Positions 1 through 64,000 of a stretch of 64,000 nt of DNA are shown piece by piece (position 1 is the stretch's first letter; each line of letters starts with the position of its first letter). The stretch is from Mesorhizobium loti. GTDB lineage: Bacteria; Pseudomonadota; Alphaproteobacteria; Rhizobiales; Rhizobiaceae. The notes below the pieces were generated by a model. That model saw only the letters and a list, made by a program, of their open reading frames with translations. It ran no database searches and was not told the origin of the DNA. Made by a program: the position numbers and the translations under genes. The DNA lies in assembly GCA_002356515.1 (NCBI GenBank), contig AP017605.1, forward strand, positions 2,232,001-2,296,000, read 5' to 3'.

Positions 1-483
1 CCGGTCGAAACGATCGTTGGAGACGATACGCGGCACGGCCACCGCAATCGCGCGCAGCGCGCGAAAACTCTTGGCCACCTTGGCCATGGTGGCACGCGCC
101 ACCGAAAGCACGACGGCGCCGACCGCGTCGGCATCGCCGGCTATCGCTTCCGCGATCGGCTCTTCCGCCGACGCCAGCTTCTGTGCATCCATCGAATAGG
201 CGACGGCGCGCACCTGGGCGGCGCCGACATCGATGCCGATCGCGTAGCCGGCGCCCGGACCGATGCCGTAGATCGTCGCCGTGCGGCCGATGGCACCACG
301 CTCAATGCCACGCGAGGCAACGAGGCCGAGTGCGCTCAGTTCCGACACCGCCGCCGACATGGTTGGCTTCGAAAGGTCGAGCATGGCGCCGAGCTTCGGC
401 CGCGTCACCGGCCCATGCGCGGCGAGCACGCGCAGCACGGCGCGGGCGCTGTCGGTCAGATTGGGGATTTCCGCAGCCGCCAT
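1..483 (-). CDS. ROK family transcriptional regulator (partial, C-terminus outside window)
   Basis: The visible 161 residues begin MAAAEIPNLTDSARAVLRVL and carry a MarR-like winged helix (about residues 8-65, with KLGAMLDLSKPTMSAAVSEL as the helix-turn-helix). The start of a ROK sugar-kinase-like domain follows (YAIGIDVGAAQVRAVAYS). Members of this family repress sugar uptake genes and release DNA when they bind a sugar or sugar phosphate. The gene lies downstream of the kinase and SIS-domain genes on the same strand. It is the natural repressor of that arm and of the divergent ABC importer. The ATG at 481-483 is the first plausible start. The rest of the ROK domain lies beyond base 1, so intactness cannot be judged. 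Confidence 0.85.
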   Translation of the reverse strand, partial: MAAAEIPNLTDSARAVLRVLAAHGPVTRPKLGAMLDLSKPTMSAAVSELSALGLVASRGIERGAIGRTATIYGIGPGAGYAIGIDVGAAQVRAVAYSMDAQKLASAEEPIAEAIAGDADAVGAVVLSVARATMAKVAKSFRALRAIAVAVPRIVSNDRFDR

Positions 484-623
484 CTCAGCCGTTCGACCTT
501 TTGCCTGAAATCCTGTCTCCAGTCGGTGAAAGCGCGATTGCCGCCCCGACTCGAAAGCCGCATCCCGTTCTCAATGCCCCATTGCCAGGCGGTTTGGCAA
601 TTTCCACGATCCGGACAGCGGCG

Positions 624-1646
624 TCAGACTTCGGTCGGGGACCACGGCTTCAGCTTGATATCGGTCTGGCGGTAGCGGAACACGATGTCGGTGAGGCCGG
701 CCGCGTCCTGCATGTCGCCGACAATGAGCTGGATGGCGATGATCTCCAGTATGGCGTCGGCGATGGCGTTGCCGAGCGCCGGAATGGGGATCACCACCAG
801 CCTGTCGGCTGGGGCGACATCGCCGCGCCGCGTCACCAGCACCGAAGGACAGCCCAGCGCGGCGACATCTTGCGCGATCTTGACCTCGCGGCCATCGCCG
901 ATGGCGATCAACCCCGTCGCCGCATCCTGCGATTCCATCGGCCCGTGCAGATAGTTCAGCGTGTCCCATCCCGATGCCGGCACCCGGACGGCCTCGCGGA
1001 TCAGCATCGCCGCCTCGCCGGCATTGGCGAAGCAGACGCCGGCGCCGACGATGTCGATGGATGTTCTGCCCTGCAGCAGCCGTGCCGCCTGCCCGGCAGC
1101 GCTTTGCGCACCGGAGAGAACGGTGGCGACAGCGGCAGGCAAACGCGCCCAGTCAAAACTGTTGCCGGCGAGCCTGTCGATCAGCATGCCAAGCGCCAGC
1201 AAGGTCCCGGTATAGCCGGTGGAACTCGCGCCATTGTCGGCCCCGGAGTCCGTGGCAAGCACTGCGCCGGTGAGTTCAGCCAGCGGATTGTCGCTGCCAC
1301 GGCACACCGCCAGGCGGGGCGACGCCGACGCCTCGCGCATGACATCAGAGATTTCGCGACTCTGCCCGGAGGCCGACAGCGCGATGAACGCATCGGCGGC
1401 CGCATCCGTCCGGCCATAAAGATCGGTCGGCGTATAGGCAAAAGCCTTGATGCCGGAGGCGCGCAGATAGTGCGCGCCAACAAGGGCCGCCTGGTAGCTG
1501 GCGCCGATGCCGGCAAGCCCGATCGTCTTGCCGCCAAAAGCGCTGAGATCAAGATCGTCAAGCGCCCCCGCCACCGAACGCCTGCCGATTTCGAGACTTT
1601 CCGTCTGGCGCGCCACCGCCTCGCGGTAGCCGATACGCTTCATCAT
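624..1646 (-). CDS. SIS domain protein, sugar-phosphate isomerase/deaminase-like
   Basis: This 340-residue protein has two SIS (sugar isomerase) domains, as in the isomerase half of GlmS and in AgaS-type amino-sugar deaminases. The first is marked by GLAGIGASYQAALVGAHYL and SASGQSREISDVM (the Ser-rich phosphosugar loop), and the second by DIVGAGVCFANAGEAAML. It is expected to act in the cytosol on a phosphorylated amino sugar or ketose. Its stop-to-start junction with the kinase gene is immediate (the start codon ends at 1646 and the kinase stop begins at 1647), so the two are co-transcribed and probably act in sequence: phosphorylation, then isomerisation or deamination. The start may be the first or second of two adjacent ATGs. 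The exact substrate is not readable from sequence. Confidence 0.82.
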   Translation of the reverse strand: MMKRIGYREAVARQTESLEIGRRSVAGALDDLDLSAFGGKTIGLAGIGASYQAALVGAHYLRASGIKAFAYTPTDLYGRTDAAADAFIALSASGQSREISDVMREASASPRLAVCRGSDNPLAELTGAVLATDSGADNGASSTGYTGTLLALGMLIDRLAGNSFDWARLPAAVATVLSGAQSAAGQAARLLQGRTSIDIVGAGVCFANAGEAAMLIREAVRVPASGWDTLNYLHGPMESQDAATGLIAIGDGREVKIAQDVAALGCPSVLVTRRGDVAPADRLVVIPIPALGNAIADAILEIIAIQLIVGDMQDAAGLTDIVFRYRQTDIKLKPWSPTEV

Positions 1647-2576
1647 TCAAACAACTCCAATCGACGGGGACAGGTCCTGGCCAACGAGCAGCCGCCTGGC
1701 CAAGGCGACCGCGCCAAGCACCGGCGGCTCGCGCAGCAGCAGCACCTGGCTCGACGGTGACACCTTCGCCATCGCCTCGACAAATGCCGTCATCAGCATC
1801 GGCTGCTCTGAAATGACACCGCCGCCAGCCACGACAAGGGCGGGATTGGCGCCGCGTTCGATCAAGAGTTCGACCAATGCGGCCAACCCTGCCCCACCTT
1901 CCCTGATGACGCGGATGGCCAGCGCCGAGCCGGCATTCGCCGCGTCGAACACGGCATTGGCATAGCGGCCCCAGACCGCCGCCCCGCGCGTTTCGTTGAG
2001 CAGGATGCCAAGCTTGGTCTGGTCGTCTGTATCGAGCTCGCGCATCAGCGCGGCAATCAGAGGGTCGCCATCCCGGCCCCGGTCGAGGCTGTACCGGATC
2101 GCCTTGGCCGCCTCGCGCACCAAGGCCGGCGCGCTACCCTCGTCGCCGAGGATCCAGCCCCAGCCGCCGGCGGCCAGCATCTTGCCATCGGCCGTGCGCG
2201 CCACCGCGATCGAGCCGGTGCCGGCGACGACGCCGATGCCGTCGACATGGCCAGCGGCAGGCACCATCAGTTCGGCATCGTTGACGACCTGCACCAAACC
2301 ACCGGTCCGCGCGGCCAGCAGCGCCTGGAACCGTTGGCATTGTTCGTCCGTGTCGCAACCGTGGGCGCCGACCGCCATGGCCGCTGGTGCAACGCCCCCG
2401 CACAATCCGGCAACGATCCCGGTCAGCGTCTCGGCATCGGTCTCCATCTGGCGAATGCGCCAGCTCTCTGTCACCAGCACCTCATCGGCGATCGTGTGCT
2501 CGCCCTGGCACGCCACGATACGCGTCTTGGTGCCGCCTATGTCCACGCCTGCAATGATTTTCTGGGTCACCGACAT
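1647..2576 (-). CDS. BadF/BadG/BcrA/BcrD-type kinase, N-acetylglucosamine kinase-like
   Basis: This is a 309-residue ASKHA-fold kinase. The N-terminal phosphate-1 motif is IIAGVDIGGTKTRIV. A central VDGIGVVAGTGSIAVAR corresponds to the phosphate-2 region, and the adenosine motif is VVAGGGVISEQPML. Length and motifs fit eukaryote-type GlcNAc kinases of the BadF family, which phosphorylate an imported amino sugar. It is the first gene of a minus-strand operon with the SIS gene and then the ROK regulator, and it diverges from an ABC importer. The candidate ROK operator lies 48 bases upstream of its ATG. GlcNAc is only the family's usual substrate; glucosamine or another hexosamine is equally possible. 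Confidence 0.82.
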   Translation of the reverse strand: MSVTQKIIAGVDIGGTKTRIVACQGEHTIADEVLVTESWRIRQMETDAETLTGIVAGLCGGVAPAAMAVGAHGCDTDEQCQRFQALLAARTGGLVQVVNDAELMVPAAGHVDGIGVVAGTGSIAVARTADGKMLAAGGWGWILGDEGSAPALVREAAKAIRYSLDRGRDGDPLIAALMRELDTDDQTKLGILLNETRGAAVWGRYANAVFDAANAGSALAIRVIREGGAGLAALVELLIERGANPALVVAGGGVISEQPMLMTAFVEAMAKVSPSSQVLLLREPPVLGAVALARRLLVGQDLSPSIGVV

Positions 2577-2623
2577 CCACCGCGCACGCCGGACGAAGCA
2601 GGTCGCCTCGTCTCAATTCACAT

Positions 2624-2646
2624 TAGTTAGGAAACTTTACAAACTA
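2624..2646. promoter_or_regulatory. Candidate ROK repressor operator
   Basis: This 23-base imperfect palindrome (outer arms TAGTT and AACTA, A/T-rich centre around GGAAACTTTAC) lies between the kinase start (2576) and the substrate-binding protein start (2722). Ten of 13 positions match between the overlapping half-sites. ROK-family repressors bind A/T-centred dyads of this size, and a ROK gene lies in the same locus. Control of both divergent arms is inferred. Confidence 0.5.
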
Positions 2647-2721
2647 TCTTCCCAGACGGCAAGAACTATGATTTGATAATCGTCGTAAAAAGCGCATCAA
2701 GCGCGATTGGGAGATTGCAAC

Positions 2722-3972
2722 ATGAGCAGGAGAAGGATTGGGCTGGCCCTCGCGGCCGCGTCTTTCGCATGGGGATTGGCAGCCAGCGTGGCGCACGCCA
2801 CCGACATCTCGTTCTGGACCTGGCGCCAGGAAGACAAGGCCGCCTACAACGAACTTTTCGCCGATTTCACCAAGGCCAACCCGGACATCCATGTGAAGTT
2901 CGAGTCGTTCCCGGATGAGAACTATCCGACGATCGTTTCGACCGCGCTGGCCGCCGGCAAGGGCGGTGACGTCATCCACACCCACGCCTATGGCTGGCTC
3001 GAGCAGTTCGTGAAGGCCGGCTATTTCGAGCCTCAGGATCTGACCACGGTGCCTTCACTCGCCAACCAGCCCGCCGATGCGCTGGTGGCCGGCACCTACC
3101 GCGCCGACAAGAAGGTCTATTCCTTGCCCTTCGCCTCGCAGACGCTCGGCCTGTTCATCAACAAGGACGTCTTCGCCAAGGCCGGGCTGACCCCGCCGAC
3201 CACATGGGACGAGTTCATAACCGTCAGCAAGGCGCTGAAGGACAAGGGCATTTACCCCTTGGCCAACGGCATGGGCACCAGCTGGTTCAACGAGATGTTC
3301 GTGGCCATCTTCACCAATCCGTTCCTCGGCCAGGAGTTCGTCAGTGACCTGACCTCGGGCAAGACCACCTTCAAGGACCCGCGCTATGTCGCGGCACTCG
3401 GCAAGCTGCTCGAATTGCGCGACTACATGCCGCCCGGTTTCGAAGGCATCGACTACGACACAGCGGGCCAGCTGTTCATCAGCGGCAAGGCGGCGATGCT
3501 GGCCGGCGGCAGCTTCGACATCGCCACCTACAGAAGCCAGAACCCGGCCATCAACATGGACTTCGTCGCCCCGCCCATGGCCAAGGCCGGCGACACGCCG
3601 CAGGTGACCAAGTTCTTCGACGGCGGTTACGCGGTCAACGCCAAGTCAGCCAACAAGGAGGCGGCGCTCAAGCTGGTCAACTGGATGGGCACCAAGGAAT
3701 TTGGCGACAAGTTTTCCGCCTTGCTCGGCAACATCTCGCCCATCAAGGGCGTCGTCATCAAGGACGAGCTTCTCGCCCATGTCGCCAAGTTGAACGAAAC
3801 CGCCATGCCGCATATCAATGTCGTCTACTTCCGTTTCGAGAAGCCGACGGGATCGGAGCTGCTGCAGGGTGACATCACCAAGATGATGTCGGGTTCGATC
3901 ACCCCGGACCAGCTGGCGGCCGACCTGACCAGCGGCCTCGCCAAATGGTACAAGCCTTTCCAGGGCAAGTGA
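2722..3972 (+). CDS. ABC transporter substrate-binding protein, family 1 (sugar)
   Basis: This is a periplasmic solute-binding protein of about 416 residues. It opens with an n-region MSRRR, a hydrophobic core and a likely signal-peptidase cut after ASVAHA. The mature protein starts TDISFWTWRQEDKAAYNELF, the usual beginning of family 1 (MalE/UgpB-like) binding proteins. I chose the ATG at 2722 because GGGAG at 2709-2713 gives a good ribosome binding site; the in-frame TTG at 2707 would put extra residues before the signal peptide. It heads an operon with two permeases, a BKACE enzyme and an ATPase. The imported ligand is probably a sugar or amino sugar, judging by the divergent kinase and SIS genes. 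Confidence 0.9.
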   Translation: MSRRRIGLALAAASFAWGLAASVAHATDISFWTWRQEDKAAYNELFADFTKANPDIHVKFESFPDENYPTIVSTALAAGKGGDVIHTHAYGWLEQFVKAGYFEPQDLTTVPSLANQPADALVAGTYRADKKVYSLPFASQTLGLFINKDVFAKAGLTPPTTWDEFITVSKALKDKGIYPLANGMGTSWFNEMFVAIFTNPFLGQEFVSDLTSGKTTFKDPRYVAALGKLLELRDYMPPGFEGIDYDTAGQLFISGKAAMLAGGSFDIATYRSQNPAINMDFVAPPMAKAGDTPQVTKFFDGGYAVNAKSANKEAALKLVNWMGTKEFGDKFSALLGNISPIKGVVIKDELLAHVAKLNETAMPHINVVYFRFEKPTGSELLQGDITKMMSGSITPDQLAADLTSGLAKWYKPFQGK

Positions 3973-3973
3973 C

Positions 3974-4909
3974 ATGAACAGCGGCCGGCGCCACACGAAA
4001 AAAGCCTTTCCGTGGCGCCGGTCACTTTGGATCGCGTCCCTGCTGACACCGGCCCTGGTGGTCATGGTGCTGTTCGTGCTCTGGCCGCTGCTCTCGGCCT
4101 TCCGCCTTGCCTTCTATGAGTTCAACGGCTTGCAGCCGACCGGATTCATCGGCTTCGAGAACTTCCGCAAGGTGCTGTTCGAACAGCCTTATAGCGACTG
4201 GACCTACAATGCGCTGAAGCACAACATCATCGCCTTCGCGGCGCTGATGGTGTTCGAGAACGGCACCGCCTTCCTGCTCGCTTACGCGCTGTTGAAAGCG
4301 CTGCCCGGCCATCGCATCCACCAGGTCATCGTCTTTCTTCCCGTCGTGCTGTCTGCGGTCATCGTCGGCTTCCTGTGGAAACTCTTCCTGCATCCGCTAT
4401 TCGGGCTGGTGAACCAGACGCTGGCGCTGGTCGGCATCGGCGCCATCCCATGGCTCGGCAATGAACACACAGCACTCGGCAGCGTGTTGTTCGCCAACAT
4501 CTGGCACTGGCTCGGCTTTCCGACCCTGGTGCTTTTGGCCGGCATGCAACGCGTCAGCAAGGAAGTGATCGAGGCCGCCCGCCTCGACGGCGCCGGCGAC
4601 TATGCGCTGATGACGAAGATTATCTGGCCGCTGATTGCGCCGAGCGTCACCATCGTCACCATCCTGACCTTCATCGGCAGCTTCAACTGGTTCGAGATCC
4701 CCTACGTCATGGCCGGCCTCACCGGTTCGCCCGGCGGCGCCACCGACGTGCTCGGCCTCTATTTCTACCGCACCGCCTTCGGCTCGACGACGACCGGCAT
4801 CCAGGATTTCGGCCAGGGCAGCGCGCTGGCCGTGATGATGTTCATCATCGTTGCCGGCGTCACCGCAATCGCGCTTCGCTACTTGCGCCGTCGAGAGATC
4901 GAATTGTGA
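3974..4909 (+). CDS. ABC transporter permease (MalF/UgpA type)
   Basis: This 311-residue inner-membrane permease has about six transmembrane segments. The first runs at about residues 16-38 (LWIASLLTPALVVMVLFVLW). The cytoplasmic EAA loop that docks with the ATPase appears as EVIEAARLDGAGDYALMTKI. It follows the binding-protein stop by one base and overlaps the next permease by four bases (GTGA), so translation is coupled. In this family the MalF-type subunit pairs with a MalG-type subunit to form the channel. Confidence 0.92.
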   Translation: MNSGRRHTKKAFPWRRSLWIASLLTPALVVMVLFVLWPLLSAFRLAFYEFNGLQPTGFIGFENFRKVLFEQPYSDWTYNALKHNIIAFAALMVFENGTAFLLAYALLKALPGHRIHQVIVFLPVVLSAVIVGFLWKLFLHPLFGLVNQTLALVGIGAIPWLGNEHTALGSVLFANIWHWLGFPTLVLLAGMQRVSKEVIEAARLDGAGDYALMTKIIWPLIAPSVTIVTILTFIGSFNWFEIPYVMAGLTGSPGGATDVLGLYFYRTAFGSTTTGIQDFGQGSALAVMMFIIVAGVTAIALRYLRRREIEL

Positions 4910-5754
4910 GCGCAGTGGTCGGCACCAAGCAAACAGGCGAGCTGTTGAAGAACGGCGCCATCCAGCTGATGCTGGCGATCAACGCCGTCATCATGATCTA
5001 TCCGCTGTTCGTCATGGTGATGTCGTCCTTCAAGACCAATGCCGAGATCTTCTCCTCGCCCTTCGCCTTGCCCGCGCATTTTTCGCTGGCCAATGCCGAG
5101 CGTGTGTGGAGCGAAACCAATTTCGTCCGTTACCTCGCCAATTCCGTCGGCATCACCATGGCCGCGGTGGCGATGATCCTTCTGTTCAGCACCATGGCCG
5201 CCTACGCGATCGCCCGCTACCAGTTCCGGCTGAGCGCGCTGGTGCTGATGTTCTTCCTGAGCGGCATGACCGTGCCGTTGAAACTGGCGATCATTCCGCT
5301 GTTCATCCAGCTGGATTCGCTTGGCCTGGTCGACAGCTATGCCGGCCTCGTGCTGGTCTATGTCGCCATGGGCATTCCCTCGGCGGTGTTCATCATGACC
5401 GGTTTCCTGCGAACCTTGCCGCGCGAACTGGAAGAATCGGCGCGCATGGACGGCGCCAGCGAGTTTCGCATCATGCGCTCGATCATGCTGCCGCTGGCGC
5501 GACCGGCGCTGGTCATCGTGGCGATCCAGAACGCCGTGCCGATCTGGAATGATTTCTTCTTCCCGCTGGTGTTGATCACCTCGGACAATCTCAAGACGCT
5601 GCCGCAGGGCCTCACCGTCTTCGTCGGCGAGTTCACCACCGACTGGGGCGTGCTGTTCACCGGACTCACGTTGGCGGCACTGCCGATCACGCTGCTCTAC
5701 ATCGTGCTGTCGAAGCAGTTCATCTCGGGCATCACCCAAGGCGCAGTAAAATAG
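4906..5754 (+). CDS. ABC transporter permease (MalG/UgpE type)
   Basis: This 282-residue second permease of the importer starts at a GTG that overlaps the preceding stop. It has about six membrane helices, and the EAA motif is seen as RELEESARMDGASEFRIMRS. The C-terminus ends YIVLSKQFISGITQGAVK, a typical MalG-type tail that contacts the ATPase. It forms a heterodimer with the upstream permease. The next gene begins about 16 bases downstream in the same orientation. Confidence 0.92.
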   Translation: MSAVVGTKQTGELLKNGAIQLMLAINAVIMIYPLFVMVMSSFKTNAEIFSSPFALPAHFSLANAERVWSETNFVRYLANSVGITMAAVAMILLFSTMAAYAIARYQFRLSALVLMFFLSGMTVPLKLAIIPLFIQLDSLGLVDSYAGLVLVYVAMGIPSAVFIMTGFLRTLPRELEESARMDGASEFRIMRSIMLPLARPALVIVAIQNAVPIWNDFFFPLVLITSDNLKTLPQGLTVFVGEFTTDWGVLFTGLTLAALPITLLYIVLSKQFISGITQGAVK

Positions 5755-5770
5755 ACGAGGATCCTTTCAC

Positions 5771-6703
5771 GTGGCGTACCAGAACAAGATCATCATCACC
5801 TGCGCCGTCACCGGCTCGATCCACACGCCGTCAATGTCGCCGCATCTGCCGGTGAGCGCGCAAGAGATCGCCGATGCCGCGATCGGCGCGGCCGAGGCCG
5901 GTGCGGCCATCGTCCATCTGCATGCGCGCAATCCCGCCGATGGCCGGCCCGACCAGTCGACCGAGGCCTTCGCGCCCTTCCTGAAAGTGATCAAGCAACG
6001 CTCGGACTGCGTTATCAACATCACCACCGGCGGGGCCGCGACGATGAGCGTCGAGGAACGGGTCAAGCCGGCGGCGACCTTCGCGCCGGAAGTCGCCTCG
6101 CTCAACATGGGCTCGATGAATTTCGGCCTCTATCCGATGCTGGAGCGCTTCAAGACCTTCGAGCATGACTGGGAGCGCCCCTATCTCGAAGGCTCGCGCG
6201 ACCGCATCTTCCGCAACACCTTCGGCGATATCGAGCACATCCTGCGCACCTGCGCTGAAAACGGCACGCGTTTCGAGATCGAGTGCTACGACATTGGCCA
6301 TCTCTACACGCTTGCCCATTTCGTTGAGCGCGGCCTGGTCAAGGCGCCGTTCTTCGTCCAGAGCGTGTTCGGCATTCTGGGCGGCATCGGCACCCATCCG
6401 GAGGACGTCGCGCATATGAAGCGCACCGCCGACCGCCTGTTCGGGCAGGATTACCATTGGTCGGTGCTAGGCGCCGGCCGCAGCCAGTTGCCGATCGCCA
6501 CCCAGGCGATCGCGCTCGGCGGCAATGTGCGTGTCGGGCTGGAGGACTCGCTGTGGATCGGCAAGGGTCAGTTGGCGAAATCCAACGCCGAGCAGGTGCT
6601 CAAGGTGCGCCAGATCATCGAGGGGCTCGGCGCCTCGGTGGCCACCCCTGACGAGGCGCGGCAGATCCTGCAGCTCAAGGGCGGCGATAAGGTCTCTTTC
6701 TAG
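5771..6703 (+). CDS. BKACE family enzyme (beta-keto acid cleavage, DUF849)
   Basis: This 310-residue TIM-barrel protein belongs to the family of Kce, the 3-keto-5-aminohexanoate cleavage enzyme. These Zn-dependent enzymes condense a beta-keto acid with acetyl-CoA and exchange the acyl group. The metal-binding HxH is visible as IVHLHARN (His49, His51), and a conserved late acidic residue lies in NVRVGLEDSLW (Glu258). The start is GTG at 5771. Its place inside a sugar-type ABC operon, between the permease and ATPase genes, is unusual and suggests that the imported compound yields a beta-keto acid. Family assignment is firm; the substrate is unknown. Confidence 0.88.
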   Translation: MAYQNKIIITCAVTGSIHTPSMSPHLPVSAQEIADAAIGAAEAGAAIVHLHARNPADGRPDQSTEAFAPFLKVIKQRSDCVINITTGGAATMSVEERVKPAATFAPEVASLNMGSMNFGLYPMLERFKTFEHDWERPYLEGSRDRIFRNTFGDIEHILRTCAENGTRFEIECYDIGHLYTLAHFVERGLVKAPFFVQSVFGILGGIGTHPEDVAHMKRTADRLFGQDYHWSVLGAGRSQLPIATQAIALGGNVRVGLEDSLWIGKGQLAKSNAEQVLKVRQIIEGLGASVATPDEARQILQLKGGDKVSF

Positions 6704-6714
6704 GGAAAACACGA

Positions 6715-7773
6715 ATGAGTGCGCTCACCATATCTGGCGTCGAGAAAGCCTATGGCAAGGCCAGGGTTATCCACGGCGTGTCGGTCGACATCGCGTCGGG
6801 TGAATTCGTCATCCTGGTCGGGCCATCCGGCTGCGGCAAGTCGACTTTGCTCAGGATGATCGCCGGGCTGGAGGACATCAGCGCCGGCGAGATCGCGCTC
6901 GAAGGCAAGGTCATCAACGACGTCGCGCCAAAGTCACGCGACATCGCCATGGTGTTCCAGAACTATGCGCTCTACCCGCATATGACGGTGCGCGAGAACA
7001 TGGCCTTCGCGCTGACGCTGAAGAAGACGGACAAAAGCGAGATCGACGCCAAGATCATGCGCGCCGCGACGATCCTCGGACTGCAGGATTTGCTGGAGCG
7101 CTATCCGCGCCAGCTCTCCGGCGGGCAGCGCCAGCGTGTCGCCATGGGCCGCGCCATCGTGCGCGATCCCAAAGTCTTCCTGTTCGACGAGCCGCTCTCC
7201 AACCTCGACGCCAAGCTGCGCGTGCAGATGCGCACCGAAATCAAGGCACTGCACCAGCGCCTGGGAACCACCATCGTCTACGTCACCCACGACCAGGTCG
7301 AAGCGATGACCATGGCCGACAAAATCGTCGTCATGAATGGCGGCATCGTCGAACAGGTCGGCGCGCCGCTCGACCTCTACGACCGGCCGGCCAATCTGTT
7401 CGTTGCCCAGTTCATCGGCTCGCCGTCGATGAACATCCTGCAAGGCCGCACCACGGCGGACGGTTTTATCGCCAGCGACGGCACCGTGTTTCCGCTGCCG
7501 GCGCTGGGCCGGGGCGAAAGCGCTGCTGCCTGGGGCATCCGGCCCGAACATCTCAGGCTCTCCGACAGCGGCGTGCCGGCGGTGGTCGAAGTGGTCGAGC
7601 CGACCGGCTCGGAAACCCTTGTCATGGCCAAAGCCGGGAGCAACACGCTGAGCGCGCTGCTGCGCGAACGCATTCGCGTGATACCGGGCCAACAGGTTTT
7701 CCTCGCGCCGGACCTAACCCAGTTGCACCTGTTCAACGCCGAGGATCGGCGCATCACATCCACGGTGCAGTGA
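6715..7773 (+). CDS. ABC transporter ATP-binding protein (UgpC/MalK type)
   Basis: This 352-residue ATPase energises the importer. It has Walker A GPSGCGKST (near residue 37), a Q-loop at MVFQNYALYPHMTV, signature LSGGQRQRVAMGRA, Walker B VFLFDEPLSNLD and the switch His in YVTHDQVEAMTM. The C-terminal OB-fold (TOBE) region from about residue 235 includes GIRPEHLRL, typical of MalK/UgpC. It is the last gene of the operon that starts at 2722. Ligand specificity is set by the binding protein. Confidence 0.95.
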   Translation: MSALTISGVEKAYGKARVIHGVSVDIASGEFVILVGPSGCGKSTLLRMIAGLEDISAGEIALEGKVINDVAPKSRDIAMVFQNYALYPHMTVRENMAFALTLKKTDKSEIDAKIMRAATILGLQDLLERYPRQLSGGQRQRVAMGRAIVRDPKVFLFDEPLSNLDAKLRVQMRTEIKALHQRLGTTIVYVTHDQVEAMTMADKIVVMNGGIVEQVGAPLDLYDRPANLFVAQFIGSPSMNILQGRTTADGFIASDGTVFPLPALGRGESAAAWGIRPEHLRLSDSGVPAVVEVVEPTGSETLVMAKAGSNTLSALLRERIRVIPGQQVFLAPDLTQLHLFNAEDRRITSTVQ

Positions 7774-7802
7774 ACGAGCGCCCTGTTGGCTTTGGCTGGA
7801 GG

Positions 7803-8102
7803 CTAGCCGATGAAATGCCTGAGCAGCCCCGCCGAGGCGACCCCGATCAGCACGGTCGGCAGCATGGACAACCGCATCGCCGCGACAAAAGTGATGGCCA
7901 GCGCCAGCAGATCGGCTGGGTTCTTCGACACGAACGCCGGCGCGATAACCGAGATCAGCACGCAGCCTGGTGCCGCTTCCATCACCGCCGTGGCGCGAGC
8001 ACTGAGCACGCGGTTGCGCAGCACGACATAGCCGCCGATCCGGGTGAGATAGGTGACGCCGGCCATCAGAACGATGGTGAGAAGGGTTGCCATGTCGATC
8101 AT
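7803..8102 (-). CDS. azlD: AzlD family protein, small subunit of branched-chain amino acid exporter
   Basis: This 99-residue hydrophobic protein has three to four membrane helices and the AzlD signature TYLTRIGGYVVLRN near the N-terminus. AzlD works with AzlC to export branched-chain amino acids or toxic analogues. Its ATG overlaps the azlC stop by four bases (ATGA), so translation is coupled. An alternative start at the second Met (MATLL) would shorten it by three residues. The divergent Lrp-type gene upstream of azlC is the likely regulator. Confidence 0.88.
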   Translation of the reverse strand: MIDMATLLTIVLMAGVTYLTRIGGYVVLRNRVLSARATAVMEAAPGCVLISVIAPAFVSKNPADLLALAITFVAAMRLSMLPTVLIGVASAGLLRHFIG

Positions 8103-8833
8103 GCCTCACCTGCCATCAGCCAGGCAGCGGCGAGCCCCGACACCGCGCCCGCCGCGACATACCAGGCGCCGGGAATGAAGAGATAGACAAGGGCGGCGGC
8201 GACCAGGCTGACCAGCCACGGCCGCGCCGCCGAAACACTTTTCCACATGCCGCGCATCAGCACCAGGAAGACGGCCGGAAACGCCATGTCGAAACCATAG
8301 GTCTCGACATGACCGAGCATCGGCCCGAGCAAGGCGCCGAGCGTGGTGAAGGAAACCCAGGTCAGATACATCGCCAGCGCCGCGCCCATATAGTAGCGCG
8401 GGCTGAAGGCCGGCGTGATCCCGGCGGCAGCGCGCTGCTTGGCATCGGCCAGGCCCAGCGCCCAGCTTTCGTCGCACAGGAAGAACAGCGCCGGAAACAC
8501 CTTGCGCCGCGGCAGGTCGCGCAGGAACGGCGCGAGTGCTGCTCCCATCAGCAGATGCCGGCTGTTGACCAGGAAGGTGATGGCGACGATGAGCAGGATA
8601 TGCGGTGGCGACGTCCACAACTGGATCGCCGCGAATTCCGAGCCGCCGGCGAAGTTCAGCCCCGTCATCATGGACAGTTCGAGCGTGCTCAACCCTTTCT
8701 GTGTGGCCTGGGCGCCAAGCACCAGCGCATAGGGGATGGTGCCGAGCAGCACCGGCGCGCACGATGCCACGCCCCGGCGGAACTCGGATCCCGAGCCATC
8801 GCCCGCCGCTTCGATTGTCTGTGAAATGCTCAT
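8099..8833 (-). CDS. azlC: AzlC family permease, branched-chain amino acid exporter
   Basis: This membrane protein of about 244 residues begins MSISQTIEAAGDG. AzlC-family landmarks are ASCAPVLLGTIPYALVLGAQA, then GLNFAGGSEFAAIQLW and FLVNSRHLLMGAALAPF. I chose the ATG at 8831-8833; the open frame runs 30 residues further upstream, but that part is low-complexity and unlike the family. It is the large subunit of the AzlCD exporter, followed by azlD with a four-base overlap. It diverges from an Lrp/AsnC regulator, the usual control for this exporter. Confidence 0.88.
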   Translation of the reverse strand: MSISQTIEAAGDGSGSEFRRGVASCAPVLLGTIPYALVLGAQATQKGLSTLELSMMTGLNFAGGSEFAAIQLWTSPPHILLIVAITFLVNSRHLLMGAALAPFLRDLPRRKVFPALFFLCDESWALGLADAKQRAAAGITPAFSPRYYMGAALAMYLTWVSFTTLGALLGPMLGHVETYGFDMAFPAVFLVLMRGMWKSVSAARPWLVSLVAAALVYLFIPGAWYVAAGAVSGLAAAWLMAGEA

Positions 8834-8976
8834 GCTCAGCCGTCGGCGGGCCTCGCGGCCGCCGCTTCCCTGCGTTTGAACTCTCGTGATACCGGCGGCA
8901 ACCATACCCACACCGCTCCGCAATTTGGTTGCGAAGATTGTTGTTTTTCACCCATTTTTGGCATTGAGTGTCACTC

Positions 8977-9462
8977 ATGGCCGATAAAGTGGAATTCAAC
9001 ACCATGAAGCTCGATGACATCGACAGGCGCATCCTGCGGGCGCTGCAACGCAACGGCCGCATGGCCAACAACGAACTGGCCAATGAGGTCGGCCTGTCGC
9101 CCTCGCCTTGCCTGCGGCGCGTCAAGCTTCTGGAGGAGGCCGGCGTCATCGACCGCTATGTCGCCGTGGTCAACCCTGCCAGCATCGGCAAGGGCCTCAC
9201 CTTCTTCACCCGCATCTGGCTGAAGACGCAGGACGAGGACACCATCGAGCACTTCGCCACCGAAGTGGCCAAGCTGCCGCAAGTCATGGAATGCTATCTG
9301 ATGCTGGGCGACTGCGACGCCATGGTGCGCGTGGTGGCGGCCGACATCAACGACTATCGCCGCTTCCAGTCGGAACATCTGAGCCGCATCAAGGGTGTCC
9401 AGAACGTCAAGACCGACGTGCCCAGCTGGACGATCAAATACACGTCGGAACTGCCGATCTGA
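8977..9462 (+). CDS. Lrp/AsnC family transcriptional regulator
   Basis: This regulator of about 161 residues has an N-terminal winged helix (LDDIDRRILRALQRNGRMAN, recognition helix around LSPSPCLRRVKLLEE) and a C-terminal RAM ligand-binding domain (VMECYLMLGDCDAMVRVVA). Lrp-type proteins form octamers that respond to amino acids. It diverges from azlC with about 140 bases between, which fits control of the exporter. The start is uncertain: GTG 8968, ATG 8977 and ATG 9004 (MKLDDIDRR, closest to usual family starts) are all in frame, and none has a strong ribosome binding site. Confidence 0.88.
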   Translation: MADKVEFNTMKLDDIDRRILRALQRNGRMANNELANEVGLSPSPCLRRVKLLEEAGVIDRYVAVVNPASIGKGLTFFTRIWLKTQDEDTIEHFATEVAKLPQVMECYLMLGDCDAMVRVVAADINDYRRFQSEHLSRIKGVQNVKTDVPSWTIKYTSELPI

Positions 9463-9611
9463 CTGGCGCCCGCAAGGCGATCCGGCCGGCCGGAAATAGC
9501 GTCATTCCAGACTGGATAAAAAATGCAACCGGATTGTAGGATCGGTCTCCGTGCCAGCGTCCTTCGGACGCAAGCGGCGCTCGGCGCTGCGCTCTTGCAT
9601 GGGAGATTTGC

Positions 9612-10814
9612 ATGAACCTTTCCTATCGTTGGGTCATCGTCGCGGCAGGCGCGCTGATGTCCTGTGTCGCCATCGGCACGATGTTTTCGCTGGCGATCTT
9701 TCTCGAACCGATGGCGCTCGACACGCAGTGGTCGCGCGCCGGCATTTCGAGCGCCATGACGCTCAACTTCCTGGTCATGGGCCTCGGCGGTTTCGCCTGG
9801 GGCGCTCTCTCCGACCGTTTTGGCGCCCGTATCGTCGTGGCGATCGGTGCCGTGCTGCTCGGCCTGGCACTTGTAGTGTCGAGCCGCGCCGGCTCGCTTC
9901 TGACCTTCCAGATCAGCTATGGCGTGCTCGTCGGGCTTGCGGCCAGCGCCTTCTTCGCGCCGATGATCGCGCTGACCACGGCCTGGTTCGACACCAATCG
10001 CGGCCTTGCGGTTTCGCTGGTCTCGGCGGGCATGGGCGTCGCCCCGATGACGATCTCGCCCTTCGCCCGCTGGCTGATCTCGGCCTATGAATGGCGCACC
10101 GCCATGTTCGACATCGGCATCATGGCCTGGGTGCTGTTGCTGCCGGCGGTGCTTTTGGTCCGCCAGCCGCCAAAACCCGCTATTGCCGATGCGGCCTCCG
10201 CGCCGGTCGCCGAGGGTGCCGGCATGAGCGTGGCGCAGGCGCTGCGTTCGCCGCAGTTCGTCGTGCTCGGGCTGACCTTTTTCGCCTGTTGTGCCGCCCA
10301 TTCCGGGCCGATCTTCCACATGGTCAGCTACGCCATGCTGTGCGGCGTCGCCCCCATGGCGGCGGTCACGATCTACAGCGTCGAGGGTCTCGCTGGCTTG
10401 GGTGGCCGGCTTCTCTACGGCGTGCTGGCCGATAGGCTCGGCGTCAAGCCGGTGCTGATCGCGGGTCTGGCGATCCAGGCGGTCGTCATTGCCGCCTATC
10501 TCTCGGTCAACCAGCTCGACCAGTTCTATATGCTGGCCGTCATCTTCGGCGCCACCTATGGCGGCGTCATGCCGCTCTATGCCGTGCTGGCGCGTGAATA
10601 TTTCGGCCAGCGCATCCTCGGCACCGTGTTCGGCGCCGCGACCATGCTGTCCAGTCTCGGCATGGCGCTCGGCCCGCTCGCCGGCGGCATGGTGTTCGAT
10701 GCCTATGCCAGCTACCACTGGCTGTTCATCGGCTCGGCCCTTATCGGCCTGGGTGCCGCGGGCATAGCGATCGCCTTCCCGCCCCTGCCGCGAAAGCAGT
10801 TGCAGATGGCCTGA
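9612..10814 (+). CDS. MFS transporter
   Basis: This 400-residue major facilitator protein has 12 predicted membrane helices. The loop 2-3 motif is seen as GALSDRFGARIVVAIG, and the second half repeats it as YGVLADRLGVKPVLI. The early segment SLAIFLEPMALDTQWSRAGI resembles the monocarboxylate/oxalate-formate branch of MFS. It lies alone between the lrp-type gene and the convergent flavoprotein gene. The substrate cannot be inferred from sequence. Confidence 0.87.
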   Translation: MNLSYRWVIVAAGALMSCVAIGTMFSLAIFLEPMALDTQWSRAGISSAMTLNFLVMGLGGFAWGALSDRFGARIVVAIGAVLLGLALVVSSRAGSLLTFQISYGVLVGLAASAFFAPMIALTTAWFDTNRGLAVSLVSAGMGVAPMTISPFARWLISAYEWRTAMFDIGIMAWVLLLPAVLLVRQPPKPAIADAASAPVAEGAGMSVAQALRSPQFVVLGLTFFACCAAHSGPIFHMVSYAMLCGVAPMAAVTIYSVEGLAGLGGRLLYGVLADRLGVKPVLIAGLAIQAVVIAAYLSVNQLDQFYMLAVIFGATYGGVMPLYAVLAREYFGQRILGTVFGAATMLSSLGMALGPLAGGMVFDAYASYHWLFIGSALIGLGAAGIAIAFPPLPRKQLQMA

Positions 10815-10867
10815 AGCAACGGGACGGGCGGCGGCGACAATCCACCGGCGCCCGTCCTTCTCGAAGG

Positions 10868-12001
10868 TCAATGCCCGAACCAGCGGGCCTTGCGGCTGGA
10901 GCCGAAATTCACCTTGTCGACCCGCAAAGCCTCCGACGGTTCGTAGAAAGCACCGGTGGGTTTCGGGCCGGAGAAGAAATCAACATCCACCCTGGCGATC
11001 CGGTTGGCACCGAACTCGATGTAGCAGGATCCCGCGCCCGGGTTCCTGGCCGTCGGTTCCTCATGGCGCAGCCTGGCGATCAGGTTGGCAGCAACGGTGC
11101 GTGCGGCGCCCTCGGCAAAGACGCCCGCCTTCGGCGCGCCCGTATTGGCAAGATCCCCCAGCGCGTAGACGCCGGGAAATCGGGTTTCGAGTGTGCGCGG
11201 ATCGATGGTGACCCAGCCGCCCTCGGTGATGCCGGCCTCGACGACGACATCGGGCGCGCGGTTCCGGGGCACGCCCAGGAACAGATCGCAGGGCAGTTCG
11301 CCGCCATTGTCGAGCGTCACAACCTTGCGGCCCTCGTCCACGGAAACCACGCGGGTGCTGGGGATGAAGGTGATGCCGCGCTCGGCAAAGGCGGCCAGAA
11401 GCGCCTTCGACGTTTCGGGAGACGGGGGCACCGGGCTCGACATCGGGTTCACATAGGTGATCTGGCAGTCGCCCCGGACGCCCCTCTCGGTCAGGTAGTC
11501 ATGCAGCATCAACGCGCATTCGCTGGGCGCGGGCGGACATTTATAAGGCGCGCCGCAGACGCCGATGACGGCATGGCCCCGGGTGAAACCGGGCAGCACC
11601 TTGGCCATGTGAGCGGCGCCCGGAACCGAATAGAATTCGTTGCGGCCAAGCGTGATGCCGGGTGTGCCCGATACGTCATAGTCGGCGCCGAGAGCGATCA
11701 CCAATATGTCCGCCTCGTGCACACCTTTGTCCGTCGTCACGCGCCGCCGTTCCGGGTCGATGGCGGTGACGGTCTCGCGCTTCATCGTGACGCCGGCCTT
11801 GGCGTAGTCGGCGTAGGGCAGCCGCACAGCCGCTTCGGTTGCGCGGCCGAACATCACATCAAGCTTGGCAAAGCCGAACACGAAGGAATCCGACTTGTCG
11901 ATCAGGGTGACAGCAATGCTGTCACCCAAAGCTTCTGACAAGGACGTGCTGAGCTCCAGCCCGCCGAAACCGGCGCCAAGGATAAGGATACGGGTTTTCA
12001 T
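10868..12001 (-). CDS. SQR/FCC-like FAD-dependent oxidoreductase
   Basis: This flavoprotein of about 377 residues belongs to the sulfide:quinone oxidoreductase / flavocytochrome c group. The FAD dinucleotide fold is ILILGAGFGGLELSTSL at the N-terminus, and the second FAD contact is FPGVYALGDLANTGAPKAG. The segment VCGAPYKCPPAPSECALML carries the Cys-Pro-Pro-Ala-Pro motif typical of SQR enzymes, and GAGSCYIEF holds a further C-terminal cysteine. It probably oxidises sulfide or a related thiol at the membrane. The ATG at 12001 gives a proper dinucleotide-fold start; the frame extends upstream without homology. It follows the peroxiredoxin gene by 37 bases, so the two form an operon. Confidence 0.8.
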   Translation of the reverse strand: MKTRILILGAGFGGLELSTSLSEALGDSIAVTLIDKSDSFVFGFAKLDVMFGRATEAAVRLPYADYAKAGVTMKRETVTAIDPERRRVTTDKGVHEADILVIALGADYDVSGTPGITLGRNEFYSVPGAAHMAKVLPGFTRGHAVIGVCGAPYKCPPAPSECALMLHDYLTERGVRGDCQITYVNPMSSPVPPSPETSKALLAAFAERGITFIPSTRVVSVDEGRKVVTLDNGGELPCDLFLGVPRNRAPDVVVEAGITEGGWVTIDPRTLETRFPGVYALGDLANTGAPKAGVFAEGAARTVAANLIARLRHEEPTARNPGAGSCYIEFGANRIARVDVDFFSGPKPTGAFYEPSEALRVDKVNFGSSRKARWFGH

Positions 12002-12038
12002 ATTGTCACCTCTTGTTGCCGGACGCCTGGAAGAAGGC

Positions 12039-12707
12039 TCAGGCGTTGCCGTGCGGCTGCGGGACGATGCGGATATAGGGCTTGGGCTGCTTCCAGCCCT
12101 CGGGATAGAGCGCCTTGGCTTCATCATTCGAAACCGAACCCGCGATGATCACGTCGTCGCCTTGCCGCCAGTTCACCGGCGTGGCGACGCGATGCTTGGC
12201 GGTCAGCTGCATGGAGTCCACCACACGCAGGATCTCGTCGAAGTTCCGCCCGGTGGTCATCGGATAGGCGATCATCAGCTTGATCTTCTTGTCGGGCCCG
12301 ATGACGTAGACATGGCGCACCGTCTGGTTGTCGGCCGCCGTGCGCCCCTCGGCACTGTCGCCGGCCGTGGCGGGCAGCATGTCATAGAGCTTGGCAATGG
12401 CCAGCATCGGGTCGCCGATCATCGGGAAATTCGGCGCATGTCCCTGGGTCTCGGCAATGTCATCAGCCCATCCGGCATGACGCTCGACCGGGTCGACGGA
12501 GAGCCCGATGATCTTGACGCCACGCATGTCGAACTCGGGCTTCAGCTTGGCCATGTAACCGAGTTCGGTGGTGCAGACGGGGGTAAAATCCTTGGGATGG
12601 GAAAACAGGATGCCCCACGAGTTGCCCAGCCAGTCATGGAAGCTGATTGGGCCGTGTGTGGTCTCGGCGGCGAAGTCAGGCGCGGTGTCGGCGATACGAA
12701 GAGACAT
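12039..12707 (-). CDS. 1-Cys peroxiredoxin (Prx6 type)
   Basis: This 222-residue peroxidase reduces peroxides through a single peroxidatic cysteine in HPKDFTPVCTTELGYMAKLK. The second half has the Prx6-type C-terminal domain (HRVATPVNWRQGDDVIIAGS), and the length matches 1-Cys peroxiredoxins. It is the first gene of an operon with the SQR-like flavoprotein and diverges from a SARP-type regulator 134 bases away. The pairing suggests protection against sulfide- or persulfide-linked oxidative stress; that link is inferred from context. Confidence 0.92.
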   Translation of the reverse strand: MSLRIADTAPDFAAETTHGPISFHDWLGNSWGILFSHPKDFTPVCTTELGYMAKLKPEFDMRGVKIIGLSVDPVERHAGWADDIAETQGHAPNFPMIGDPMLAIAKLYDMLPATAGDSAEGRTAADNQTVRHVYVIGPDKKIKLMIAYPMTTGRNFDEILRVVDSMQLTAKHRVATPVNWRQGDDVIIAGSVSNDEAKALYPEGWKQPKPYIRIVPQPHGNA

Positions 12708-12841
12708 TTGATCCTCCTGTGAACGGTCGGAATTGACTACGGGTGCAGCTTAGGCAACCTATGTTCCGCCAGCGTTCCCCGCCCCACAGGCGCTTGTGAC
12801 GGCCGTTTTTTTGGCGGCAATGGCGGATCGCTTGCTGAGGG

Positions 12842-14557
12842 GTGCTTCGGGTGCGCGTTCAAGTCCAATTGCTCGGCGGGTTCAGTGTCGGTCTGGACGG
12901 TCAAGTCATTCCGGCCGCGGCCTGGCGCCGTGACCGTGGCGCGGCGCTGGTGAAGCTGCTTGCCGTCACCCGTTCGCACCGCATTCACCGAGAACAGGTC
13001 ATGGAGGCCTTCTGGCCCGATCTTGATCCGGAGGCTGCCGGAGCGAATCTGCGCAAGGCCATCCACTTCGCCCGCCGCGCCTTGGGTGCTCATGACCTGA
13101 TCGAGCAGACGGCCGATGTCATCGCCCTCGCCCCAGCGGCCGATCTTGAAGTCGACGTTGACGCTTTCGAGGCCGCCGCCAAACTTGCCTTGCGAGGCTC
13201 CGACCCTAGCGCCTGCGAAATGGCCGCCGATCTCTACATGGGAGACCTGCTGCCGGACGACCCCTATGTCGACTGGTTCGAAACGCCCCGCCAGGCCCTG
13301 CGGCAGCGCTATGCCGAGGTGCTGCGGGCCGGCAGACTGTGGCAGCGCCTGATCGCGCTGGACCCGGCCGACGAGCAGGCGCAATGCGCCCTGATGCAGG
13401 CGGCGCTCGACGCCGGCAACCGGACCGAGGCGATCCGGCTGTTCAATCAGCTCAGCCAAAGCCTGCGCATCGATCTTGGCGTCGGCCCGGGCGCTGAAAC
13501 CGTGAAGCTCTACGAAAAGGCGTTGGCCGTGCCTTCGATCGATCCCGTCGGGCTAAGCGACCGCATCCGCGCCTCGCTGGCCTGGGGCCTGCTGCACCTG
13601 CAAAGCGGCGATTTCGCCAAGGCCGGCCAGGTCGGCCGGGAAACCCGCGAACTGGCGATGGGCGCAGGGTTGGCCCGCGAGGTTGGCGAGGCCAGCGCCC
13701 TGATCGGCCTAGTGGCCCACATGCAGGGCCAGTGGCGCGAACTGTTCAGGGCGGAGTTCATCGAATGGGTCCGCTCCAGGCCGGCCTTCGTCTCCAACGT
13801 TTTTGACGGGCATCTGTGCCTGGCCGAATTCTGCCTCTGCAGTGCCAAGGGCCACCACGACATCGCCGCCTCGGCACGGGAGTTGCTGTCGGTGGCCGAG
13901 GGCGCCGGCTCGGTCGCCGGACGCGGCCTGGCCTCGCTCGTGCTGGGCGAAGCGGCGCTGTTCTCGGGCCAGCTGGCCGAGGCCGAACGCATGTTGACCG
14001 AAGCCGAAAAACTCTATGCGCAGGTGGGAGCCGTTGCCGGCCGCGTACTGGCGCTGCAGCGCCAGACGGAACTCGCGCTTGCCCGCCGCCAGAAATGGCA
14101 GGCGGGACGGCTGATCCACCGCGCCACCACCCTTGCCCATTCTTCCTGGCTGGCGCCGCATTTGCTGATCAGCCTGAAAGGGCTTGAGGTGCGCGCCGCC
14201 GCCACCCCCGAGAGGATCGCCGAGACCATTCGCGAAGGTGACCGTATGCTGTCATCGGGCTGTAATTGCCAGCCTTGCTCGATGACCTTCCGCACCGCGG
14301 CTGCCGTTGCCCTGGCCGAGGCGGGCGAGATCGAGCAGGTCAACCGCCGGCTCGACGAGGCTGAGCGGGTCGCCGGCATGTGGAACGGCGGCCCCTGGGT
14401 GGCTGCCGTGTGGGAAGCGCGCGGCGTGCAGCGCCGGGCCGAGCGTAACGAAACCCGGGCGGTGGCGGCGTTCGAGGAAGCAGCCACGCGCTTTGCCGCG
14501 CTTGGCAGACCGATCGACGAGGTGCGCTGTCGGGCACGGATGGCTGAGCTGGGCTAG
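12842..14557 (+). CDS. SARP/BTAD-type transcriptional regulator with C-terminal repeat region
   Basis: This 571-residue protein opens with a winged helix of the SARP/OmpR kind (VQVQLLGGFSVGLDGQ to ANLRKAIHFARRAL, about residues 4-85). A bacterial transcriptional activation domain (BTAD, about 95-240) follows, marked by LLPDDPYVDWFETPRQALRQ. The rest is helical and TPR-like. Cysteines cluster at residues 326, 331 and 333 and at 474, 476 and 479 (GCNCQPC). It diverges from the peroxiredoxin/SQR operon and is its likely regulator; the cysteines may sense redox state. Starts at GTG 12842 or GTG 12851 are both possible (GAGG at 12837-12840 suits 12851). SARP-type factors are best known from actinomycetes. 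Confidence 0.82.
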   Translation: MLRVRVQVQLLGGFSVGLDGQVIPAAAWRRDRGAALVKLLAVTRSHRIHREQVMEAFWPDLDPEAAGANLRKAIHFARRALGAHDLIEQTADVIALAPAADLEVDVDAFEAAAKLALRGSDPSACEMAADLYMGDLLPDDPYVDWFETPRQALRQRYAEVLRAGRLWQRLIALDPADEQAQCALMQAALDAGNRTEAIRLFNQLSQSLRIDLGVGPGAETVKLYEKALAVPSIDPVGLSDRIRASLAWGLLHLQSGDFAKAGQVGRETRELAMGAGLAREVGEASALIGLVAHMQGQWRELFRAEFIEWVRSRPAFVSNVFDGHLCLAEFCLCSAKGHHDIAASARELLSVAEGAGSVAGRGLASLVLGEAALFSGQLAEAERMLTEAEKLYAQVGAVAGRVLALQRQTELALARRQKWQAGRLIHRATTLAHSSWLAPHLLISLKGLEVRAAATPERIAETIREGDRMLSSGCNCQPCSMTFRTAAAVALAEAGEIEQVNRRLDEAERVAGMWNGGPWVAAVWEARGVQRRAERNETRAVAAFEEAATRFAALGRPIDEVRCRARMAELG

Positions 14558-14607
14558 CACCATCCATCGGCGCGAGCCCATCTCAAAAAGCTAATAATCC
14601 CAGCGGC

Positions 14608-16077
14608 TTACCCAGGGTTGCTCATTCGCGAAAAATGGCTTTGCAGCACGGTGCGGAACTTTTGCATCGTCTTTTCGGTCGTCTGCGCATCGGCCGCCGC
14701 AAAGCCCATGACAAGGCCGTTTTGCTCCGTGCCATGGCGATACTGAATCGACAGCGCCGAGACGTTTATGCCGTGCTGAAGCGCCGCTTCGGCAACCGCC
14801 CGGTCGCTGCATCTGTCGCGGAAAATGCCGACGACCTGGATGCCGGATTCGGTGGTGTGGAAATCCAGCCATTCGCCGAGATGCCTTTGCGCGCTTTCCA
14901 GGAAGAACTGCCGCCTCTCCGCATAGAGCCGCCGCATGCGCCGGAGATGGCGGGTGAAATGCCCCTCATTCATAAAGTCCGCAAGCGCGGCCTGGGTCAG
15001 TAAGGGCGCGAACTGGCCGCTCACGCTCAACGCCGAGACGATCGTATGGTCGATCGCCTTGGGCGCCACCATAAAGCCGAGCCGCATCGCCGGGAAAAGG
15101 ATCTTGGCGAAGGTGCCGACATAGACCACGCGGTTTGACGCGCCGATGCCTTGCAGCGCCGGAATGGGCTGGCCCTGAAAACGGTATTCGCCGTCATAGT
15201 CGTCCTCGATGATCCACGAGCGCCAGCTTTCGGCCATGTGCAGGAGATTGAGCCGCTGTTCCATCGGCATGGTTATGCCGAGCGGGTGATGGCAGGAGGG
15301 CGTCACGAAGATCATGCGCGGAATGACAGCCGGCGGCTCGAGGTGCCAGCCCGCCTTGCTGACGCGCAGCGGTGCCAGCCTCGCCCCGGCCGAGACGAAG
15401 GCCGACCCGGCGCCATAATAGCCCGGCTCCTCCATCCACACCGTGTCGCCGTCATCGATCAGCAGTCGCGCCAGGAGATCGAACGCCGACTGCGCGCCAT
15501 TGGTAACGACGATCTGCTCGGCCGTGCACTTCACGCCGCGCGACGCGGTGAGGTAGCGCGCTATGGCCTCGCAAAGCGGCGGATAGCCGTTGACGTGATA
15601 AGTGCCGAAAAGATCGATATGCGCGAATTTGGCGCGGCGGCTGAGCAGTTTCGACCAGGTGTTGAACGGAAAATTGTCCGGGTCCGGCATGCCGGGATGA
15701 AAGGCGAGCATGCCCGGCCGGCCATGGTGATAGGGTTGGGCAAGCATGGTCTGCCCGCGCCGCGATATCGGATTGGCGTCCTCGACCGACACCTGTTCCG
15801 CCGCCACCGAACGGGTCGGCAGGTCCATGACCACCGAAGGCCTGCGCGGCCGTATCGCCAGATAGCCTTCCAGTGCCAGCTGGTCGCATGCGGCAATCAC
15901 CGTATTACGGCCGATATTCAGATCCCGCGCCATGACCCGTGTCGAGGGCAGTGCGTGGCCGCTCGGCAGCACACGCCGTTCGATCAGGCCGCGCAACTGG
16001 ACATAGAGCTGCCTGTGCAGATTGGCGGGGCTGTCGCGATCGAGCGCGATGCCGTCGACGGGAAAACTGGTCTTCAT
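14608..16077 (-). CDS. MocR-type transcriptional regulator (GntR wHTH fused to aminotransferase-like domain)
   Basis: This protein of about 489 residues has an N-terminal GntR winged helix (ANLHRQLYVQLRGLIERRVL, then LPSTRVMARDLNIGRNTVIA) and a fold-type I aminotransferase domain from about residue 120. The PLP-binding region shows TNGAQSAFDLLARLL, WIIEDDYDGEYRF and a Schiff-base lysine candidate in VYVGTFAKILFPAMRLGF. The family is named after MocR of the rhizopine locus. I chose ATG 16077 because AGGAA sits just before it; ATG 16095 is an alternative. It diverges from a MocA-like dehydrogenase with operator-like repeats between, so it probably controls the next five genes. Confidence 0.9.
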   Translation of the reverse strand: MKTSFPVDGIALDRDSPANLHRQLYVQLRGLIERRVLPSGHALPSTRVMARDLNIGRNTVIAACDQLALEGYLAIRPRRPSVVMDLPTRSVAAEQVSVEDANPISRRGQTMLAQPYHHGRPGMLAFHPGMPDPDNFPFNTWSKLLSRRAKFAHIDLFGTYHVNGYPPLCEAIARYLTASRGVKCTAEQIVVTNGAQSAFDLLARLLIDDGDTVWMEEPGYYGAGSAFVSAGARLAPLRVSKAGWHLEPPAVIPRMIFVTPSCHHPLGITMPMEQRLNLLHMAESWRSWIIEDDYDGEYRFQGQPIPALQGIGASNRVVYVGTFAKILFPAMRLGFMVAPKAIDHTIVSALSVSGQFAPLLTQAALADFMNEGHFTRHLRRMRRLYAERRQFFLESAQRHLGEWLDFHTTESGIQVVGIFRDRCSDRAVAEAALQHGINVSALSIQYRHGTEQNGLVMGFAAADAQTTEKTMQKFRTVLQSHFSRMSNPG

Positions 16078-16122
16078 CTGGTTCCTGAAAATCATTGGAA
16101 TCTGGTTCTAACAATGGAACCA
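16078..16122. promoter_or_regulatory. Candidate MocR operator
   Basis: CTGGTTC occurs twice in the same orientation (16078-16084 and 16102-16108), 24 bases apart. The second copy forms an inverted pair with GAACCA at 16117-16122 (TGGTTC-N8-GAACCA). The region lies between the divergent MocR-type gene and the dehydrogenase gene. MocR-family proteins often bind direct repeats spaced by about two helical turns, so this fits, but it is inferred from position and symmetry only. Confidence 0.45.
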
Positions 16123-16174
16123 AAGGCGGCCTAGGCTCAAGAAAAAAGCGTTCGGGTTCAGATGGGGCTGGCCG

Positions 16175-17293
16175 ATGCAGTGCATAAGGGTGGGAGTGAT
16201 CGGTGCCGGCGGCGTCGCCCAGGTCGAGCACATCCCGAATCTGCTCAAGCTGCACCGGCAGTTCAAGATTCTCGGCGTCTACGATCCGTCGCGAAAAGTC
16301 CGCGCCTTCGTCGGCGAGGAATTCGGCCTCGAGACATTTTCAGATCTCGACGCACTCCTTGCACTGCCGCTTGACGCCGTGGTCATCGCCTCACCGGACG
16401 CGCTGCACCGAGAACAGAGCCTCGCCGCCTTCGCCAGGGGGCTGCATGTCTTCTGCGAAAAGCCGCTTTGCTACAGCACGCAGGACATCGATGAATTGAT
16501 CGCCGCCAGGGATCGCGCCGGAAAGGTGCTCCAGGTCGGCTACATGAAGCGTTTCGACCCGAGCTACGAGGCGGCACTGAACATGCTGCCCGGCACGGCG
16601 CGGACGCTTCGCTGCGTTTCGGTCGAGGTCAACGATCCCGACGCCTGGCCCTTCATTCGGCACGCCTCCACTTGCCGGGGTGATGACGTCGCGGCGGAAT
16701 TGATTGCCTCGACCGAAGCCAGGCAGCGCGAGCAGGTGGAGCGTGCCGTGCCGGGGATGGACGATCCCGACACCTTTCGCGGCTTTGTCGGCGCCTATTC
16801 CTCGTCGATCGTGCACGACGTCAACGCCGTCCACGGCTTGCTCGATGCACTCGGTGTCGCCGATGGCGAGATCGTCGGCGCCTCGCTCTTCGCCAAGGGC
16901 GAAGGCGGCCAGGGCGCCGTGCTGCTCCTAGGCGGCCAGGCATTGTGGACCATGGTCCACATCGCCACTCCGGGGCTGCCCGATTATCGCGAGTGCATCA
17001 CGCTCCACTTCGACGACGCCTCGCTCGAACTGGAATTCCCCTCGCCTTATCTCAATCACCAGCCGACGCGGCTGACCATCCGCACCGGCGACGGCCACAC
17101 GCTTTCCAGCGGCGACATCCGCAGCGGCTACGAAGAGGCCTTCGTCGAGGAGTTGAGAGGGTTCTGGTCGGCGATCGTCGAAGGCTCAGCCGTGCGCAAC
17201 ACCGCCGAACATGCCCGCCGCGACATGACGCTGCTGGCCGGGCTGACCCGCCATCACCTTGCCCAATCGAAGCAATCAGGAGTTCGCCCGTGA
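16175..17293 (+). CDS. Gfo/Idh/MocA family NAD(P)-dependent oxidoreductase, MocA-like
   Basis: This 372-residue dehydrogenase has an N-terminal Rossmann fold (VGVIGAGGVAQVEHIPNLLK) and the family's EKP motif in HVFCEKPLCYSTQDID. The C-terminal alpha/beta domain follows from about residue 125. Such enzymes oxidise or reduce inositols, inosamines and sugars. It is the first gene of an operon with an IolE/MocC-like gene (GTGA overlap) and an ABC importer, divergent from the MocR-type regulator. By context it would oxidise an inositol or an inosamine-like compound, but sequence alone does not fix the substrate. Confidence 0.88.
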   Translation: MQCIRVGVIGAGGVAQVEHIPNLLKLHRQFKILGVYDPSRKVRAFVGEEFGLETFSDLDALLALPLDAVVIASPDALHREQSLAAFARGLHVFCEKPLCYSTQDIDELIAARDRAGKVLQVGYMKRFDPSYEAALNMLPGTARTLRCVSVEVNDPDAWPFIRHASTCRGDDVAAELIASTEARQREQVERAVPGMDDPDTFRGFVGAYSSSIVHDVNAVHGLLDALGVADGEIVGASLFAKGEGGQGAVLLLGGQALWTMVHIATPGLPDYRECITLHFDDASLELEFPSPYLNHQPTRLTIRTGDGHTLSSGDIRSGYEEAFVEELRGFWSAIVEGSAVRNTAEHARRDMTLLAGLTRHHLAQSKQSGVRP

Positions 17294-18192
17294 CGGTTGT
17301 TCGCATCGGCATCAATCCGATCACCTGGACCAATGATGACGTGCCGGAACTCGGCGGCGACACTCCGCTTGAAGTCTGCCTCAGCGAAACCAGACAGGCC
17401 GGTTATTCCGGCACCGAACTTGGCGGCAAGTTTCCGCGCCACTCGGCCGAGTTGAAGCGTATCATGGCACAGTATGGCCTTGCTGTGGTTTCCGGCTGGT
17501 ATGACGGCCGTTGCGACGAAAAGGACCTCAGTGCGGAGATGGATGCGATCACGCCGCATCTCCAGCTTTTGAAGGATATGGGCTCCACCCATGTCGTCTA
17601 TGCCGACACCTCGCGCGGGCGCCACAACGCCATCTGGGGGCCGATCTCGCAGCGTCCTGCGCTGAGCCCCGAGGAATGGCCGGCCTATGGCCGCAAGCTG
17701 ACGGCGCTGGCCGAACGGATGGCGGATTTCGGCGTGCGCATGGCCTTTCACCATCATATGGGCACCATCGTCGAAACCGACGCCGAGGTTGGCCTCCTGA
17801 TGCGGCACACCGGCGAAGCGGTCGGCCTGCTCTACGACACCGGCCATTCCATATTTTCGGGCGGCGATCCGCTGGCGCTGGTCAAGGCGCACGTCAAACG
17901 AGTCGTGCATGTGCATTGCAAGGACGCTCGCAAACCCGTGCTCGAGCGAGCCCGCGCCGAGGACATGAGTTTCATGGGCGCGGTCATGGAAGGGATCTTC
18001 ACCGTCCCCGGCGACGGCTTCATCGACTATCCCGCCATTTTGCGCGTGCTGGCCGACAATGGTTACAGCGGCTGGCTGGTCGTCGAGGCCGAGCAGGATC
18101 CCAGCAAGGCCAATCCGCTGACCTATGCGACAATGGGATTCCAGAACCTGTCGCGCATGGCACGGCAAGCCGGATTTGACGTCATCGAGTGA
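17290..18192 (+). CDS. IolE/MocC-like TIM-barrel protein (inosose dehydratase family)
   Basis: The product of 300 residues starts at GTG 17290, overlapping the preceding stop by four bases. The N-terminus GINPITWTNDDVPELGGDTP is close to 2-keto-myo-inositol dehydratase (IolE). Metal-binding positions of the xylose-isomerase-like barrel are visible in VRMAFHHHMGTIVETDAEV, LLYDTGHSIFSGGDPL, VVHVHCKDAR and WLVVEAEQDPS. IolE removes water from an inosose; MocC of the rhizopine locus is a homologue of uncertain reaction. The other iol genes (iolB, iolC, iolD) are not in this window, which leans towards a moc-like role. The in-frame reading upstream of 17290 is a shadow of the dehydrogenase gene. 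Confidence 0.86.
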   Translation: MTVVRIGINPITWTNDDVPELGGDTPLEVCLSETRQAGYSGTELGGKFPRHSAELKRIMAQYGLAVVSGWYDGRCDEKDLSAEMDAITPHLQLLKDMGSTHVVYADTSRGRHNAIWGPISQRPALSPEEWPAYGRKLTALAERMADFGVRMAFHHHMGTIVETDAEVGLLMRHTGEAVGLLYDTGHSIFSGGDPLALVKAHVKRVVHVHCKDARKPVLERARAEDMSFMGAVMEGIFTVPGDGFIDYPAILRVLADNGYSGWLVVEAEQDPSKANPLTYATMGFQNLSRMARQAGFDVIE

Positions 18193-18305
18193 TCGAGGCC
18201 GCCATGCGGCCTCTGGGGAACCAGTGCTGAGGAATGAAACTGGAATGAAGGGGCAACTGGACTGCCGACCGTAATTGCGGCGGCGGAAAACAAACAGGAG
18301 GTTCT

Positions 18306-19262
18306 ATGTTTTCGCTTGCGAAATTAGTAAAGCCTGCGCTCGGCCTGCTGGCCGGCTTCACGATGATGGCGGCGGCCACGACCCTTGCGGCCGCCGACGA
18401 AACGCGGGTGGTGTTCGTCACCCATGGCCAGAGCGGCGACCCCTACTGGTCGGTGGTCAAGAACGGCATGGACGATGCCGCCAAGACGCTGGGCGTCAAG
18501 GCCGAATATCTGGCGCCCGAAACCTTCGACATGGCCAAGATGGCACAGATGATCGACGCCATCACGGCCTCGAAACCGGACGGCATGGTCATTTCGATCC
18601 CCGATGCGGCCGCGCTTTCAACGCCGGTCAAGAACGCCGTCGCCGCCGGCATCCCGGTCATCATCATCGATTCAGGCGGCTCGAAACTCACGCACGATCT
18701 TGGCGGCCTGCTGTTCATGGGGCAGGATGAATTCCAGGCGGGCGTCATGGCCGGCGAGCGCATCAAGGCGCTCGGCCTCACCAAGGCGGTCTGCGCCAAC
18801 CACGAGGTCGGCAATTCGAGCCTCGACGACCGCTGCGCCGGCTTTGCCAAGGGGCTGGGAGTCGACGTTCCGGTGATGAACGGCGTCATCGACCCGACCG
18901 AAATGAAGAACCGCGTGATCGCCTACATGACCGCTCATGCCGATACACAGTTCATTCTCGCCGTCGGCGCCAGCGGTGCCGAACCGACGCTGGCCGCGCT
19001 TGATGAATTGGGCCTCTCCGGCAAGGTGAAGACCGGCACGTTCGATCTCTCCCCCACGATCCTGCAGGCCGTCGTCGCTGGCAAGATGGAATGGGGCATC
19101 GACGCCCAGCAATATGCCATGGGCTACATCCCGGTCGCGATGTTCGACCTTTGGAAGAAGTACAAGATCATGCCGATCGCCGACTATCCGACCGGCCCCG
19201 GCTTCGTCACCAAGGACACCGCCGCCTCGGTCATCGAGCTGTCGAAACTCGGCAAGCGCTAG
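18306..19262 (+). CDS. Sugar/inositol ABC transporter substrate-binding protein, MocB-like
   Basis: This 318-residue periplasmic binding protein belongs to the ribose/inositol (type 1, peripla_BP_4) class. The signal peptide runs from MFSLAKLVKPALGLLAGFTM to the likely cut near LAAADE. The mature domain starts TRVVFVTHGQSGDPYWSVVK and contains PDGMVISIPDAAALSTPVKN. A strong AGGAGG ribosome binding site at 18296-18301 supports the ATG. It precedes permease and ATPase genes, although a palindromic repeat lies between it and the permease. MocB of the rhizopine locus is the same class of protein; the ligand here is inferred to be an inositol derivative. Confidence 0.88.
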   Translation: MFSLAKLVKPALGLLAGFTMMAAATTLAAADETRVVFVTHGQSGDPYWSVVKNGMDDAAKTLGVKAEYLAPETFDMAKMAQMIDAITASKPDGMVISIPDAAALSTPVKNAVAAGIPVIIIDSGGSKLTHDLGGLLFMGQDEFQAGVMAGERIKALGLTKAVCANHEVGNSSLDDRCAGFAKGLGVDVPVMNGVIDPTEMKNRVIAYMTAHADTQFILAVGASGAEPTLAALDELGLSGKVKTGTFDLSPTILQAVVAGKMEWGIDAQQYAMGYIPVAMFDLWKKYKIMPIADYPTGPGFVTKDTAASVIELSKLGKR

Positions 19263-19298
19263 CACTGGCGGCCGGGGCCCCGCTCCGGCCGCTTCATC

Positions 19299-19396
19299 AG
19301 AGCAATTCCAGGAAAAGTGTGAGCGGTTTTCCGTCCGGAATTGCGTCAAGACAAGGAGATAGAGCTGTTCAGCGTGAAACGATGAACGGCTCTATG
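19299..19396. repeat. Rhizobial-type palindromic intergenic repeat, copy 1
   Basis: Two inverted pairs lie in tandem: GCAATTCC paired with GGAATTGC, and AGAGC(T)GTTC paired with GAAC(G)GCTCT. The same element recurs at 37942-38042 with nearly identical sequence. It lies inside an operon, between the binding-protein and permease genes, where a stable hairpin could make transcript levels of the two genes differ. No gene fits in this gap. Confidence 0.75.
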
Positions 19397-19412
19397 TGAA
19401 GGGCAAGCAGCC

Positions 19413-20510
19413 ATGGTTTCAGAGATTCGCGACGAGCGGGTCCGGTCCGTCTCACGCCTCAGCCGCCTGTTGAGCAGGCCGGAGCTTGGCGCGGCGGCCG
19501 GCACGGTGCTGGTCTTCGTGTTCTTCGCCATAACGGCGGGAAGCTCGGGACTGTTCAGTGCCAAGGGCATCGTCAACTTCCTCGAAGTCTCGGCCCAGCT
19601 CGGCATTCTCGCCGCCCCCGTGGCTCTGCTGATGATCGCCGGCGAGTTCGACCTCTCGGTCGGCTCGATGATCGGCTTTGCCGGCATCCTGATCGCCATC
19701 CCCGCCGTGTTCTGGGGCTGGCCGATCTGGCTGTCGCTGCTGCTCACCTTCGCCGTCTGCGGTGGCATCGGCGCGCTGAACGGCCTCGCCGTCGTCAGGA
19801 CTGGCCTGCCCTCCTTCATCGTCACGCTCGGCAGCCTGTTCATGCTGCGCGGCCTCACCCTTGGCCTCACGCGCGGCATTTCAGGGCGGACCCAGGTGTC
19901 GGGCGTGCACGAGCTGGCGTTGCACGATCCGCTCAACAGCCTGTTTTCGGGACAGGTGTTTTCCGGCCTGATCGCCGGGCTTGCCGATATCGGCCTGATC
20001 GGCAAGCGGGCCGACGGCCTGCCGTCGATCTCAGGCATCCCGGTGTCGATCGTCTGGTGGATCGTGCTGACACTGGCCTGCACCTGGCTCTTGACGCGCA
20101 GCCGCTTCGGCAACTGGATTTTTGCCGCCGGCGGCGAAGCCAATGCCGCGCGCAATCTCGGCGTGCCGGTGGCGCGCACCAAGATCACGCTGTTCGTCAT
20201 GACGGCGCTCGCGGCAGCCCTGTTCGCGGCGATCCAGGTGCTGGTCACCGGCTCCGCCGACACGCTTCGCGGCACGCAGAAGGAATTTGAGGCCATCATC
20301 GCCGTCGTCATCGGCGGCACGCTGCTCACCGGCGGCTACGGATCGGCCGTCGGCGCCATGTTCGGCGCCCTGATCTTCGGCGTGGTGCAGATGGGCATCT
20401 TCTACACCGGCATCGACACCGACTGGTTCAAGCTGTTCATGGGCGCCATGATGGTCATCGCGGTGCTGTTCAACAGCTATGTGCGCAACCGCGCCATGAG
20501 GAGCCGGTGA
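19413..20510 (+). CDS. Sugar/inositol ABC transporter permease (RbsC type)
   Basis: This 365-residue permease of the BPD_transp_2 class has roughly eight to ten membrane helices. Typical RbsC-family segments are [40 protein letters not shown] and [20 protein letters not shown], the last near the ATPase-docking region. It follows the binding-protein gene after a palindromic repeat and overlaps the ATPase gene by one base. Two RbsC-type subunits usually form the channel, so one permease gene is enough. Confidence 0.92.
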
Positions 20511-21304
20511 TGGCCGAGCCCTATGTCGAACTGAAGTCGGTCAGCAAATATTTTGGCTCGGTCGTCGCGCTGAAGGACGTGTCCTTCGACGTCTGTCCCG
20601 GCGAGGTGCATTGCCTGCTCGGCGACAATGGCGCCGGCAAGTCGACGCTGATCAAGACGCTGTCGGGCGTCTACACGCCCGACGAGGGTGAAATCCGCGT
20701 CCAGGGGAAGGCGACACGGTTTGCCTCGCCCGCCGATACGCGCGACAGCGGCATCGCGACCGTCTACCAGGACCTGGCGCTGGTGCCGCTGATGAGCGTG
20801 GCGCGCAACTTCTTCCTCGGGCGCGAGCCGATGCGCAAATTCGGGCCGATCAGCCAGTTCGACGCCGAGTTCGCCAACCGCACCGCCTATGACGAGATGT
20901 CGGCGATGGGCATCCAGCTGCGCGACCCCGAACAGCCGGTCGGCACGCTGTCGGGCGGCGAACGGCAATGCCTGGCCATCGCGCGTGCCGTCTATTTCGG
21001 CGCCAAGGTGCTGATCCTCGACGAGCCGACATCGGCGCTGGGCGTCCACCAGGCCTCCGTGGTCCTGAAGCTCATCGTCCAGTCCAAGGCGCGCGGCATC
21101 GGCGTCATCTTCATTTCCCACAACGTTCATCACGCCTATGTCGTCGGCGACCGCTTCACCCTATTGAAGCGCGGCCGGAGCACCGGCACCTACGCCAAGG
21201 GCGAAATCACCCGCGACCAGCTGCTCAATTTGATGGCCGGCGGCAAGGAACTGGTGGATCTGGAACAGGAACTGGCGAAGTCGCCGAGGAATGGGCCGGC
21301 CTGA
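20510..21304 (+). CDS. Sugar ABC transporter ATP-binding protein (single-domain, RbsA/FrcA-like)
   Basis: This ATPase of about 264 residues has Walker [11 protein letters not shown]-loop [10 protein letters not shown], signature [14 protein letters not shown], Walker [13 protein letters not shown] and switch His in [12 protein letters not shown]. It has one nucleotide-binding domain, as in FrcA-type importers, whereas RbsA carries two. The ATG at 20510 overlaps the permease stop (TGATG), giving coupled translation; a GTG one codon earlier is also in frame. It ends the moc-like operon that begins at 16175. Confidence 0.92.
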
Positions 21305-21443
21305 GATACGGCGCCGGCCTGGAACGGAGCATTCACCTCTCGTCTACCCCTGCGTAAGCTTGTTATTGTGCAGTGCAGCAACGATGTTGCCGTAAGTGCA
21401 TTGTGCTCGGGCTTCCGCCATTCCGGCGGTCTAGGATTTCGAT

Positions 21444-22610
21444 TTGCGGAACATCTCAGATACGATCGCTCGCCTTTCGGCCATGCGAGGCCGGACGGCA
21501 TTTTCCCAACCGGGTCATCCCGACAGCCTGTCCGACCTCGCCGCGTTCGGGTCCAATCCAGGCGCCTTGCGGTCACGCTTCTACGTTCCTGAGAACCTGC
21601 CACGCGGAGCCGCACTGGTCGTGGTCCTGCACGGCTGCACGCAGACGGCGGCCGGTTATGATCACGGGTCCGGATGGTCGCGCCTGGCAGAAGAGGAAGG
21701 GTTTGCGGTGTTGTTCCCGGAACAGCAGCGCGCCAACAATGCCAATCTCTGCTTCAACTGGTTCGTGCCCGAAGATGTCACCCGCGATCGCGGCGAAGTG
21801 CTCTCCATCCGCCAGATGATCGAAGCCATGGTGACGAAGCATGGCCTGGACCGACGGCGCGTTTTCATCACCGGTCTGTCCGCCGGCGGCGCCATGGCGG
21901 CGGCAATGCTGGCAACTTATCCGGAGGTGTTCGCCGGCGGCGCAGTCATTGCCGGCCTTGCCTATGGCAGCGCATCGACCATCCCGGAAGCTTTCGATCG
22001 CATGCGTGGCCATGGCGGCCCGTCCGAGTCGGAGCTCCAGCGGCGCCTTGCGCAGGCGTCGTCGCATCAGGGAAGCTGGCCGAAAATCTCAATCTGGCAG
22101 GGCACGGCCGACCACACGGTGGCGCCGTCCAATGCGGACTCCCTTGTCGCCCAATGGCAGAGCGTTCATCGCGTCGGGGCAAGCCCTGTTCGAAAAGAGA
22201 CCGTCGATGGACAAACGCGGCAAGTCTGGTGCGACGCCGATGGCCGTGAGGTGATCGAAAAATACACAATTGCCGGCATGGGCCATGGCACCCCCTTGAA
22301 GACAGGCGGTGCGGACGGCTTGGGCCATGCCGCGCCGTTCATGCTGGAGGTCGGAATATCGTCGACGAGGCGGATGGCGGCCTTCTGGGATCTTGCGAGC
22401 CGGAATGCACCAAGAGGGGCGAAGTTTGAGGCCGCCGCAGCGAACCCCACCGCAGGTACGGACTTGCGCCCATATATAGCGCCCGAAAAGTCGAGGCCAG
22501 CGCGGGTCGAACCTGCCGAACAACCGCGTCCAGATGGTTCACGCGCTTCTGCTACAGGCATTGGCAAGACTATTGAGGATGCGCTTCGCGCGGCTGGCTT
22601 GATGCGTTAG
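21444..22610 (+). CDS. PHB depolymerase family esterase
   Basis: This 388-residue alpha/beta hydrolase belongs to the esterase/PHB depolymerase family. The oxyanion-hole region is VVVLHGCTQTAAGYDHGSGW and the nucleophile elbow is GLSAGGAMAAAML. A histidine in YTIAGMGHGTPL is the likely catalytic base. No signal peptide is evident, so it may act in the cytosol on polyhydroxybutyrate or on other esters. The start is a TTG at 21444 preceded by AGGA at 21433-21436; an ATG at 21483 is the alternative. It stands alone after the moc-like operon. Confidence 0.82.
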   Translation: MRNISDTIARLSAMRGRTAFSQPGHPDSLSDLAAFGSNPGALRSRFYVPENLPRGAALVVVLHGCTQTAAGYDHGSGWSRLAEEEGFAVLFPEQQRANNANLCFNWFVPEDVTRDRGEVLSIRQMIEAMVTKHGLDRRRVFITGLSAGGAMAAAMLATYPEVFAGGAVIAGLAYGSASTIPEAFDRMRGHGGPSESELQRRLAQASSHQGSWPKISIWQGTADHTVAPSNADSLVAQWQSVHRVGASPVRKETVDGQTRQVWCDADGREVIEKYTIAGMGHGTPLKTGGADGLGHAAPFMLEVGISSTRRMAAFWDLASRNAPRGAKFEAAAANPTAGTDLRPYIAPEKSRPARVEPAEQPRPDGSRASATGIGKTIEDALRAAGLMR

Positions 22611-22666
22611 CCGAAGGCTGTTCGGCAGAACGGCCCCGCCGCCTTTCGGCAGCGAGGCCCTGTCGA

Positions 22667-23269
22667 TCAAACTCGGTTTACATCGCGAGCACCATCGCGG
22701 CCGATTTCGTTCGAGCGGTAGTTCTCCGCGTCAGAGTCGAAGCCGGTCCAACCGTCGGCCTGGTATTCGCCACGCCGTGCTTCCAGGTTAACAGACGTAG
22801 CCTGTCGCAGAATCCTTTCGGCCTCCGGCTCCAACTGGTCGTCGACCTTGGCTGTGACCAGAGTGCCGCCGCGGCGCACACCCTCGGCGTAGACATGGGC
22901 ATCATGTTCCGGGACACCGGAATCGGTGAGGGCACCGACGATGCCGCCTGCCGCGCCGCCAACCACGGCACCACCAACGACACCGACGGCAGTGGCAGCC
23001 AGCCATCCGGCAGCCACCACCGGACCGACGCCCGGAATGGCCATCAAGCCAAGCCCGGCGAGCAGTCCACCGGCTCCGCCGATCGCGGCTCCCAGTCCAG
23101 CCCCACCGGCGGCGTCATCGGCAGCCTTGGAACCGTCATTCTCGTGCTGATTGTCCGAATTGCTGGAAACGATGCTGATGTCGTCACGCGCGACACCGCT
23201 GGCTTCCAATTCGCCGACGGCGTCGGAAGCATCATCGTAATTGTCGAAAAGTCCGGTTACGGTTTTCAT
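22667..23269 (-). CDS. General stress protein 17M-like protein with glycine-zipper core
   Basis: This protein of about 200 residues opens MKTVTGLFDNYDDASDAVGE, the start of the GSP17M-like domain, which ends near SSNSDN. A long Gly/Ala-rich hydrophobic middle (about residues 50-120, with GAGLGAAIGGAGGLLAGLGL) resembles a glycine zipper that may insert into membrane. A short C-terminal part follows (LEPEAERILRQATSV). It lies 25 bases downstream of a DUF4142 gene on the same strand. The precise function is unknown; stress-linked membrane association is inferred. Confidence 0.75.
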   Translation of the reverse strand: MKTVTGLFDNYDDASDAVGELEASGVARDDISIVSSNSDNQHENDGSKAADDAAGGAGLGAAIGGAGGLLAGLGLMAIPGVGPVVAAGWLAATAVGVVGGAVVGGAAGGIVGALTDSGVPEHDAHVYAEGVRRGGTLVTAKVDDQLEPEAERILRQATSVNLEARRGEYQADGWTGFDSDAENYRSNEIGRDGARDVNRV

Positions 23270-23294
23270 GGTTTTGATCTCCTGGATTTCAGTG

Positions 23295-24044
23295 TCAGTT
23301 GGTGCCGGCAACGACGTTGCCCTTGTAGTCCAGCGCCACAGTGGTGTTCTTGCCGTCCTTGTTGGCCTGGCCGCGCCAGATGCCCTGGTCGTCCTTGGTC
23401 AGCTTCGACACATCGGCGAAGCCGGCGTCCTGGATACGGCCCTTGGCCTGGTCCTCGGTGAAGCTGTTGGCCCCGGGAAACGGAGGCATGGGGTCGGGTG
23501 CGCCGCCGACCGTGTTCTTGGGCGTCTGCGAATCCGAGGACTGGGTGCCCATGGTCGCCGCGATCTTCTCGATCATCTCCTGGTGCATCTTGAGCGTCGG
23601 CACCGTCTGCTGGGCGAACGTCTTCAGCTCGGCGTTGTCGCCGTCCTTGGCGTAGCTTTCGAACAGCTTCACGGCATCGGTGTGCGCGTCGCGCTGCATC
23701 TGGACGTAGGGGGCGTCGATCGGATCCTTGCCGTTCTGCAGAGTGTCGACATCACCCTTGAGCTTGGCATCCAGCTCCTTGGGAACCGTCAGCTTCTGCT
23801 CGCCGGCGATCGTCTCCAGCTTGGCGTTGGCCGCACCGTGATCGTCGATCATCTTGTGGGCGAAATCCTTGACGCTCTGATCCTGCACCTTGCCTTCGGC
23901 GACCTTGCTGGAATCGACCTCGAACATGCCGCCCGCAGCGGCCTTGTTGACGAAGTCCTGCGCGCTGTCGGCGGCAAGTGCAGGCAGGGCAAAAGCCATG
24001 GCTGTAGCTGTGGCCAGTGAGGCCAGAAATAGGCGTGTTTTCAT
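23295..24044 (-). CDS. DUF4142 domain secreted protein
   Basis: This protein of about 249 residues has a clear signal peptide (MKTRLFLASLATATAMAFAL, then PALAADS). A helical DUF4142 domain follows (AQDFVNKAAAGGMFEVDSSK and VKDFAHKMIDDHGAANAKLE), which resembles ferritin-like bundles and includes conserved HKMxxDH. A C-terminal extension after about residue 185 (AKGRIQDAGFADVSKLTKDD) looks like a second small domain. It is transcribed with the following GSP17M-like gene. No activity is established for DUF4142. Confidence 0.82.
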   Translation of the reverse strand: MKTRLFLASLATATAMAFALPALAADSAQDFVNKAAAGGMFEVDSSKVAEGKVQDQSVKDFAHKMIDDHGAANAKLETIAGEQKLTVPKELDAKLKGDVDTLQNGKDPIDAPYVQMQRDAHTDAVKLFESYAKDGDNAELKTFAQQTVPTLKMHQEMIEKIAATMGTQSSDSQTPKNTVGGAPDPMPPFPGANSFTEDQAKGRIQDAGFADVSKLTKDDQGIWRGQANKDGKNTTVALDYKGNVVAGTN

Positions 24045-24167
24045 TGGGGGAGGTCCTTTCATGCACACATGTGCTGGGGACCTAACCTGCGTCAGTCGGC
24101 TTTGTTCCGGACGGTCACAGATAATCTGGCGGTGACCTTCGGCGCACGGCGCGTGCCGGATGGCGCG

Positions 24168-26606
24168 CTACATCCGCGCCCTGGTCGAGCTGGGATCGTA
24201 GGGCGAATCCGCAATAACCGTAGCGGTCTTCCATTCCCCCAGGATCGCGACGTCGAGCTTCGTGCCGGGCGTGCTGTGACGCTCGGGCAGCAGCGCCAGC
24301 GCCACATCATGCCCGAGCGTGTAGCCATAACCACCCGACGTGATGCGCCCGACCAGCTTGCTGTCGATGTACAAGCCTTCGGAAGCGAGTGTGCTGGCGC
24401 CGTCGGTCTCGATCCTGAGCGTCACCGACCGGCGCTGGTCGTTTTTATCCTTATATTTCAAGACCGCGTCGCGGCCGACGAAATCACCCTTGTCGAGGCG
24501 GATGAAGCGCTCGAGCCCGCTCTCCAGCGCGTTGAGCTCCGGGTTCATGTCGCGGTACATGGCGCGGTAGGATTTTTCGAGCCTGAGCGATTCTAGCGCA
24601 TGCAGCCCGACGAGCCGCAGGCCGTGCTTTTCGCCTTCTCTCAGGATCGCGTCGAGCAATTGCCGCTGGTAGGCCATGGGATGATAGAGTTCCCAGCCGA
24701 GCTCGCCCTCATAGTTTACGCGCAACAGTCGTACGTCACTGGCAAGTGCCACGCTGCCTGACTTCACGCCGAACCAGGGAAAGGCCGCGTTCGACAGGTC
24801 GATCTCGGTGAGAGGTTGCAGCACGTCTCGCGCCTTGGGGCCAACGACCGTGAAGCAGCCGCGCTCACTGGTGACATTCTTCAGGCTGACGCCGCCATCG
24901 GCGGGCAGCAGCTTTGAGAGATCGTCGAAATTCCAGCGTTCGGCGCGCGGCGTCGAAATGAGGTAGAAGCTGTCCTCGCCAAGGCGCGCCACCATGTATT
25001 CGGCCTGCACGCCGCCTGCCGCCGTGAGGTGATGCGCCAGCACAGCCCGGCCGGTCGCCGGCAGGCGGTTGGCGAGGATCCTGTCGAGCCAGGCGGCGGC
25101 GTTTCGTCCCGACACCTCGAACTTGGTCATCGGCGTCATCTCGACCAGGCCGACGGCATTGCGCACGGCCTGCACTTCCTCGCCGACGAAAACGCCCTTG
25201 GCGGTCCAGCGCCAGCTATACTGGTCCTTGGCCTCGACACCCCTAGGCGCGAACCAATTGGGCATCTCCCAGCCGTTGAGCACGCCCCAGACCGCACCCA
25301 GTTCGGTCAGCCGCGCATAGGATGGCGCGGTCTTCTGCGGCCGGGCGGCGGGCATGTCCTGTCCCGGATATTTCTGCTCGGCATGCGTGCCCCAGGCCTC
25401 GCGGACTTTCTCGCGCGTCCAGGCCTTGTTGGCGTAGTCGCCGAAGCGGCGCGGGTCGAGATCGGAAGTGTCGAGGCTGTTGGTGCCCTCGACGATCCGC
25501 TCCGACAGATAGTAGCCGATCGTGCCGCCCCACAATATGCCGCCCGGCACGCCCTCGGCCAGCCACACATTGGGCAGGCCCCAGGCCGGTCCCATCAGCG
25601 GAAGCTCGTCGGCGGTCATCTGGAAGGGGCCGCGGACATTGGCCTTGATGCCGGCCCGTCCCAGCGCCGGCACGAGCTGCGTTGCCTGCTCCCAGTTCCA
25701 CGACACCGCCTCGAAATCCTCTTCGACGAGGTCGGCGCCGAACCAGGCGGGAACGCCGTTCTCGGCGAACAGTTTCAGGTGTTCGGTGCGCTCGTAGGGC
25801 CCGAACATGAAGCCGTCGCCCTCCTCGCGCAGATAGCCTTCAAAACCCTCGTCGCGCAGGATCGGCATTTCGGGCCGTCCGGCACGCTTGCGCTCGACGA
25901 TCTCCGGCACCGGCTCGGTGATCCAGTACTGGTGCAGGATCGGGATGGCAGGGATGTCGAGGCCGAGCAGCGCGCCGGTCTGGCGCGCGTAATTGCCGGT
26001 CGCGCAGACCACATGCTCGCAGATGATATCGCCCTTGTTAGTCGCGACCCGCCATTCGCCGCCGGCGGTCCGCTGAAAGCCGGTGACCTCGGTGTTGAGA
26101 TAGATCTTGGCGCCCAGATCCCGCGCGCCCTTGGCCATGGCGTGGGTGACGTCGGCCGGGGCGATATGGCCGTCATCGGGATGATAGAGCGCGCCCAGCA
26201 GATGCTTGTTGTCGAGAAGCGGGCACAGCGCCCTCGCCTCCGCCGGCGACAGCAGATGCGCCCGCATGCCCTGGACGTCGGCGACGCTCATATAGCTCTT
26301 GTATTCGTCGAGCCGGTCCCTGGAATTGGCGATGCGCAGCTGGCCGCATTTGTGCCATCCGACCGGCTGCCCGGTCTCGGCTTCGAGCCCCTCATAGATC
26401 TCGATGGTCTTGTTGATCATCCGGCCGATATTGATGTTGCGGGCATAGGACGGGACGAGGCCGGCCGCATGCCAGGTCGAGCCGGCGGTCAGCTGGGTGC
26501 GTTCGAGCAGCGCCACGTCGGTCCAGCCGCGCTTTGCCAGGCCGTAAAGGATGCCCGCGCCGACGCACCCGCCACCAACAATCACCACCCGCGCATGTGT
26601 CTGCAT
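24168..26606 (-). CDS. Sarcosine/dimethylglycine dehydrogenase-like flavoprotein (DAO + FAO_M + GcvT domains)
   Basis: This 812-residue fused enzyme has an N-terminal FAD-binding DAO domain (VVIVGGGCVGAGILYGLAKR and STWHAAGLVPSYARNINI), a connecting FAO_M-type region, and C-terminal GcvT and GcvT_C folate-binding domains (from about residue 420; VNYEGELGWELYHPMAYQ and RITSGGYGYTLGHDVALALL). Such enzymes strip methyl groups from dimethylglycine or sarcosine and pass them to tetrahydrofolate. The histidine-containing STWHAAG is where FAD is covalently held in relatives. It stands alone and diverges from the fnrN-like gene. Glycine-betaine breakdown is a likely pathway, but the exact N-methyl substrate is not fixed. 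Confidence 0.87.
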   Translation of the reverse strand: MQTHARVVIVGGGCVGAGILYGLAKRGWTDVALLERTQLTAGSTWHAAGLVPSYARNINIGRMINKTIEIYEGLEAETGQPVGWHKCGQLRIANSRDRLDEYKSYMSVADVQGMRAHLLSPAEARALCPLLDNKHLLGALYHPDDGHIAPADVTHAMAKGARDLGAKIYLNTEVTGFQRTAGGEWRVATNKGDIICEHVVCATGNYARQTGALLGLDIPAIPILHQYWITEPVPEIVERKRAGRPEMPILRDEGFEGYLREEGDGFMFGPYERTEHLKLFAENGVPAWFGADLVEEDFEAVSWNWEQATQLVPALGRAGIKANVRGPFQMTADELPLMGPAWGLPNVWLAEGVPGGILWGGTIGYYLSERIVEGTNSLDTSDLDPRRFGDYANKAWTREKVREAWGTHAEQKYPGQDMPAARPQKTAPSYARLTELGAVWGVLNGWEMPNWFAPRGVEAKDQYSWRWTAKGVFVGEEVQAVRNAVGLVEMTPMTKFEVSGRNAAAWLDRILANRLPATGRAVLAHHLTAAGGVQAEYMVARLGEDSFYLISTPRAERWNFDDLSKLLPADGGVSLKNVTSERGCFTVVGPKARDVLQPLTEIDLSNAAFPWFGVKSGSVALASDVRLLRVNYEGELGWELYHPMAYQRQLLDAILREGEKHGLRLVGLHALESLRLEKSYRAMYRDMNPELNALESGLERFIRLDKGDFVGRDAVLKYKDKNDQRRSVTLRIETDGASTLASEGLYIDSKLVGRITSGGYGYTLGHDVALALLPERHSTPGTKLDVAILGEWKTATVIADSPYDPSSTRARM

Positions 26607-26808
26607 CGACCCACCAAATCCCAGTTATTTCCAACGTGTAGCGTCGAAGCTACAGGCGGCGAAAGGGCCTGTAACGTCTTCAAAAACTGGGGATGATGAT
26701 AAGCTGGATTTATGCAACAGGGTCCTTTCGGCAGTGCATATGCGCCATGGCTAAAGTCATCGCCCATGCGTTGCCGCTGCCGGCTGGTAACACTATAGAT
26801 GTACCATC

Positions 26809-27531
26809 GTGCGCGAAGACATTCACACGAAGGGCATTCCTGTCCTCTGCGTTTCATGCGAAGCGCGGCACCGCGGCATTTGTGGCGCCCTCAACCCCGA
26901 TCAGCTTGTCACGCTGTCCAGGTCGACGAAACGGTACAAGGCGGAAACCGGCAAGGAACTGATGAGCGACACCGAAAGCGTCGAGCGGTTCTCCAACGTT
27001 CTTTCCGGCGTCGTGAAACTCACCAAGACGCTGTCCGACGGCCGCCAGCAGATCGTCGGCCTGCAGTTCGCTCCCGATTTTCTGGGAAGACCGTTCCAGG
27101 CCGAGAGCACATTGACCGCGGAGGCCGCGACCAATGTCGAGTTGTGCTCTTTTCCACGCCAGGCGCTGGAGCGGATGATGAAGGAGCAACCCGACCTCGA
27201 GCATCGGCTGCTCGAACAGAAATTGCGCGAGCTCGATCAGGCGCGCGACTGGATGGTGGCGCTCGGCCGCAAGACCGCAGCCGAGAAGATCGCGAGCTTC
27301 CTGTTGATGATCGCGCGCAACATCGATCCGGCCGCCGGCCCGGAGCTCCGCGCCGCCGCTTTCGACCTGCCGCTGTCGCGCGCGGAGATCGCGGATTTCC
27401 TCGGCCTCACCATCGAAACGGTGAGCCGGCAATTGACCAGGCTGCGAGGCAACAACGTCATTCGCATCGACAACAACCGTCACATTGTCGTCGACGACCT
27501 CGCGCGCCTGGAAGTGCGTTCCGGCGACTGA
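26809..27531 (+). CDS. fnrN: FnrN-type Crp/Fnr family oxygen-responsive regulator
   Basis: This 240-residue regulator has the N-terminal cysteine cluster Cys14-x2-Cys17-x7-Cys25 plus Cys113, the pattern that binds an oxygen-labile 4Fe-4S cluster in FnrN and FNR. The cNMP-binding-like domain spans about residues 30-140. The C-terminal helix-turn-helix is SRAEIADFLGLTIETVSRQL, with the E-x2-SR recognition residues that read TTGAT half-sites. The start is GTG at 26809. It activates microaerobic genes in rhizobia. A matching FNR box lies 4 kb away in front of the cyd genes. I see no such box directly upstream of this gene. Confidence 0.9.
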   Translation: MREDIHTKGIPVLCVSCEARHRGICGALNPDQLVTLSRSTKRYKAETGKELMSDTESVERFSNVLSGVVKLTKTLSDGRQQIVGLQFAPDFLGRPFQAESTLTAEAATNVELCSFPRQALERMMKEQPDLEHRLLEQKLRELDQARDWMVALGRKTAAEKIASFLLMIARNIDPAAGPELRAAAFDLPLSRAEIADFLGLTIETVSRQLTRLRGNNVIRIDNNRHIVVDDLARLEVRSGD

Positions 27532-27561
27532 TCGCCGACCAAACGCGATGCGATGAAGTGC

Positions 27562-28005
27562 TCAACGCTGCTTGAGAATCCCCGGCAGCACATGGTCGCG
27601 CTCGAAGGCGATATGGCGCCGCATGGATTCAAACAGCGCGCGCAACATGTAGCCGAGCGCCTCGGGGTTCTCGATAGGCCTCCCGTGGCCATGCGCAAGC
27701 AGGACCTCACTAAGGTCAGCCGCCGCGCAGTCGTCCTCCAGGTGCTCCATCTTGAGCCGCGCGACGATATCTTCCCCGCCCTGGAGCCGCGCGAAGGCGG
27801 GGAAGACAATCTCTTCCTCGAAGCGATGGCACTCTCGCAGCACCGGCAACAGATCGGCCGCCACCGCAAGGCACTGGAAGCGGTCGACGCGCGACGGCAG
27901 ATCGTCGGCGATACCTTCAAGCATGTGACAGAGCGCAAGCATCCGCACATGCGCCCGCTTCATGTCCGCCGGCCCGCGCAGCGGCCCCAGCTCAGAATCC
28001 GTCAT
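27562..28005 (-). CDS. Hemerythrin-like (HHE) domain protein
   Basis: This protein of about 147 residues is a four-helix hemerythrin-like domain. Iron-ligand candidates are in MKRAHVRMLALCHML, CHRFEEEIVFPAFARL, LKMEHLEDDC and MRRHIAFERDHVLPGI. Such proteins bind a diiron centre and sense or carry oxygen or NO. The ATG at 28005 lies 25 bases after the cydX stop, so it is the last gene of a cydA-cydB-cydX operon. This context suggests a role in oxygen or NO handling for the bd oxidase. It is convergent with fnrN, only 30 bases away. Confidence 0.85.
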   Translation of the reverse strand: MTDSELGPLRGPADMKRAHVRMLALCHMLEGIADDLPSRVDRFQCLAVAADLLPVLRECHRFEEEIVFPAFARLQGGEDIVARLKMEHLEDDCAAADLSEVLLAHGHGRPIENPEALGYMLRALFESMRRHIAFERDHVLPGILKQR

Positions 28006-28030
28006 GATGGCTCCTCCGCCCCGGCTAGGC

Positions 28031-28162
28031 TCAAGGCGTGGGCAGCGCGACGGTGTCCTTGGCGGGCTCCTCGCGGACGGTGCGCAGCTCGTACCAGAGC
28101 GCATTGAGGATGCCGACGGAGGCGGCCAGTCCGAGGCCAAGGATCCAGGCAAAATACCACAT
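28031..28162 (-). CDS. cydX: Cytochrome bd oxidase small subunit CydX
   Basis: This 43-residue one-helix protein begins MWYFAWILGLGLAASVGILN and continues with ALWYELR. The N-terminal MWYFAWILG and the Glu after the helix are diagnostic of CydX, which stabilises the bd oxidase hemes. It lies 19 bases after cydB and 25 bases before the hemerythrin gene. The frame extends upstream of the ATG, but only into cydB. Confidence 0.9.
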   Translation of the reverse strand: MWYFAWILGLGLAASVGILNALWYELRTVREEPAKDTVALPTP

Positions 28163-28181
28163 GGTCAAAACTCCGGTTGAA

Positions 28182-29336
28182 TCAGTAGGCCGACGAACCG
28201 GCCTTCTCGACACTCTTCTCGCCGACCTTGCCCCACAGCACGCTGTAGACCCAGCCGGTGTAGGCGAGGATCAGCGGCAGGAAGATCACCGTAGCGATCA
28301 GCATGTTGCGCAGCGTGGCGCGGCTCGAGGAGGCATCGAACACGGTCAGCGAATGGCTGGGATTGCTGCTCGACGGCAGAAGGATGGGGAACATGGCAAG
28401 CCCCACCGTCGCGATGATCATCGCAACGCCGAACTGCGAGGCAAGGAAGGTCCAGCCTTCGCGCCGGGCCTGGAAGCCGATCGCCGCCAGCAGCGGTGCG
28501 ACGACACCGAGCGCCGGCACGATCCAGAGCAGCGGATGGGCATGGAAATTCGCCAGCCAGGCACCACTGTCCGCCGATACCGTCTTGAGCAGCGGATTGG
28601 ACGGCCCGTCCCACACGATCGGCGAGGTCACGCGGTAGCCGCCGAGCAGGCCGAGCCAGACCAGCACGCCACCGCCGGCAAAGAGCAGCGAAGTGATGAC
28701 GGCGGACCTGGCGCCGATCGCACGCGCGCGGTCTTCGACGATGCCTTCCGCCTTGAACGCGAGCCAGGCCGCGCCGTGGGTTATCAGCATGGCGACCGAG
28801 ACGAGACCGCAATAGAGCGCGAGCGGGTTGAGCAGGCCGAACAGGCTGCCTTCATAGATGGGGCGCAGGTCCGGCGTGAAATGGAACGGCACGCCCTGCA
28901 GCGTGTTGCCAAGGGCAACGCCGAAGATGAGCGCCGGCACCGCGCCACCGACGAAGAGCGCCCAGTCCCAGCGGCTGCGCCAGGCCGGATCGGGCCGCTT
29001 CGAGCGATACTTGAAGGCAACGGGGCGCAGGATCAGCGCCAGAAGCACCAGGAACATGGCAAGGTAGAAACCGGAGAAGCTCAGCGCGTAGAGCGCCGGC
29101 CACGCCGCGAAGATGGCGCCGCCGCCGAGGATGAACCACACCTGGTTGCCTTCCCAGACCGGGCCGATTGTGTTGATCGCCACGCGCCGTTCGGCGTCGG
29201 TCCTGGCGACGAAGGGCAGCAGTGCGCCGACGCCCATGTCGAAACCGTCGGTCGCGGCGAAGCCGATCAGGAGGACGCCGAGCAGGATCCACCAGATCAC
29301 GCGCAGCGTTTCATAGTCGAAGAGAAAGTCGATCAT
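28182..29336 (-). CDS. cydB: Cytochrome bd ubiquinol oxidase subunit II (CydB)
   Basis: This 384-residue membrane subunit has about eight helices. The N-terminus MIDFLFDYETLRVIWWILLG and the segment ATDGFDMGVGALLPFVAR are typical of CydB. It stabilises the heme-bearing CydA and makes up half of the quinol oxidase that reduces oxygen at low concentrations. It starts 15 bases after the cydA stop and precedes cydX. Length agrees with E. coli CydB (379 residues). Confidence 0.96.
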   Translation of the reverse strand: MIDFLFDYETLRVIWWILLGVLLIGFAATDGFDMGVGALLPFVARTDAERRVAINTIGPVWEGNQVWFILGGGAIFAAWPALYALSFSGFYLAMFLVLLALILRPVAFKYRSKRPDPAWRSRWDWALFVGGAVPALIFGVALGNTLQGVPFHFTPDLRPIYEGSLFGLLNPLALYCGLVSVAMLITHGAAWLAFKAEGIVEDRARAIGARSAVITSLLFAGGGVLVWLGLLGGYRVTSPIVWDGPSNPLLKTVSADSGAWLANFHAHPLLWIVPALGVVAPLLAAIGFQARREGWTFLASQFGVAMIIATVGLAMFPILLPSSSNPSHSLTVFDASSSRATLRNMLIATVIFLPLILAYTGWVYSVLWGKVGEKSVEKAGSSAY

Positions 29337-29351
29337 CGTCGTGATCCTTTT

Positions 29352-30923
29352 TCACTCTGCGGGTTGCAGTGCGGGTTCGACGTTCGGGCGCAGGTCATCG
29401 ATGACGTTGGCGACCTCGGGCCCCTTGCGGATGGCGGCCAGCATCAGCTTGACCTCGATGATGGCGAGCACGCCGTAGACGAGCGTGAAGCCGCAGATGG
29501 TGAGCGCCAGGTCGGTGACGCCAAGCTCGGACGTGGCGAGGAAGGTCGGCAGCACGCCATCAATGATCCAGGGCTGGCGTCCGAACTCCGCCACGAACCA
29601 GCCGACCTCGATGGCGATCCAGGGCAGCGGCATGGCGATGAGCGCGGCACGAAACAGCCAGCGCGGCGCTTCGGTCTCCCGTGTCGTGTGCCACAGCGAC
29701 ACCGCGAACAGCGCGGCGAGCACGAAACCGCAGGCCACCATCAGCCGGAAGCCGAAGAAGAGCAGCGGCACGTAAGGCACGGTCGACCAGGCGGCATCCT
29801 TGATCTGCTGCTCGCTCGCCTGCCTCGGATCCGGCAGGTACCGCTTGAGCAGCAGCGCATAACCGAGATCCCCGGAGCTGGCATCAAAGGCCGCGCGGGC
29901 GGCGGTGTCGGTGCGATCAGCCTTGATCTTCTCCAGCGCGTCATAGGCGACGATGCCGTTGCGGATGCGCATTTCGGCACGGGCGACCAAATCGTCGATG
30001 CCGGCGATCCGCCTGTCGATCGAGCGCGTGCCGATGATGCCCATCACCCACGGGATGCGGATGGCGAAATGTGTCTCGCGGTCGCTTTGGCTGGGAATGC
30101 CGAATGCCGTGAAGGACGCCGGCGCGGGCTCCGTCTCCCACATGGCCTCGATGGCCGCGAGCTTCATTTTCTGGTTGTCGGTCAGCGCATAGCCGCTTTC
30201 GTCGCCGAGCACGATCACCGATAGTGACGAGGCCAGGCCGAAGGCCGAGGCGATGACGAAAGAGCGCTTGGCGAGCTGGACATAGCGTCCGCGCAGCAGG
30301 TACCAGGCCGAAACGCCGAGCACGAAAGTGGCGGCGCAGACATAGCCGGCCGAAACGGTGTGCACGAACTTCGCCTGCGCCACCGGATTGAAGATCACCG
30401 CCATGAAGTCGGTGACCTCCATGCGCATCGTGTCCGGGTTGAAGGCCGAGCCGACCGGGTTCTGCATCCAGCCATTGGCGATCAGGATCCAGAGCGCGGA
30501 GAAATTGGTGCCAAGCGCCATCAACCAGGTCACGATCATATGCGCGCGGGCCGACAGCCTGTCCCAGCCGAAGAAGAACAGCCCGACAAAGGTGGCTTCG
30601 AGGAAGAAGGCCATCAGGCCCTCGATGGCGAGCGGCGCGCCGAACACGTCGCCGACATAGTGCGAGTAGTAGGCCCAGTTCATGCCGAACTGGAATTCCA
30701 TGGTGATGCCGGTGGCGACGCCGAGGGCGAAATTGATGCCGAACAGCACGCCCCAGAACTTGGTCATGTCGCGCCAGATGGTGCGGCGGGTCATGACATA
30801 GACGGTCTCCATCATGGCGATCAGGATGGAGAGGCCCAGAGTCAGCGGCACGAACAGGAAATGGTAAAGGGCTGTCAGCGCGAACTGCAGCCGGGACAGG
30901 TCGACGAGGAGAAAGTCGGGCAT
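29352..30923 (-). CDS. cydA: Cytochrome bd ubiquinol oxidase subunit I (CydA), long Q-loop type
   Basis: This protein of about 523 residues has nine helices. The heme b595 ligand candidate is His21 in LTALYHFLFVPLTLG, and the second conserved His is in KFVHTVSAGYVCAAT. The quinol loop after DESGYALTDNQKMKLAAIEA is long, and its C-terminal half (from IDRRIAGIDDLVARAEMRIR to LGYALLLKRYLPDP) aligns with E. coli CydA, so this is a bd-I-like (L-type) enzyme and not a short-loop cyanide-insensitive oxidase. The ATG at 30923 matches family starts; the upstream 22 residues of open frame do not. An FNR box lies 53 bases upstream. Confidence 0.96.
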   Translation of the reverse strand: MPDFLLVDLSRLQFALTALYHFLFVPLTLGLSILIAMMETVYVMTRRTIWRDMTKFWGVLFGINFALGVATGITMEFQFGMNWAYYSHYVGDVFGAPLAIEGLMAFFLEATFVGLFFFGWDRLSARAHMIVTWLMALGTNFSALWILIANGWMQNPVGSAFNPDTMRMEVTDFMAVIFNPVAQAKFVHTVSAGYVCAATFVLGVSAWYLLRGRYVQLAKRSFVIASAFGLASSLSVIVLGDESGYALTDNQKMKLAAIEAMWETEPAPASFTAFGIPSQSDRETHFAIRIPWVMGIIGTRSIDRRIAGIDDLVARAEMRIRNGIVAYDALEKIKADRTDTAARAAFDASSGDLGYALLLKRYLPDPRQASEQQIKDAAWSTVPYVPLLFFGFRLMVACGFVLAALFAVSLWHTTRETEAPRWLFRAALIAMPLPWIAIEVGWFVAEFGRQPWIIDGVLPTFLATSELGVTDLALTICGFTLVYGVLAIIEVKLMLAAIRKGPEVANVIDDLRPNVEPALQPAE

Positions 30924-30975
30924 GGGAGCATCCCTTCTGGATACCCGCTCATAACGCGCCGCGAACATCCACGGC

Positions 30976-30989
30976 TTGATCTGGATCAA
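30976..30989. promoter_or_regulatory. FNR/FixK box (anaerobox)
   Basis: TTGATCTGGATCAA is a perfect TTGAT-N4-ATCAA dyad. It lies between divergent cydA (start 30923) and cydD (start 31024). FnrN or a FixK-type protein would bind here. The spacing is compatible with activation of either arm, and position alone does not tell which one or whether it serves both. Confidence 0.85.
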
Positions 30990-31023
30990 TTCGTTTCATC
31001 ATCGCGCGTGGCAGAACCGGGGC

Positions 31024-32631
31024 ATGAAAACGTCAGCCGTTCCCGCGCCGGATCCGAAGGCCGCCCCCTCCGGCCCCGCCCCTTTCCAGGCACTGTCGAT
31101 CGGCGAACGGCTGGCAAGGCGCGGCTTGCGTCGGCTGCTCATCCTGCAGGTCGCGCGCACCGGGTTGCGCCTCGGCTTCGCCGCGTCGGCGGCGATCGGC
31201 ACCGGACGGCTGGTGATGGGCGATCCCGTCGACCCATGGCTGGTCGCGGCGGTGCTCGTGCTTCTCGCTTCTGCCTGCCTCGCCGGGCTCGCGTCCGACA
31301 GGGCGCAGGCGTCGGCCGAAACCGCCGTCTCGACCGGGTTGCGCGGGCATGCGGGCGAGCGCCTGAACGACATGCCGGTGCGGCAATTGCAATCGCTGTC
31401 GGTCGGCGGCGTCATCGTCTCGATGCAGCGACATCCCGAGGCGGTGGCCGGCCTTGTCGTCGGCCATCGCGCGGCCAGCACGATGATGGGTGCCGGACCG
31501 CTGCTTGCGGCCATCGCACTTTCCCTCGTCTCCTGGCAGGCAGCGCTGCTCGTCATCTGCCTGACGCCGGTGATGATCCTGTTCCTCGCGCTGGTGGGCA
31601 ATGCCATCCGCCGGCGCGCCGACGCCCAGGAACGCGCCTTCGGCCGGTTGGCGGGCCAGTTCGCCGACCGCATCCGCACGCTGCCCACGATCCTCGCCAA
31701 CCACGCGATGGCCACCGAAGACGCCAAGTTGGCCCGCCGCCTCGAAGCCTATGCGGACAACACGATGGGCGTGCTGCGCATTGCTTTCGTCAATGCCGGC
31801 ATCATCGACTTCTTCGCATCGCTGTCGATCGCCATCCTCGCCGTCTTCCTCGGCCTTGGCCATCTGAAGCTCGCGATGATCCCCGGCTTCTCCAACCTCG
31901 CGCTCTGGCAGAGCCTGTTCATCCTGATGATCGCGCCAGAATATTTCGCACCCTTCCGGCGCTTTTCGGAACAATATCACGCCAAGGCAGAGGGCCTTGC
32001 CGCGGCGGCCGCACTTGACCGGCTGCTCGGTGCCGAGCCGGTCGCGGCACAGAGCTTGCCGATTCTCGACCGCCTGTCCCTGGCATTGCCGGAACAGGGC
32101 ATCGTCGCCATTGTCGGCCCGAGCGGGTCCGGCAAGTCGACATTGCTACGCCGACTGGCCGGGCTCGAACCAGGCGGATCGCTAGACGCCGATGCACTCG
32201 CCGGCCGGGAGATCGCCTGGGTTTCCACCGACAGCTGCGTGCCGGAGGGAACGCTTGCCGAAGCCCTTTCATGGAGTATCGCGCCTGCCGGGGACAATCT
32301 CGAGGCAGCCGCCAGCGCGATCGGCCTGCTCGACGACGCGCTGTTGCCGGGCGGCCTCGAAGCCAGACTGGACCGGGGCGGAGCCAACCTTTCCGGCGGG
32401 CAACGCCTGCGCATCGCGGTCGCCCGCGCGCAGCTTTCCGGGCGGACCGTGCTGGCCGACGAACCCACGGCAAAGCTCGACCGCCAGACGGCCGAAGCGG
32501 TGCGGCGCATGCTGCTTGCGATCTCGCGATCGCGGCTGGTCGTCGTGGCCACCCATGACCGCGACCTCGCCGCCGCCGCGGACATGACGGTCGACCTCAC
32601 TCCCAACGATGCCATCGAGGTGGCGGCATGA
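31024..32631 (+). CDS. cydD: Thiol reductant ABC exporter subunit CydD
   Basis: This ABC half-transporter of about 535 residues has an N-terminal six-helix membrane domain (about residues 40-320). Its ATPase shows Walker A GPSGSGKST, signature NLSGGQRLRIAVARAQ, Walker B TVLADEPTAKLD and switch His in VVATHDRDLA. CydDC exports cysteine and glutathione and is needed to assemble cytochrome bd. It diverges from cydA across the FNR box and overlaps the next gene by four bases (ATGA). The ATG at 31024 is preferred over the upstream reading, which runs across the regulatory box. Confidence 0.9.
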   Translation: MKTSAVPAPDPKAAPSGPAPFQALSIGERLARRGLRRLLILQVARTGLRLGFAASAAIGTGRLVMGDPVDPWLVAAVLVLLASACLAGLASDRAQASAETAVSTGLRGHAGERLNDMPVRQLQSLSVGGVIVSMQRHPEAVAGLVVGHRAASTMMGAGPLLAAIALSLVSWQAALLVICLTPVMILFLALVGNAIRRRADAQERAFGRLAGQFADRIRTLPTILANHAMATEDAKLARRLEAYADNTMGVLRIAFVNAGIIDFFASLSIAILAVFLGLGHLKLAMIPGFSNLALWQSLFILMIAPEYFAPFRRFSEQYHAKAEGLAAAAALDRLLGAEPVAAQSLPILDRLSLALPEQGIVAIVGPSGSGKSTLLRRLAGLEPGGSLDADALAGREIAWVSTDSCVPEGTLAEALSWSIAPAGDNLEAAASAIGLLDDALLPGGLEARLDRGGANLSGGQRLRIAVARAQLSGRTVLADEPTAKLDRQTAEAVRRMLLAISRSRLVVVATHDRDLAAAADMTVDLTPNDAIEVAA

Positions 32632-34220
32632 ACACTCTCCTTCAATCCTCAAGCCGGAAGTCGTGGCGGCTGGCGACAGGCTTTGCTTTCTCGGCACTCT
32701 GCTGCGGCGTATTGCTCGGCGGTGTTTCCGCCTGGCTGTTGGGATCGGTGGCGATCGCCGGCCTTTCCGCCACCGCCTTCACCTTCAACTTCCACATACC
32801 GGCGGCGCTGGTCAGGTTGTTCGCGGTGGGCCGCACGGCCGCCCGCTATGGTGAGCGGCTGGCCGGTCACAAGGCAGCACTTTCGGACCAGGTCGCGCAT
32901 CGCGTCGAACTCTTCGCCGCGATGGCGGCGGCGCCTGCCGTGCGCCGGGCCGGATGGCAGCTCGGCGATGAGGCGCGGCTGGCCGACTATCTCGACGATG
33001 TCGAGGATCTCGACTACGCCCGGCTGCGTGCCGGGCTGCCGGCGCTGACGCTGGCCTGCGGCCTCGCCGTCCTCATCGCGGGTTCGGCGATGCTCGCACC
33101 GCTCTCCCTCCTACCGATCATGCTTCTGCTGCTCGCCATCCTGTTCGCGGGGAACCGGATGGCCAAGGCTGGCGCCATGGCATGGGAGCGCGCCAGGTCG
33201 ATGCGTCGCGGGGGCGCAGGCAGGCTTGGCACGGCCATGGCGTCAGCCGTTCCGCTCAAGGCCGAGGGCGCCTGGCGCCATGAGTGTGGCGAAGCGCTTG
33301 CCGCGCTCTCCCGCGCGGATGGCGAGATGCTTGCGCTTCGCCGCCTGCAGGCCGGGTTCGACACGCTCGGCGCCGCCTTCGGTCCGCTTGCCGGCATCAG
33401 TGTGATGGCGGCCGCCTGGTATGCGGGACGGCAAGGCACGGAGCTTCTCCTGCCGATGCTGCTTGGCTTTTCGTGGCTGGCGCTGGGCGAAGCGTTGAAC
33501 GGCGCGTCGCGGATGCTGGTGGCCGTGCTTCGCCGCAACGCCGCCCGGGCCGAGATCGGCAAGTGGACCGAGGTCGGTTCGGCGGACAGGCAAGCGCACA
33601 TGCCGGACGAACCGCGCCAACTGCGCCACCGCGCCCTGCAGCGCCGCGCGCCGGACGGCCGGCCCATTGGAGCGCCGGTCGCGCTTTCGCTCGAAAGAGG
33701 TCGGCCAACGGTGCTCGTCGGCGCAAGCGGTTCGGGCAAGACCAGCCTGCTCAAGCAGGTTGCCGGCTGGATCGGCGAGGATGGATTGGCCACCGGCGAC
33801 CGCATCCTGTCGGCAGGCGAGCGGCGGGCGCTCTCAGCACTGGTGTTGCATGATGCGGTCATCCTCGAGGACACGGTGCGCGCCAACCTCTTCGTCGGCA
33901 ACGCACCGGACGCGGCCCTGTGGCGTGCGCTGGAAGCCGTCGAGATGGACAGGCGAATCCATGAAGCCGGCGGGTTGGATGCCTGGATCAGGCAGGACCG
34001 GTTTTCGCTCGGCGAGGTACAGCGCATCAACCTCGCGCGCGCCTGGCTGTCCTCCATGCCGCTGGTGCTGCTCGACGAGCCGACAGAGCATCTCGACGAC
34101 GAGCAGGGCGAGCGCATCCTGGAGCGGCTGCTCGCCCACCTGAGCGACCGGATCGCCGCCATTTCCACCCATCGCGCGTTCCCGCTTCGCGACATGGTCA
34201 CCATCGAGCTGAAACCGTGA
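32628..34220 (+). CDS. cydC: Thiol reductant ABC exporter subunit CydC
   Basis: This 530-residue partner half-transporter has a membrane domain over about residues 15-310. Its ATPase domain has Walker A GASGSGKTS, Walker B LVLLDEPTEHLD and switch His in ISTHRAFPL. The ABC signature is altered: where LSGGQ is expected it reads RFSLGEVQRINLARAWL. One impaired site is common in heterodimeric ABC exporters, so the pair can still work. It forms the CydDC exporter with the upstream gene through overlapping translation. Confidence 0.88.
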   Translation: MNTLLQSSSRKSWRLATGFAFSALCCGVLLGGVSAWLLGSVAIAGLSATAFTFNFHIPAALVRLFAVGRTAARYGERLAGHKAALSDQVAHRVELFAAMAAAPAVRRAGWQLGDEARLADYLDDVEDLDYARLRAGLPALTLACGLAVLIAGSAMLAPLSLLPIMLLLLAILFAGNRMAKAGAMAWERARSMRRGGAGRLGTAMASAVPLKAEGAWRHECGEALAALSRADGEMLALRRLQAGFDTLGAAFGPLAGISVMAAAWYAGRQGTELLLPMLLGFSWLALGEALNGASRMLVAVLRRNAARAEIGKWTEVGSADRQAHMPDEPRQLRHRALQRRAPDGRPIGAPVALSLERGRPTVLVGASGSGKTSLLKQVAGWIGEDGLATGDRILSAGERRALSALVLHDAVILEDTVRANLFVGNAPDAALWRALEAVEMDRRIHEAGGLDAWIRQDRFSLGEVQRINLARAWLSSMPLVLLDEPTEHLDDEQGERILERLLAHLSDRIAAISTHRAFPLRDMVTIELKP

Positions 34221-34431
34221 ACCGTCGGCAAGTGACGGGCCTCTCATGGCCAGGACGGTCGCCTCGCATTTCGACGCCTATCCGGCCTCGGGCAATGCCC
34301 GGCATTCAAGTGCTGTTTGAATGAGGAGGCGTTACCGAGGTTTGTTCCGCGAGCAAGCGTCGGGACAAGCTTGCCCGCGCCAGCATTTGCCGCCTCTGGT
34401 GCAATGCGGGCGGTCGCCTCGACCAGTCTGC

Positions 34432-34725
34432 CTACCCGAAGATCCGATCGCCCTGCTCATCGACCAGCTGGATGCCCTTCTTGATCGAAATGTCGACGGC
34501 GTCGTCGAGGCCGGCGAAGCGGTCCGCGCGGATGAATTTGTGTTCCTTCACCACGCCGTCGATCTCCTTGGAGACGATGCCGCAGGTCTGGTACTGGCCG
34601 TCGTTCTTGTAGGGCGTGGCGCTGATCAGGAAACCCTTGTGCTCGACCTGCTTGGCGGGTGCCGCACTTTTGGGCTCGGCCGCTTCACCGCCGCCGCCAC
34701 CGAAAAGACGTTTCAGAAAAGACAT
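34432..34725 (-). CDS. HlyU family protein
   Basis: This 97-residue protein begins MSFLKRLFGGGGGEAAEPKS, followed by a compact HlyU domain (VEHKGFLISATPYKNDGQYQ and KEHKFIRADRF). HlyU-domain proteins of this short alphaproteobacterial type are widespread, and their role is not established. They are not related to the winged-helix HlyU of Vibrio. It sits between cydC and a TetR gene, about 50 bases from the TetR stop. The 211 bases between cydC and this gene hold nothing that I recognise. Confidence 0.82.
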   Translation of the reverse strand: MSFLKRLFGGGGGEAAEPKSAAPAKQVEHKGFLISATPYKNDGQYQTCGIVSKEIDGVVKEHKFIRADRFAGLDDAVDISIKKGIQLVDEQGDRIFG

Positions 34726-34772
34726 CGCTCAAATCTCCTTGTTCGTCCAGCAAACCGCGGTCCGTTCGCGAT

Positions 34773-35414
34773 TCACGACGCTGTTGTTCCAGCATGCGCG
34801 AATGTGCCGTCGCGTTCCAGCCCCCTGATGAAGACGGCGACCAGGAGCTCGATCTGCTGGTCGATCTCGTCCGCCTGCCGGCGCACTGACCTGGCCGCAT
34901 AGCCGCTGGTGACGATGCCATGCACGCTTGACCACAGCGTGCGCGCGGCGATCCGGCGCGTGTCTTCGTCGAGGTCGAAATCGCCGCCGGCGAGCACACG
35001 GGCAATGATCTCGAACAGCTGGTCGAGCCGCGCCTCATAGGCGTCCGGCTCGGTCAGCGTCGGACGCCGCCTGTTGAAGGCGAGCAGTGCCGGCCAGCTG
35101 CCGGGATGCGCCTCGACAAAGCGCACATAGGCGCCGGCCAGCGCCAGCAGGCGCTGGCGCACATCGGTGATGCCGCGCTGGGAAAGATCAGCCATCGCCG
35201 CTGCCCCTGCCGCACCCAGCCGGTCGAGCAGCCGCATGTTGACGGCACGGTGCACCCCGTCGAGATCGGAAAACAGATTGTAGACCGAGCCGACCGAGAT
35301 GCCCGCCTGCTCGGCGATGGTTCTCGCCTTCAGATTGTCCATGCCGCCCTCGTTGAGCAGCACCTCGGCAATCGTCAGCACCCGCTCGCCTATTTCTTCC
35401 CTGTCCAATGCCAT
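34773..35414 (-). CDS. TetR family transcriptional regulator
   Basis: This protein of about 213 residues has an N-terminal HTH (MALDREEIGERVLTIAEVLL, then ARTIAEQAGISVGSVYNLFS) and a TetR-type C-terminal helical domain with LFEIIARVLAGGDFDLDEDT. It diverges from a PspA-like gene. Three related dyads (TGAACA-N1-2-GTTCA-like) fill the gap, so self-control and control of the divergent genes are likely. The ATG at 35414 gives the family's usual start; the frame continues 37 residues upstream without domain features. Confidence 0.85.
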   Translation of the reverse strand: MALDREEIGERVLTIAEVLLNEGGMDNLKARTIAEQAGISVGSVYNLFSDLDGVHRAVNMRLLDRLGAAGAAAMADLSQRGITDVRQRLLALAGAYVRFVEAHPGSWPALLAFNRRRPTLTEPDAYEARLDQLFEIIARVLAGGDFDLDEDTRRIAARTLWSSVHGIVTSGYAARSVRRQADEIDQQIELLVAVFIRGLERDGTFAHAGTTAS

Positions 35415-35496
35415 GCTTGTCCTTATAGACGCCCGTGCCCTCGGCCCGGGCTGTTCGAACCATGATCGTCCTTCGTTTACCATATCCGGGATTTCA

Positions 35497-35565
35497 TGAA
35501 CAGCGTTCAAAAAGACCTTGAACAATGTTCATTTCCTGTTATGTTGGCTTCGTGAACATTGTTCA
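35497..35565. promoter_or_regulatory. Three operator-like dyads for the TetR regulator
   Basis: The 13-base dyad TGAACAnnGTTCA (with AGC, AAT or ATT at the centre) occurs at 35497-35509, 35519-35531 and 35553-35565. The centres are 22 and 34 bases apart. The cluster lies between divergent TetR (start 35414) and PspA-like (start 35592) genes. Binding of the TetR protein is inferred from position, symmetry and repetition. Confidence 0.65.
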
Positions 35566-35591
35566 CGGCAACATTCGAAGGGAGAAGAACC

Positions 35592-36269
35592 ATGCTTAGC
35601 CTGATCAGAACACTGCTCGACGGCGCCAGCGCACGGGCCGAGGATGGCCTCAAGGATCGCTTCGCCATCGACCTTCTGGCGCAGCGCATCCGCGACGCCG
35701 AGGCGGGCCTTGCGGCCGCCAAGCAGACACTCGCCTCACTGATTGTCCGCCAGCGTGCCGAGCAGGCCGGTCTCGACCAGCTCGAACGCCGCCACGCGGA
35801 CCTCGAAAGCCGCACGCTCAGCGCGCTCGCCGCCGGCAATAAGGGGCTCGCCGAAAGCGGTGCGGCGGCCATCGCCGAACTGGAGAATGAACGCGAAGTC
35901 CGTCGCGCCACCGTACAGAGCCTTGGCGAAAAAACGTTGCGGATGCGTGTTTCGGTGGAACGAGCGCATCGCCGCATCATCGACCTCAACCAGGGCATGA
36001 TCTCGGCCCGCGCCATCGATGCCGAGCGCAAGGCACAGTCACGCCTGGTCAGGTCGATCGGCCACTCGGCGAGCCTCAACGACGCCGAGGAGCTTCTGGC
36101 TCGCATCAAGGGAGCCAGCGACCCCTTCGAGGAGTCCGGCATCCTCGACGAGATCGACGGCGAACTGCGTCACGACGCCATCCGCGACCGTCTTGCGGAT
36201 GCCGGGCACGGCCCGGCGGCGAAGGTGCGCGCCAAGGACGTGCTCGAGCGCCTGAAGACCATCAACTGA
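35592..36269 (+). CDS. PspA/IM30 family-like coiled-coil protein
   Basis: This protein of about 225 residues is largely coiled coil, with long helical stretches such as RIRDAEAGLAAAKQTLASLI and VERAHRRIIDLNQGMISARA. The short amphipathic start MLSLIRTLLDGASARAEDGL resembles the membrane-binding helix of PspA and Vipp1. PspA-type proteins bind damaged inner membrane and keep the proton gradient. GGGAG at 35580-35584 supports the ATG at 35592. It is followed by a YiaA-type membrane gene and is probably controlled by the divergent TetR protein. Similarity is structural more than motif-based, so the family call is moderate. Confidence 0.72.
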   Translation: MLSLIRTLLDGASARAEDGLKDRFAIDLLAQRIRDAEAGLAAAKQTLASLIVRQRAEQAGLDQLERRHADLESRTLSALAAGNKGLAESGAAAIAELENEREVRRATVQSLGEKTLRMRVSVERAHRRIIDLNQGMISARAIDAERKAQSRLVRSIGHSASLNDAEELLARIKGASDPFEESGILDEIDGELRHDAIRDRLADAGHGPAAKVRAKDVLERLKTIN

Positions 36270-36333
36270 AAACCAGACTTTGCAGACCTGACTTCCATCC
36301 AATCCATCATCATCGAACCAACGGAGAACTCCA

Positions 36334-36594
36334 ATGAACGCCAATCAGACCTACATCATGTTCAACACCGCCTCGGTCGGTGCCGCCTATTTCATGCTCG
36401 GCCTGTCGCTGTGGCTGGCGCCGGTCGACCTCGCGACCAAGGGTTATTGGGCCATGGGCATCCTGCTCTTGACCGGCAGCCTGGTGAACCTGGTCAAGTA
36501 CCGCACCGACGAACGCCTGTCGGCCGAGATGACCGCCAAGATCGAGAAGGCGCGCAACGAAAAGCTGATCAGCGAATATGTCGGCAAGGAATGA
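36334..36594 (+). CDS. YiaA/YiaB family two-helix inner-membrane protein
   Basis: This 86-residue protein has two membrane helices (FNTASVGAAYFMLGLSLWLA and YWAMGILLLTGSLVNLVKY) joined by a short loop, the layout of the YiaAB two-helix domain, with a charged C-terminal tail. It lies 64 bases after the PspA-like gene and ends before a strong terminator, so the two genes form one unit. The role of YiaA is not established; the context suggests membrane stress. Confidence 0.85.
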   Translation: MNANQTYIMFNTASVGAAYFMLGLSLWLAPVDLATKGYWAMGILLLTGSLVNLVKYRTDERLSAEMTAKIEKARNEKLISEYVGKE

Positions 36595-36624
36595 TGCCAT
36601 CCGCATCATCGCCAACAAAAAAAG

Positions 36625-36648
36625 GCCCGGGTCTCCCCGGGCTTTTTT
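36625..36648. terminator. Rho-independent terminator, likely bidirectional
   Basis: The stem GCCCGGG (36625-36631) pairs with CCCGGGC (36636-36642) around the loop TCTC, followed by six T. Seven A precede the hairpin, so it can also end transcription on the minus strand. It lies between the convergent YiaA and PadR genes. Confidence 0.9.
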
Positions 36649-36672
36649 GCGTACCGCAAAGTGCCGCCCGCC

Positions 36673-37359
36673 TCAGCGGTGCGTCAGCGCTTCCAGCGCT
36701 TCAGCCGCGGCTTCGAGGATGGCGATCGCCTCGGCCTGCTTTTCAGCCGGGGCATCGACGATCTCGCCCAGCGCCGCGCGCAGGCGGTGGCGAATGGCAC
36801 GGAATTCGTCGCGTGTTTCCGAGCGCTCGCCACGGCCACCGCGGCCGCCGCGCCGGTCCTCGCCATCATCGTTCCAGCCGAACCAGTCGCGCGCCTTGGC
36901 CATCTTGCGGCCGAAGCGTTCGAGATGGTCGAGCACGCCGTCGATCATCTCTCGATTGTCGGCAAGGTGCGCCTGCCCGGCCTCGGTGATGGAAAACACC
37001 TTCTTGTTGCCTTCGCTCGACGAGACGGCATAGCCTGCCTCTTCCAGGAAGGTCAGCGTCGGGTAGACCACGCCCGGGCTCGGGCTGTAGATGCCGCTGG
37101 TGCGCTCTTCCAGCGCCTTGATGATGTCGTAACCGTGGCGCGGCGCCTCGGCCAGCAGCGACAGCGTGATCAGCTTGAGATCGCCGTCGGCCAGCATGCG
37201 GCCGGCGCGAAACATGTCGCCTGGGCCACCACGACCGCCACCGCGACCGCCATGTCCGAACGGGCCAAAGCCGCCGCCCCCTCTGCCGAACTTGCCGGCC
37301 ATGTGCATGAACATGCGCTCGCCGAAATGGCCGCGTCCGAAATGATTATCCTTGTGCAT
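36673..37359 (-). CDS. PadR family transcriptional regulator with Gly/Arg-rich N-terminus
   Basis: This 228-residue protein has a Gly/His/Arg-rich N-terminal arm (MHKDNHFGRGHFGERMFMHM, then GRGGGRGG). The PadR winged helix spans about residues 50-125 (KLITLSLLAEAPRHGYDIIK and SPSPGVVYPTLTFLEEAGYA). A C-terminal helical dimer region follows, interrupted by an acidic and Arg/Gly stretch. Two 16-base direct repeats lie 19-84 bases upstream and probably mediate self-repression, as is usual in this family. The Gly-rich arm may bind metal or nucleic acid; that is a guess. Confidence 0.87.
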   Translation of the reverse strand: MHKDNHFGRGHFGERMFMHMAGKFGRGGGGFGPFGHGGRGGGRGGPGDMFRAGRMLADGDLKLITLSLLAEAPRHGYDIIKALEERTSGIYSPSPGVVYPTLTFLEEAGYAVSSSEGNKKVFSITEAGQAHLADNREMIDGVLDHLERFGRKMAKARDWFGWNDDGEDRRGGRGGRGERSETRDEFRAIRHRLRAALGEIVDAPAEKQAEAIAILEAAAEALEALTHR

Positions 37360-37377
37360 TGATTGCTCCTTGAGTTC

Positions 37378-37443
37378 TATCTTACGATATATCTTAATTA
37401 GGCACGCTCTCTCACTAAGTCAAGATATATCTTACGATGTATC
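37378..37443. promoter_or_regulatory. Direct repeats upstream of PadR gene
   Basis: TATCTTACGATATATC at 37378-37393 and TATCTTACGATGTATC at 37428-37443 differ at one base and start exactly 50 bases apart. Each contains an ATATC/GATAT-type dyad, and AAGATATATCTT at 37422-37433 is a perfect palindrome overlapping the second copy. They precede the PadR gene on its transcribed side. Confidence 0.6.
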
Positions 37444-37632
37444 GGAATGTGGCGCCAGAGGCTTGCTTTCGCCGAAACGCGCGGCTAGAAGGCGCTCCGA
37501 GGGTCGATGACCGCTCCGTAAGCGTCTGACGTCAAGCAACGCATCCAACCCCGGTCCTTCCGGGCAGTTACGCCGAAACCGGCGAACGGATGCCACATGC
37601 GAACGACCGGACACTTCAGGGAAACTCCCAAA

Positions 37633-37890
37633 ATGACTGCAAGACATCAGCGCAGGAAGCTGCCTGCGCGCTATGCTGCGATCCTCAGCCCCTTGGTGCT
37701 GTCGTTGCTGATGACCTTCATCGTCTCGTTCATCTCGACGTTGAAAAGCCTCGGCTTCCACCCCAGCCTGCCGTCCATCTGGATGACCGCCTGGGGCCTG
37801 TCCTGGCTGGTGGCGTTTCCGACGCTGCTGCTGGTGCTGCCCATGGTGCGCCGCATCGTCAGGGCGCTGTGCGAGCCGGCTGGCCGATAG
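37633..37890 (+). CDS. DUF2798 domain two-helix membrane protein
   Basis: This 85-residue protein has two membrane helices (YAAILSPLVLSLLMTFIVSF and WMTAWGLSWLVAFPTLLLVL) and a basic C-terminus (RRIVRAL), as in DUF2798 proteins. Its role is unknown. The ATG at 37633 gives a family-like start (MTARHQRRKLPARY); an ATG 12 codons earlier is less likely. It diverges from the PadR gene across the repeats, so PadR might control it too. Confidence 0.78.
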   Translation: MTARHQRRKLPARYAAILSPLVLSLLMTFIVSFISTLKSLGFHPSLPSIWMTAWGLSWLVAFPTLLLVLPMVRRIVRALCEPAGR

Positions 37891-37941
37891 CGCCGGCAGA
37901 CAAGGGTCCGGAGACACTTTCCGGACCTTTGCGCGTCATCT

Positions 37942-38042
37942 AGAGCAATTCCAGGAAAAGTGTGGGCGGTTTTCCGTCCGGAATTGCGTCAAACAAAAAG
38001 TTAGAGCCGTTCGCCGTTTCCATGAAACGGTGAACTGCTCTA
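37942..38042. repeat. Rhizobial-type palindromic intergenic repeat, copy 2
   Basis: This copy has the same architecture as the one at 19299-19396: GCAATTCC pairs with GGAATTGC around GGAAAAGTGTG, and AGAGC(C)GTTC-type arms pair with GAACTGCTCT. The 5' half is almost identical in the two copies, and the 3' half is diverged. It fills the gap between DUF2798 and the convergent DCC gene. Confidence 0.75.
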
Positions 38043-38045
38043 ATG

Positions 38046-38438
38046 TTACCAGCGGCCTTTGCGCCGGTTCCAGGCGTAGAGCAGGTCGGCGAAGCGATCA
38101 TAGGCAAAGCGCGTCAGCGGCAAGGCAACCGGATTGCCGAAAAGCGTGGCCAGCCAGCCCTCGCCCGGCGTTACCGCCCACACGGCGATGGCGACGTCGG
38201 CGCCGACCAGCAGCCGGCCGGCCGCATCGGTGGCGTGCAGCCGCCGGCGGATATCCTCCAGCGAGGCGCCAAAACGGCCAAGCGCCGCCGGCTCCAGATT
38301 GATGTCGCGAAATTCGATCCGCCCGGCCTTGACCGCTTCGATCAGCCGCCGCTTCTGCCTGCTGATGCCGGCGTCGCAGACCGGGCAACGCGTGTTGTAC
38401 CAGACGGTCAGTCCAGGCTTGGGTGTTTGCTTGAGCAT
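38046..38438 (-). CDS. Thiol-disulfide oxidoreductase DCC family protein
   Basis: This protein of about 130 residues has an N-terminal WYNTRCPVCDAGISRQKRRL holding the CPVC motif of DCC (DUF393) proteins, which is expected to be thioredoxin-like. Later segments include GRLLVGADVAIAVW and LPLTRFAYDRFADLLYAW, also typical of the family. The start ATG at 38438 removes an unrelated upstream reading. It follows the EamA gene by 13 bases and is likely co-transcribed. The redox partner is unknown. Confidence 0.85.
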   Translation of the reverse strand: MLKQTPKPGLTVWYNTRCPVCDAGISRQKRRLIEAVKAGRIEFRDINLEPAALGRFGASLEDIRRRLHATDAAGRLLVGADVAIAVWAVTPGEGWLATLFGNPVALPLTRFAYDRFADLLYAWNRRKGRW

Positions 38439-38451
38439 GATCCTGGCATGC

Positions 38452-39510
38452 TCAGCCGTGGCTATGCCGGTGATGCAGGTCCGGATAATGCGGATGCCGG
38501 TGGCGCATCGGCGCATGCCGGTGCCAGTGCGAATGCGGCTCGCTCACCGGCCCGTCATGATCGTGCTGGTGGTGCTCGTCATGCACATGGCTGTGCTCGT
38601 GTTCCAGCGCCTCATGGTCGTGCTCATGCTCATGCCGTTCCGACAGATGCAGCCACAGGCCGACACCCATCAGCAGGCCCGCGATCACCAGTTTGAGGGT
38701 GACGGCATCGCCCAGCATGACGATGGCCAGCAGCGCGCCGATGAACGGAGCCAGTGAATAATAGGCGCCGGTGCGCGCGGTGCCGAGATGGCGCAGCGCC
38801 AGGACGAACATCACGAGGCTGACACCGATGCCGAGGAAACCAACGGCGGCGGTCGCCGCGACAATCGACACCGCGGGAAACGACGCCCCGGCAACAAGCG
38901 CCAACCCGACATTGGCCGCACCCGCCACCAGCCCTTTCAGCATCGCGATCACGACAGGGTCGGTGGCGGAAATCCTGCGCGTGAAGTTGTTGTCCAGCCC
39001 CCAGGCCAGGCAGGCCGCCGCCACCAGCAGGGCACCCGGATTGAATGCAACGCCACCGCCATCCCACGACAACAACACCGCACCCGCCAGAATGGCGAAG
39101 GCGCCAAACAGCAGGCGCCGGTCGACATTCTCGCGATAGACGAGCCAGGCGATCGCCATCGTTGCCAGCCCTTCCAGGTTGAGCAGCAGCGCCGAACTGG
39201 ATGCCGTGTTGAGGCTGAGGCCGAACATCAAAAGCACCGGCGCGACGATGCCGCCCATGCCGATTGCCAGCGCCAGCCAGGGAATATCCCGGCTGGTCAG
39301 TTGCGCTTCGCCGGCGGCGGCCTGCCTGCCGCGAAGCAGGCGATAGAGAGCGAGGCCGATGCCGGCGCCGAGATAGAGCAGGCCGGCCAGCATGAAGGGG
39401 TTCACGGCGTCAAGCAGCAGCTTGGAAAGCGGCGGCGTCGCGCCGAACAGAGCGGCCGAGCCGAGAGCGAGCGGCACGCCGGGCCAAAGATGCGAATGCG
39501 TTTCGGACAT
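38452..39510 (-). CDS. EamA/DMT family transporter with His-rich C-terminal tail
   Basis: This 352-residue membrane protein has ten helices in two EamA repeats (about residues 10-145 and 150-285), with typical ends such as LFGATPPLSKLLLDAVNPFM. The last 63 residues after LHL are a hydrophilic tail with 23 histidines (for example HEHEHDH and HHQHDHD), which should bind transition metal such as Ni, Co or Zn. EamA proteins export small metabolites; here metal export or metal-controlled transport is a guess. It precedes the DCC gene in the same operon. Confidence 0.87.
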   Translation of the reverse strand: MSETHSHLWPGVPLALGSAALFGATPPLSKLLLDAVNPFMLAGLLYLGAGIGLALYRLLRGRQAAAGEAQLTSRDIPWLALAIGMGGIVAPVLLMFGLSLNTASSSALLLNLEGLATMAIAWLVYRENVDRRLLFGAFAILAGAVLLSWDGGGVAFNPGALLVAAACLAWGLDNNFTRRISATDPVVIAMLKGLVAGAANVGLALVAGASFPAVSIVAATAAVGFLGIGVSLVMFVLALRHLGTARTGAYYSLAPFIGALLAIVMLGDAVTLKLVIAGLLMGVGLWLHLSERHEHEHDHEALEHEHSHVHDEHHQHDHDGPVSEPHSHWHRHAPMRHRHPHYPDLHHRHSHG

Positions 39511-39535
39511 GATTTCACCCTATATAGCCCACGCG

Positions 39536-39802
39536 TCACTTGCCGCGCATGGCCGCCTTTGGCCCGACGCATTTGTTGTCGCGAAACAGCGCCCACTCCT
39601 CGCACAGGCGCCCCTTGGGCAGCCGGCAAAACCCGTATTCATTGCCGGCTCTGTCCTTCCTCATCACCAGGCGCCCGCCGATCTCGCCACAATGGACGGA
39701 TGCCGGGTTGGCCATGCCGACCGGTTTCTGCGCGGCGGCATCGGCGAACGGCATCGACGATATCAAGGCAAGGCTGGCAGCCAGTAGCGAGACGTTCTTC
39801 AT
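39536..39802 (-). CDS. DUF333 domain secreted protein
   Basis: This protein of about 88 residues has a signal peptide (MKNVSLLAASLALISSMPFA, cut after ADAAA). A DUF333 domain follows with the hallmark VGMANPASVHCGEIGGRLVM and four cysteines (CGEIGG, GFCRLPKGRLCEEWAL, NKCVGP). The ATG at 39802 gives the signal peptide; the upstream in-frame part is not part of the domain. DUF333 proteins are small periplasmic proteins of unknown role. It ends 25 bases before the EamA gene start, on the same strand. Confidence 0.85.
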   Translation of the reverse strand: MKNVSLLAASLALISSMPFADAAAQKPVGMANPASVHCGEIGGRLVMRKDRAGNEYGFCRLPKGRLCEEWALFRDNKCVGPKAAMRGK

Positions 39803-39909
39803 CGCGATCTCCCCTGGCCGCAGTCTATCATGGCGACGCGTGCTGTCCTGCGGCAAAGCGCCGTCAGGCCGGCACCTAGCCGTCGCCTTCGAGAGCCCTG
39901 CCGCTTGCT

Positions 39910-40203
39910 TCATCCAAGCGACGAGATGATCTCGCGGTAGGCGAATTCCGGGAAAGCCTTCAGCGTCCGTGATTTGAGGTTTCCGTTCGCGGCCAGCATC
40001 AGCGCGAAACGCGCCAGCACCGCATCATCGGGCGCTTCGACCACCGCCACCATGTCGAACTCGCCCATGGTCAGGTAGAACGCCTTGAACGATCCTCCCA
40101 TCTCGCCCAGCTGCTTCCTGGCGGCGTCGAGGCGCTTGGGCGAATCGCGCACGTTCTTCGCGCCCTGCTCGGTCCAGTTCATCAGCATGATGTAGGTCGT
40201 CAT
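39910..40203 (-). CDS. GYD domain-containing protein
   Basis: This 97-residue protein begins MTTYIMLMNWTEQGAKNVRD. The family's central motif is KAFYLTMGEFDMVAVVEAPD, where GYD is here GEFD. GYD proteins are small, dimeric and of unknown function. It is 107 bases upstream of the DUF333 gene on the same strand, which does not prove an operon. The ATG at 40203 fits the family start. Confidence 0.85.
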   Translation of the reverse strand: MTTYIMLMNWTEQGAKNVRDSPKRLDAARKQLGEMGGSFKAFYLTMGEFDMVAVVEAPDDAVLARFALMLAANGNLKSRTLKAFPEFAYREIISSLG

Positions 40204-40452
40204 GGTACGCCTCCTTCCGGAGCCACGGAGCACGGCGGCTTCGCCGGGGCGGGCATCCGGGTTGTCGCCCAGAAAAATGCATCCGACGCGAAATTATCCT
40301 CCCGCAGCGAACATCCCGCAAGGACTACCGCGCGTCGGCGCCGACAAGGAAAGCCGGTTTAAAAACCCGGCTGATTGCGGCATCTTCGTCATAGCCGTCA
40401 GCCCGGGAAATCCTCAATGTCCGGAGCCGATCCGGGCCCGCAGGAGAATGTC

Positions 40453-41508
40453 ATGCGCGAGACAACAGACCTGCCGCCGGATCGGATCGACATTCCCGCC
40501 GCTTGGACCGGCGAGGCCATGGCCAGGCATCCGGAACAATGGCTGGTCGAACTGGGCCCGCTGGATGTCGCGGAGCTGGAATCGGCGGCAACCGGCTTTT
40601 TCGCCCGCTCGCGCGATATTGGTGGCCTGGCCAAGGCCGATTTCCCGTTGCCTCGGCTTGCCGGCCATCTTGCCGCCCTTCGCCAAAAACTGATCGCCGG
40701 CATTGGCTTCGAGGTGCTGCGCGGCCTCCCGGTCGAAAAATATTCGGCTGAAATGGCGGCAACGATCTTCTGCGGGATTGGCGCGCATCTGGGCAGCGCA
40801 CGCTCGCAGAATGCCCAGGGCCATATTCTCGGCCATGTCCGCGACATCGGCGCCGACGCCAGGAGCCCCACGACGCGCATCTACCAGACGGCGGAGCGTC
40901 AGACATTTCACACCGATTCCGCCGATATCGTCGGCCTGCTTTGCTTAAGGGATGCCATGCAAGGCGGCGAATCCCTGCTGGTCAGCACGGTGACGATCTA
41001 CAATGAGATGCGCAAAAGCTGGCCCGATCTGGTCCGCCTGCTGTTTGATCCGATCGCCACCGATCGGCGCGGTGAAGTCCCGGAGGGCCAAAAACCCTAT
41101 TTCGAAATCCCGGTCCTCAACTGGCATGCGGGACTGCTGACCGGCATCTACCAGCGCCAGTACATCGACAGCGCGCAGCGCTTCCCCGATGCCATGCGGC
41201 TGAGCACCGCGCATGTCGAAGCGCTGGATCTCTTCGACAGCCTCGCCAACGATCCAAAGCTGAACCTGTCGATGCGGCTTCGGCCCGGCGACATGCAGTT
41301 CGTCTACAATCACTCGCTGCTGCACGACCGCACGGGTTTTCGCGATTGGCCAGACCCGGACAGGCGGCGCCATATGCTCCGCTTGTGGCTGTCGGTTCCC
41401 GGCGACCGCCCACTGCCCGAATGTTTCAGGCAGCGCTATGGCTCGATCGAGATCGGCGATCGCGGCGGCATCATCGTCAGGGGGATACGGCTGAACGTAC
41501 CGTTGTAG
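40453..41508 (+). CDS. TauD/TfdA family Fe(II)/2-oxoglutarate-dependent dioxygenase
   Basis: This oxygenase of about 351 residues shows the iron triad: His153-x-Asp155 in QTFHTDSADIVGLL and His291 in YNHSLLHDRTGF. A C-terminal arginine stretch (RRRHMLRLWL) binds 2-oxoglutarate. It would hydroxylate a small organic acid; the substrate is not predictable. AGGAG at 40442-40446 supports the ATG at 40453. It diverges from the GYD gene and converges with rpoD. Confidence 0.85.
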   Translation: MRETTDLPPDRIDIPAAWTGEAMARHPEQWLVELGPLDVAELESAATGFFARSRDIGGLAKADFPLPRLAGHLAALRQKLIAGIGFEVLRGLPVEKYSAEMAATIFCGIGAHLGSARSQNAQGHILGHVRDIGADARSPTTRIYQTAERQTFHTDSADIVGLLCLRDAMQGGESLLVSTVTIYNEMRKSWPDLVRLLFDPIATDRRGEVPEGQKPYFEIPVLNWHAGLLTGIYQRQYIDSAQRFPDAMRLSTAHVEALDLFDSLANDPKLNLSMRLRPGDMQFVYNHSLLHDRTGFRDWPDPDRRRHMLRLWLSVPGDRPLPECFRQRYGSIEIGDRGGIIVRGIRLNVPL

Positions 41509-41559
41509 AGCAATGATGAACCGCTCCAGGCAGATACGATTTAACGCTTGAAACGAAAA

Positions 41560-41577
41560 GGGCGCCAATCGGCGCCC
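41560..41577 (-). terminator. rpoD terminator
   Basis: GGGCGCC (41560-41566) pairs with GGCGCCC (41571-41577) around AATC. On the minus strand the hairpin is followed by CTTTTCGTTT, a U-rich tail. It lies 23 bases past the rpoD stop. It may also serve the convergent dioxygenase gene on the other strand. Confidence 0.72.
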
Positions 41578-41600
41578 TCAATTCCTCGCGACAGACAAAC

Positions 41601-43625
<2,025 letters not shown>

Positions 43626-43992
43626 TTTTTTTATCTTCTCCAAGCGGCTGCCATCGAAGCCGCGTAAACTGTCGGACCAGTCAAAACCGGATGTGCTCGC
43701 TTATGAAACGCGCTTCACCGGGCCAGTAACCGTATCTACCGTTAAGTCCAGATTAACCCTGATATCTGTGGCAGGCGGCCTGCCTGTCCAGTGACCAGTA
43801 CCTCACATCGCTCATTTCCCGTCGGCGCGGGTGCGGGTTAACGTTTCGAATCGTCCTGATTCCGCCATTCTGTCGGAAGGTCAAGCGCCTCTGGCATGAT
43901 TCGCATGAAAAAAGCGAATCAATTACCCGACTTAGCGCGCCTTGCCCCCTTGGGAAGCCCGGCCACGCTCTCATTCCTGTACTCAGCTGCAC
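43626..43992. other. Intergenic region between dnaG and rpoD (367 bases)
   Basis: I see no gene here. The region should hold the rpoD promoter. The only clear structure is the dyad TGATTCGC (43897-43904) and GCGAATCA (43914-43921) around ATGAAAAAA, just past the dnaG stop. It lacks a U tail on the minus strand, so a terminator role is unproven. Confidence 0.6.
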
Positions 43993-45930
43993 TTAGGCTC
44001 GCCCAGCCCTGCCCGACGAAACGCCAAATCCTTCGATCAGCGCTTCCGTCGCCTGTACATCCTGAAATTGCGCCTGAATTTCGATCAAATGGCGGAAGTT
44101 TTCGTCCGAGGGATCTGCTTCGAGCGCCGCTTCCGCCTGTTTCAGCTCCTTATGTAAGGTGCGCGCGCTGCGCTGCAAGTGCAGTGCCTGGTTCAGAGCG
44201 TCGCGGGCATCGTCGAGTGCCGCCGTCTCCAGCGCCGGCCATTGCCGCGCCCGCCGGATCAGGCCGACGGCCCGCTCCCAGATCTCGGCGCAGCCGGCGC
44301 GCTCGATCGTCGCCACCACGGCGTGGCGGTCATTGGCCGTGTCATGCGCCATCGCATCGAGGATGGCGGCGTGCAGCCGCTGCAGTTCGGAATTGGCGAG
44401 GTCGAGAAATTCGACATGGGCGAAATTCTCGTCGATCAGCGGCGGATGGTTGACCAGGGCCACGATGATCGTCGCCTCGCGCACCGACATGCCCTCGCTG
44501 CCGCGCTTGACCAGCGCGGACTGGCCGAGGCTTTCGGTGATTGCCATGCGGCTGCCACCAGGCTTGGCGAATTGTCCGCCGGGTGCGGCTGCCTTGCCCT
44601 GCTGCCCCGGTTTCCAGTCCTGGCGCCCTTGCCGCGCATCGCGCTGCGAGCCGAAGAAGCTCTTTTCCCGCTCGCGCATTTCCTGCTGGTAGTGATAGCG
44701 CGTGCTTTCGTCGCGGATGCGGCTGGTCAACTCCCGCAGCGTCTTTCCCAGTTCCGCCCGCCGCTCCGGCGTGTCAAAGACACCGCCAGCGGTCTCGCGC
44801 ATCCACAACAGGTCGACCAGCGGCCGCGCATCGGCAAGCACGGTGCGGAAAGCGTCCGGCCCCTCGGCCTTGACGAGGTCGTCGGGATCCTTGCCTTCCG
44901 GCAGCAGCGCAAAACGCGCCGAGCGCCCGGCCTGCACCGACGGCAGCGCGAGATCGGCAGCCCGCCATGCCGCCTTCAGTCCAGCCTTGTCGCCGTCGAA
45001 GCACAGCATCGGCTCCGGCGCCATGCGCCACAACAGTTCGAGCTGGTTCTCGGTGAGCGCTGTGCCGAGCGGCGCCACGACATTCTCGAAGCCGGCCTGC
45101 GCCAGCGCGATCACGTCCATATAGCCTTCGACGGCAATGACCGTGCCGCCCTTGGCGAGCGCCTTGCGGGCCCGGGCGAAATTGTAGAGCACATTGCCCT
45201 TGTGGAAGAGCTCGGTGTCGGGCGAGTTCATGTATTTGGCCAGCGCATCGGGCGCCAGCGCCCGGCCGCCAAAGGCGATGATCTTGCCGCGCGAATCCGG
45301 GATCGGGAACATGATGCGGTCGCGGAACCAGTCATAGGAGACCGGGATATCGTCGCCATGACGCACCAGCCCGCACGCTTCGATATCGGCTTTCGGCACG
45401 CCTTTTGCCGCGAGATGCTCTTTCAGCGCGTTGCGGCTGTCGGGCGCGAAGCCGAGCCGGAACGAATGCTGCGTTGCCGGCGTGAGCCCACGATCGCGCA
45501 GATAGGCGCGGGCCTTGGCTCCCTCGGGTCCCTGCAGCCGTTCCTGGAAGAAGGCGGTAGCCATCTCCATGACGTCGGTCAGGCTGGCGCGTTCCTGCTC
45601 GCGCCGCTCTTCCCGTTCGTCGCGCACCGGCATCGGCACGCCGGCCATGTCGGCGATCTTCTCGACCGCCTCGGGAAAGCTCAATCCCTCAAGTTCGGTG
45701 AGGAATTTGAAATGGTCGCCCGACACATCGCAGCCGAAACAGTGATAGCGGCCCTTCTTGTCCTCGCAGTGGAAGGACGGGCTTTTCTCGCCATGGAACG
45801 GGCAACAGGCCCAATAGTCGCCGCGCGACGCATTGGTCTTCTTGCGATCCCACGCGACGCGCTGACCGATAACCTGTGAAATCGGCACGCGGTCGCGGAT
45901 CTCGTCAAGGAAGGCGGGCGGAAAGCGCAT
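43993..45930 (-). CDS. dnaG: DNA primase DnaG
   Basis: This primase of about 645 residues makes RNA primers at the replication fork. The N-terminal zinc-binding domain shows Cys43-x2-His46 and Cys64-x2-Cys67 (CCPFHGEKS and YHCFGCDVSG). The TOPRIM catalytic core includes TVIAVEGYMDVIALAQAGF, and the C-terminal helicase-binding domain follows from about residue 450. The ATG at 45930 (MRFPPAF) matches family starts; a longer upstream reading does not. rpoD follows on the same strand. YqeY, the usual third member of this neighbourhood, lies 14.5 kb away. Confidence 0.97.
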   Translation of the reverse strand: MRFPPAFLDEIRDRVPISQVIGQRVAWDRKKTNASRGDYWACCPFHGEKSPSFHCEDKKGRYHCFGCDVSGDHFKFLTELEGLSFPEAVEKIADMAGVPMPVRDEREERREQERASLTDVMEMATAFFQERLQGPEGAKARAYLRDRGLTPATQHSFRLGFAPDSRNALKEHLAAKGVPKADIEACGLVRHGDDIPVSYDWFRDRIMFPIPDSRGKIIAFGGRALAPDALAKYMNSPDTELFHKGNVLYNFARARKALAKGGTVIAVEGYMDVIALAQAGFENVVAPLGTALTENQLELLWRMAPEPMLCFDGDKAGLKAAWRAADLALPSVQAGRSARFALLPEGKDPDDLVKAEGPDAFRTVLADARPLVDLLWMRETAGGVFDTPERRAELGKTLRELTSRIRDESTRYHYQQEMREREKSFFGSQRDARQGRQDWKPGQQGKAAAPGGQFAKPGGSRMAITESLGQSALVKRGSEGMSVREATIIVALVNHPPLIDENFAHVEFLDLANSELQRLHAAILDAMAHDTANDRHAVVATIERAGCAEIWERAVGLIRRARQWPALETAALDDARDALNQALHLQRSARTLHKELKQAEAALEADPSDENFRHLIEIQAQFQDVQATEALIEGFGVSSGRAGRA

Positions 45931-46015
45931 TGAGGGAACTCGTTTCCCCACCATATAATCACGCCGGCGAAATCCGACGACCCCCAATACGGGCCATACC
46001 CGGTTTCCACAGGGC

Positions 46016-46042
46016 AAAAAGAAAGACGGCCGTTACGGGCCG
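46016..46042 (-). terminator. RcnB gene terminator
   Basis: Read on the minus strand, CGGCC and GGCCG pair around CGTAAC, followed by TCTTTCTTTTT. It lies about 30 bases past the RcnB stop. The stem is short (5 pairs), so the prediction is moderate. Confidence 0.55.
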
Positions 46043-46071
46043 CCCTTCCTTCTCAGTCCAGCTGGCAGAAC

Positions 46072-46440
46072 TTACTGCGCGGCAAGCGCGCCGAAGATGA
46101 CGCCCGACAGGATGCCGACAAGCACATAGTCGTTGCCGACGCGGATCCATTCCTGGTCGCGGCCGGGGCGATGCAGGCCATAGCGGCCATAGTCGCGGAT
46201 CGGCTGGTGCTGCCTCCAGCCCGAATATCTCTGGCCGTTGCGCCAGTGGTTGCGCTTCACGACGACCTTCTTCTTGAAGACGCGCTTCCTCACATCGTTG
46301 TGGTGGCCGGGCTTCTGCCAGTCGACCTTGGTGTAATTCGGCTGCGGCGCGACCGGCGCGTTCATCGGCGCGGCCTGGCCGGTAAGCGACGTGGCGGCGA
46401 GCATCGCGACAGCGAGAGCAGAAAGAACAATGCGCTTCAT
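46072..46440 (-). CDS. RcnB family periplasmic protein
   Basis: This 122-residue protein has a signal peptide (MKRIVLSALAVAMLAATSLT, cut near GQAA). The basic middle (KRVFKKKVVVKRNHWRNG) is followed by the RcnB motif RDYGRYGLHRPGRDQEWIRV and then the hydrophobic end VGILSGVIFGALAAQ. RcnB in E. coli affects nickel and cobalt homeostasis from the periplasm; many rhizobial homologues have no assigned role. It stands alone, with its own terminator. Confidence 0.82.
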   Translation of the reverse strand: MKRIVLSALAVAMLAATSLTGQAAPMNAPVAPQPNYTKVDWQKPGHHNDVRKRVFKKKVVVKRNHWRNGQRYSGWRQHQPIRDYGRYGLHRPGRDQEWIRVGNDYVLVGILSGVIFGALAAQ

Positions 46441-46829
46441 GGGAAGTCTCCTTGGTTGTCGATGCCCCGAGGATTAACCGCCAGCGGATGAACTGAAACT
46501 GAATGCCAGCATTACAATTGTGTAATGAAATCTTCTACTTATTCCCGGTATTTGAACATCATCGCAAAGCCGGACGCCAGAAGTGCGCAGGTGCGGCGGA
46601 TCCGCCGCACCACCATGGGCCGGCAATGCAACCATCTTGCGCACCCGTCCATTTCCCGACACGGCCTGTCGCGCTGCGACGACCTCCTAAAATCGACAAA
46701 ACTTTATTATCCGGCTAAAATATTCCGGCTATTATCCACGGCTGCCATGACCATGATTCGTACCCTTGTTTTCTCACCTGATCGCCGCGATGTCCGCATC
46801 GCGCGCGCCATTCGCATGAAGGCGCCTCA
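46441..46829. other. Intergenic region between RcnB and Na/Pi cotransporter genes (389 bases)
   Basis: No gene is supported. It holds a perfect 22-base palindrome at 46590-46611 (GGTGCGGCGGA followed by its complement). An A/T-rich stretch follows at 46690-46740 with TCCGGCTA repeated (TTATCCGGCTA and ATTCCGGCTA), which may be the promoter zone of the downstream gene. I see no Pho box. Confidence 0.6.
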
Positions 46830-48494
46830 ATGAGCGGTTCCGTCGTTCTTCTGCATCTGGCCGGCGCGGTGGCGCTGATGCTGTTTGCCACCCGCATGGT
46901 CAAGACCGGCGTCGAACGCGCCTATGGCGACGTGCTGCGCCACAGGCTGCGCGCCACCATGCGCAATCCGATCATGGCGGTGCTGGCCGGCACCGGCCTC
47001 GCCATCGCGCTGCAAAGCTCGACCGCGGTGACGCTGCTGGTCGGCTCCTTCGCCGGTTCCGGCATCGTCTCGGGTGCCGCCGGCCAATTGGCCGTGCGCG
47101 GCGCCGAGATCGGCTCGGCACTCGTGGTCAAGCTCTTGACCTTCGATCTCACGCTGCTGGTACCGCTCTGCCTGATCACCGGCACGGTGATGTTCATGGC
47201 CACGGAGCGGCGCGACTGGCGTCAGACCGGCCGCATCCTGGTCGGCATCGGCCTTCTGATCCTGTCGCTGGAAATGATCGGCCAGGCCTCCGAGCCGCTG
47301 CGCAACAGCCAACTGATGCCGGTCATCATCAACTACTTCTCCAGCGATTCCATCACCGCCTATCTCCTGGCGGCGCTGATCACCTGGCTGTTCCAGTCGA
47401 GCATCGCGGCGGTGCTTTTGATGGCGACGCTGGCCGGCCGCGGCCTGATCAGCCCGGAACTCGGCGTCGTCCTCATCCTCGGCGTCAATCTTGGCTCCTC
47501 GATCATCGCGCCGATGCTGACGCGCTCGGCCGGGCCCGCCGTGCGCGTCGTGCCGATCGGCAATCTCCTGATGCGCGGGCTGGGCTCGCTGGTCATGCTG
47601 ATCCTGTTCATGATCGTCCGCCCGCATGTCGGCTTCCTCGGCGCGACGGCGGCCGACCAAATCGTCAACGCCCATATCCTGTTCAATGTCATCATCCTGC
47701 TTGCCGGCCTGCCGCTGGCCGGTTTCGTCTACCGTGCCTCGGAAAAGATCGTGGCGCTCGGCACCAAGCCGGCGCCGGCGGCCTCGCTCGACGTCATCGA
47801 ATTGTCGGCGCTCAACGAAAGCGCTCTGGATGTGCCGAGCCAGGCACTGGCCAACGCCACGCGCGAGGTGGTGCGGGTCTGCGAGACGGTCGAGATCATG
47901 CTGAAGCGCATCATCGAACTCTACGAGAGCGCCGACAGCGACAAGATCAAGGCGCTGGCCGCCCTCGACGACCGCGTCGACCGTAAGCACGCGGCGATCA
48001 AACTATACCTCGCTAAGGTCACCAAGAACCCGCTGACCGAGGACGAGGCGCTGCGCTGCCAGGAACTGATCGGCGCCTGCGTCAAACTCGAGCAGGTCGG
48101 CGACATCATCGTGCGCAACATGCTGGTGCATGTGAAGAAGAAATTCGACCGCGGGCTGGAATTCACCGACGAAGGCTGGAGCGAATTGTCCGCCTTCCAC
48201 AGCTCTGTGCTGGCCAATGCAAGGCTTGCCTTCAACGTGCTGGTCTCGCGGGACCCCGAAACCGCCCGTCAGCTGGTGCTGGAGAAGGATCAGTTGCGCG
48301 ACCGCGAGAAGGAAACCAGCGCCAGCCATTTCCTGCGGCTGCGCGAAGGCACCGCCAAGAGCGTCGAAACCAGCTCGATCCACCTCGACACCATCCGCGA
48401 CCTGAAGCAGATCAACTCGCTGCTGGCGTCGATGGCCTATCCGGTGCTGGAAGAGCGCGGCCTGCTGACGGGGTCGCGGTTGAAGGCGAGCTGA
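46830..48494 (+). CDS. Na/Pi cotransporter family protein with PhoU-like domain
   Basis: This 554-residue protein has a membrane part (about residues 1-300) with two Na/Pi-cotransporter repeats, including ALQSSTAVTLLVGSFAGSGI and LFQSSIAAVLLMATLAGRGL, each with the QSS motif that binds phosphate and sodium. A C-terminal PhoU-like helical domain follows (about 330-545, VRVCETVEIMLKRIIELYES). It imports phosphate with sodium. It diverges from the RcnB gene and is not near any pho regulator. Confidence 0.92.
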   Translation: MSGSVVLLHLAGAVALMLFATRMVKTGVERAYGDVLRHRLRATMRNPIMAVLAGTGLAIALQSSTAVTLLVGSFAGSGIVSGAAGQLAVRGAEIGSALVVKLLTFDLTLLVPLCLITGTVMFMATERRDWRQTGRILVGIGLLILSLEMIGQASEPLRNSQLMPVIINYFSSDSITAYLLAALITWLFQSSIAAVLLMATLAGRGLISPELGVVLILGVNLGSSIIAPMLTRSAGPAVRVVPIGNLLMRGLGSLVMLILFMIVRPHVGFLGATAADQIVNAHILFNVIILLAGLPLAGFVYRASEKIVALGTKPAPAASLDVIELSALNESALDVPSQALANATREVVRVCETVEIMLKRIIELYESADSDKIKALAALDDRVDRKHAAIKLYLAKVTKNPLTEDEALRCQELIGACVKLEQVGDIIVRNMLVHVKKKFDRGLEFTDEGWSELSAFHSSVLANARLAFNVLVSRDPETARQLVLEKDQLRDREKETSASHFLRLREGTAKSVETSSIHLDTIRDLKQINSLLASMAYPVLEERGLLTGSRLKAS

Positions 48495-48592
48495 AGTCGC
48501 CTCACTGCGCCTCGCTTCGACGGCAAAATACCTTTGCTCCGCTTCCGCCAGTCAGGATAAGGATCGATTGGCCCAGGCTTTCGGAGGAATCG

Positions 48593-48802
48593 ATGGACAC
48601 CCATTCGCGCAGTTTCGCCAAGGCGCTTTCCTGGCGCGTGACCGGTACCATCGACACGCTGATCATTTCCCTGGTCGTGACAGGAAGCGTCAAGCTCGCC
48701 GCAGCCATCGGCATAACCGAGGTCTTCACCAAGTCACTGCTCTACTATTTCCACGAGCGGGCGTGGTTGAAGATCCCCTATGGCCGCAAGACTCCAGCCT
48801 AA
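48593..48802 (+). CDS. DUF2061 domain small membrane protein
   Basis: This 69-residue protein carries the DUF2061 pattern: FAKALSWRVTGTIDTLIISL, then KLAAAIGITEVFTKSLLYYF and HERAWLKIPYG. Two membrane helices are joined by a short loop. GGAGGA at 48584-48589 supports the ATG. The role is unknown; relatives sit near sulfur-assimilation genes in some bacteria, but no such genes are here. Confidence 0.85.
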   Translation: MDTHSRSFAKALSWRVTGTIDTLIISLVVTGSVKLAAAIGITEVFTKSLLYYFHERAWLKIPYGRKTPA

Positions 48803-48899
48803 AGCTGCCACTCAAGAAAACCTAAAGTCGCGACAAAAATTTCTGGATTGCCCCCGCCGTCCATCCGTGGTTTGAGGCCGTTCCAGCCAAGGCTTTCCC

Positions 48900-50084
48900 A
48901 TGTCGCTTCCGCTCATCGCCCTGTTCATCGCCGCTTTCGCTTTCGGCACCACCGAATTCGTGATTGCCGGCGTGCTGCCGCAGGTGGCGGAGGGGCTTGG
49001 CGTCTCGGTTCCCTCCGCAGGCTATCTTGTCTCCGGCTACGCCTGCGGCATCGCCATTGGCGGCCCGCTACTGACGCTCGCCACCAAATCGCTGCCGCGC
49101 AAAACCCTGCTGCTCGGCCTCGCCGTCGCCTTCACCATCGGCCAGGCCGCCTGCGCGCTGGCGCCCGATTTCACCTCGATGCTGCTTTTGCGCATCGCCG
49201 TGGCGGTGGCGCACGGCGCCTATTTCGGCGTCGCCATGGTGGTTGCCGTCGGCCTCGTTCCCGAGGACAAGCGCGGCATGGCGGTGGCGGTCATCCTGTC
49301 GGGCCTCACCGTCTCCAACGTCATCGGCGTGCCGGCCGGCACCGCCATCGGCAACATCTGGGGCTGGCGCGCGACCTTCTGGGTGATGTGCGCGCTGGGC
49401 GTGGCGGCGACTTGTGCCATGGCGGCGCTGTTGCCGCGCACCACTGGATATCAGGCCAAGCCCGCCGGCCTCGCCCGCGAGGTCCGCGTGCTGGCACGCC
49501 AGCAGGTCTGGACCTCGCTGATCCTTATGCTGATGCTGATGCTCGGCCAGTTCTGCCTGTTCACCTACATCACCCCGACCTTGCTGGAGGTCACCGGGCT
49601 CGACGAAGACCTGGTGCCCTGGGTGCTGCTGCTCAACGGCGTCGGCGCCACGCTCGGCGTCTTCCTCGGCGGCAAGCTGTCCGACTGGAAGCTGATGCCG
49701 TCGCTGATCACCATGCTTGGCCTACAGGCGGTGACGTTGGCGGTCATCTATGCCGTCAGTCCCTACCCCGTGCCGATGGTTGTCGCGATCGTCATCTGGG
49801 GCGGCCTCAACTTCGCCATCGGCACGCCGATCCAGACCCGCATCCTGGCCTGGACGGCGGATGCCTCCAACCTCGCCTCCTCGCTGATCCCGTCCGGCTT
49901 CAATGTCGGCATCGCGCTGGCCGCATCACTGGGCGCCGCTATGCTCAATGCCGGCTACGGCTACCGCAGCCTGCCGGTGGCCGGCGCTTTGGCGATGCTG
50001 GTCGCCGTTCTGGTCGCGGTCGTCTCCCAGGTCTGGGAAGGCCGCAGCAACGCCACGCCGCCGCTGACGGCACCCGCCGAGTAG
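48900..50084 (+). CDS. MFS transporter (DHA1 drug/arabinose-efflux type)
   Basis: This 394-residue protein has 12 predicted membrane helices. The N-terminus FAFGTTEFVIAGVLPQVAEG and the segment FGVAMVVAVGLVPEDKRGMA with the following TVSNVIGVPAGTAIGNIWGW (motif C-like, antiporter) are typical of AraJ/Cmx-type exporters. It probably exports drugs, purines or sugars by proton exchange. It converges with the cation ATPase gene, with three bases between the stops. Confidence 0.9.
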   Translation: MSLPLIALFIAAFAFGTTEFVIAGVLPQVAEGLGVSVPSAGYLVSGYACGIAIGGPLLTLATKSLPRKTLLLGLAVAFTIGQAACALAPDFTSMLLLRIAVAVAHGAYFGVAMVVAVGLVPEDKRGMAVAVILSGLTVSNVIGVPAGTAIGNIWGWRATFWVMCALGVAATCAMAALLPRTTGYQAKPAGLAREVRVLARQQVWTSLILMLMLMLGQFCLFTYITPTLLEVTGLDEDLVPWVLLLNGVGATLGVFLGGKLSDWKLMPSLITMLGLQAVTLAVIYAVSPYPVPMVVAIVIWGGLNFAIGTPIQTRILAWTADASNLASSLIPSGFNVGIALAASLGAAMLNAGYGYRSLPVAGALAMLVAVLVAVVSQVWEGRSNATPPLTAPAE

Positions 50085-50087
50085 CCC

Positions 50088-52319
<2,232 letters not shown>

Positions 52320-52382
52320 CCCATCACCTGTCTGCCCTCGCGCGGCGTGCCGCCGCATGGGCCTTGAACCCTGATGTCAGGC

Positions 52383-52413
52383 ACTGTAATTGCTCTAGTC
52401 ACTAGAGCTTCAA
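52383..52413 (-). promoter_or_regulatory. MerR-type promoter and operator for the P-type ATPase gene
   Basis: Read on the minus strand, the -35 box is TTGAAG (52408-52413) and the -10 box is TACAGT (52383-52388), separated by 19 bases. GCTCTAGTCACTAGAGC (52392-52408), a perfect 17-base palindrome, fills the spacer. A lengthened spacer holding a dyad is the hallmark of MerR/ZntR/CadR-controlled promoters. Confidence 0.82.
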
Positions 52414-52425
52414 GAGGCAAAATGC

Positions 52426-52842
52426 ATGTTTTCGATCGGTGATCTCTCGCGCCGCACCGGGGTCAAGGTGCCGACCATCCGCTATTACGAGCAGATGGGC
52501 CTGGTCGCCGCGCCCGAGCGCTCGGAAGGCAACCAGCGCCGCTACTCAAGGCAAGAGCTGGAGCGGCTGGCCTTCATCCGCCACGCCCGCGACCTCGGCT
52601 TCGCCGTCGAGGATATCCGCGCGCTGATCGAATTGAGCGGTCATCCCGAACAGCCTTGCGGCCACGCCGACAAGATTGCCGAAGAACAACTGATTTCCGT
52701 GCGCGAAAAGATCGCCCAGCTGAAGCGGCTGGAAACCGAGCTGGAGCGCATCGCCTCCTGCTGCGACGGCAAAACGGTCGGCGACTGCTACGTCATCCGC
52801 GCGCTGTCCGACCATGCGTTGTGTGCCGACGAGCACGTCTGA
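52426..52842 (+). CDS. MerR family metal-responsive regulator (ZntR/CadR/PbrR-like)
   Basis: This 138-residue regulator has an N-terminal winged helix (MFSIGDLSRRTGVKVPTIRY, then YEQMGLVAAP) and a dimerisation helix with Cys in EQPCGHADKI. A C-terminal metal loop, ASCCDGKTVGDCYVIRAL, has CC and C positions as in Pb/Cd/Zn sensors. It diverges from the ATPase gene, and its target promoter lies between them. Family knowledge: it twists the promoter to activate transcription when metal binds. The specific metal is not fixed by sequence. Confidence 0.92.
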   Translation: MFSIGDLSRRTGVKVPTIRYYEQMGLVAAPERSEGNQRRYSRQELERLAFIRHARDLGFAVEDIRALIELSGHPEQPCGHADKIAEEQLISVREKIAQLKRLETELERIASCCDGKTVGDCYVIRALSDHALCADEHV

Positions 52843-52845
52843 CGC

Positions 52846-53877
52846 ATGTCCAGAACTGTCAGCGATTTCGGCCTGATCTGCGGCACCTTGCCGGCGGGCA
52901 TGCACAATGCGATCACCGATGTGCCCGGTGTGCGCGCCGGTCACTGCACGCTGCGCAATGGCGACGTCAACACCGGCGTGACGGCGATCCTGCCCCATGG
53001 CGGAAATCTGTTCCGCAGGAAGGTGACGGCGGCAAGCCACGTCATCAACGGCTTCGGCAAGACTACCGGCCTGACGCAGGTGCAGGAGCTCGGCACCATC
53101 GAAACGCCTGTTCTCTTGACCAACACGCTCTCGGTCGGCACCTGCGCCACGGCGCTGATCCGCGACGCCATCCGCCAGAATCCGGATATCGGCCGCACCA
53201 CCGGAACCGTCAATCCGGTGGTCGGCGAATGCAATGACGGTCCGCTGAACGACATCCAGGCCCTGGCGATATCAGAGGAACACGCCCTCGCCGCGCTGGC
53301 CGACGCGCATGCGGGCGAGGTCGAACAAGGCAATATCGGCGCCGGAACGGGAATGACTTGCTTCGGCTTCAAAGGCGGCATCGGCTCGGCATCCAGAAGA
53401 ATCGCGCTCGGCGGCGGCCATCACCTCGGCGTTCTCGTTCTGTCGAACTTCGGCAGGTCCGGAGATCTCGTTCTGCCCGACGGGCGCCGGCCGGACCCCA
53501 GACAACCGGCCGAGGTCGAGCGCGGCTCGGTCATGATCGTGCTGGCAACCGATGTGCCGCTCGAACACCGCCAGCTTGAAAGGGTGGCGCGCCGCGCCGG
53601 AGCCGGCATTGCCAGGCTCGGCTCTTTCTGGGGCCATGGCAGTGGTGACATCGCCATCGCCTTCAGCACCGGCAATCCGGTCGATCACGATGAAAGCCGC
53701 GATCTGGTGCCCCTGCTCGCGCTCAACGAAGCGCGCATCGACATGCTTTTTCGGGCGGCCGTGGAAGCCACGCAGGAGGCGGTGTTGAACTCCATGCTGT
53801 CCGCCGAGGCCTTCACCGGCAGGGCCGGCAAGCATCGCGCATCGCTGGCCGACTGGCTGCGCGAGCAGGAACGCTAA
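52846..53877 (+). CDS. P1 family peptidase (DmpA/BapA-like aminopeptidase)
   Basis: This 343-residue Ntn hydrolase of MEROPS family S58 matures by cutting itself between Gly227 and Ser228 (ERGSVMIVLATDVPLEHRQL); Ser228 then acts as the nucleophile. Other family landmarks are HNAITDVPGVRAGHCTLRNG, NTGVTAILPHGGNLF and GFGKTTGLTQVQELGTIETP. These enzymes release N-terminal residues, including D- or beta-amino acids. The ATG lies three bases after the MerR stop, so it is co-transcribed with the metal regulator, which is an odd partner. Confidence 0.9.
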   Translation: MSRTVSDFGLICGTLPAGMHNAITDVPGVRAGHCTLRNGDVNTGVTAILPHGGNLFRRKVTAASHVINGFGKTTGLTQVQELGTIETPVLLTNTLSVGTCATALIRDAIRQNPDIGRTTGTVNPVVGECNDGPLNDIQALAISEEHALAALADAHAGEVEQGNIGAGTGMTCFGFKGGIGSASRRIALGGGHHLGVLVLSNFGRSGDLVLPDGRRPDPRQPAEVERGSVMIVLATDVPLEHRQLERVARRAGAGIARLGSFWGHGSGDIAIAFSTGNPVDHDESRDLVPLLALNEARIDMLFRAAVEATQEAVLNSMLSAEAFTGRAGKHRASLADWLREQER

Positions 53878-53974
53878 TGCATGTTGCACAAAAGTGACCT
53901 CGGTTTTTGGGGGGACGACATGCATAAAGACCTAAAGCGCGTCGCATGAATCCGTTTCGATGCGACGCGCTTTA
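53877..53974. repeat. Two adjacent intergenic palindromic elements
   Basis: The first element is bounded by ATGCATGT (53877-53884) and ACATGCAT (53918-53925). The second is a hairpin with perfect 15-base arms, TAAAGCGCGTCGCAT (53933-53947) and its complement (53960-53974), around a 12-base loop. Both look like rhizobial intergenic mosaic elements. They fill the gap between the peptidase and the convergent GNAT gene, where the hairpin may also stop transcription. Confidence 0.8.
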
Positions 53975-53981
53975 AGGCGAC

Positions 53982-54539
53982 CTACAAATCGATCCGGAAC
54001 CGCAAACTCTCCACCCCGCCATAGGCGGCATCCTCGAAGAAGCGCTCGACGAGCTTGCCGCCATTGGCCAGGATCACCTTGTGCGAGGCCGGATTGCCCG
54101 GCTTGGCGGTGATCTCGACATAGGGCAGGCCGACCGCCCTCGCCTCATCGAGCATCAGCCGTAGCGCCTCGGTCGCGTAGCCGCGCCGCCGCTTCCACGG
54201 CACCACCGCATAGCCGATATGGCCAAGCACATGCGAGGGCAGTTCCGCCGTGCCCTTCTGCCAGCGAAAACCGATCGAGCCGGACGCCTCGCCATCCCAG
54301 ATCCAGCGGCGGAACCCCGGCAGGCGCGGCACTTGCGTGCCGTCGGGCAAGGTGATCGGGTCACCCCTGGCTTCTGGGTCATCGAGACTGGCCAGGAACG
54401 CCACCGGATCCTTCTCTATCGCCGCGAGTTGCTCGCGCGTCGCCTCCATGAGCCGCACATTGTCCGGCGACCAGCCGCGCTCGAGCGCCGCCTTGTAGGA
54501 CGGCAGATGTTCAAGCGCCGGTTTGACGATCTCGACCAT
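53982..54539 (-). CDS. GNAT family N-acetyltransferase
   Basis: This acetyltransferase of about 185 residues shows the acetyl-CoA-binding motif A as LPSHVLGHIGYAVVPWKRRR, followed by GYATEALRLMLDEARAVGL. The late segment EITAKPGNPASHKVILANGG is typical of acetyltransferases of the RimJ/L type. The ATG at 54539 gives the usual N-terminus (MVEIVKPALEHL); longer starts are possible. It lies about 50 bases after the DnaB-like gene on the same strand. The acceptor is unknown. Confidence 0.85.
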   Translation of the reverse strand: MVEIVKPALEHLPSYKAALERGWSPDNVRLMEATREQLAAIEKDPVAFLASLDDPEARGDPITLPDGTQVPRLPGFRRWIWDGEASGSIGFRWQKGTAELPSHVLGHIGYAVVPWKRRRGYATEALRLMLDEARAVGLPYVEITAKPGNPASHKVILANGGKLVERFFEDAAYGGVESLRFRIDL

Positions 54540-54588
54540 GATCCATGCTCTCCCAGCCACGCAGGGATAGCCTTGGCCGCCGGAGCGC

Positions 54589-55299
54589 TCAAGCCGCATG
54601 GAAGCGGATCTCGCCCTCGTTCAGGAAGCAGGCTTTGTCGAACAGGGACAAATCAAGCGGGTTGGGCAGGCGAACATCACTGATATCCGGGACCGGCTTC
54701 TTCGCCGGATCGTAGGACCGGTCGATCTGCGAGATGAAGACCAGGATCACGCCGCTATCGCGCGCGAAAGCCTTCAGCGTGCGGACCTGGTCCATCAGGC
54801 CGGGGTTCTCTCGTTTCTGATCGAGCAGTTGCAGATAATCGATGACCGCCAGCGTGCCGGGCGGCGCCGACACCAACATCCTGACGATATAGCCGGCGCT
54901 GATGGCATCGGAAGTGTCGAACTCGAACAGTCCGTCGAACCGGGCCGGCTCGACGCCGATAGCGCGGAACCGCTCCAGCACATCGCGTTGCGTATATTCC
55001 AGCGTGAAGAACACGCTGCGATGGCCCGACTTCATCGCTTCGACCGCCAGTTCGAGGCTCATCAGCGTCTTGCCATGGCCCGGCCGCGCGCCAACCAGAA
55101 CCAGATCACCAGGTGCCAGTTGCGCGAACAACCTGCTGGCGGGCGCCGTCTCGGACAGCTTCGCCGCAAGCAGGCTCCAACTGGCAAATCCCTCTTGCGC
55201 GGCAATCCGGTCAAGCGCCTGGTGGAGCGGGATTTTTGCCTCGCGCGACAACAGCCTTGCTTGACGCTTCAGATGGTAGACAGGCGCGGATAGAATCAT
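54589..55299 (-). CDS. Stand-alone DnaB-like RecA-fold ATPase
   Basis: This protein of about 236 residues has a short N-terminal helical part (VYHLKRQARLLSREAKIPLH and ALDRIAAQEGFASWSLLAAK). A RecA/DnaB-helicase C-terminal-like ATPase follows. Walker A is GARPGHGKT (about residue 70), Walker B is LAVIDYLQLLDQK, and a DnaB-like H3-type segment SGVILVFISQIDRS follows. It lacks the DnaB N-terminal domain and is half the size of the replicative helicase. The ATG at 55299 (MILSAPVYHL) gives the compact form. Its role is unknown. Confidence 0.72.
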   Translation of the reverse strand: MILSAPVYHLKRQARLLSREAKIPLHQALDRIAAQEGFASWSLLAAKLSETAPASRLFAQLAPGDLVLVGARPGHGKTLMSLELAVEAMKSGHRSVFFTLEYTQRDVLERFRAIGVEPARFDGLFEFDTSDAISAGYIVRMLVSAPPGTLAVIDYLQLLDQKRENPGLMDQVRTLKAFARDSGVILVFISQIDRSYDPAKKPVPDISDVRLPNPLDLSLFDKACFLNEGEIRFHAA

Positions 55300-55514
55300 C
55301 TCAAAAACCTCCTGGTGCGAGCAGTTTTCGCAACCCCTCCTTATGCCTTGTGCTCGAACAGTCGGTTCGGTGATGAGAGTGCCCCGCATGAACTGATGCT
55401 TTCCCATTGGAGGGAGGAGGCGTGGGCCACGCCAGAATCAGATGATAGCTCAATCCGAACCGACGTAGAATTGGCGGGGCGAAAATCGTTGCACCCCGCA
55501 CGGCACCGGAGACT

Positions 55515-56258
55515 TCAGCCAGCTTTTGCCAACGCGACCGCGTCCGGGCCAGCCGGAAAGCGGAGTTGGCCTGAAGTGTCGTGGACCGCGGCCCAGACAG
55601 CTTCGGCGACGTCGCTTTCCCTGGTGGTCAGCGCGGGCTGGGCGAAGGCCGCGAAGATCGGGGCCGCGAAATCGGCGTAGGCTTCCGGGATCATGTCTTC
55701 GATGCGCACCGCAGTGTTTTGCGTAAACCGCGTCGTTGGCGCGTATCCGGGCTCGACCAGCTTGGCGCGGATCCCGAAATAGCCGAGCTCGTGCGCGAGC
55801 GATCCGGTGAAACCCTCGATGGCCTGCTTGCTGGCGGTGTAGGCCGCCGCCAGGGGCATCGGCGCCAGGGTGGCGCTGGAGGTGACGTTGACGATCGCCC
55901 CGGACCGACGCTCGCGCATCTGCGGGATCACGGCCTGCGCCATCGCCATCGCGCCAAAGCTGTTGGTGTCGAAGATCTTGCGGACGTGCGACATCGTTGT
56001 CGCTTCAAAGGCGCCGACCACGCCGATGCCTGCATTGTTCACCAGAACATCGATCTGACCGGCGGCTTTGACCACCGCCGCGATGCTGGCCTCGCTGGTG
56101 ACGTCCAGGGGCAGGATCCGCAGGCGCTCCGAGCGCGGCAGTATGTCCTGTCGCGGCGTCCGCATGGTGGCGATGACATTCCACCCGTTGGCGAGGAAAT
56201 GGCGGGCCGTCTCCAGGCCATAGCCAGAAGAACAGCCGGTGATGAGGATCGTTTGCAT
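55515..56258 (-). CDS. SDR family short-chain dehydrogenase
   Basis: This oxidoreductase of about 247 residues has the NAD(P) motif TGCSSGYGLETARHF, the NNAG motif in DVLVNNAGIGVVG and the catalytic Tyr/Lys pair YTASKQAIEGF (YxxxK) after a conserved Ser in VNVTSSATL. The ATG at 56258 (MQTILITG) fits the family start. It is followed on the minus strand by the DnaB-like gene, and an AraC-type gene lies upstream. Its substrate is unknown. Confidence 0.92.
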   Translation of the reverse strand: MQTILITGCSSGYGLETARHFLANGWNVIATMRTPRQDILPRSERLRILPLDVTSEASIAAVVKAAGQIDVLVNNAGIGVVGAFEATTMSHVRKIFDTNSFGAMAMAQAVIPQMRERRSGAIVNVTSSATLAPMPLAAAYTASKQAIEGFTGSLAHELGYFGIRAKLVEPGYAPTTRFTQNTAVRIEDMIPEAYADFAAPIFAAFAQPALTTRESDVAEAVWAAVHDTSGQLRFPAGPDAVALAKAG

Positions 56259-56430
56259 GGTAAGCTCCGTTGGTTTCGATAAACCTCCGTAGGCTTGCCA
56301 ACGCAGACGATCTATAATTGATAGTCCTAGTTTTATTTCCAACTGTCCAAAAAATCGCTTAGGCCGAGCGAGAGCAGGTCGGAGCTGTCAACGGAAGCGT
56401 TTGAAGAGGCCTCGCCGCGAGGGAAGAGCC

Positions 56431-57339
56431 TCAGCCGGTTACGCCGACACCATTGCCGCGGGCGAACCTTCCCGGTGAGCAGCCAAGCCGTTTCCTGAAG
56501 GCCGTGCTGAAGGCGCTGGCGGACTCGTAGCCGATCTCATCAGCTATTTTGTCCAAGGTTTTCGAGCCGCGGATGAGAGCATCCTTGGCCAGCGCCATGC
56601 GCCAGCGAGCCAGATACTCGATCGGGCCGCAACCCAGCACGGCCACAAAGCGAGCCGCGAACGCCGACCGCGAAAGCCCGGCAACCTTGGCGAGTTCCGC
56701 GACCGTCCAGCCCGCGCGGACATCCTCGTGCATTGAGCGCAGCACGCGCGCGAGCACCGGGTCCCGCATTCCGCTGAGCAGGCCAGCCGCGCCGTGGGCG
56801 ATGCCATGCCATCGCAGCGCTTCAATGAGCAGAACCTCGAGCAATCTCTGCAAAACCATTTCCTTGCCCGGATCTTCGTTCTCGCACTCTTCCATGATGA
56901 GCTCGATAACCTTGCCAAGCCTGCCGGAACGCCCCTGCGATCCCGGCACGTGGATGACGCTCGGAAGGAGCGCGACCAGGAGCGGGGCGTTGACCGGCTC
57001 GATCCGGAACGTACCGCCGAGCGCGACAAAGTCGGGCTCTCCATCTGGGTCGCCGTGCCGGATGGCAATGTCCATCGGCGCCCTGAGCTCACAGTCGATG
57101 CCCGGATGGCTGCTGAGGGAGAATGGCGGTGTGGAAGGCAAGAGGAGGAAGTCGCCTTTCTCGAACTTGACTGGATCCTTGCCCTCGAACGCGATCCAGC
57201 ACGTCCCCTCCACGATTATGGTGAAGCCGGGTGCATCATAGGCGGCGTAACGCACGCCCCATCGACCGCGTCCCCTGATGGGCTTGGAGATCGCCGTGCT
57301 GGGTTGCAAAAGGGAGATGACGTCGCTGAGCGGGTCCAT
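56431..57339 (-). CDS. AraC family transcriptional regulator with N-terminal cupin
   Basis: This regulator of about 302 residues has an N-terminal cupin-type ligand domain (GVRYAAYDAPGFTIIVEGTC and PVKFEKGDFLLLPSTPPFSL). C-terminal tandem HTHs follow (AGWTVAELAKVAGLSRSAFA, then IADEIGYESASAFSTAFRKR). I chose ATG 57339 (MDPLSDV). It lies upstream of the SDR gene in the same direction and probably activates it. Confidence 0.9.
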   Translation of the reverse strand: MDPLSDVISLLQPSTAISKPIRGRGRWGVRYAAYDAPGFTIIVEGTCWIAFEGKDPVKFEKGDFLLLPSTPPFSLSSHPGIDCELRAPMDIAIRHGDPDGEPDFVALGGTFRIEPVNAPLLVALLPSVIHVPGSQGRSGRLGKVIELIMEECENEDPGKEMVLQRLLEVLLIEALRWHGIAHGAAGLLSGMRDPVLARVLRSMHEDVRAGWTVAELAKVAGLSRSAFAARFVAVLGCGPIEYLARWRMALAKDALIRGSKTLDKIADEIGYESASAFSTAFRKRLGCSPGRFARGNGVGVTG

Positions 57340-57598
57340 TTTCAGACGGTCGATAATTACTTTGTATGAATCGATTATAGAGCGTCCTTTTGCCGTCTCC
57401 AAGCTTGTTGCACGGACGCTGCGAGGAGATTCAGGAAGGCTGGCCCGACATACTTCTCCGCTGGACTGATCGCAAAACGACCCCGCCGCGACACGTTAAA
57501 CAAGATGTGTCTCGCCGATCGGCGCACGGCCTTTTATGATCGGTTGCGGATATAACACCCGCAAAGATTCGCATGGCTTCGGCAGGAGAATTGAACCG

Positions 57599-58594
57599 GT
57601 GCGGTTGAGATTTGTCCCTCTGGGTGTTGTCGTCACCCTCAGCCTTCTTGTCATCGTCATAGCCCTGACGGCGACGGTCCGGTCCTTCGCCGCGCCATCC
57701 GGCATCCCGGCTTGGCTGCAGGCCCATGTCGGCGACAGCGACGGCCAGATCTCAGAAGTGGTGCTGGAGCGGGCGCGCGCGCTCTACCTGAAGAAGGTGG
57801 CGCAAGGCGCGGTCAGGAACCCCTGCTATTTCGCCATGGATGCCACCCGTCCCGGCGATCTCGGCAATGGCGTGCCCGGGCGCCGGTACTACGTCGTCTG
57901 CGAAGCCAGCCAGTCGTTTCGCGCTATCGCATCGGGTCACGGGGCCGGCAAGAACCTGAAAGGCACGGTCGATTTTTCAAACGGCAGGCGGTGTTCCAAG
58001 AATTTTGGCAATGCCATGGATTCGGAACTAACGGCTGGCGGGGCATACATGACCCGGGAGTCGAAAACGTCGTTCAAGGGTTTTTATCGCACCGGTGCGA
58101 AGCAGGACGCCGCCTTCCTGCGCACCTTCATCCAGTTCGACGGCGAAGGCGAAGCCGCCAACGCCAGGCAGCGCGTGATCGGCGGCCACGCGGCGCAGGT
58201 GCTGCGCACCATGTGCATGCGCAAAAGCCCCAACAGCTCCTATGCCGATCATGATGGTCTGGTGCCGTTCGGCAAGCTGGTGGACTATGCGGGCGGCCGC
58301 AGCAATGGCTGCACCAGCTGGTCGCCGACGGATGCCCAGCAGATCATCGCGATGGTCAAGGACAACCCGACGACGCTCTACATCTATCCGGAATCGCGCG
58401 ACATCGCCGCCGTCGCACAAGCAGCAAAAGGCCATTCACCCACCGGCGAAGCACCCTATTGGAACGCATCCTGCCTGAAGGAAATCGGCGCGCCGAAATT
58501 CTGGCCGCAAAAAACCCTTGAGCCGATGATCGCCCAGTACAAGAAAGACCATCCCGCGCCACCCGCGCAGCCGCTGCCGATGTGCAAGCCGTGA
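57599..58594 (+). CDS. L,D-transpeptidase catalytic domain family protein (YkuD_2-type)
   Basis: This protein of about 331 residues has one N-terminal membrane or signal helix (VRLRFVPLGVVVTLSLLVIV). A catalytic domain of the murein L,D-transpeptidase (YkuD_2) type follows. Key positions are ASGHGAGKNLKGTVDFSNG, RQRVIGGHAAQVLRTMC and GGRSNGCTSWSPTDAQQII; the Cys after Ser-Asn-Gly is the nucleophile. It would cross-link or edit peptidoglycan outside the inner membrane. The GTG at 57599 with AGGAGAA (57584-57590) gives the best start. Confidence 0.78.
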   Translation: MRLRFVPLGVVVTLSLLVIVIALTATVRSFAAPSGIPAWLQAHVGDSDGQISEVVLERARALYLKKVAQGAVRNPCYFAMDATRPGDLGNGVPGRRYYVVCEASQSFRAIASGHGAGKNLKGTVDFSNGRRCSKNFGNAMDSELTAGGAYMTRESKTSFKGFYRTGAKQDAAFLRTFIQFDGEGEAANARQRVIGGHAAQVLRTMCMRKSPNSSYADHDGLVPFGKLVDYAGGRSNGCTSWSPTDAQQIIAMVKDNPTTLYIYPESRDIAAVAQAAKGHSPTGEAPYWNASCLKEIGAPKFWPQKTLEPMIAQYKKDHPAPPAQPLPMCKP

Positions 58595-58640
58595 AGTCCG
58601 CTCCATAGCAGGCTGCGAACCTCACTCACCCCGCGCCGGC

Positions 58641-59432
58641 TCAGCGCAGAAAATCGAGCACCGCCTCTATGAATTCTGCCGGATACTCCACGTTCGACAG
58701 GTGAACCGCGGGCAGCACAACCAGCTTCGCGCCGGGCACCGCCGCCGCGATCATCTCACTGTGGCTGGCCGCCGTCACCGTGTCGTGCTCGCCGGCGATC
58801 ACCAATGTCGGCCGGTTGATCAGCGCGACCGTGCGGCGAAGATCGGCATCGCGGACCGCCGCGAACAGACCTGCCAGGCCTTGTCGGTCGATCGCGAGCA
58901 GCATCGTGCGAAATTCAGCGATGACGGGTTCGTTGGCCGCCACCATCCGCGCGGGGAACCAGTTGTTGAGGAACATTTCGGCGGTTTCCGACATGTCCCG
59001 CGCCTGCCGGACAACGCCAATCCGCTCGTCGAAATAGCTTGCCGGACCGAGATGGGACGAGGTGTTGCTCAGGATCAGCCGGTCGATGCGCTCGGGCGCA
59101 TGGATGCCGAGCCACTGCCCGACAAAGCCGCCGAGCGACAGGCCGAGGAAATGCACACGTCCAAGGCCGAGCGCATCGAGCAGCTCGATCACGTCGCGGC
59201 CAAGCCGGTCGAGCGAATAGGCGCCAGCTGGGGCGCTTGACCCGCCATGGCCGCGAAAGTCGTAACGCAGAACACGGAAATGTTTCGACAGCTCGCCGAC
59301 CTGTCCGTCCCACATGTGCAACGTGGTGGCGATGGAGTTCGACAGCACCAGCACCGGCTTTGCGGCATCGCCATCGAAGCGGTAGGCGATGCGGGTGCCA
59401 TCGCCGACAGTCACGAAATTCAGCCCACTCAT
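58641..59432 (-). CDS. pcaD: 3-oxoadipate enol-lactonase-like alpha/beta hydrolase
   Basis: This hydrolase of about 263 residues has the oxyanion region LVLSNSIATTLHMWDGQVGE, the nucleophile elbow in FLGLSLGGFVGQWLG and a late acid/base pair in VIAGEHDTVTAASH and VVLPAVHLSNVEYP. The PcaD family opens 3-oxoadipate enol-lactone in protocatechuate breakdown, and SNS...GLSLGG fits it well. No other pca gene lies nearby, so the role in that pathway is unproven. The ATG at 59432 (MSGLNF) is preferred. It diverges from a LysR-type gene. Confidence 0.82.
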   Translation of the reverse strand: MSGLNFVTVGDGTRIAYRFDGDAAKPVLVLSNSIATTLHMWDGQVGELSKHFRVLRYDFRGHGGSSAPAGAYSLDRLGRDVIELLDALGLGRVHFLGLSLGGFVGQWLGIHAPERIDRLILSNTSSHLGPASYFDERIGVVRQARDMSETAEMFLNNWFPARMVAANEPVIAEFRTMLLAIDRQGLAGLFAAVRDADLRRTVALINRPTLVIAGEHDTVTAASHSEMIAAAVPGAKLVVLPAVHLSNVEYPAEFIEAVLDFLR

Positions 59433-59495
59433 GATGAAAAGTCCTTCTGGAAGGTTGAATGAGGCGGAGCGTAGCCGCGACGTGTTTTTGTTGAT

Positions 59496-59523
59496 ATTAC
59501 AAAGATAGGACAAACTCTGTAAT
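59496..59523. promoter_or_regulatory. Candidate LysR-type operator
   Basis: ATTACAAAG (59496-59504) and CTCTGTAAT (59515-59523) are inverted arms with one mismatch, separated by 10 bases. They lie between the divergent pcaD-like (start 59432) and LysR-type (start 59534) genes. The outer ATTACA/TGTAAT form a long dyad, as LysR proteins use for self-control. Confidence 0.5.
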
Positions 59524-59533
59524 CAAAGCTGAC

Positions 59534-60460
59534 ATGGCCGAATTCACCTTGCACGATTTGCAATGCTTCGATGCGGTGATCCGCACCGGCGGCTTTCAGC
59601 CTGCGGCCGCCCTGCTGCATCGCTCGCACCCGGCCGTGTTCGCCGCTGTCGCCAAGCTCGAGCGCCAGCTCGACCTCGTTCTGCTGGATCGCGGCGGCTA
59701 TCGCGTGCGCCCGACCGAGGCGGGGCTGTCGTTCCACCGCCGCGCGCAATCGCTGCTGCGCGAACTGGAGGGCCTGCGGGTGCACGCCGCCCAACTCTCG
59801 ATGGGCGAGGAAAGCGAGATCCATGTCGTGATCGGCGATCTCTGCCCGCGGCCGCAGGTGCTGGGCATGCTCGGACGGTTCTTCGCCCAATGCCCGGGCA
59901 CGCGCCTGCATCTGCATTTCGAGGCCGTCGGCGGTCCGTGGGAACGGCTGTTCGACGACGAGGCCGATCTGATCCTGCACTGGGTCGACAAGGGCGATGC
60001 GCGGGTGGAATGGGTCGATCTTTGCAAGGTGCCGTTCATTCCCGTGGTGGCGCCTGGCTTTCTGCCGGAGGGTATCAAAGAGCCGATCACGCCCGATCAG
60101 CTGCAGGCACTCACCCAATGCGTCATGCGCGACACAGCCCGCCATTCGCCGCAACAAAACTACTCGCTGATCGAGGGCGCGCCACAATGCCTGGTGGCCG
60201 ACCAAGGCATGAAAAAGGAAATCATCCTGCAAGGCCTTGGCTGGGGCCACCTGCCCCGCTTCCTGATCGAGGAAGAGCTGGGTGACGGACGCCTGCACTC
60301 CATCGCCGGCCGCCATATGCCGGGCCGCACCGAGGAGTTGGTGGTGGCGCGCCGCCGCGACCGGCCGCACGGGCCGGTGGCCAACCGGTTATGGGATCAT
60401 GTCCAGCAGGAAGCGCCGGCCCTGCGCCTCGCGCTGGAGCCGCCAAGAACTGCTTCGTAG
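59534..60460 (+). CDS. LysR family transcriptional regulator
   Basis: This 308-residue regulator has an N-terminal winged helix (FTLHDLQCFDAVIRTGGFQP, then AAALLHRSHPAVFAAVAKLE). A LysR substrate-binding domain follows from about residue 90 (IHVVIGDLCPRPQVLGMLGR). It diverges from the pcaD-like gene across an ATTACA/TGTAAT dyad, so it probably controls it. The inducer is unknown. Its last residues are followed by the convergent yqeY gene. Confidence 0.9.
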   Translation: MAEFTLHDLQCFDAVIRTGGFQPAAALLHRSHPAVFAAVAKLERQLDLVLLDRGGYRVRPTEAGLSFHRRAQSLLRELEGLRVHAAQLSMGEESEIHVVIGDLCPRPQVLGMLGRFFAQCPGTRLHLHFEAVGGPWERLFDDEADLILHWVDKGDARVEWVDLCKVPFIPVVAPGFLPEGIKEPITPDQLQALTQCVMRDTARHSPQQNYSLIEGAPQCLVADQGMKKEIILQGLGWGHLPRFLIEEELGDGRLHSIAGRHMPGRTEELVVARRRDRPHGPVANRLWDHVQQEAPALRLALEPPRTAS

Positions 60461-60495
60461 GGCAAGGCCAGACCTAACGATTGCCCTTGATACCT

Positions 60496-60945
60496 CTACT
60501 GCAGCAGGCCCTTGACGATGCCGCTGGCCTTGCCGAAATCCATCTGGCCGGCATATTTCTGCTTCAGCGCGGCGATCACCTTGCCCATGTCCTTCTGGCT
60601 GGCCGCACCAGTCTCGGCGATCGCCTCGCGCGCCGCGGCCGCGATTGCCGCATCGTCAAGCTGCGTCGGCAGGAAGCCGCGGATGATCTCCATCTCGCCG
60701 CGCTCCTGTGCGGCCAGTTCCGGGCGCTTGCCGTCTTCGAAGGCCTTCGCCGATTCCTCGCGCTGCTTCACCATCTTGGCCAGGATCTGCAGGATCTCCT
60801 CGTCGCTGGCGGGATCCTTGCCCGAACCTCGATTGGCAATGTCGCGGTCGTGGATGGCGGCCTGGATCAGCCGCAATGTCGGCAGCCGGTGCTTGTCCTG
60901 CGCCTTCATCGCGCTCTTCAGGGATTCGGCGATTTTTCCGCGCAT
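60496..60945 (-). CDS. GatB/YqeY domain-containing protein
   Basis: This 149-residue protein begins MRGKIAESLKSAMKAQDKHR and carries the YqeY helical domain (LPTLRLIQAAIHDRDIANRG and KDMGKVIAALKQKYAGQMDF), which resembles the C-terminus of GatB. It may take part in tRNA-dependent amidation or RNA binding; the exact role is unclear. AAGGAG upstream supports the ATG at 60945. The gene usually neighbours dnaG and rpoD; here it diverges from carA. Confidence 0.92.
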   Translation of the reverse strand: MRGKIAESLKSAMKAQDKHRLPTLRLIQAAIHDRDIANRGSGKDPASDEEILQILAKMVKQREESAKAFEDGKRPELAAQERGEMEIIRGFLPTQLDDAAIAAAAREAIAETGAASQKDMGKVIAALKQKYAGQMDFGKASGIVKGLLQ

Positions 60946-61216
60946 TGTGCTTGTCTCCTTCGAACGGCGCGGACCATAACCTCGCCGGGAGCACAAGGCA
61001 AATCTCGAAGGGGCCGGCAAGCCACTGATATTGTTCGACGAAATAAAACGATGTCGGTCCCTGGCTGTATCATTGACCGTTCTGGCACCTTCCCCTATGT
61101 ACTCGGCCTTGCATAAGACAATGAATTGACGCGCTGAGGCTCGAGAAATCGCTGCCGCGTCGTTTGCTGCGCGGATGGCCCGCCATCGAAGCGCACAGCC
61201 TGATAGGAGTGCCGCC

Positions 61217-62422
61217 ATGGCCGAGATGACGCCCGCCTGGGCCACCGAAAAGCCGACCGCCCTGCTGGTGCTGGCCGACGGCACCGTCATCGAGGGTCGC
61301 GGCCTCGGCGCCACCGGCTCCGCCGTCGCCGAAGTCTGCTTCAACACCGCGCTCACCGGCTACCAGGAAATCCTCACCGACCCGTCCTATGCCGGCCAGA
61401 TCGTCACCTTCACCTTCCCGCATATCGGCAATATCGGCACCAATGGCGAGGACATCGAAGACCTCAACCCGGCCGCCCGCGCCGGCGCTGTCGGCGCCGT
61501 GTTCAAGGCCGATGTCACCAACCCGTCCAACTACCGTGCCGCCGGCCATCTCGACCAGTGGCTGAAGAAGCGCGGCATCGTCGCGCTCTCGGGCATCGAC
61601 ACCCGCGCCCTCACCGCGCTGATCCGCGAAAAGGGCATGCCCAACGCGGTCATCGCGCATGCACCCGACGGCGTCTTCGACCTCGACGATCTCAAGCAGC
61701 GCGCCGCCGCCTGGTCTGGCCTGATCGGCCTCGACCTCGCCAAGGAAGTCACTTCGGGCCAGTCCTCGGTCTGGCGCGAGACGCCCTGGGTGTGGAACGA
61801 AGGCTTTGGCGAGCAGGCAGAGCCGTCGCTGCACGTCGTCGCCATCGACTACGGCGTCAAGCGCAACATCTTGCGCCTGCTCGCCGGCCTCGGCGCCAAG
61901 GTGACCGTTGTTCCGGCCAGCACCGGCTCGGAAGAGATCCTCGCCATGCAGCCCGACGGCATCTTCCTCTCCAACGGCCCCGGCGACCCGGAAGCCACGG
62001 GCGACTATGCCGTGCCGGTGATCCAGGATTTGCTCAAGACCGACATCCCGGTGTTCGGCATCTGCCTCGGCCACCAGATGCTGGCGCTGGCGCTCGGCGG
62101 CCGGACCGCCAAGATGCACCAGGGCCATCACGGCGCCAACCATCCGGTCAAGGACCACACCACAGGCAAGGTCGAGATCGTCTCGATGAACCACGGCTTT
62201 GCCGTCGATGCCGACTCGCTGCCCGAAGGCGTCGAGGAAACCCATGTCTCGCTGTTCGACGGCTCGAACTGCGGCATCGCGCTCACCGGCCGTCCGGTGT
62301 TCTCGGTCCAGCATCACCCAGAGGCTTCCCCGGGCCCGCAGGATTCGCACTATCTGTTCCGCCGCTTCGTCAACCTGATCCGCGAAAAGCGCGGCGAGGA
62401 ATTGCTGGCGGAGCGGGCTTAA
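61217..62422 (+). CDS. carA: Carbamoyl-phosphate synthase small subunit
   Basis: This 401-residue glutamine amidotransferase subunit supplies ammonia for carbamoyl phosphate, used in arginine and pyrimidine synthesis. The N-terminal domain shows VCFNTALTGYQEILTDPSYA. The amidotransferase triad is the Cys in FGICLGHQMLALALGG and His/Glu in VQHHPEASPGP. I chose ATG 61217 (MAEMTPAW). The large subunit carB is not in this window. It diverges from yqeY, with 271 bases between that hold no gene. Confidence 0.96.
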   Translation: MAEMTPAWATEKPTALLVLADGTVIEGRGLGATGSAVAEVCFNTALTGYQEILTDPSYAGQIVTFTFPHIGNIGTNGEDIEDLNPAARAGAVGAVFKADVTNPSNYRAAGHLDQWLKKRGIVALSGIDTRALTALIREKGMPNAVIAHAPDGVFDLDDLKQRAAAWSGLIGLDLAKEVTSGQSSVWRETPWVWNEGFGEQAEPSLHVVAIDYGVKRNILRLLAGLGAKVTVVPASTGSEEILAMQPDGIFLSNGPGDPEATGDYAVPVIQDLLKTDIPVFGICLGHQMLALALGGRTAKMHQGHHGANHPVKDHTTGKVEIVSMNHGFAVDADSLPEGVEETHVSLFDGSNCGIALTGRPVFSVQHHPEASPGPQDSHYLFRRFVNLIREKRGEELLAERA

Positions 62423-62434
62423 CTCGATCCGTTA

Positions 62435-62607
62435 GCGCCGCCCCTCATCTGCCTGCCGGATCTTCTCCCCGTGAACGGGGAGAAGGGGGCTGCCGCAACC
62501 TCCGTACTCTTCTTCCAACGTCGACGATTGGCGAAAGCGGCGATACCGCGTCTTTCTCCCGTCACTATACGGGGAGAAATGCCCGGCAGGGCAATGAGGG
62601 GCGGCGC
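62435..62607. repeat. Long palindromic intergenic repeat, about 173 bases
   Basis: GCGCCGCCCCTCAT at the start pairs with ATGAGGGGCGGCGC at the end. Inner pairs include CTTCTCCCCGT and ACGGGGAGAA-type arms. This cruciform-like layout is common in rhizobial intergenic DNA. It lies between carA and the convergent aldo/keto reductase gene, and I see no gene in the rest of the gap. Confidence 0.78.
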
Positions 62608-62644
62608 GAACAGATCACAAGCTCGCACGGCAAAATGCCCTGAC

Positions 62645-63565
62645 CTAAGCTACCGGCCGGCCTTCGCTCGCCTCCAGGATAGCGAACCATTGCTGGCGGT
62701 CGAGGGTGAGCTCCAGCGCCTTGACCATGGCCGCCAGCCGTTCCGGTTTCATCGAACCGAGCACCGGCACCAGCCGGGCCGGATGCCGCAGTAGCCAGGC
62801 GATGGCAACGGCGGCGAGATCGCCGGCGCCGACTTCGGCGGCCACCGCCGCGAGCGCTGCCCGCACCCGAGCTTCTCGGGCTTCCTTGCCGGTGAACAGC
62901 GAGCCACCACCGAGTGGCGACCAGATCATCGGCGCGTAGCCCAGGCGCTGCGCATGGTCGAGGCTGCCGTCGGTCAACGCGGACGTCTTCAGCACCGACA
63001 TCTCGATCTGGTTGGTGGCCATGGGAAACGTCAGCCGCGAGGCCAGGAGATCGAATTGCGATGGCGTGAAATTGGAAACGCCGACCGCCCTCACCTTGCC
63101 CGCCTTGACCAGTCCGGCCAGCGCCGCCGCCGTCTCGTCGGCATCCATCAGCGGATCCGGCCGGTGCAGCAGCAACAGGTCGAGATAATCGGTGCCGAGA
63201 TTGGCGAGCGAGCGGTCGACCGAGGCATTTATGTGGACGGCGCTGGTGTCATAGTGCTTCAGCCGGTTTTGCGGCCGGTTGGCCGAGGCCAGCATGATGT
63301 CGCATTTCGAGATCAGCTCGATCTGATCGCGCTTGCCCTTCCAACGCGACAGCCCGGCGCCGAAGGCCGCCTCCACCTCGTAATTCCCATAAATGTCGGC
63401 ATTGTCGAAACTGGTCAGGCCGAGGTCGACGGCGCTGCCAATCAGCCGCGCGACCTGATCGGCGTCCGGCCGGGCGCCACCATCGAGCAGGCGCCAGGCA
63501 CCGAAGACCAGCCGCGACAGCGACACCCCGTCTTTGGTCAGCGCGATGCGGCTGTCATGGCTCAT
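62645..63565 (-). CDS. Aldo/keto reductase
   Basis: This NADPH-dependent reductase of about 306 residues begins MSHDSRIALTKDGVSLSRLV. The active site shows FDNADIYGNYEVEAAFG (Asp and Tyr of the tetrad), KSKCD-like lysine in IELISKCDIMLA, and His in DLLLLHRPDPLMD. It reduces aldehydes or ketones; the substrate is unknown. The ATG at 63565 overlaps the stop of the upstream MFS gene, so the two are coupled. The frame upstream of the ATG is a shadow. Confidence 0.88.
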   Translation of the reverse strand: MSHDSRIALTKDGVSLSRLVFGAWRLLDGGARPDADQVARLIGSAVDLGLTSFDNADIYGNYEVEAAFGAGLSRWKGKRDQIELISKCDIMLASANRPQNRLKHYDTSAVHINASVDRSLANLGTDYLDLLLLHRPDPLMDADETAAALAGLVKAGKVRAVGVSNFTPSQFDLLASRLTFPMATNQIEMSVLKTSALTDGSLDHAQRLGYAPMIWSPLGGGSLFTGKEAREARVRAALAAVAAEVGAGDLAAVAIAWLLRHPARLVPVLGSMKPERLAAMVKALELTLDRQQWFAILEASEGRPVA

Positions 63566-64000
63566 GCCTGCGCTCCATCTTCCGCCACGTCGGTGGCGAC
63601 ATTTGTGACCGTCGCCGGTCTCGCCACCTTGGTGACGAAGACGATGAGCGCCAGCAGCAGAAAACACGCACCGACCAGATAGGGCGCGCCGCCGAAGGTC
63701 ACCGGCGCGCTTGGCCCGGTGAACCAGGAAAAGATCGCCGTGTAGAGCAGCGGCGTGATGATCGAGGTGATCGAGAAGAGCGAGGTCATCGCGCCCTGCA
63801 GTTCGCCCTGTGCCGAAGGTGGCACCTTGGCGGCGGCAAGGCTTCTCAGCGGCGGATCGGCCAGCGCTTCCAGGCAGCCGACGACGATCACCGCATAGAT
63901 CATCCAGCCCTGCGAAGCGAAGGCATAGCCGAAGGCGCTCGCCGCCGTGAAGGTCAGGCCGATCACCGCTGTCCTCCACTCGCCGAGCCTTGGGATCACG
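63562..64000 (-). CDS. MFS transporter, C-terminal part (N-terminus outside window)
   Basis: The visible 145 residues show the last membrane helices of an MFS exporter (VIGLTFTAASAFGYAFASQG and LEALADPPLRSLAAAKVPPS, then GELQGAMTSLFSITSIITPL), as in TetA/TCR-type carriers. The rest lies beyond base 64000. It overlaps the aldo/keto reductase start by four bases, so both belong to one operon. Confidence 0.85.
   Translation of the reverse strand, partial: VIPRLGEWRTAVIGLTFTAASAFGYAFASQGWMIYAVIVVGCLEALADPPLRSLAAAKVPPSAQGELQGAMTSLFSITSIITPLLYTAIFSWFTGPSAPVTFGGAPYLVGACFLLLALIVFVTKVARPATVTNVATDVAEDGAQA

What the first reader, a model, noticed from the sequence alone, without database searches (positions are those of the whole stretch)
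14608..21304. A moc-like (rhizopine catabolism-type) locus: MocR, MocA-like, MocC/IolE-like, MocB-like plus ABC permease and ATPase
Seen: a MocR-type regulator diverges from a Gfo/Idh/MocA dehydrogenase, an IolE/MocC-like protein and a ribose/inositol-class binding protein with permease and ATPase. Known: the S. meliloti L5-30 mocABRC genes encode exactly a dehydrogenase, periplasmic binding protein, GntR/aminotransferase regulator and IolE-like protein. iolB, iolC and iolD are absent nearby, which argues against an ordinary inositol operon. Inference: uptake and breakdown of an inosamine or other inositol derivative.
Basis: partly seen in the sequence, partly recalled or inferred. Interest (0 to 1): 0.7.

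Follow-up and report, generated by a model that had tools for sequence, protein, structure and literature searches.

The report
MocR/MocC inosamine-type locus, Mesorhizobium variant
A chromosomal gene set, probably from a Mesorhizobium, looks built to sense, import and break down an amino-inositol compound; its core is shared with the rhizopine genes of nodule bacteria, but its transporter and first enzyme are different.

Summary
The regulator passes NCBI's rhizopine MocR model (754 bits, cut-off 650). The 'IolE-like' protein lies in the MocC clade with Sinorhizobium and Rhizobium leguminosarum MocC (70%), apart from this genome's own IolE (40%). A tandem operator of the published moc-box form lies at 16075-16109. 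The dehydrogenase is not MocA (separate clade) and the binding protein is not MocB (about 25%). iolBCD and mocDEF are absent from the window but encoded elsewhere in the genome. Of 80 MocR neighbourhoods, 68 hold MocC, 16 a DegT/StrS-type aminotransferase, 9 both; 5 plasmid loci hold neither although their MocR passes the model, so MocR and operator alone do not name the substrate; MocC is the specific mark. 85 of 146 genomes of the genus carry a MocC-clade protein. Best reading: uptake and breakdown of a non-methylated inosamine feeding the iol pathway; a variant of the moc system, not a member of the S. meliloti type. The substrate is untested.

The parts
14608..16095 (-). mocR-family regulator (GntR helix-turn-helix + aminotransferase-like domain), 495 aa as an ORF; the start may be Met7 (16077), by comparison with the called starts of related loci
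   Evidence: NCBIfam NF052281 rhizopine_MocR 754.4 bits, cut-off 650; Pfam GntR and Aminotran_1_2; start geometry
16075..16109 (+). tandem moc-box operator: CATCTGGTTCC, 13-base spacer, AATCTGGTTCT; box 1 overlaps the Met7 start codon of mocR
   Evidence: Motif form from PMC10107442; best site of the 64-kb window with a matrix from 20 distinct sites of loci whose first divergent gene is not the dehydrogenase: 25.9, against 8.0 for a register overlapping it and 7.0 for the next separate site; only 0-mismatch match of the derived pattern in the 8.45-Mb genome
16175..17293 (+). Gfo/Idh/MocA-fold dehydrogenase of a separate subfamily (called DHw here), 372 aa
   Evidence: PF01408; no NCBIfam equivalog reached (best TIGR04380, 103.7 bits, cut-off 355); own clade 100/100 apart from MocA, IolG and others; AlphaFold2 pLDDT 91.8
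17290..18192 (+). MocC (IolE-family TIM-barrel dehydratase), 300 aa, GTG start
   Evidence: TIGR04379 381.7 bits, cut-off 290; in the MocC clade, SH-aLRT 99; 70% to S. meliloti KH35c MocC against 40% to the genome's own IolE
18195..18213 (+). perfect 8-base inverted repeat after mocC, no T run
   Evidence: sequence and fold; role is inference
18306..19262 (+). periplasmic binding protein, CUT2 sugar/inositol class, 318 aa; not MocB
19268..19292 (+). hairpin with an 8-base stem just after the binding-protein gene
   Evidence: sequence and fold; role is inference
19413..20510 (+). ABC permease, BPD_transp_2 / CUT2 class, 365 aa
   Evidence: PF02653
20507..21304 (+). ABC ATPase with a single ATP-binding domain, 265 aa, overlapping the permease by 4 bases
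   Evidence: PF00005

Best explanation
The locus is a MocR-controlled unit for importing and breaking down an aminocyclitol of the inosamine type, most likely non-methylated scyllo-inosamine or a close relative. Proposed working: the binding protein, permease and ATPase import it; MocR, whose sensor domain resembles a PLP aminotransferase, binds the amine and acts at the tandem moc-box to switch on the divergent operon; the dehydrogenase oxidises the ring to a keto-aminocyclitol (or oxidises the C-N bond to scyllo-inosose); MocC, an inosose-dehydratase homologue, removes water (or ammonia); the product enters the genome's separate iol pathway (IolD, IolB, IolC). Shown here: gene identities, clades, operator-like site, gene linkage, presence of the iol genes. 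Inferred: substrate, effector, and both chemical steps. It works like the rhizopine moc system but is not the S. meliloti type.
For: MocR above the curated cut-off. MocC clade: the 73 IolE-family proteins found beside MocR (tblastn bits of at least 200) plus 2 survey rows that are also beside MocR form one clade, SH-aLRT 99; 15 other IolE-model rows, the genome's own IolE among them, lie outside. Positions fixed in at least 95% of 73 MocC rows and different in IolE: D71 (Ser in 15 of 15 IolE rows), D105 (Glu in 15 of 15), F152 (Tyr in 15 of 15). Operator-like site. Linkage: 80 MocR neighbourhoods: MocC in 68, DegT/StrS-type aminotransferase in 16, both in 9, neither in 5; the 39-row MocR subclade that holds the window's (support 100) has only MocC- or aminotransferase-linked rows. 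The aminotransferase's PDB relatives include glutamine--scyllo-inositol and 2-deoxy-scyllo-inosose aminotransferases, though the best match is an octulosonate transaminase. A carbohydrate-deacetylase-like (ChbG) gene is in 24 of the 74 neighbourhoods; its model score is below the cut-off (131 of 400). iolB, iolE, iolD, iolC and iolG are in the genome; iol genes are reported as required for rhizopine use in R. leguminosarum (IolD, IolA; passage of PMC5789663) and S. meliloti (passage of PMC6637203). iolA was not looked for. Two of the 15 listed best plasmid matches of the binding protein were opened: 51% in a Thermus iol operon and 50% in a Rhizobium iolG locus.
Against: No assay; no ligand. 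The dehydrogenase and binding protein are not orthologs of MocA and MocB. Five plasmid loci whose MocR passes the rhizopine model (688-702 bits; L012, L177-L180) hold neither MocC nor the DegT-type aminotransferase, and a moc-box-like pair (15-16 of 22) lies near the start of their mocR too, so neither the model nor the box form is specific for inosamines. The proven S. meliloti and R. leguminosarum type of MocR groups with aminotransferase-linked loci, not with the window's subclade. No aminotransferase or deaminase gene is in the window's unit, so the fate of the nitrogen is unexplained. The transporter's opened plasmid relatives are inositol loci, so a non-amino inositol is possible. D174 of the SBP, which might fit an amine, aligns with Glu in 4ru1 and so argues for nothing. 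Confidence was lowered from 0.65 to 0.6 when the five loci were found.
Confidence: 0.6

Rival explanations
1. The unit takes up and breaks down an inositol isomer or derivative without an amino group (for instance a chiro-, scyllo- or O-methyl-inositol); MocR has been co-opted to sense it or an amine that co-occurs with it.
For: The binding protein's two opened plasmid matches are in a Thermus iol operon and a Rhizobium iolG locus. MocC is homologous to inosose dehydratase. No deaminating gene lies in the unit.
Against: MocC is a clade apart from IolE, and the three MocC-clade matches of the unbiased IolE survey (the window and two others) all stood beside MocR; 16 of 80 MocR neighbourhoods carry a DegT/StrS-type aminotransferase; the genome already has iolE and iolG; PMC6668481 reports that its mocR-based biosensor lit up on roots making scyllo-inosamine and not on roots making scyllo-inosose alone (passage).
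Confidence: 0.22
2. The unit is part of a full rhizopine system in which 3-O-methyl-scyllo-inosamine is first demethylated by the MocDEF homologues encoded elsewhere in the genome.
For: MocD (78%), MocE (78%) and MocF (62%) homologues lie beside the iol cluster; a second MocD (69%) and MocE (78%) pair with a PanB-like gene lies at C1:1.475 Mb.
Against: The derived operator pattern matches without mismatch only in this window; none of the six 1-mismatch places, and none of the listed 2-mismatch places, is near the mocDEF homologues at 4.604 Mb (the list runs by position to 5.14 Mb). In PMC3538637 (passages) mocDEF clusters of rhizobia, that of the M. loti MAFF303099 chromosome included, adjoin a FixV-like LacI regulator. 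MocD is in 5 of 80 MocR neighbourhoods.
Confidence: 0.1
3. The unit uses an unrelated amine or sugar and the moc resemblance is only by family.
For: Gfo/Idh dehydrogenases and CUT2 transporters serve many sugars; the dehydrogenase model matches many sugar dehydrogenases with nearly tied Z (30.8-33.5 in the 50 rows shown); MocR-model loci without MocC have quite different neighbours.
Against: The combination of MocR subclade, MocC clade and operator, and no MocC in those loci.
Confidence: 0.08

Closest known systems
Rhizopine catabolism (moc) genes of Sinorhizobium meliloti L5-30 and Rhizobium leguminosarum; compared through S. meliloti KH35c pSymA (L010), R. lentis p4 (L011), R. leguminosarum Vaf-46 (L096) and Phyllobacterium zundukense (L176)
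   Same: MocR model, MocC clade, tandem moc-box at the mocR end of the divergent operon
   Different: Different dehydrogenase and binding protein; own permease and ATPase in the unit (the published sensor used MocB with inositol-transporter parts from R. leguminosarum; PMC10107442); no MocD, MocE, MocF, ChbG-like, PanB-like or PurU-like match in the window
Loci with MocR, MocC, ChbG-like, SBP-permease-ATPase and IolG-like genes (Roseateles sp. XES5 plasmid, L009; several Mesorhizobium)
   Same: MocR 56%, MocC 71%, permease 64%, ATPase 61%, SBP 47%
   Different: IolG-type dehydrogenase and a deacetylase-like gene instead of DHw
Ordinary myo-inositol iol operon (this genome, C1:4.585-4.600 Mb)
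   Same: IolE-family dehydratase and Gfo/Idh dehydrogenase; a sugar-type ABC transporter stands next to it
   Different: No iolB, iolC or iolD in the window; MocC clade, not IolE; dehydrogenase far below the IolG cut-off

Membership tests
S. meliloti-type rhizopine (moc) system | MocR of the rhizopine model | tested here: met
   NF052281 754.4 bits, cut-off 650; but a different subclade from S. meliloti MocR, and the model also passes regulators of five loci without MocC
S. meliloti-type rhizopine (moc) system | MocC (IolE-like protein in the MocC clade) | tested here: met
   Tree, SH-aLRT 99; 70% to S. meliloti KH35c MocC
S. meliloti-type rhizopine (moc) system | MocA ortholog | tested here: not met
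   MocA clade and DHw clade separate, each 100/100; only 30% over 133 residues
S. meliloti-type rhizopine (moc) system | MocB ortholog | tested here: not met
   24.7% over 154 residues; MocB has no NF052284 match at E <= 1e-30, the window's SBP passes it
S. meliloti-type rhizopine (moc) system | MocDEF demethylase genes in the locus | tested here: not met
   No MocD, MocE or MocF match in the window; homologues elsewhere in the genome
S. meliloti-type rhizopine (moc) system | Tandem moc-box between mocR and the divergent operon | tested here: met
   16075-16109; binding itself untested, and similar pairs lie near mocR of loci without MocC
S. meliloti-type rhizopine (moc) system | Induction by, or growth on, scyllo-inosamine or 3-O-MSI | not testable with these tools
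   needs bench work
Ordinary myo-inositol (iol) operon | iolB, iolC, iolD in the unit | tested here: not met
   No match of the genome's own IolB, IolC, IolD in the window
Ordinary myo-inositol (iol) operon | Dehydratase inside the IolE clade | tested here: not met
   Tree; TIGR04379 (IolE) itself scores both kinds above its cut-off
Ordinary myo-inositol (iol) operon | IolG dehydrogenase | tested here: not met
   TIGR04380 103.7 bits, cut-off 355; tree
CUT2-class ABC sugar importer | Binding protein PF13407, permease PF02653, ATPase PF00005 | tested here: met
Gfo/Idh/MocA dehydrogenases | Rossmann domain with the EKP lysine and full-length fold | tested here: met

The most novel reading that the evidence does not exclude
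Inosamine catabolism is a common trait of soil Alphaproteobacteria rather than a private currency of rhizopine-making rhizobia, and the window's variant gets rid of the nitrogen without an aminotransferase: DHw (catalytic Asp of IolG replaced by an invariant Ser) oxidises a ring hydroxyl to a beta-amino ketone, and MocC works as an ammonia lyase on it, giving the same dione that IolD cleaves. MocC's Asp at position 71, Ser in all 15 IolE rows compared, would hold the ammonium.
Probability: 0.16. Interest if true: 0.7.

Novelty: new variant of a known kind. Interest (0 to 1): 0.5.

Why it matters
Rhizopines are described as rare in nature and are being used as an exclusive plant-to-bacterium signal (PMC6668481, PMC10107442; passages and introduction). 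If the MocR/MocC core marks inosamine use, then many native soil bacteria could eat or sense the signal: 85 of 146 genomes of this genus carry a MocC-clade protein. It also makes the unsettled chemistry of the first steps testable, since dehydrogenases of three separate clades (DHw, IolG-like, MocA) and sometimes an aminotransferase stand beside the same MocC, and it supplies a single complete importer for building sensors.

Tried and rejected

The gene caller missed mocC and was redone; it still misses genes (for instance mocR in L016), so the counts use tblastn. Scoring L012 and opening five more plasmid matches added one locus with MocC (L176) and five with neither (L012, L177, L178, L179, L180): 80 in all, 68 with MocC, 16 with the aminotransferase, 9 both, 5 neither. 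Only 9 of the 40 listed plasmid rows were opened. L180 has 4.7 kb on one side.

19 of the 93 loci have under 3 kb on one side of mocR and are not among its 74. The 74 are 62 (which kept the best 80 of 426 places), 8 from the order survey, 3 plasmid loci and the window; not all 74 MocRs were scored with the model. The aminotransferase queries came from these same loci, and the matrix training sites were chosen by their score to the published motif; all of this leans towards the reading. 10 of 32 training loci had no pair scoring 15 or more, and 13 of 56 other regions had none.

Literature: seen as passages only: PMC6668481, PMC5320631, PMC5789663, PMC2597717, PMC6637203; abstract and passages: PMC3538637; abstract, passages, introduction and host-range section: PMC10107442. 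Rossbach 1994 and Bahar 1998 were not read. I found no paper describing this variant in the search listings; most subscription papers are not held.
Full report
WHAT IS THERE. The window lies at C1:2232001-2296000 of an 8.45-Mb genome in 4 contigs. The nearest named relatives of its MocR are Mesorhizobium strains at 89-97% identity, so the host is very probably a Mesorhizobium. Six genes form a compact unit: mocR (14608-16095, minus) diverges from a dehydrogenase (16175-17293), an IolE/MocC-type gene (17290-18192) and a binding protein, permease and ATPase (18306-21304), all plus. Hairpins follow mocC and the binding-protein gene, a common way (recalled) to set different amounts of protein from one transcript. 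Upstream lies a BTAD-domain gene and downstream a PHB-depolymerase-type esterase gene; in the gene orders they accompany the unit only in some of the closest Mesorhizobium loci.

REGULATOR AND OPERATOR. MocR scores 754.4 bits with NCBIfam's rhizopine_MocR model, cut-off 650. PMC10107442 proposes a tandem 11-base moc-box (AAAGYGGYTCT twice, 13 bases apart) in S. meliloti, Rhizobium pisi and Phyllobacterium promoters (passages). In 43 of 56 other MocR-divergent regions I found a pair scoring at least 15 of 22. A matrix built from 20 distinct sites of loci whose first divergent gene is not the dehydrogenase put its best site of the whole 64 kb at 16075-16109, score 25.9; a register overlapping it scored 8.0 and the next separate site 7.0. 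A pattern drawn from it matches the 8.45-Mb genome without mismatch only here and with one mismatch at six places; with up to 2 mismatches it matches less often than its reversed control. The first box overlaps the Met7 start codon of mocR; in S. meliloti and R. leguminosarum the box sits at the same place relative to the called mocR start, so Met7 may be the true start. Against a too-narrow reading: five plasmid loci whose MocR passes the same model (688-702 bits) also have a pair scoring 15-16 near the start of mocR although they lack MocC. Regulator family and box form are thus wider than inosamine use; annotated class IV or aspartate-family aminotransferase genes stand near three of the five, which fits a family that senses amines.

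MocC. The IolE-family protein is 70% identical to the MocC of S. meliloti KH35c and 40% to the genome's own IolE. In a tree of 90 rows the 73 IolE-family proteins found beside MocR fall in one clade with S. meliloti and R. leguminosarum MocC (SH-aLRT 99); the two survey rows that join them are the MocC genes of two loci that are also MocR-linked; the genome's own IolE and 14 other survey rows lie outside (a quick tree, several long branches). Clade-specific positions include D71 (Ser in 15 of 15 IolE rows), D105 (Glu in 15 of 15) and F152 (Tyr in 15 of 15), while HHHM, DxGH, HxHxK and EAEQDP motifs are shared. NCBI's IolE model does not tell the two apart.

DEHYDROGENASE. It is a Gfo/Idh/MocA-fold protein with no equivalog. 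In a careful tree it forms its own clade (100/100), apart from MocA (100/100), IolG and three other types from moc-type loci. Against IolG it keeps the EKP lysine and the histidine, but the residue aligned with IolG's catalytic Asp is Ser, invariant in 26 rows (S210, H214; the roles of these residues are recalled from Bacillus IolG). It also carries an insert of some 30-40 residues. The model (pLDDT 91.8) matches many members of the superfamily almost equally well.

TRANSPORTER. The binding protein passes NCBIfam NF052284 'rhizopine SBP' (435.9, cut-off 420), but S. meliloti KH35c MocB does not match that model at E <= 1e-30, while SBPs of a Thermus iol operon and a Rhizobium iolG locus reach 382 and 370, below the cut-off. 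So the model's name is better read as 'SBP of this kind of MocR-linked locus'. The class is inositol-like; amine specificity is not shown.

SISTER LOCI. I compared 93 MocR loci after removing duplicates; 74 have at least 3 kb on both sides. With L012 and five more opened plasmid loci there are 80: 68 hold MocC, 16 a DegT/DnrJ/EryC1/StrS-type aminotransferase (identified), 9 both and 5 neither (L012, L177, L178, L179, L180). On the MocR tree the 39-row subclade with the window's MocR (100) holds only MocC- or aminotransferase-linked rows. DHw is in 41 of the 93 loci, 39 with MocC; the other 2 (L043, L106) are cut off by contig ends. MocD is in 5 of the 80: L010, L011, L096, L176 (canonical moc type) and L050 (Frigidibacter, which has DHw). 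In the less biased order survey, 13 of 297 genomes have MocR over the cut-off, in 15 loci; 11 have MocC nearby, 3 have the aminotransferase instead, and 1 is cut off by a contig end. In the genus, 85 of 146 genomes carry a MocC-clade protein (66-100% identity to the window's; the next matches are at 46% and below), 25 of them at 90% or more (I counted the rows of the listing; whether MocR stands beside each was not tested). Named carriers of MocC outside Mesorhizobium, Rhizobium and Sinorhizobium include Aestuariivirga, Taklimakanibacter, Tabrizicola, Frigidibacter, Microvirga, Lichenifustis, Kaistia and Acidisoma.

REST OF THE GENOME. iolB, iolE, iolD, a fused iolC and iolG lie at C1:4.585-4.600 Mb, followed by a binding protein 65% identical to S. 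meliloti MocB and homologues of MocD (78%), MocE (78%) and MocF (62%). A second pair of MocD (69%) and MocE (78%) homologues lies with a PanB-like gene and a sugar transporter at C1:1.475 Mb. So genes for demethylation and for the inositol pathway exist, but away from MocR's only exact operator match. PMC3538637 reports that the M. loti MAFF303099 chromosome and plasmids of several rhizobia have a FixV-like LacI regulator beside mocDEF (passages).

INTERPRETATION. MocC, its company with MocR, the occurrence of an aminotransferase of the aminocyclitol/amino-sugar class in sister loci, and the inositol-type importer together point to an inosamine-type substrate that feeds the iol pathway. Lack of MocDEF in the unit points to a non-methylated form. 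Against: no ligand is known; the proven type of MocR is in another subclade that groups with aminotransferase-linked loci; five MocR-model loci lack MocC; and nothing in the unit plainly removes nitrogen. The chemistry offered in the section on the most novel reading is a hypothesis.

VERDICT. A new variant of the moc kind; ordinary in its protein folds, of real interest for how widespread MocC is and for rhizopine-based signalling. The NCBIfam names show that curators already know MocR-linked loci; in the searches listed under Tried and rejected I found no paper on this variant.

Noticed in passing
L160 (own genome C1:4600512-4606962): MocB-like binding protein (65%), MocD (78%), MocE (78%) and MocF (62%) homologues sit beside the iol cluster, apart from MocR; a second MocD/MocE pair with a PanB-like gene and a CUT2-type transporter is at C1:1473630-1479962 (L161). 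Probably O-methyl-inositol use.
   Followed up: partly
L012, L177, L178, L179, L180: Plasmid-borne MocR-family regulators that pass the rhizopine MocR model but have no MocC beside them. L012, L177, L178 and L180 sit among other annotated genes (ABC transporters, aminotransferases, acetamidases, in differing mixes); L179 is not annotated. Moc-box-like pairs lie near their mocR: unexplained, perhaps other amine-sensing systems.
   Followed up: partly
L022, L024, L025, L045, L046, L056, L097, L098, L099, L100, L102-L109: MocR neighbours a DegT/StrS-type aminotransferase, with or without MocC; the proven type of rhizopine MocR groups with some of these on the tree. R. lentis (L011) also has an annotated DegT-type gene at 21204, cut by the end of the stretch and not counted.
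   Followed up: partly
L010:6684-7565, L009:9987-10874 and other moc-type loci: A carbohydrate-deacetylase-like (ChbG) gene recurs in moc-type loci, the canonical ones included, hinting at N-acetylated substrates; the window lacks it.
   Followed up: partly
L010:14392-15222 and 15264-16148; L011; L176: Canonical moc loci also carry PanB-like and PurU-like genes after mocDEF, as expected if demethylation releases a one-carbon unit.
   Followed up: no
L058 and many Mesorhizobium loci: A third variant: MocR, MocC, a CUT1-type transporter, an IolG-like dehydrogenase and an unnamed protein (cluster 8).
   Followed up: partly
L050: Frigidibacter locus combining the window-type unit with ChbG, MocD and MocE homologues: a possible one-piece system for a methylated inosamine.
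   Followed up: no
NCBIfam NF052284 and NF052281: The model named 'rhizopine catabolism SBP' does not match S. meliloti MocB (no hit at E <= 1e-30) but matches MocR-linked SBPs of another family, and the 'rhizopine MocR' model also passes regulators of loci without moc genes; both names may mislead annotators.
   Followed up: yes
window 19299-19345: Imperfect palindrome between the binding-protein and permease genes that resembles a dispersed rhizobial repeat (recalled, not tested).
   Followed up: no
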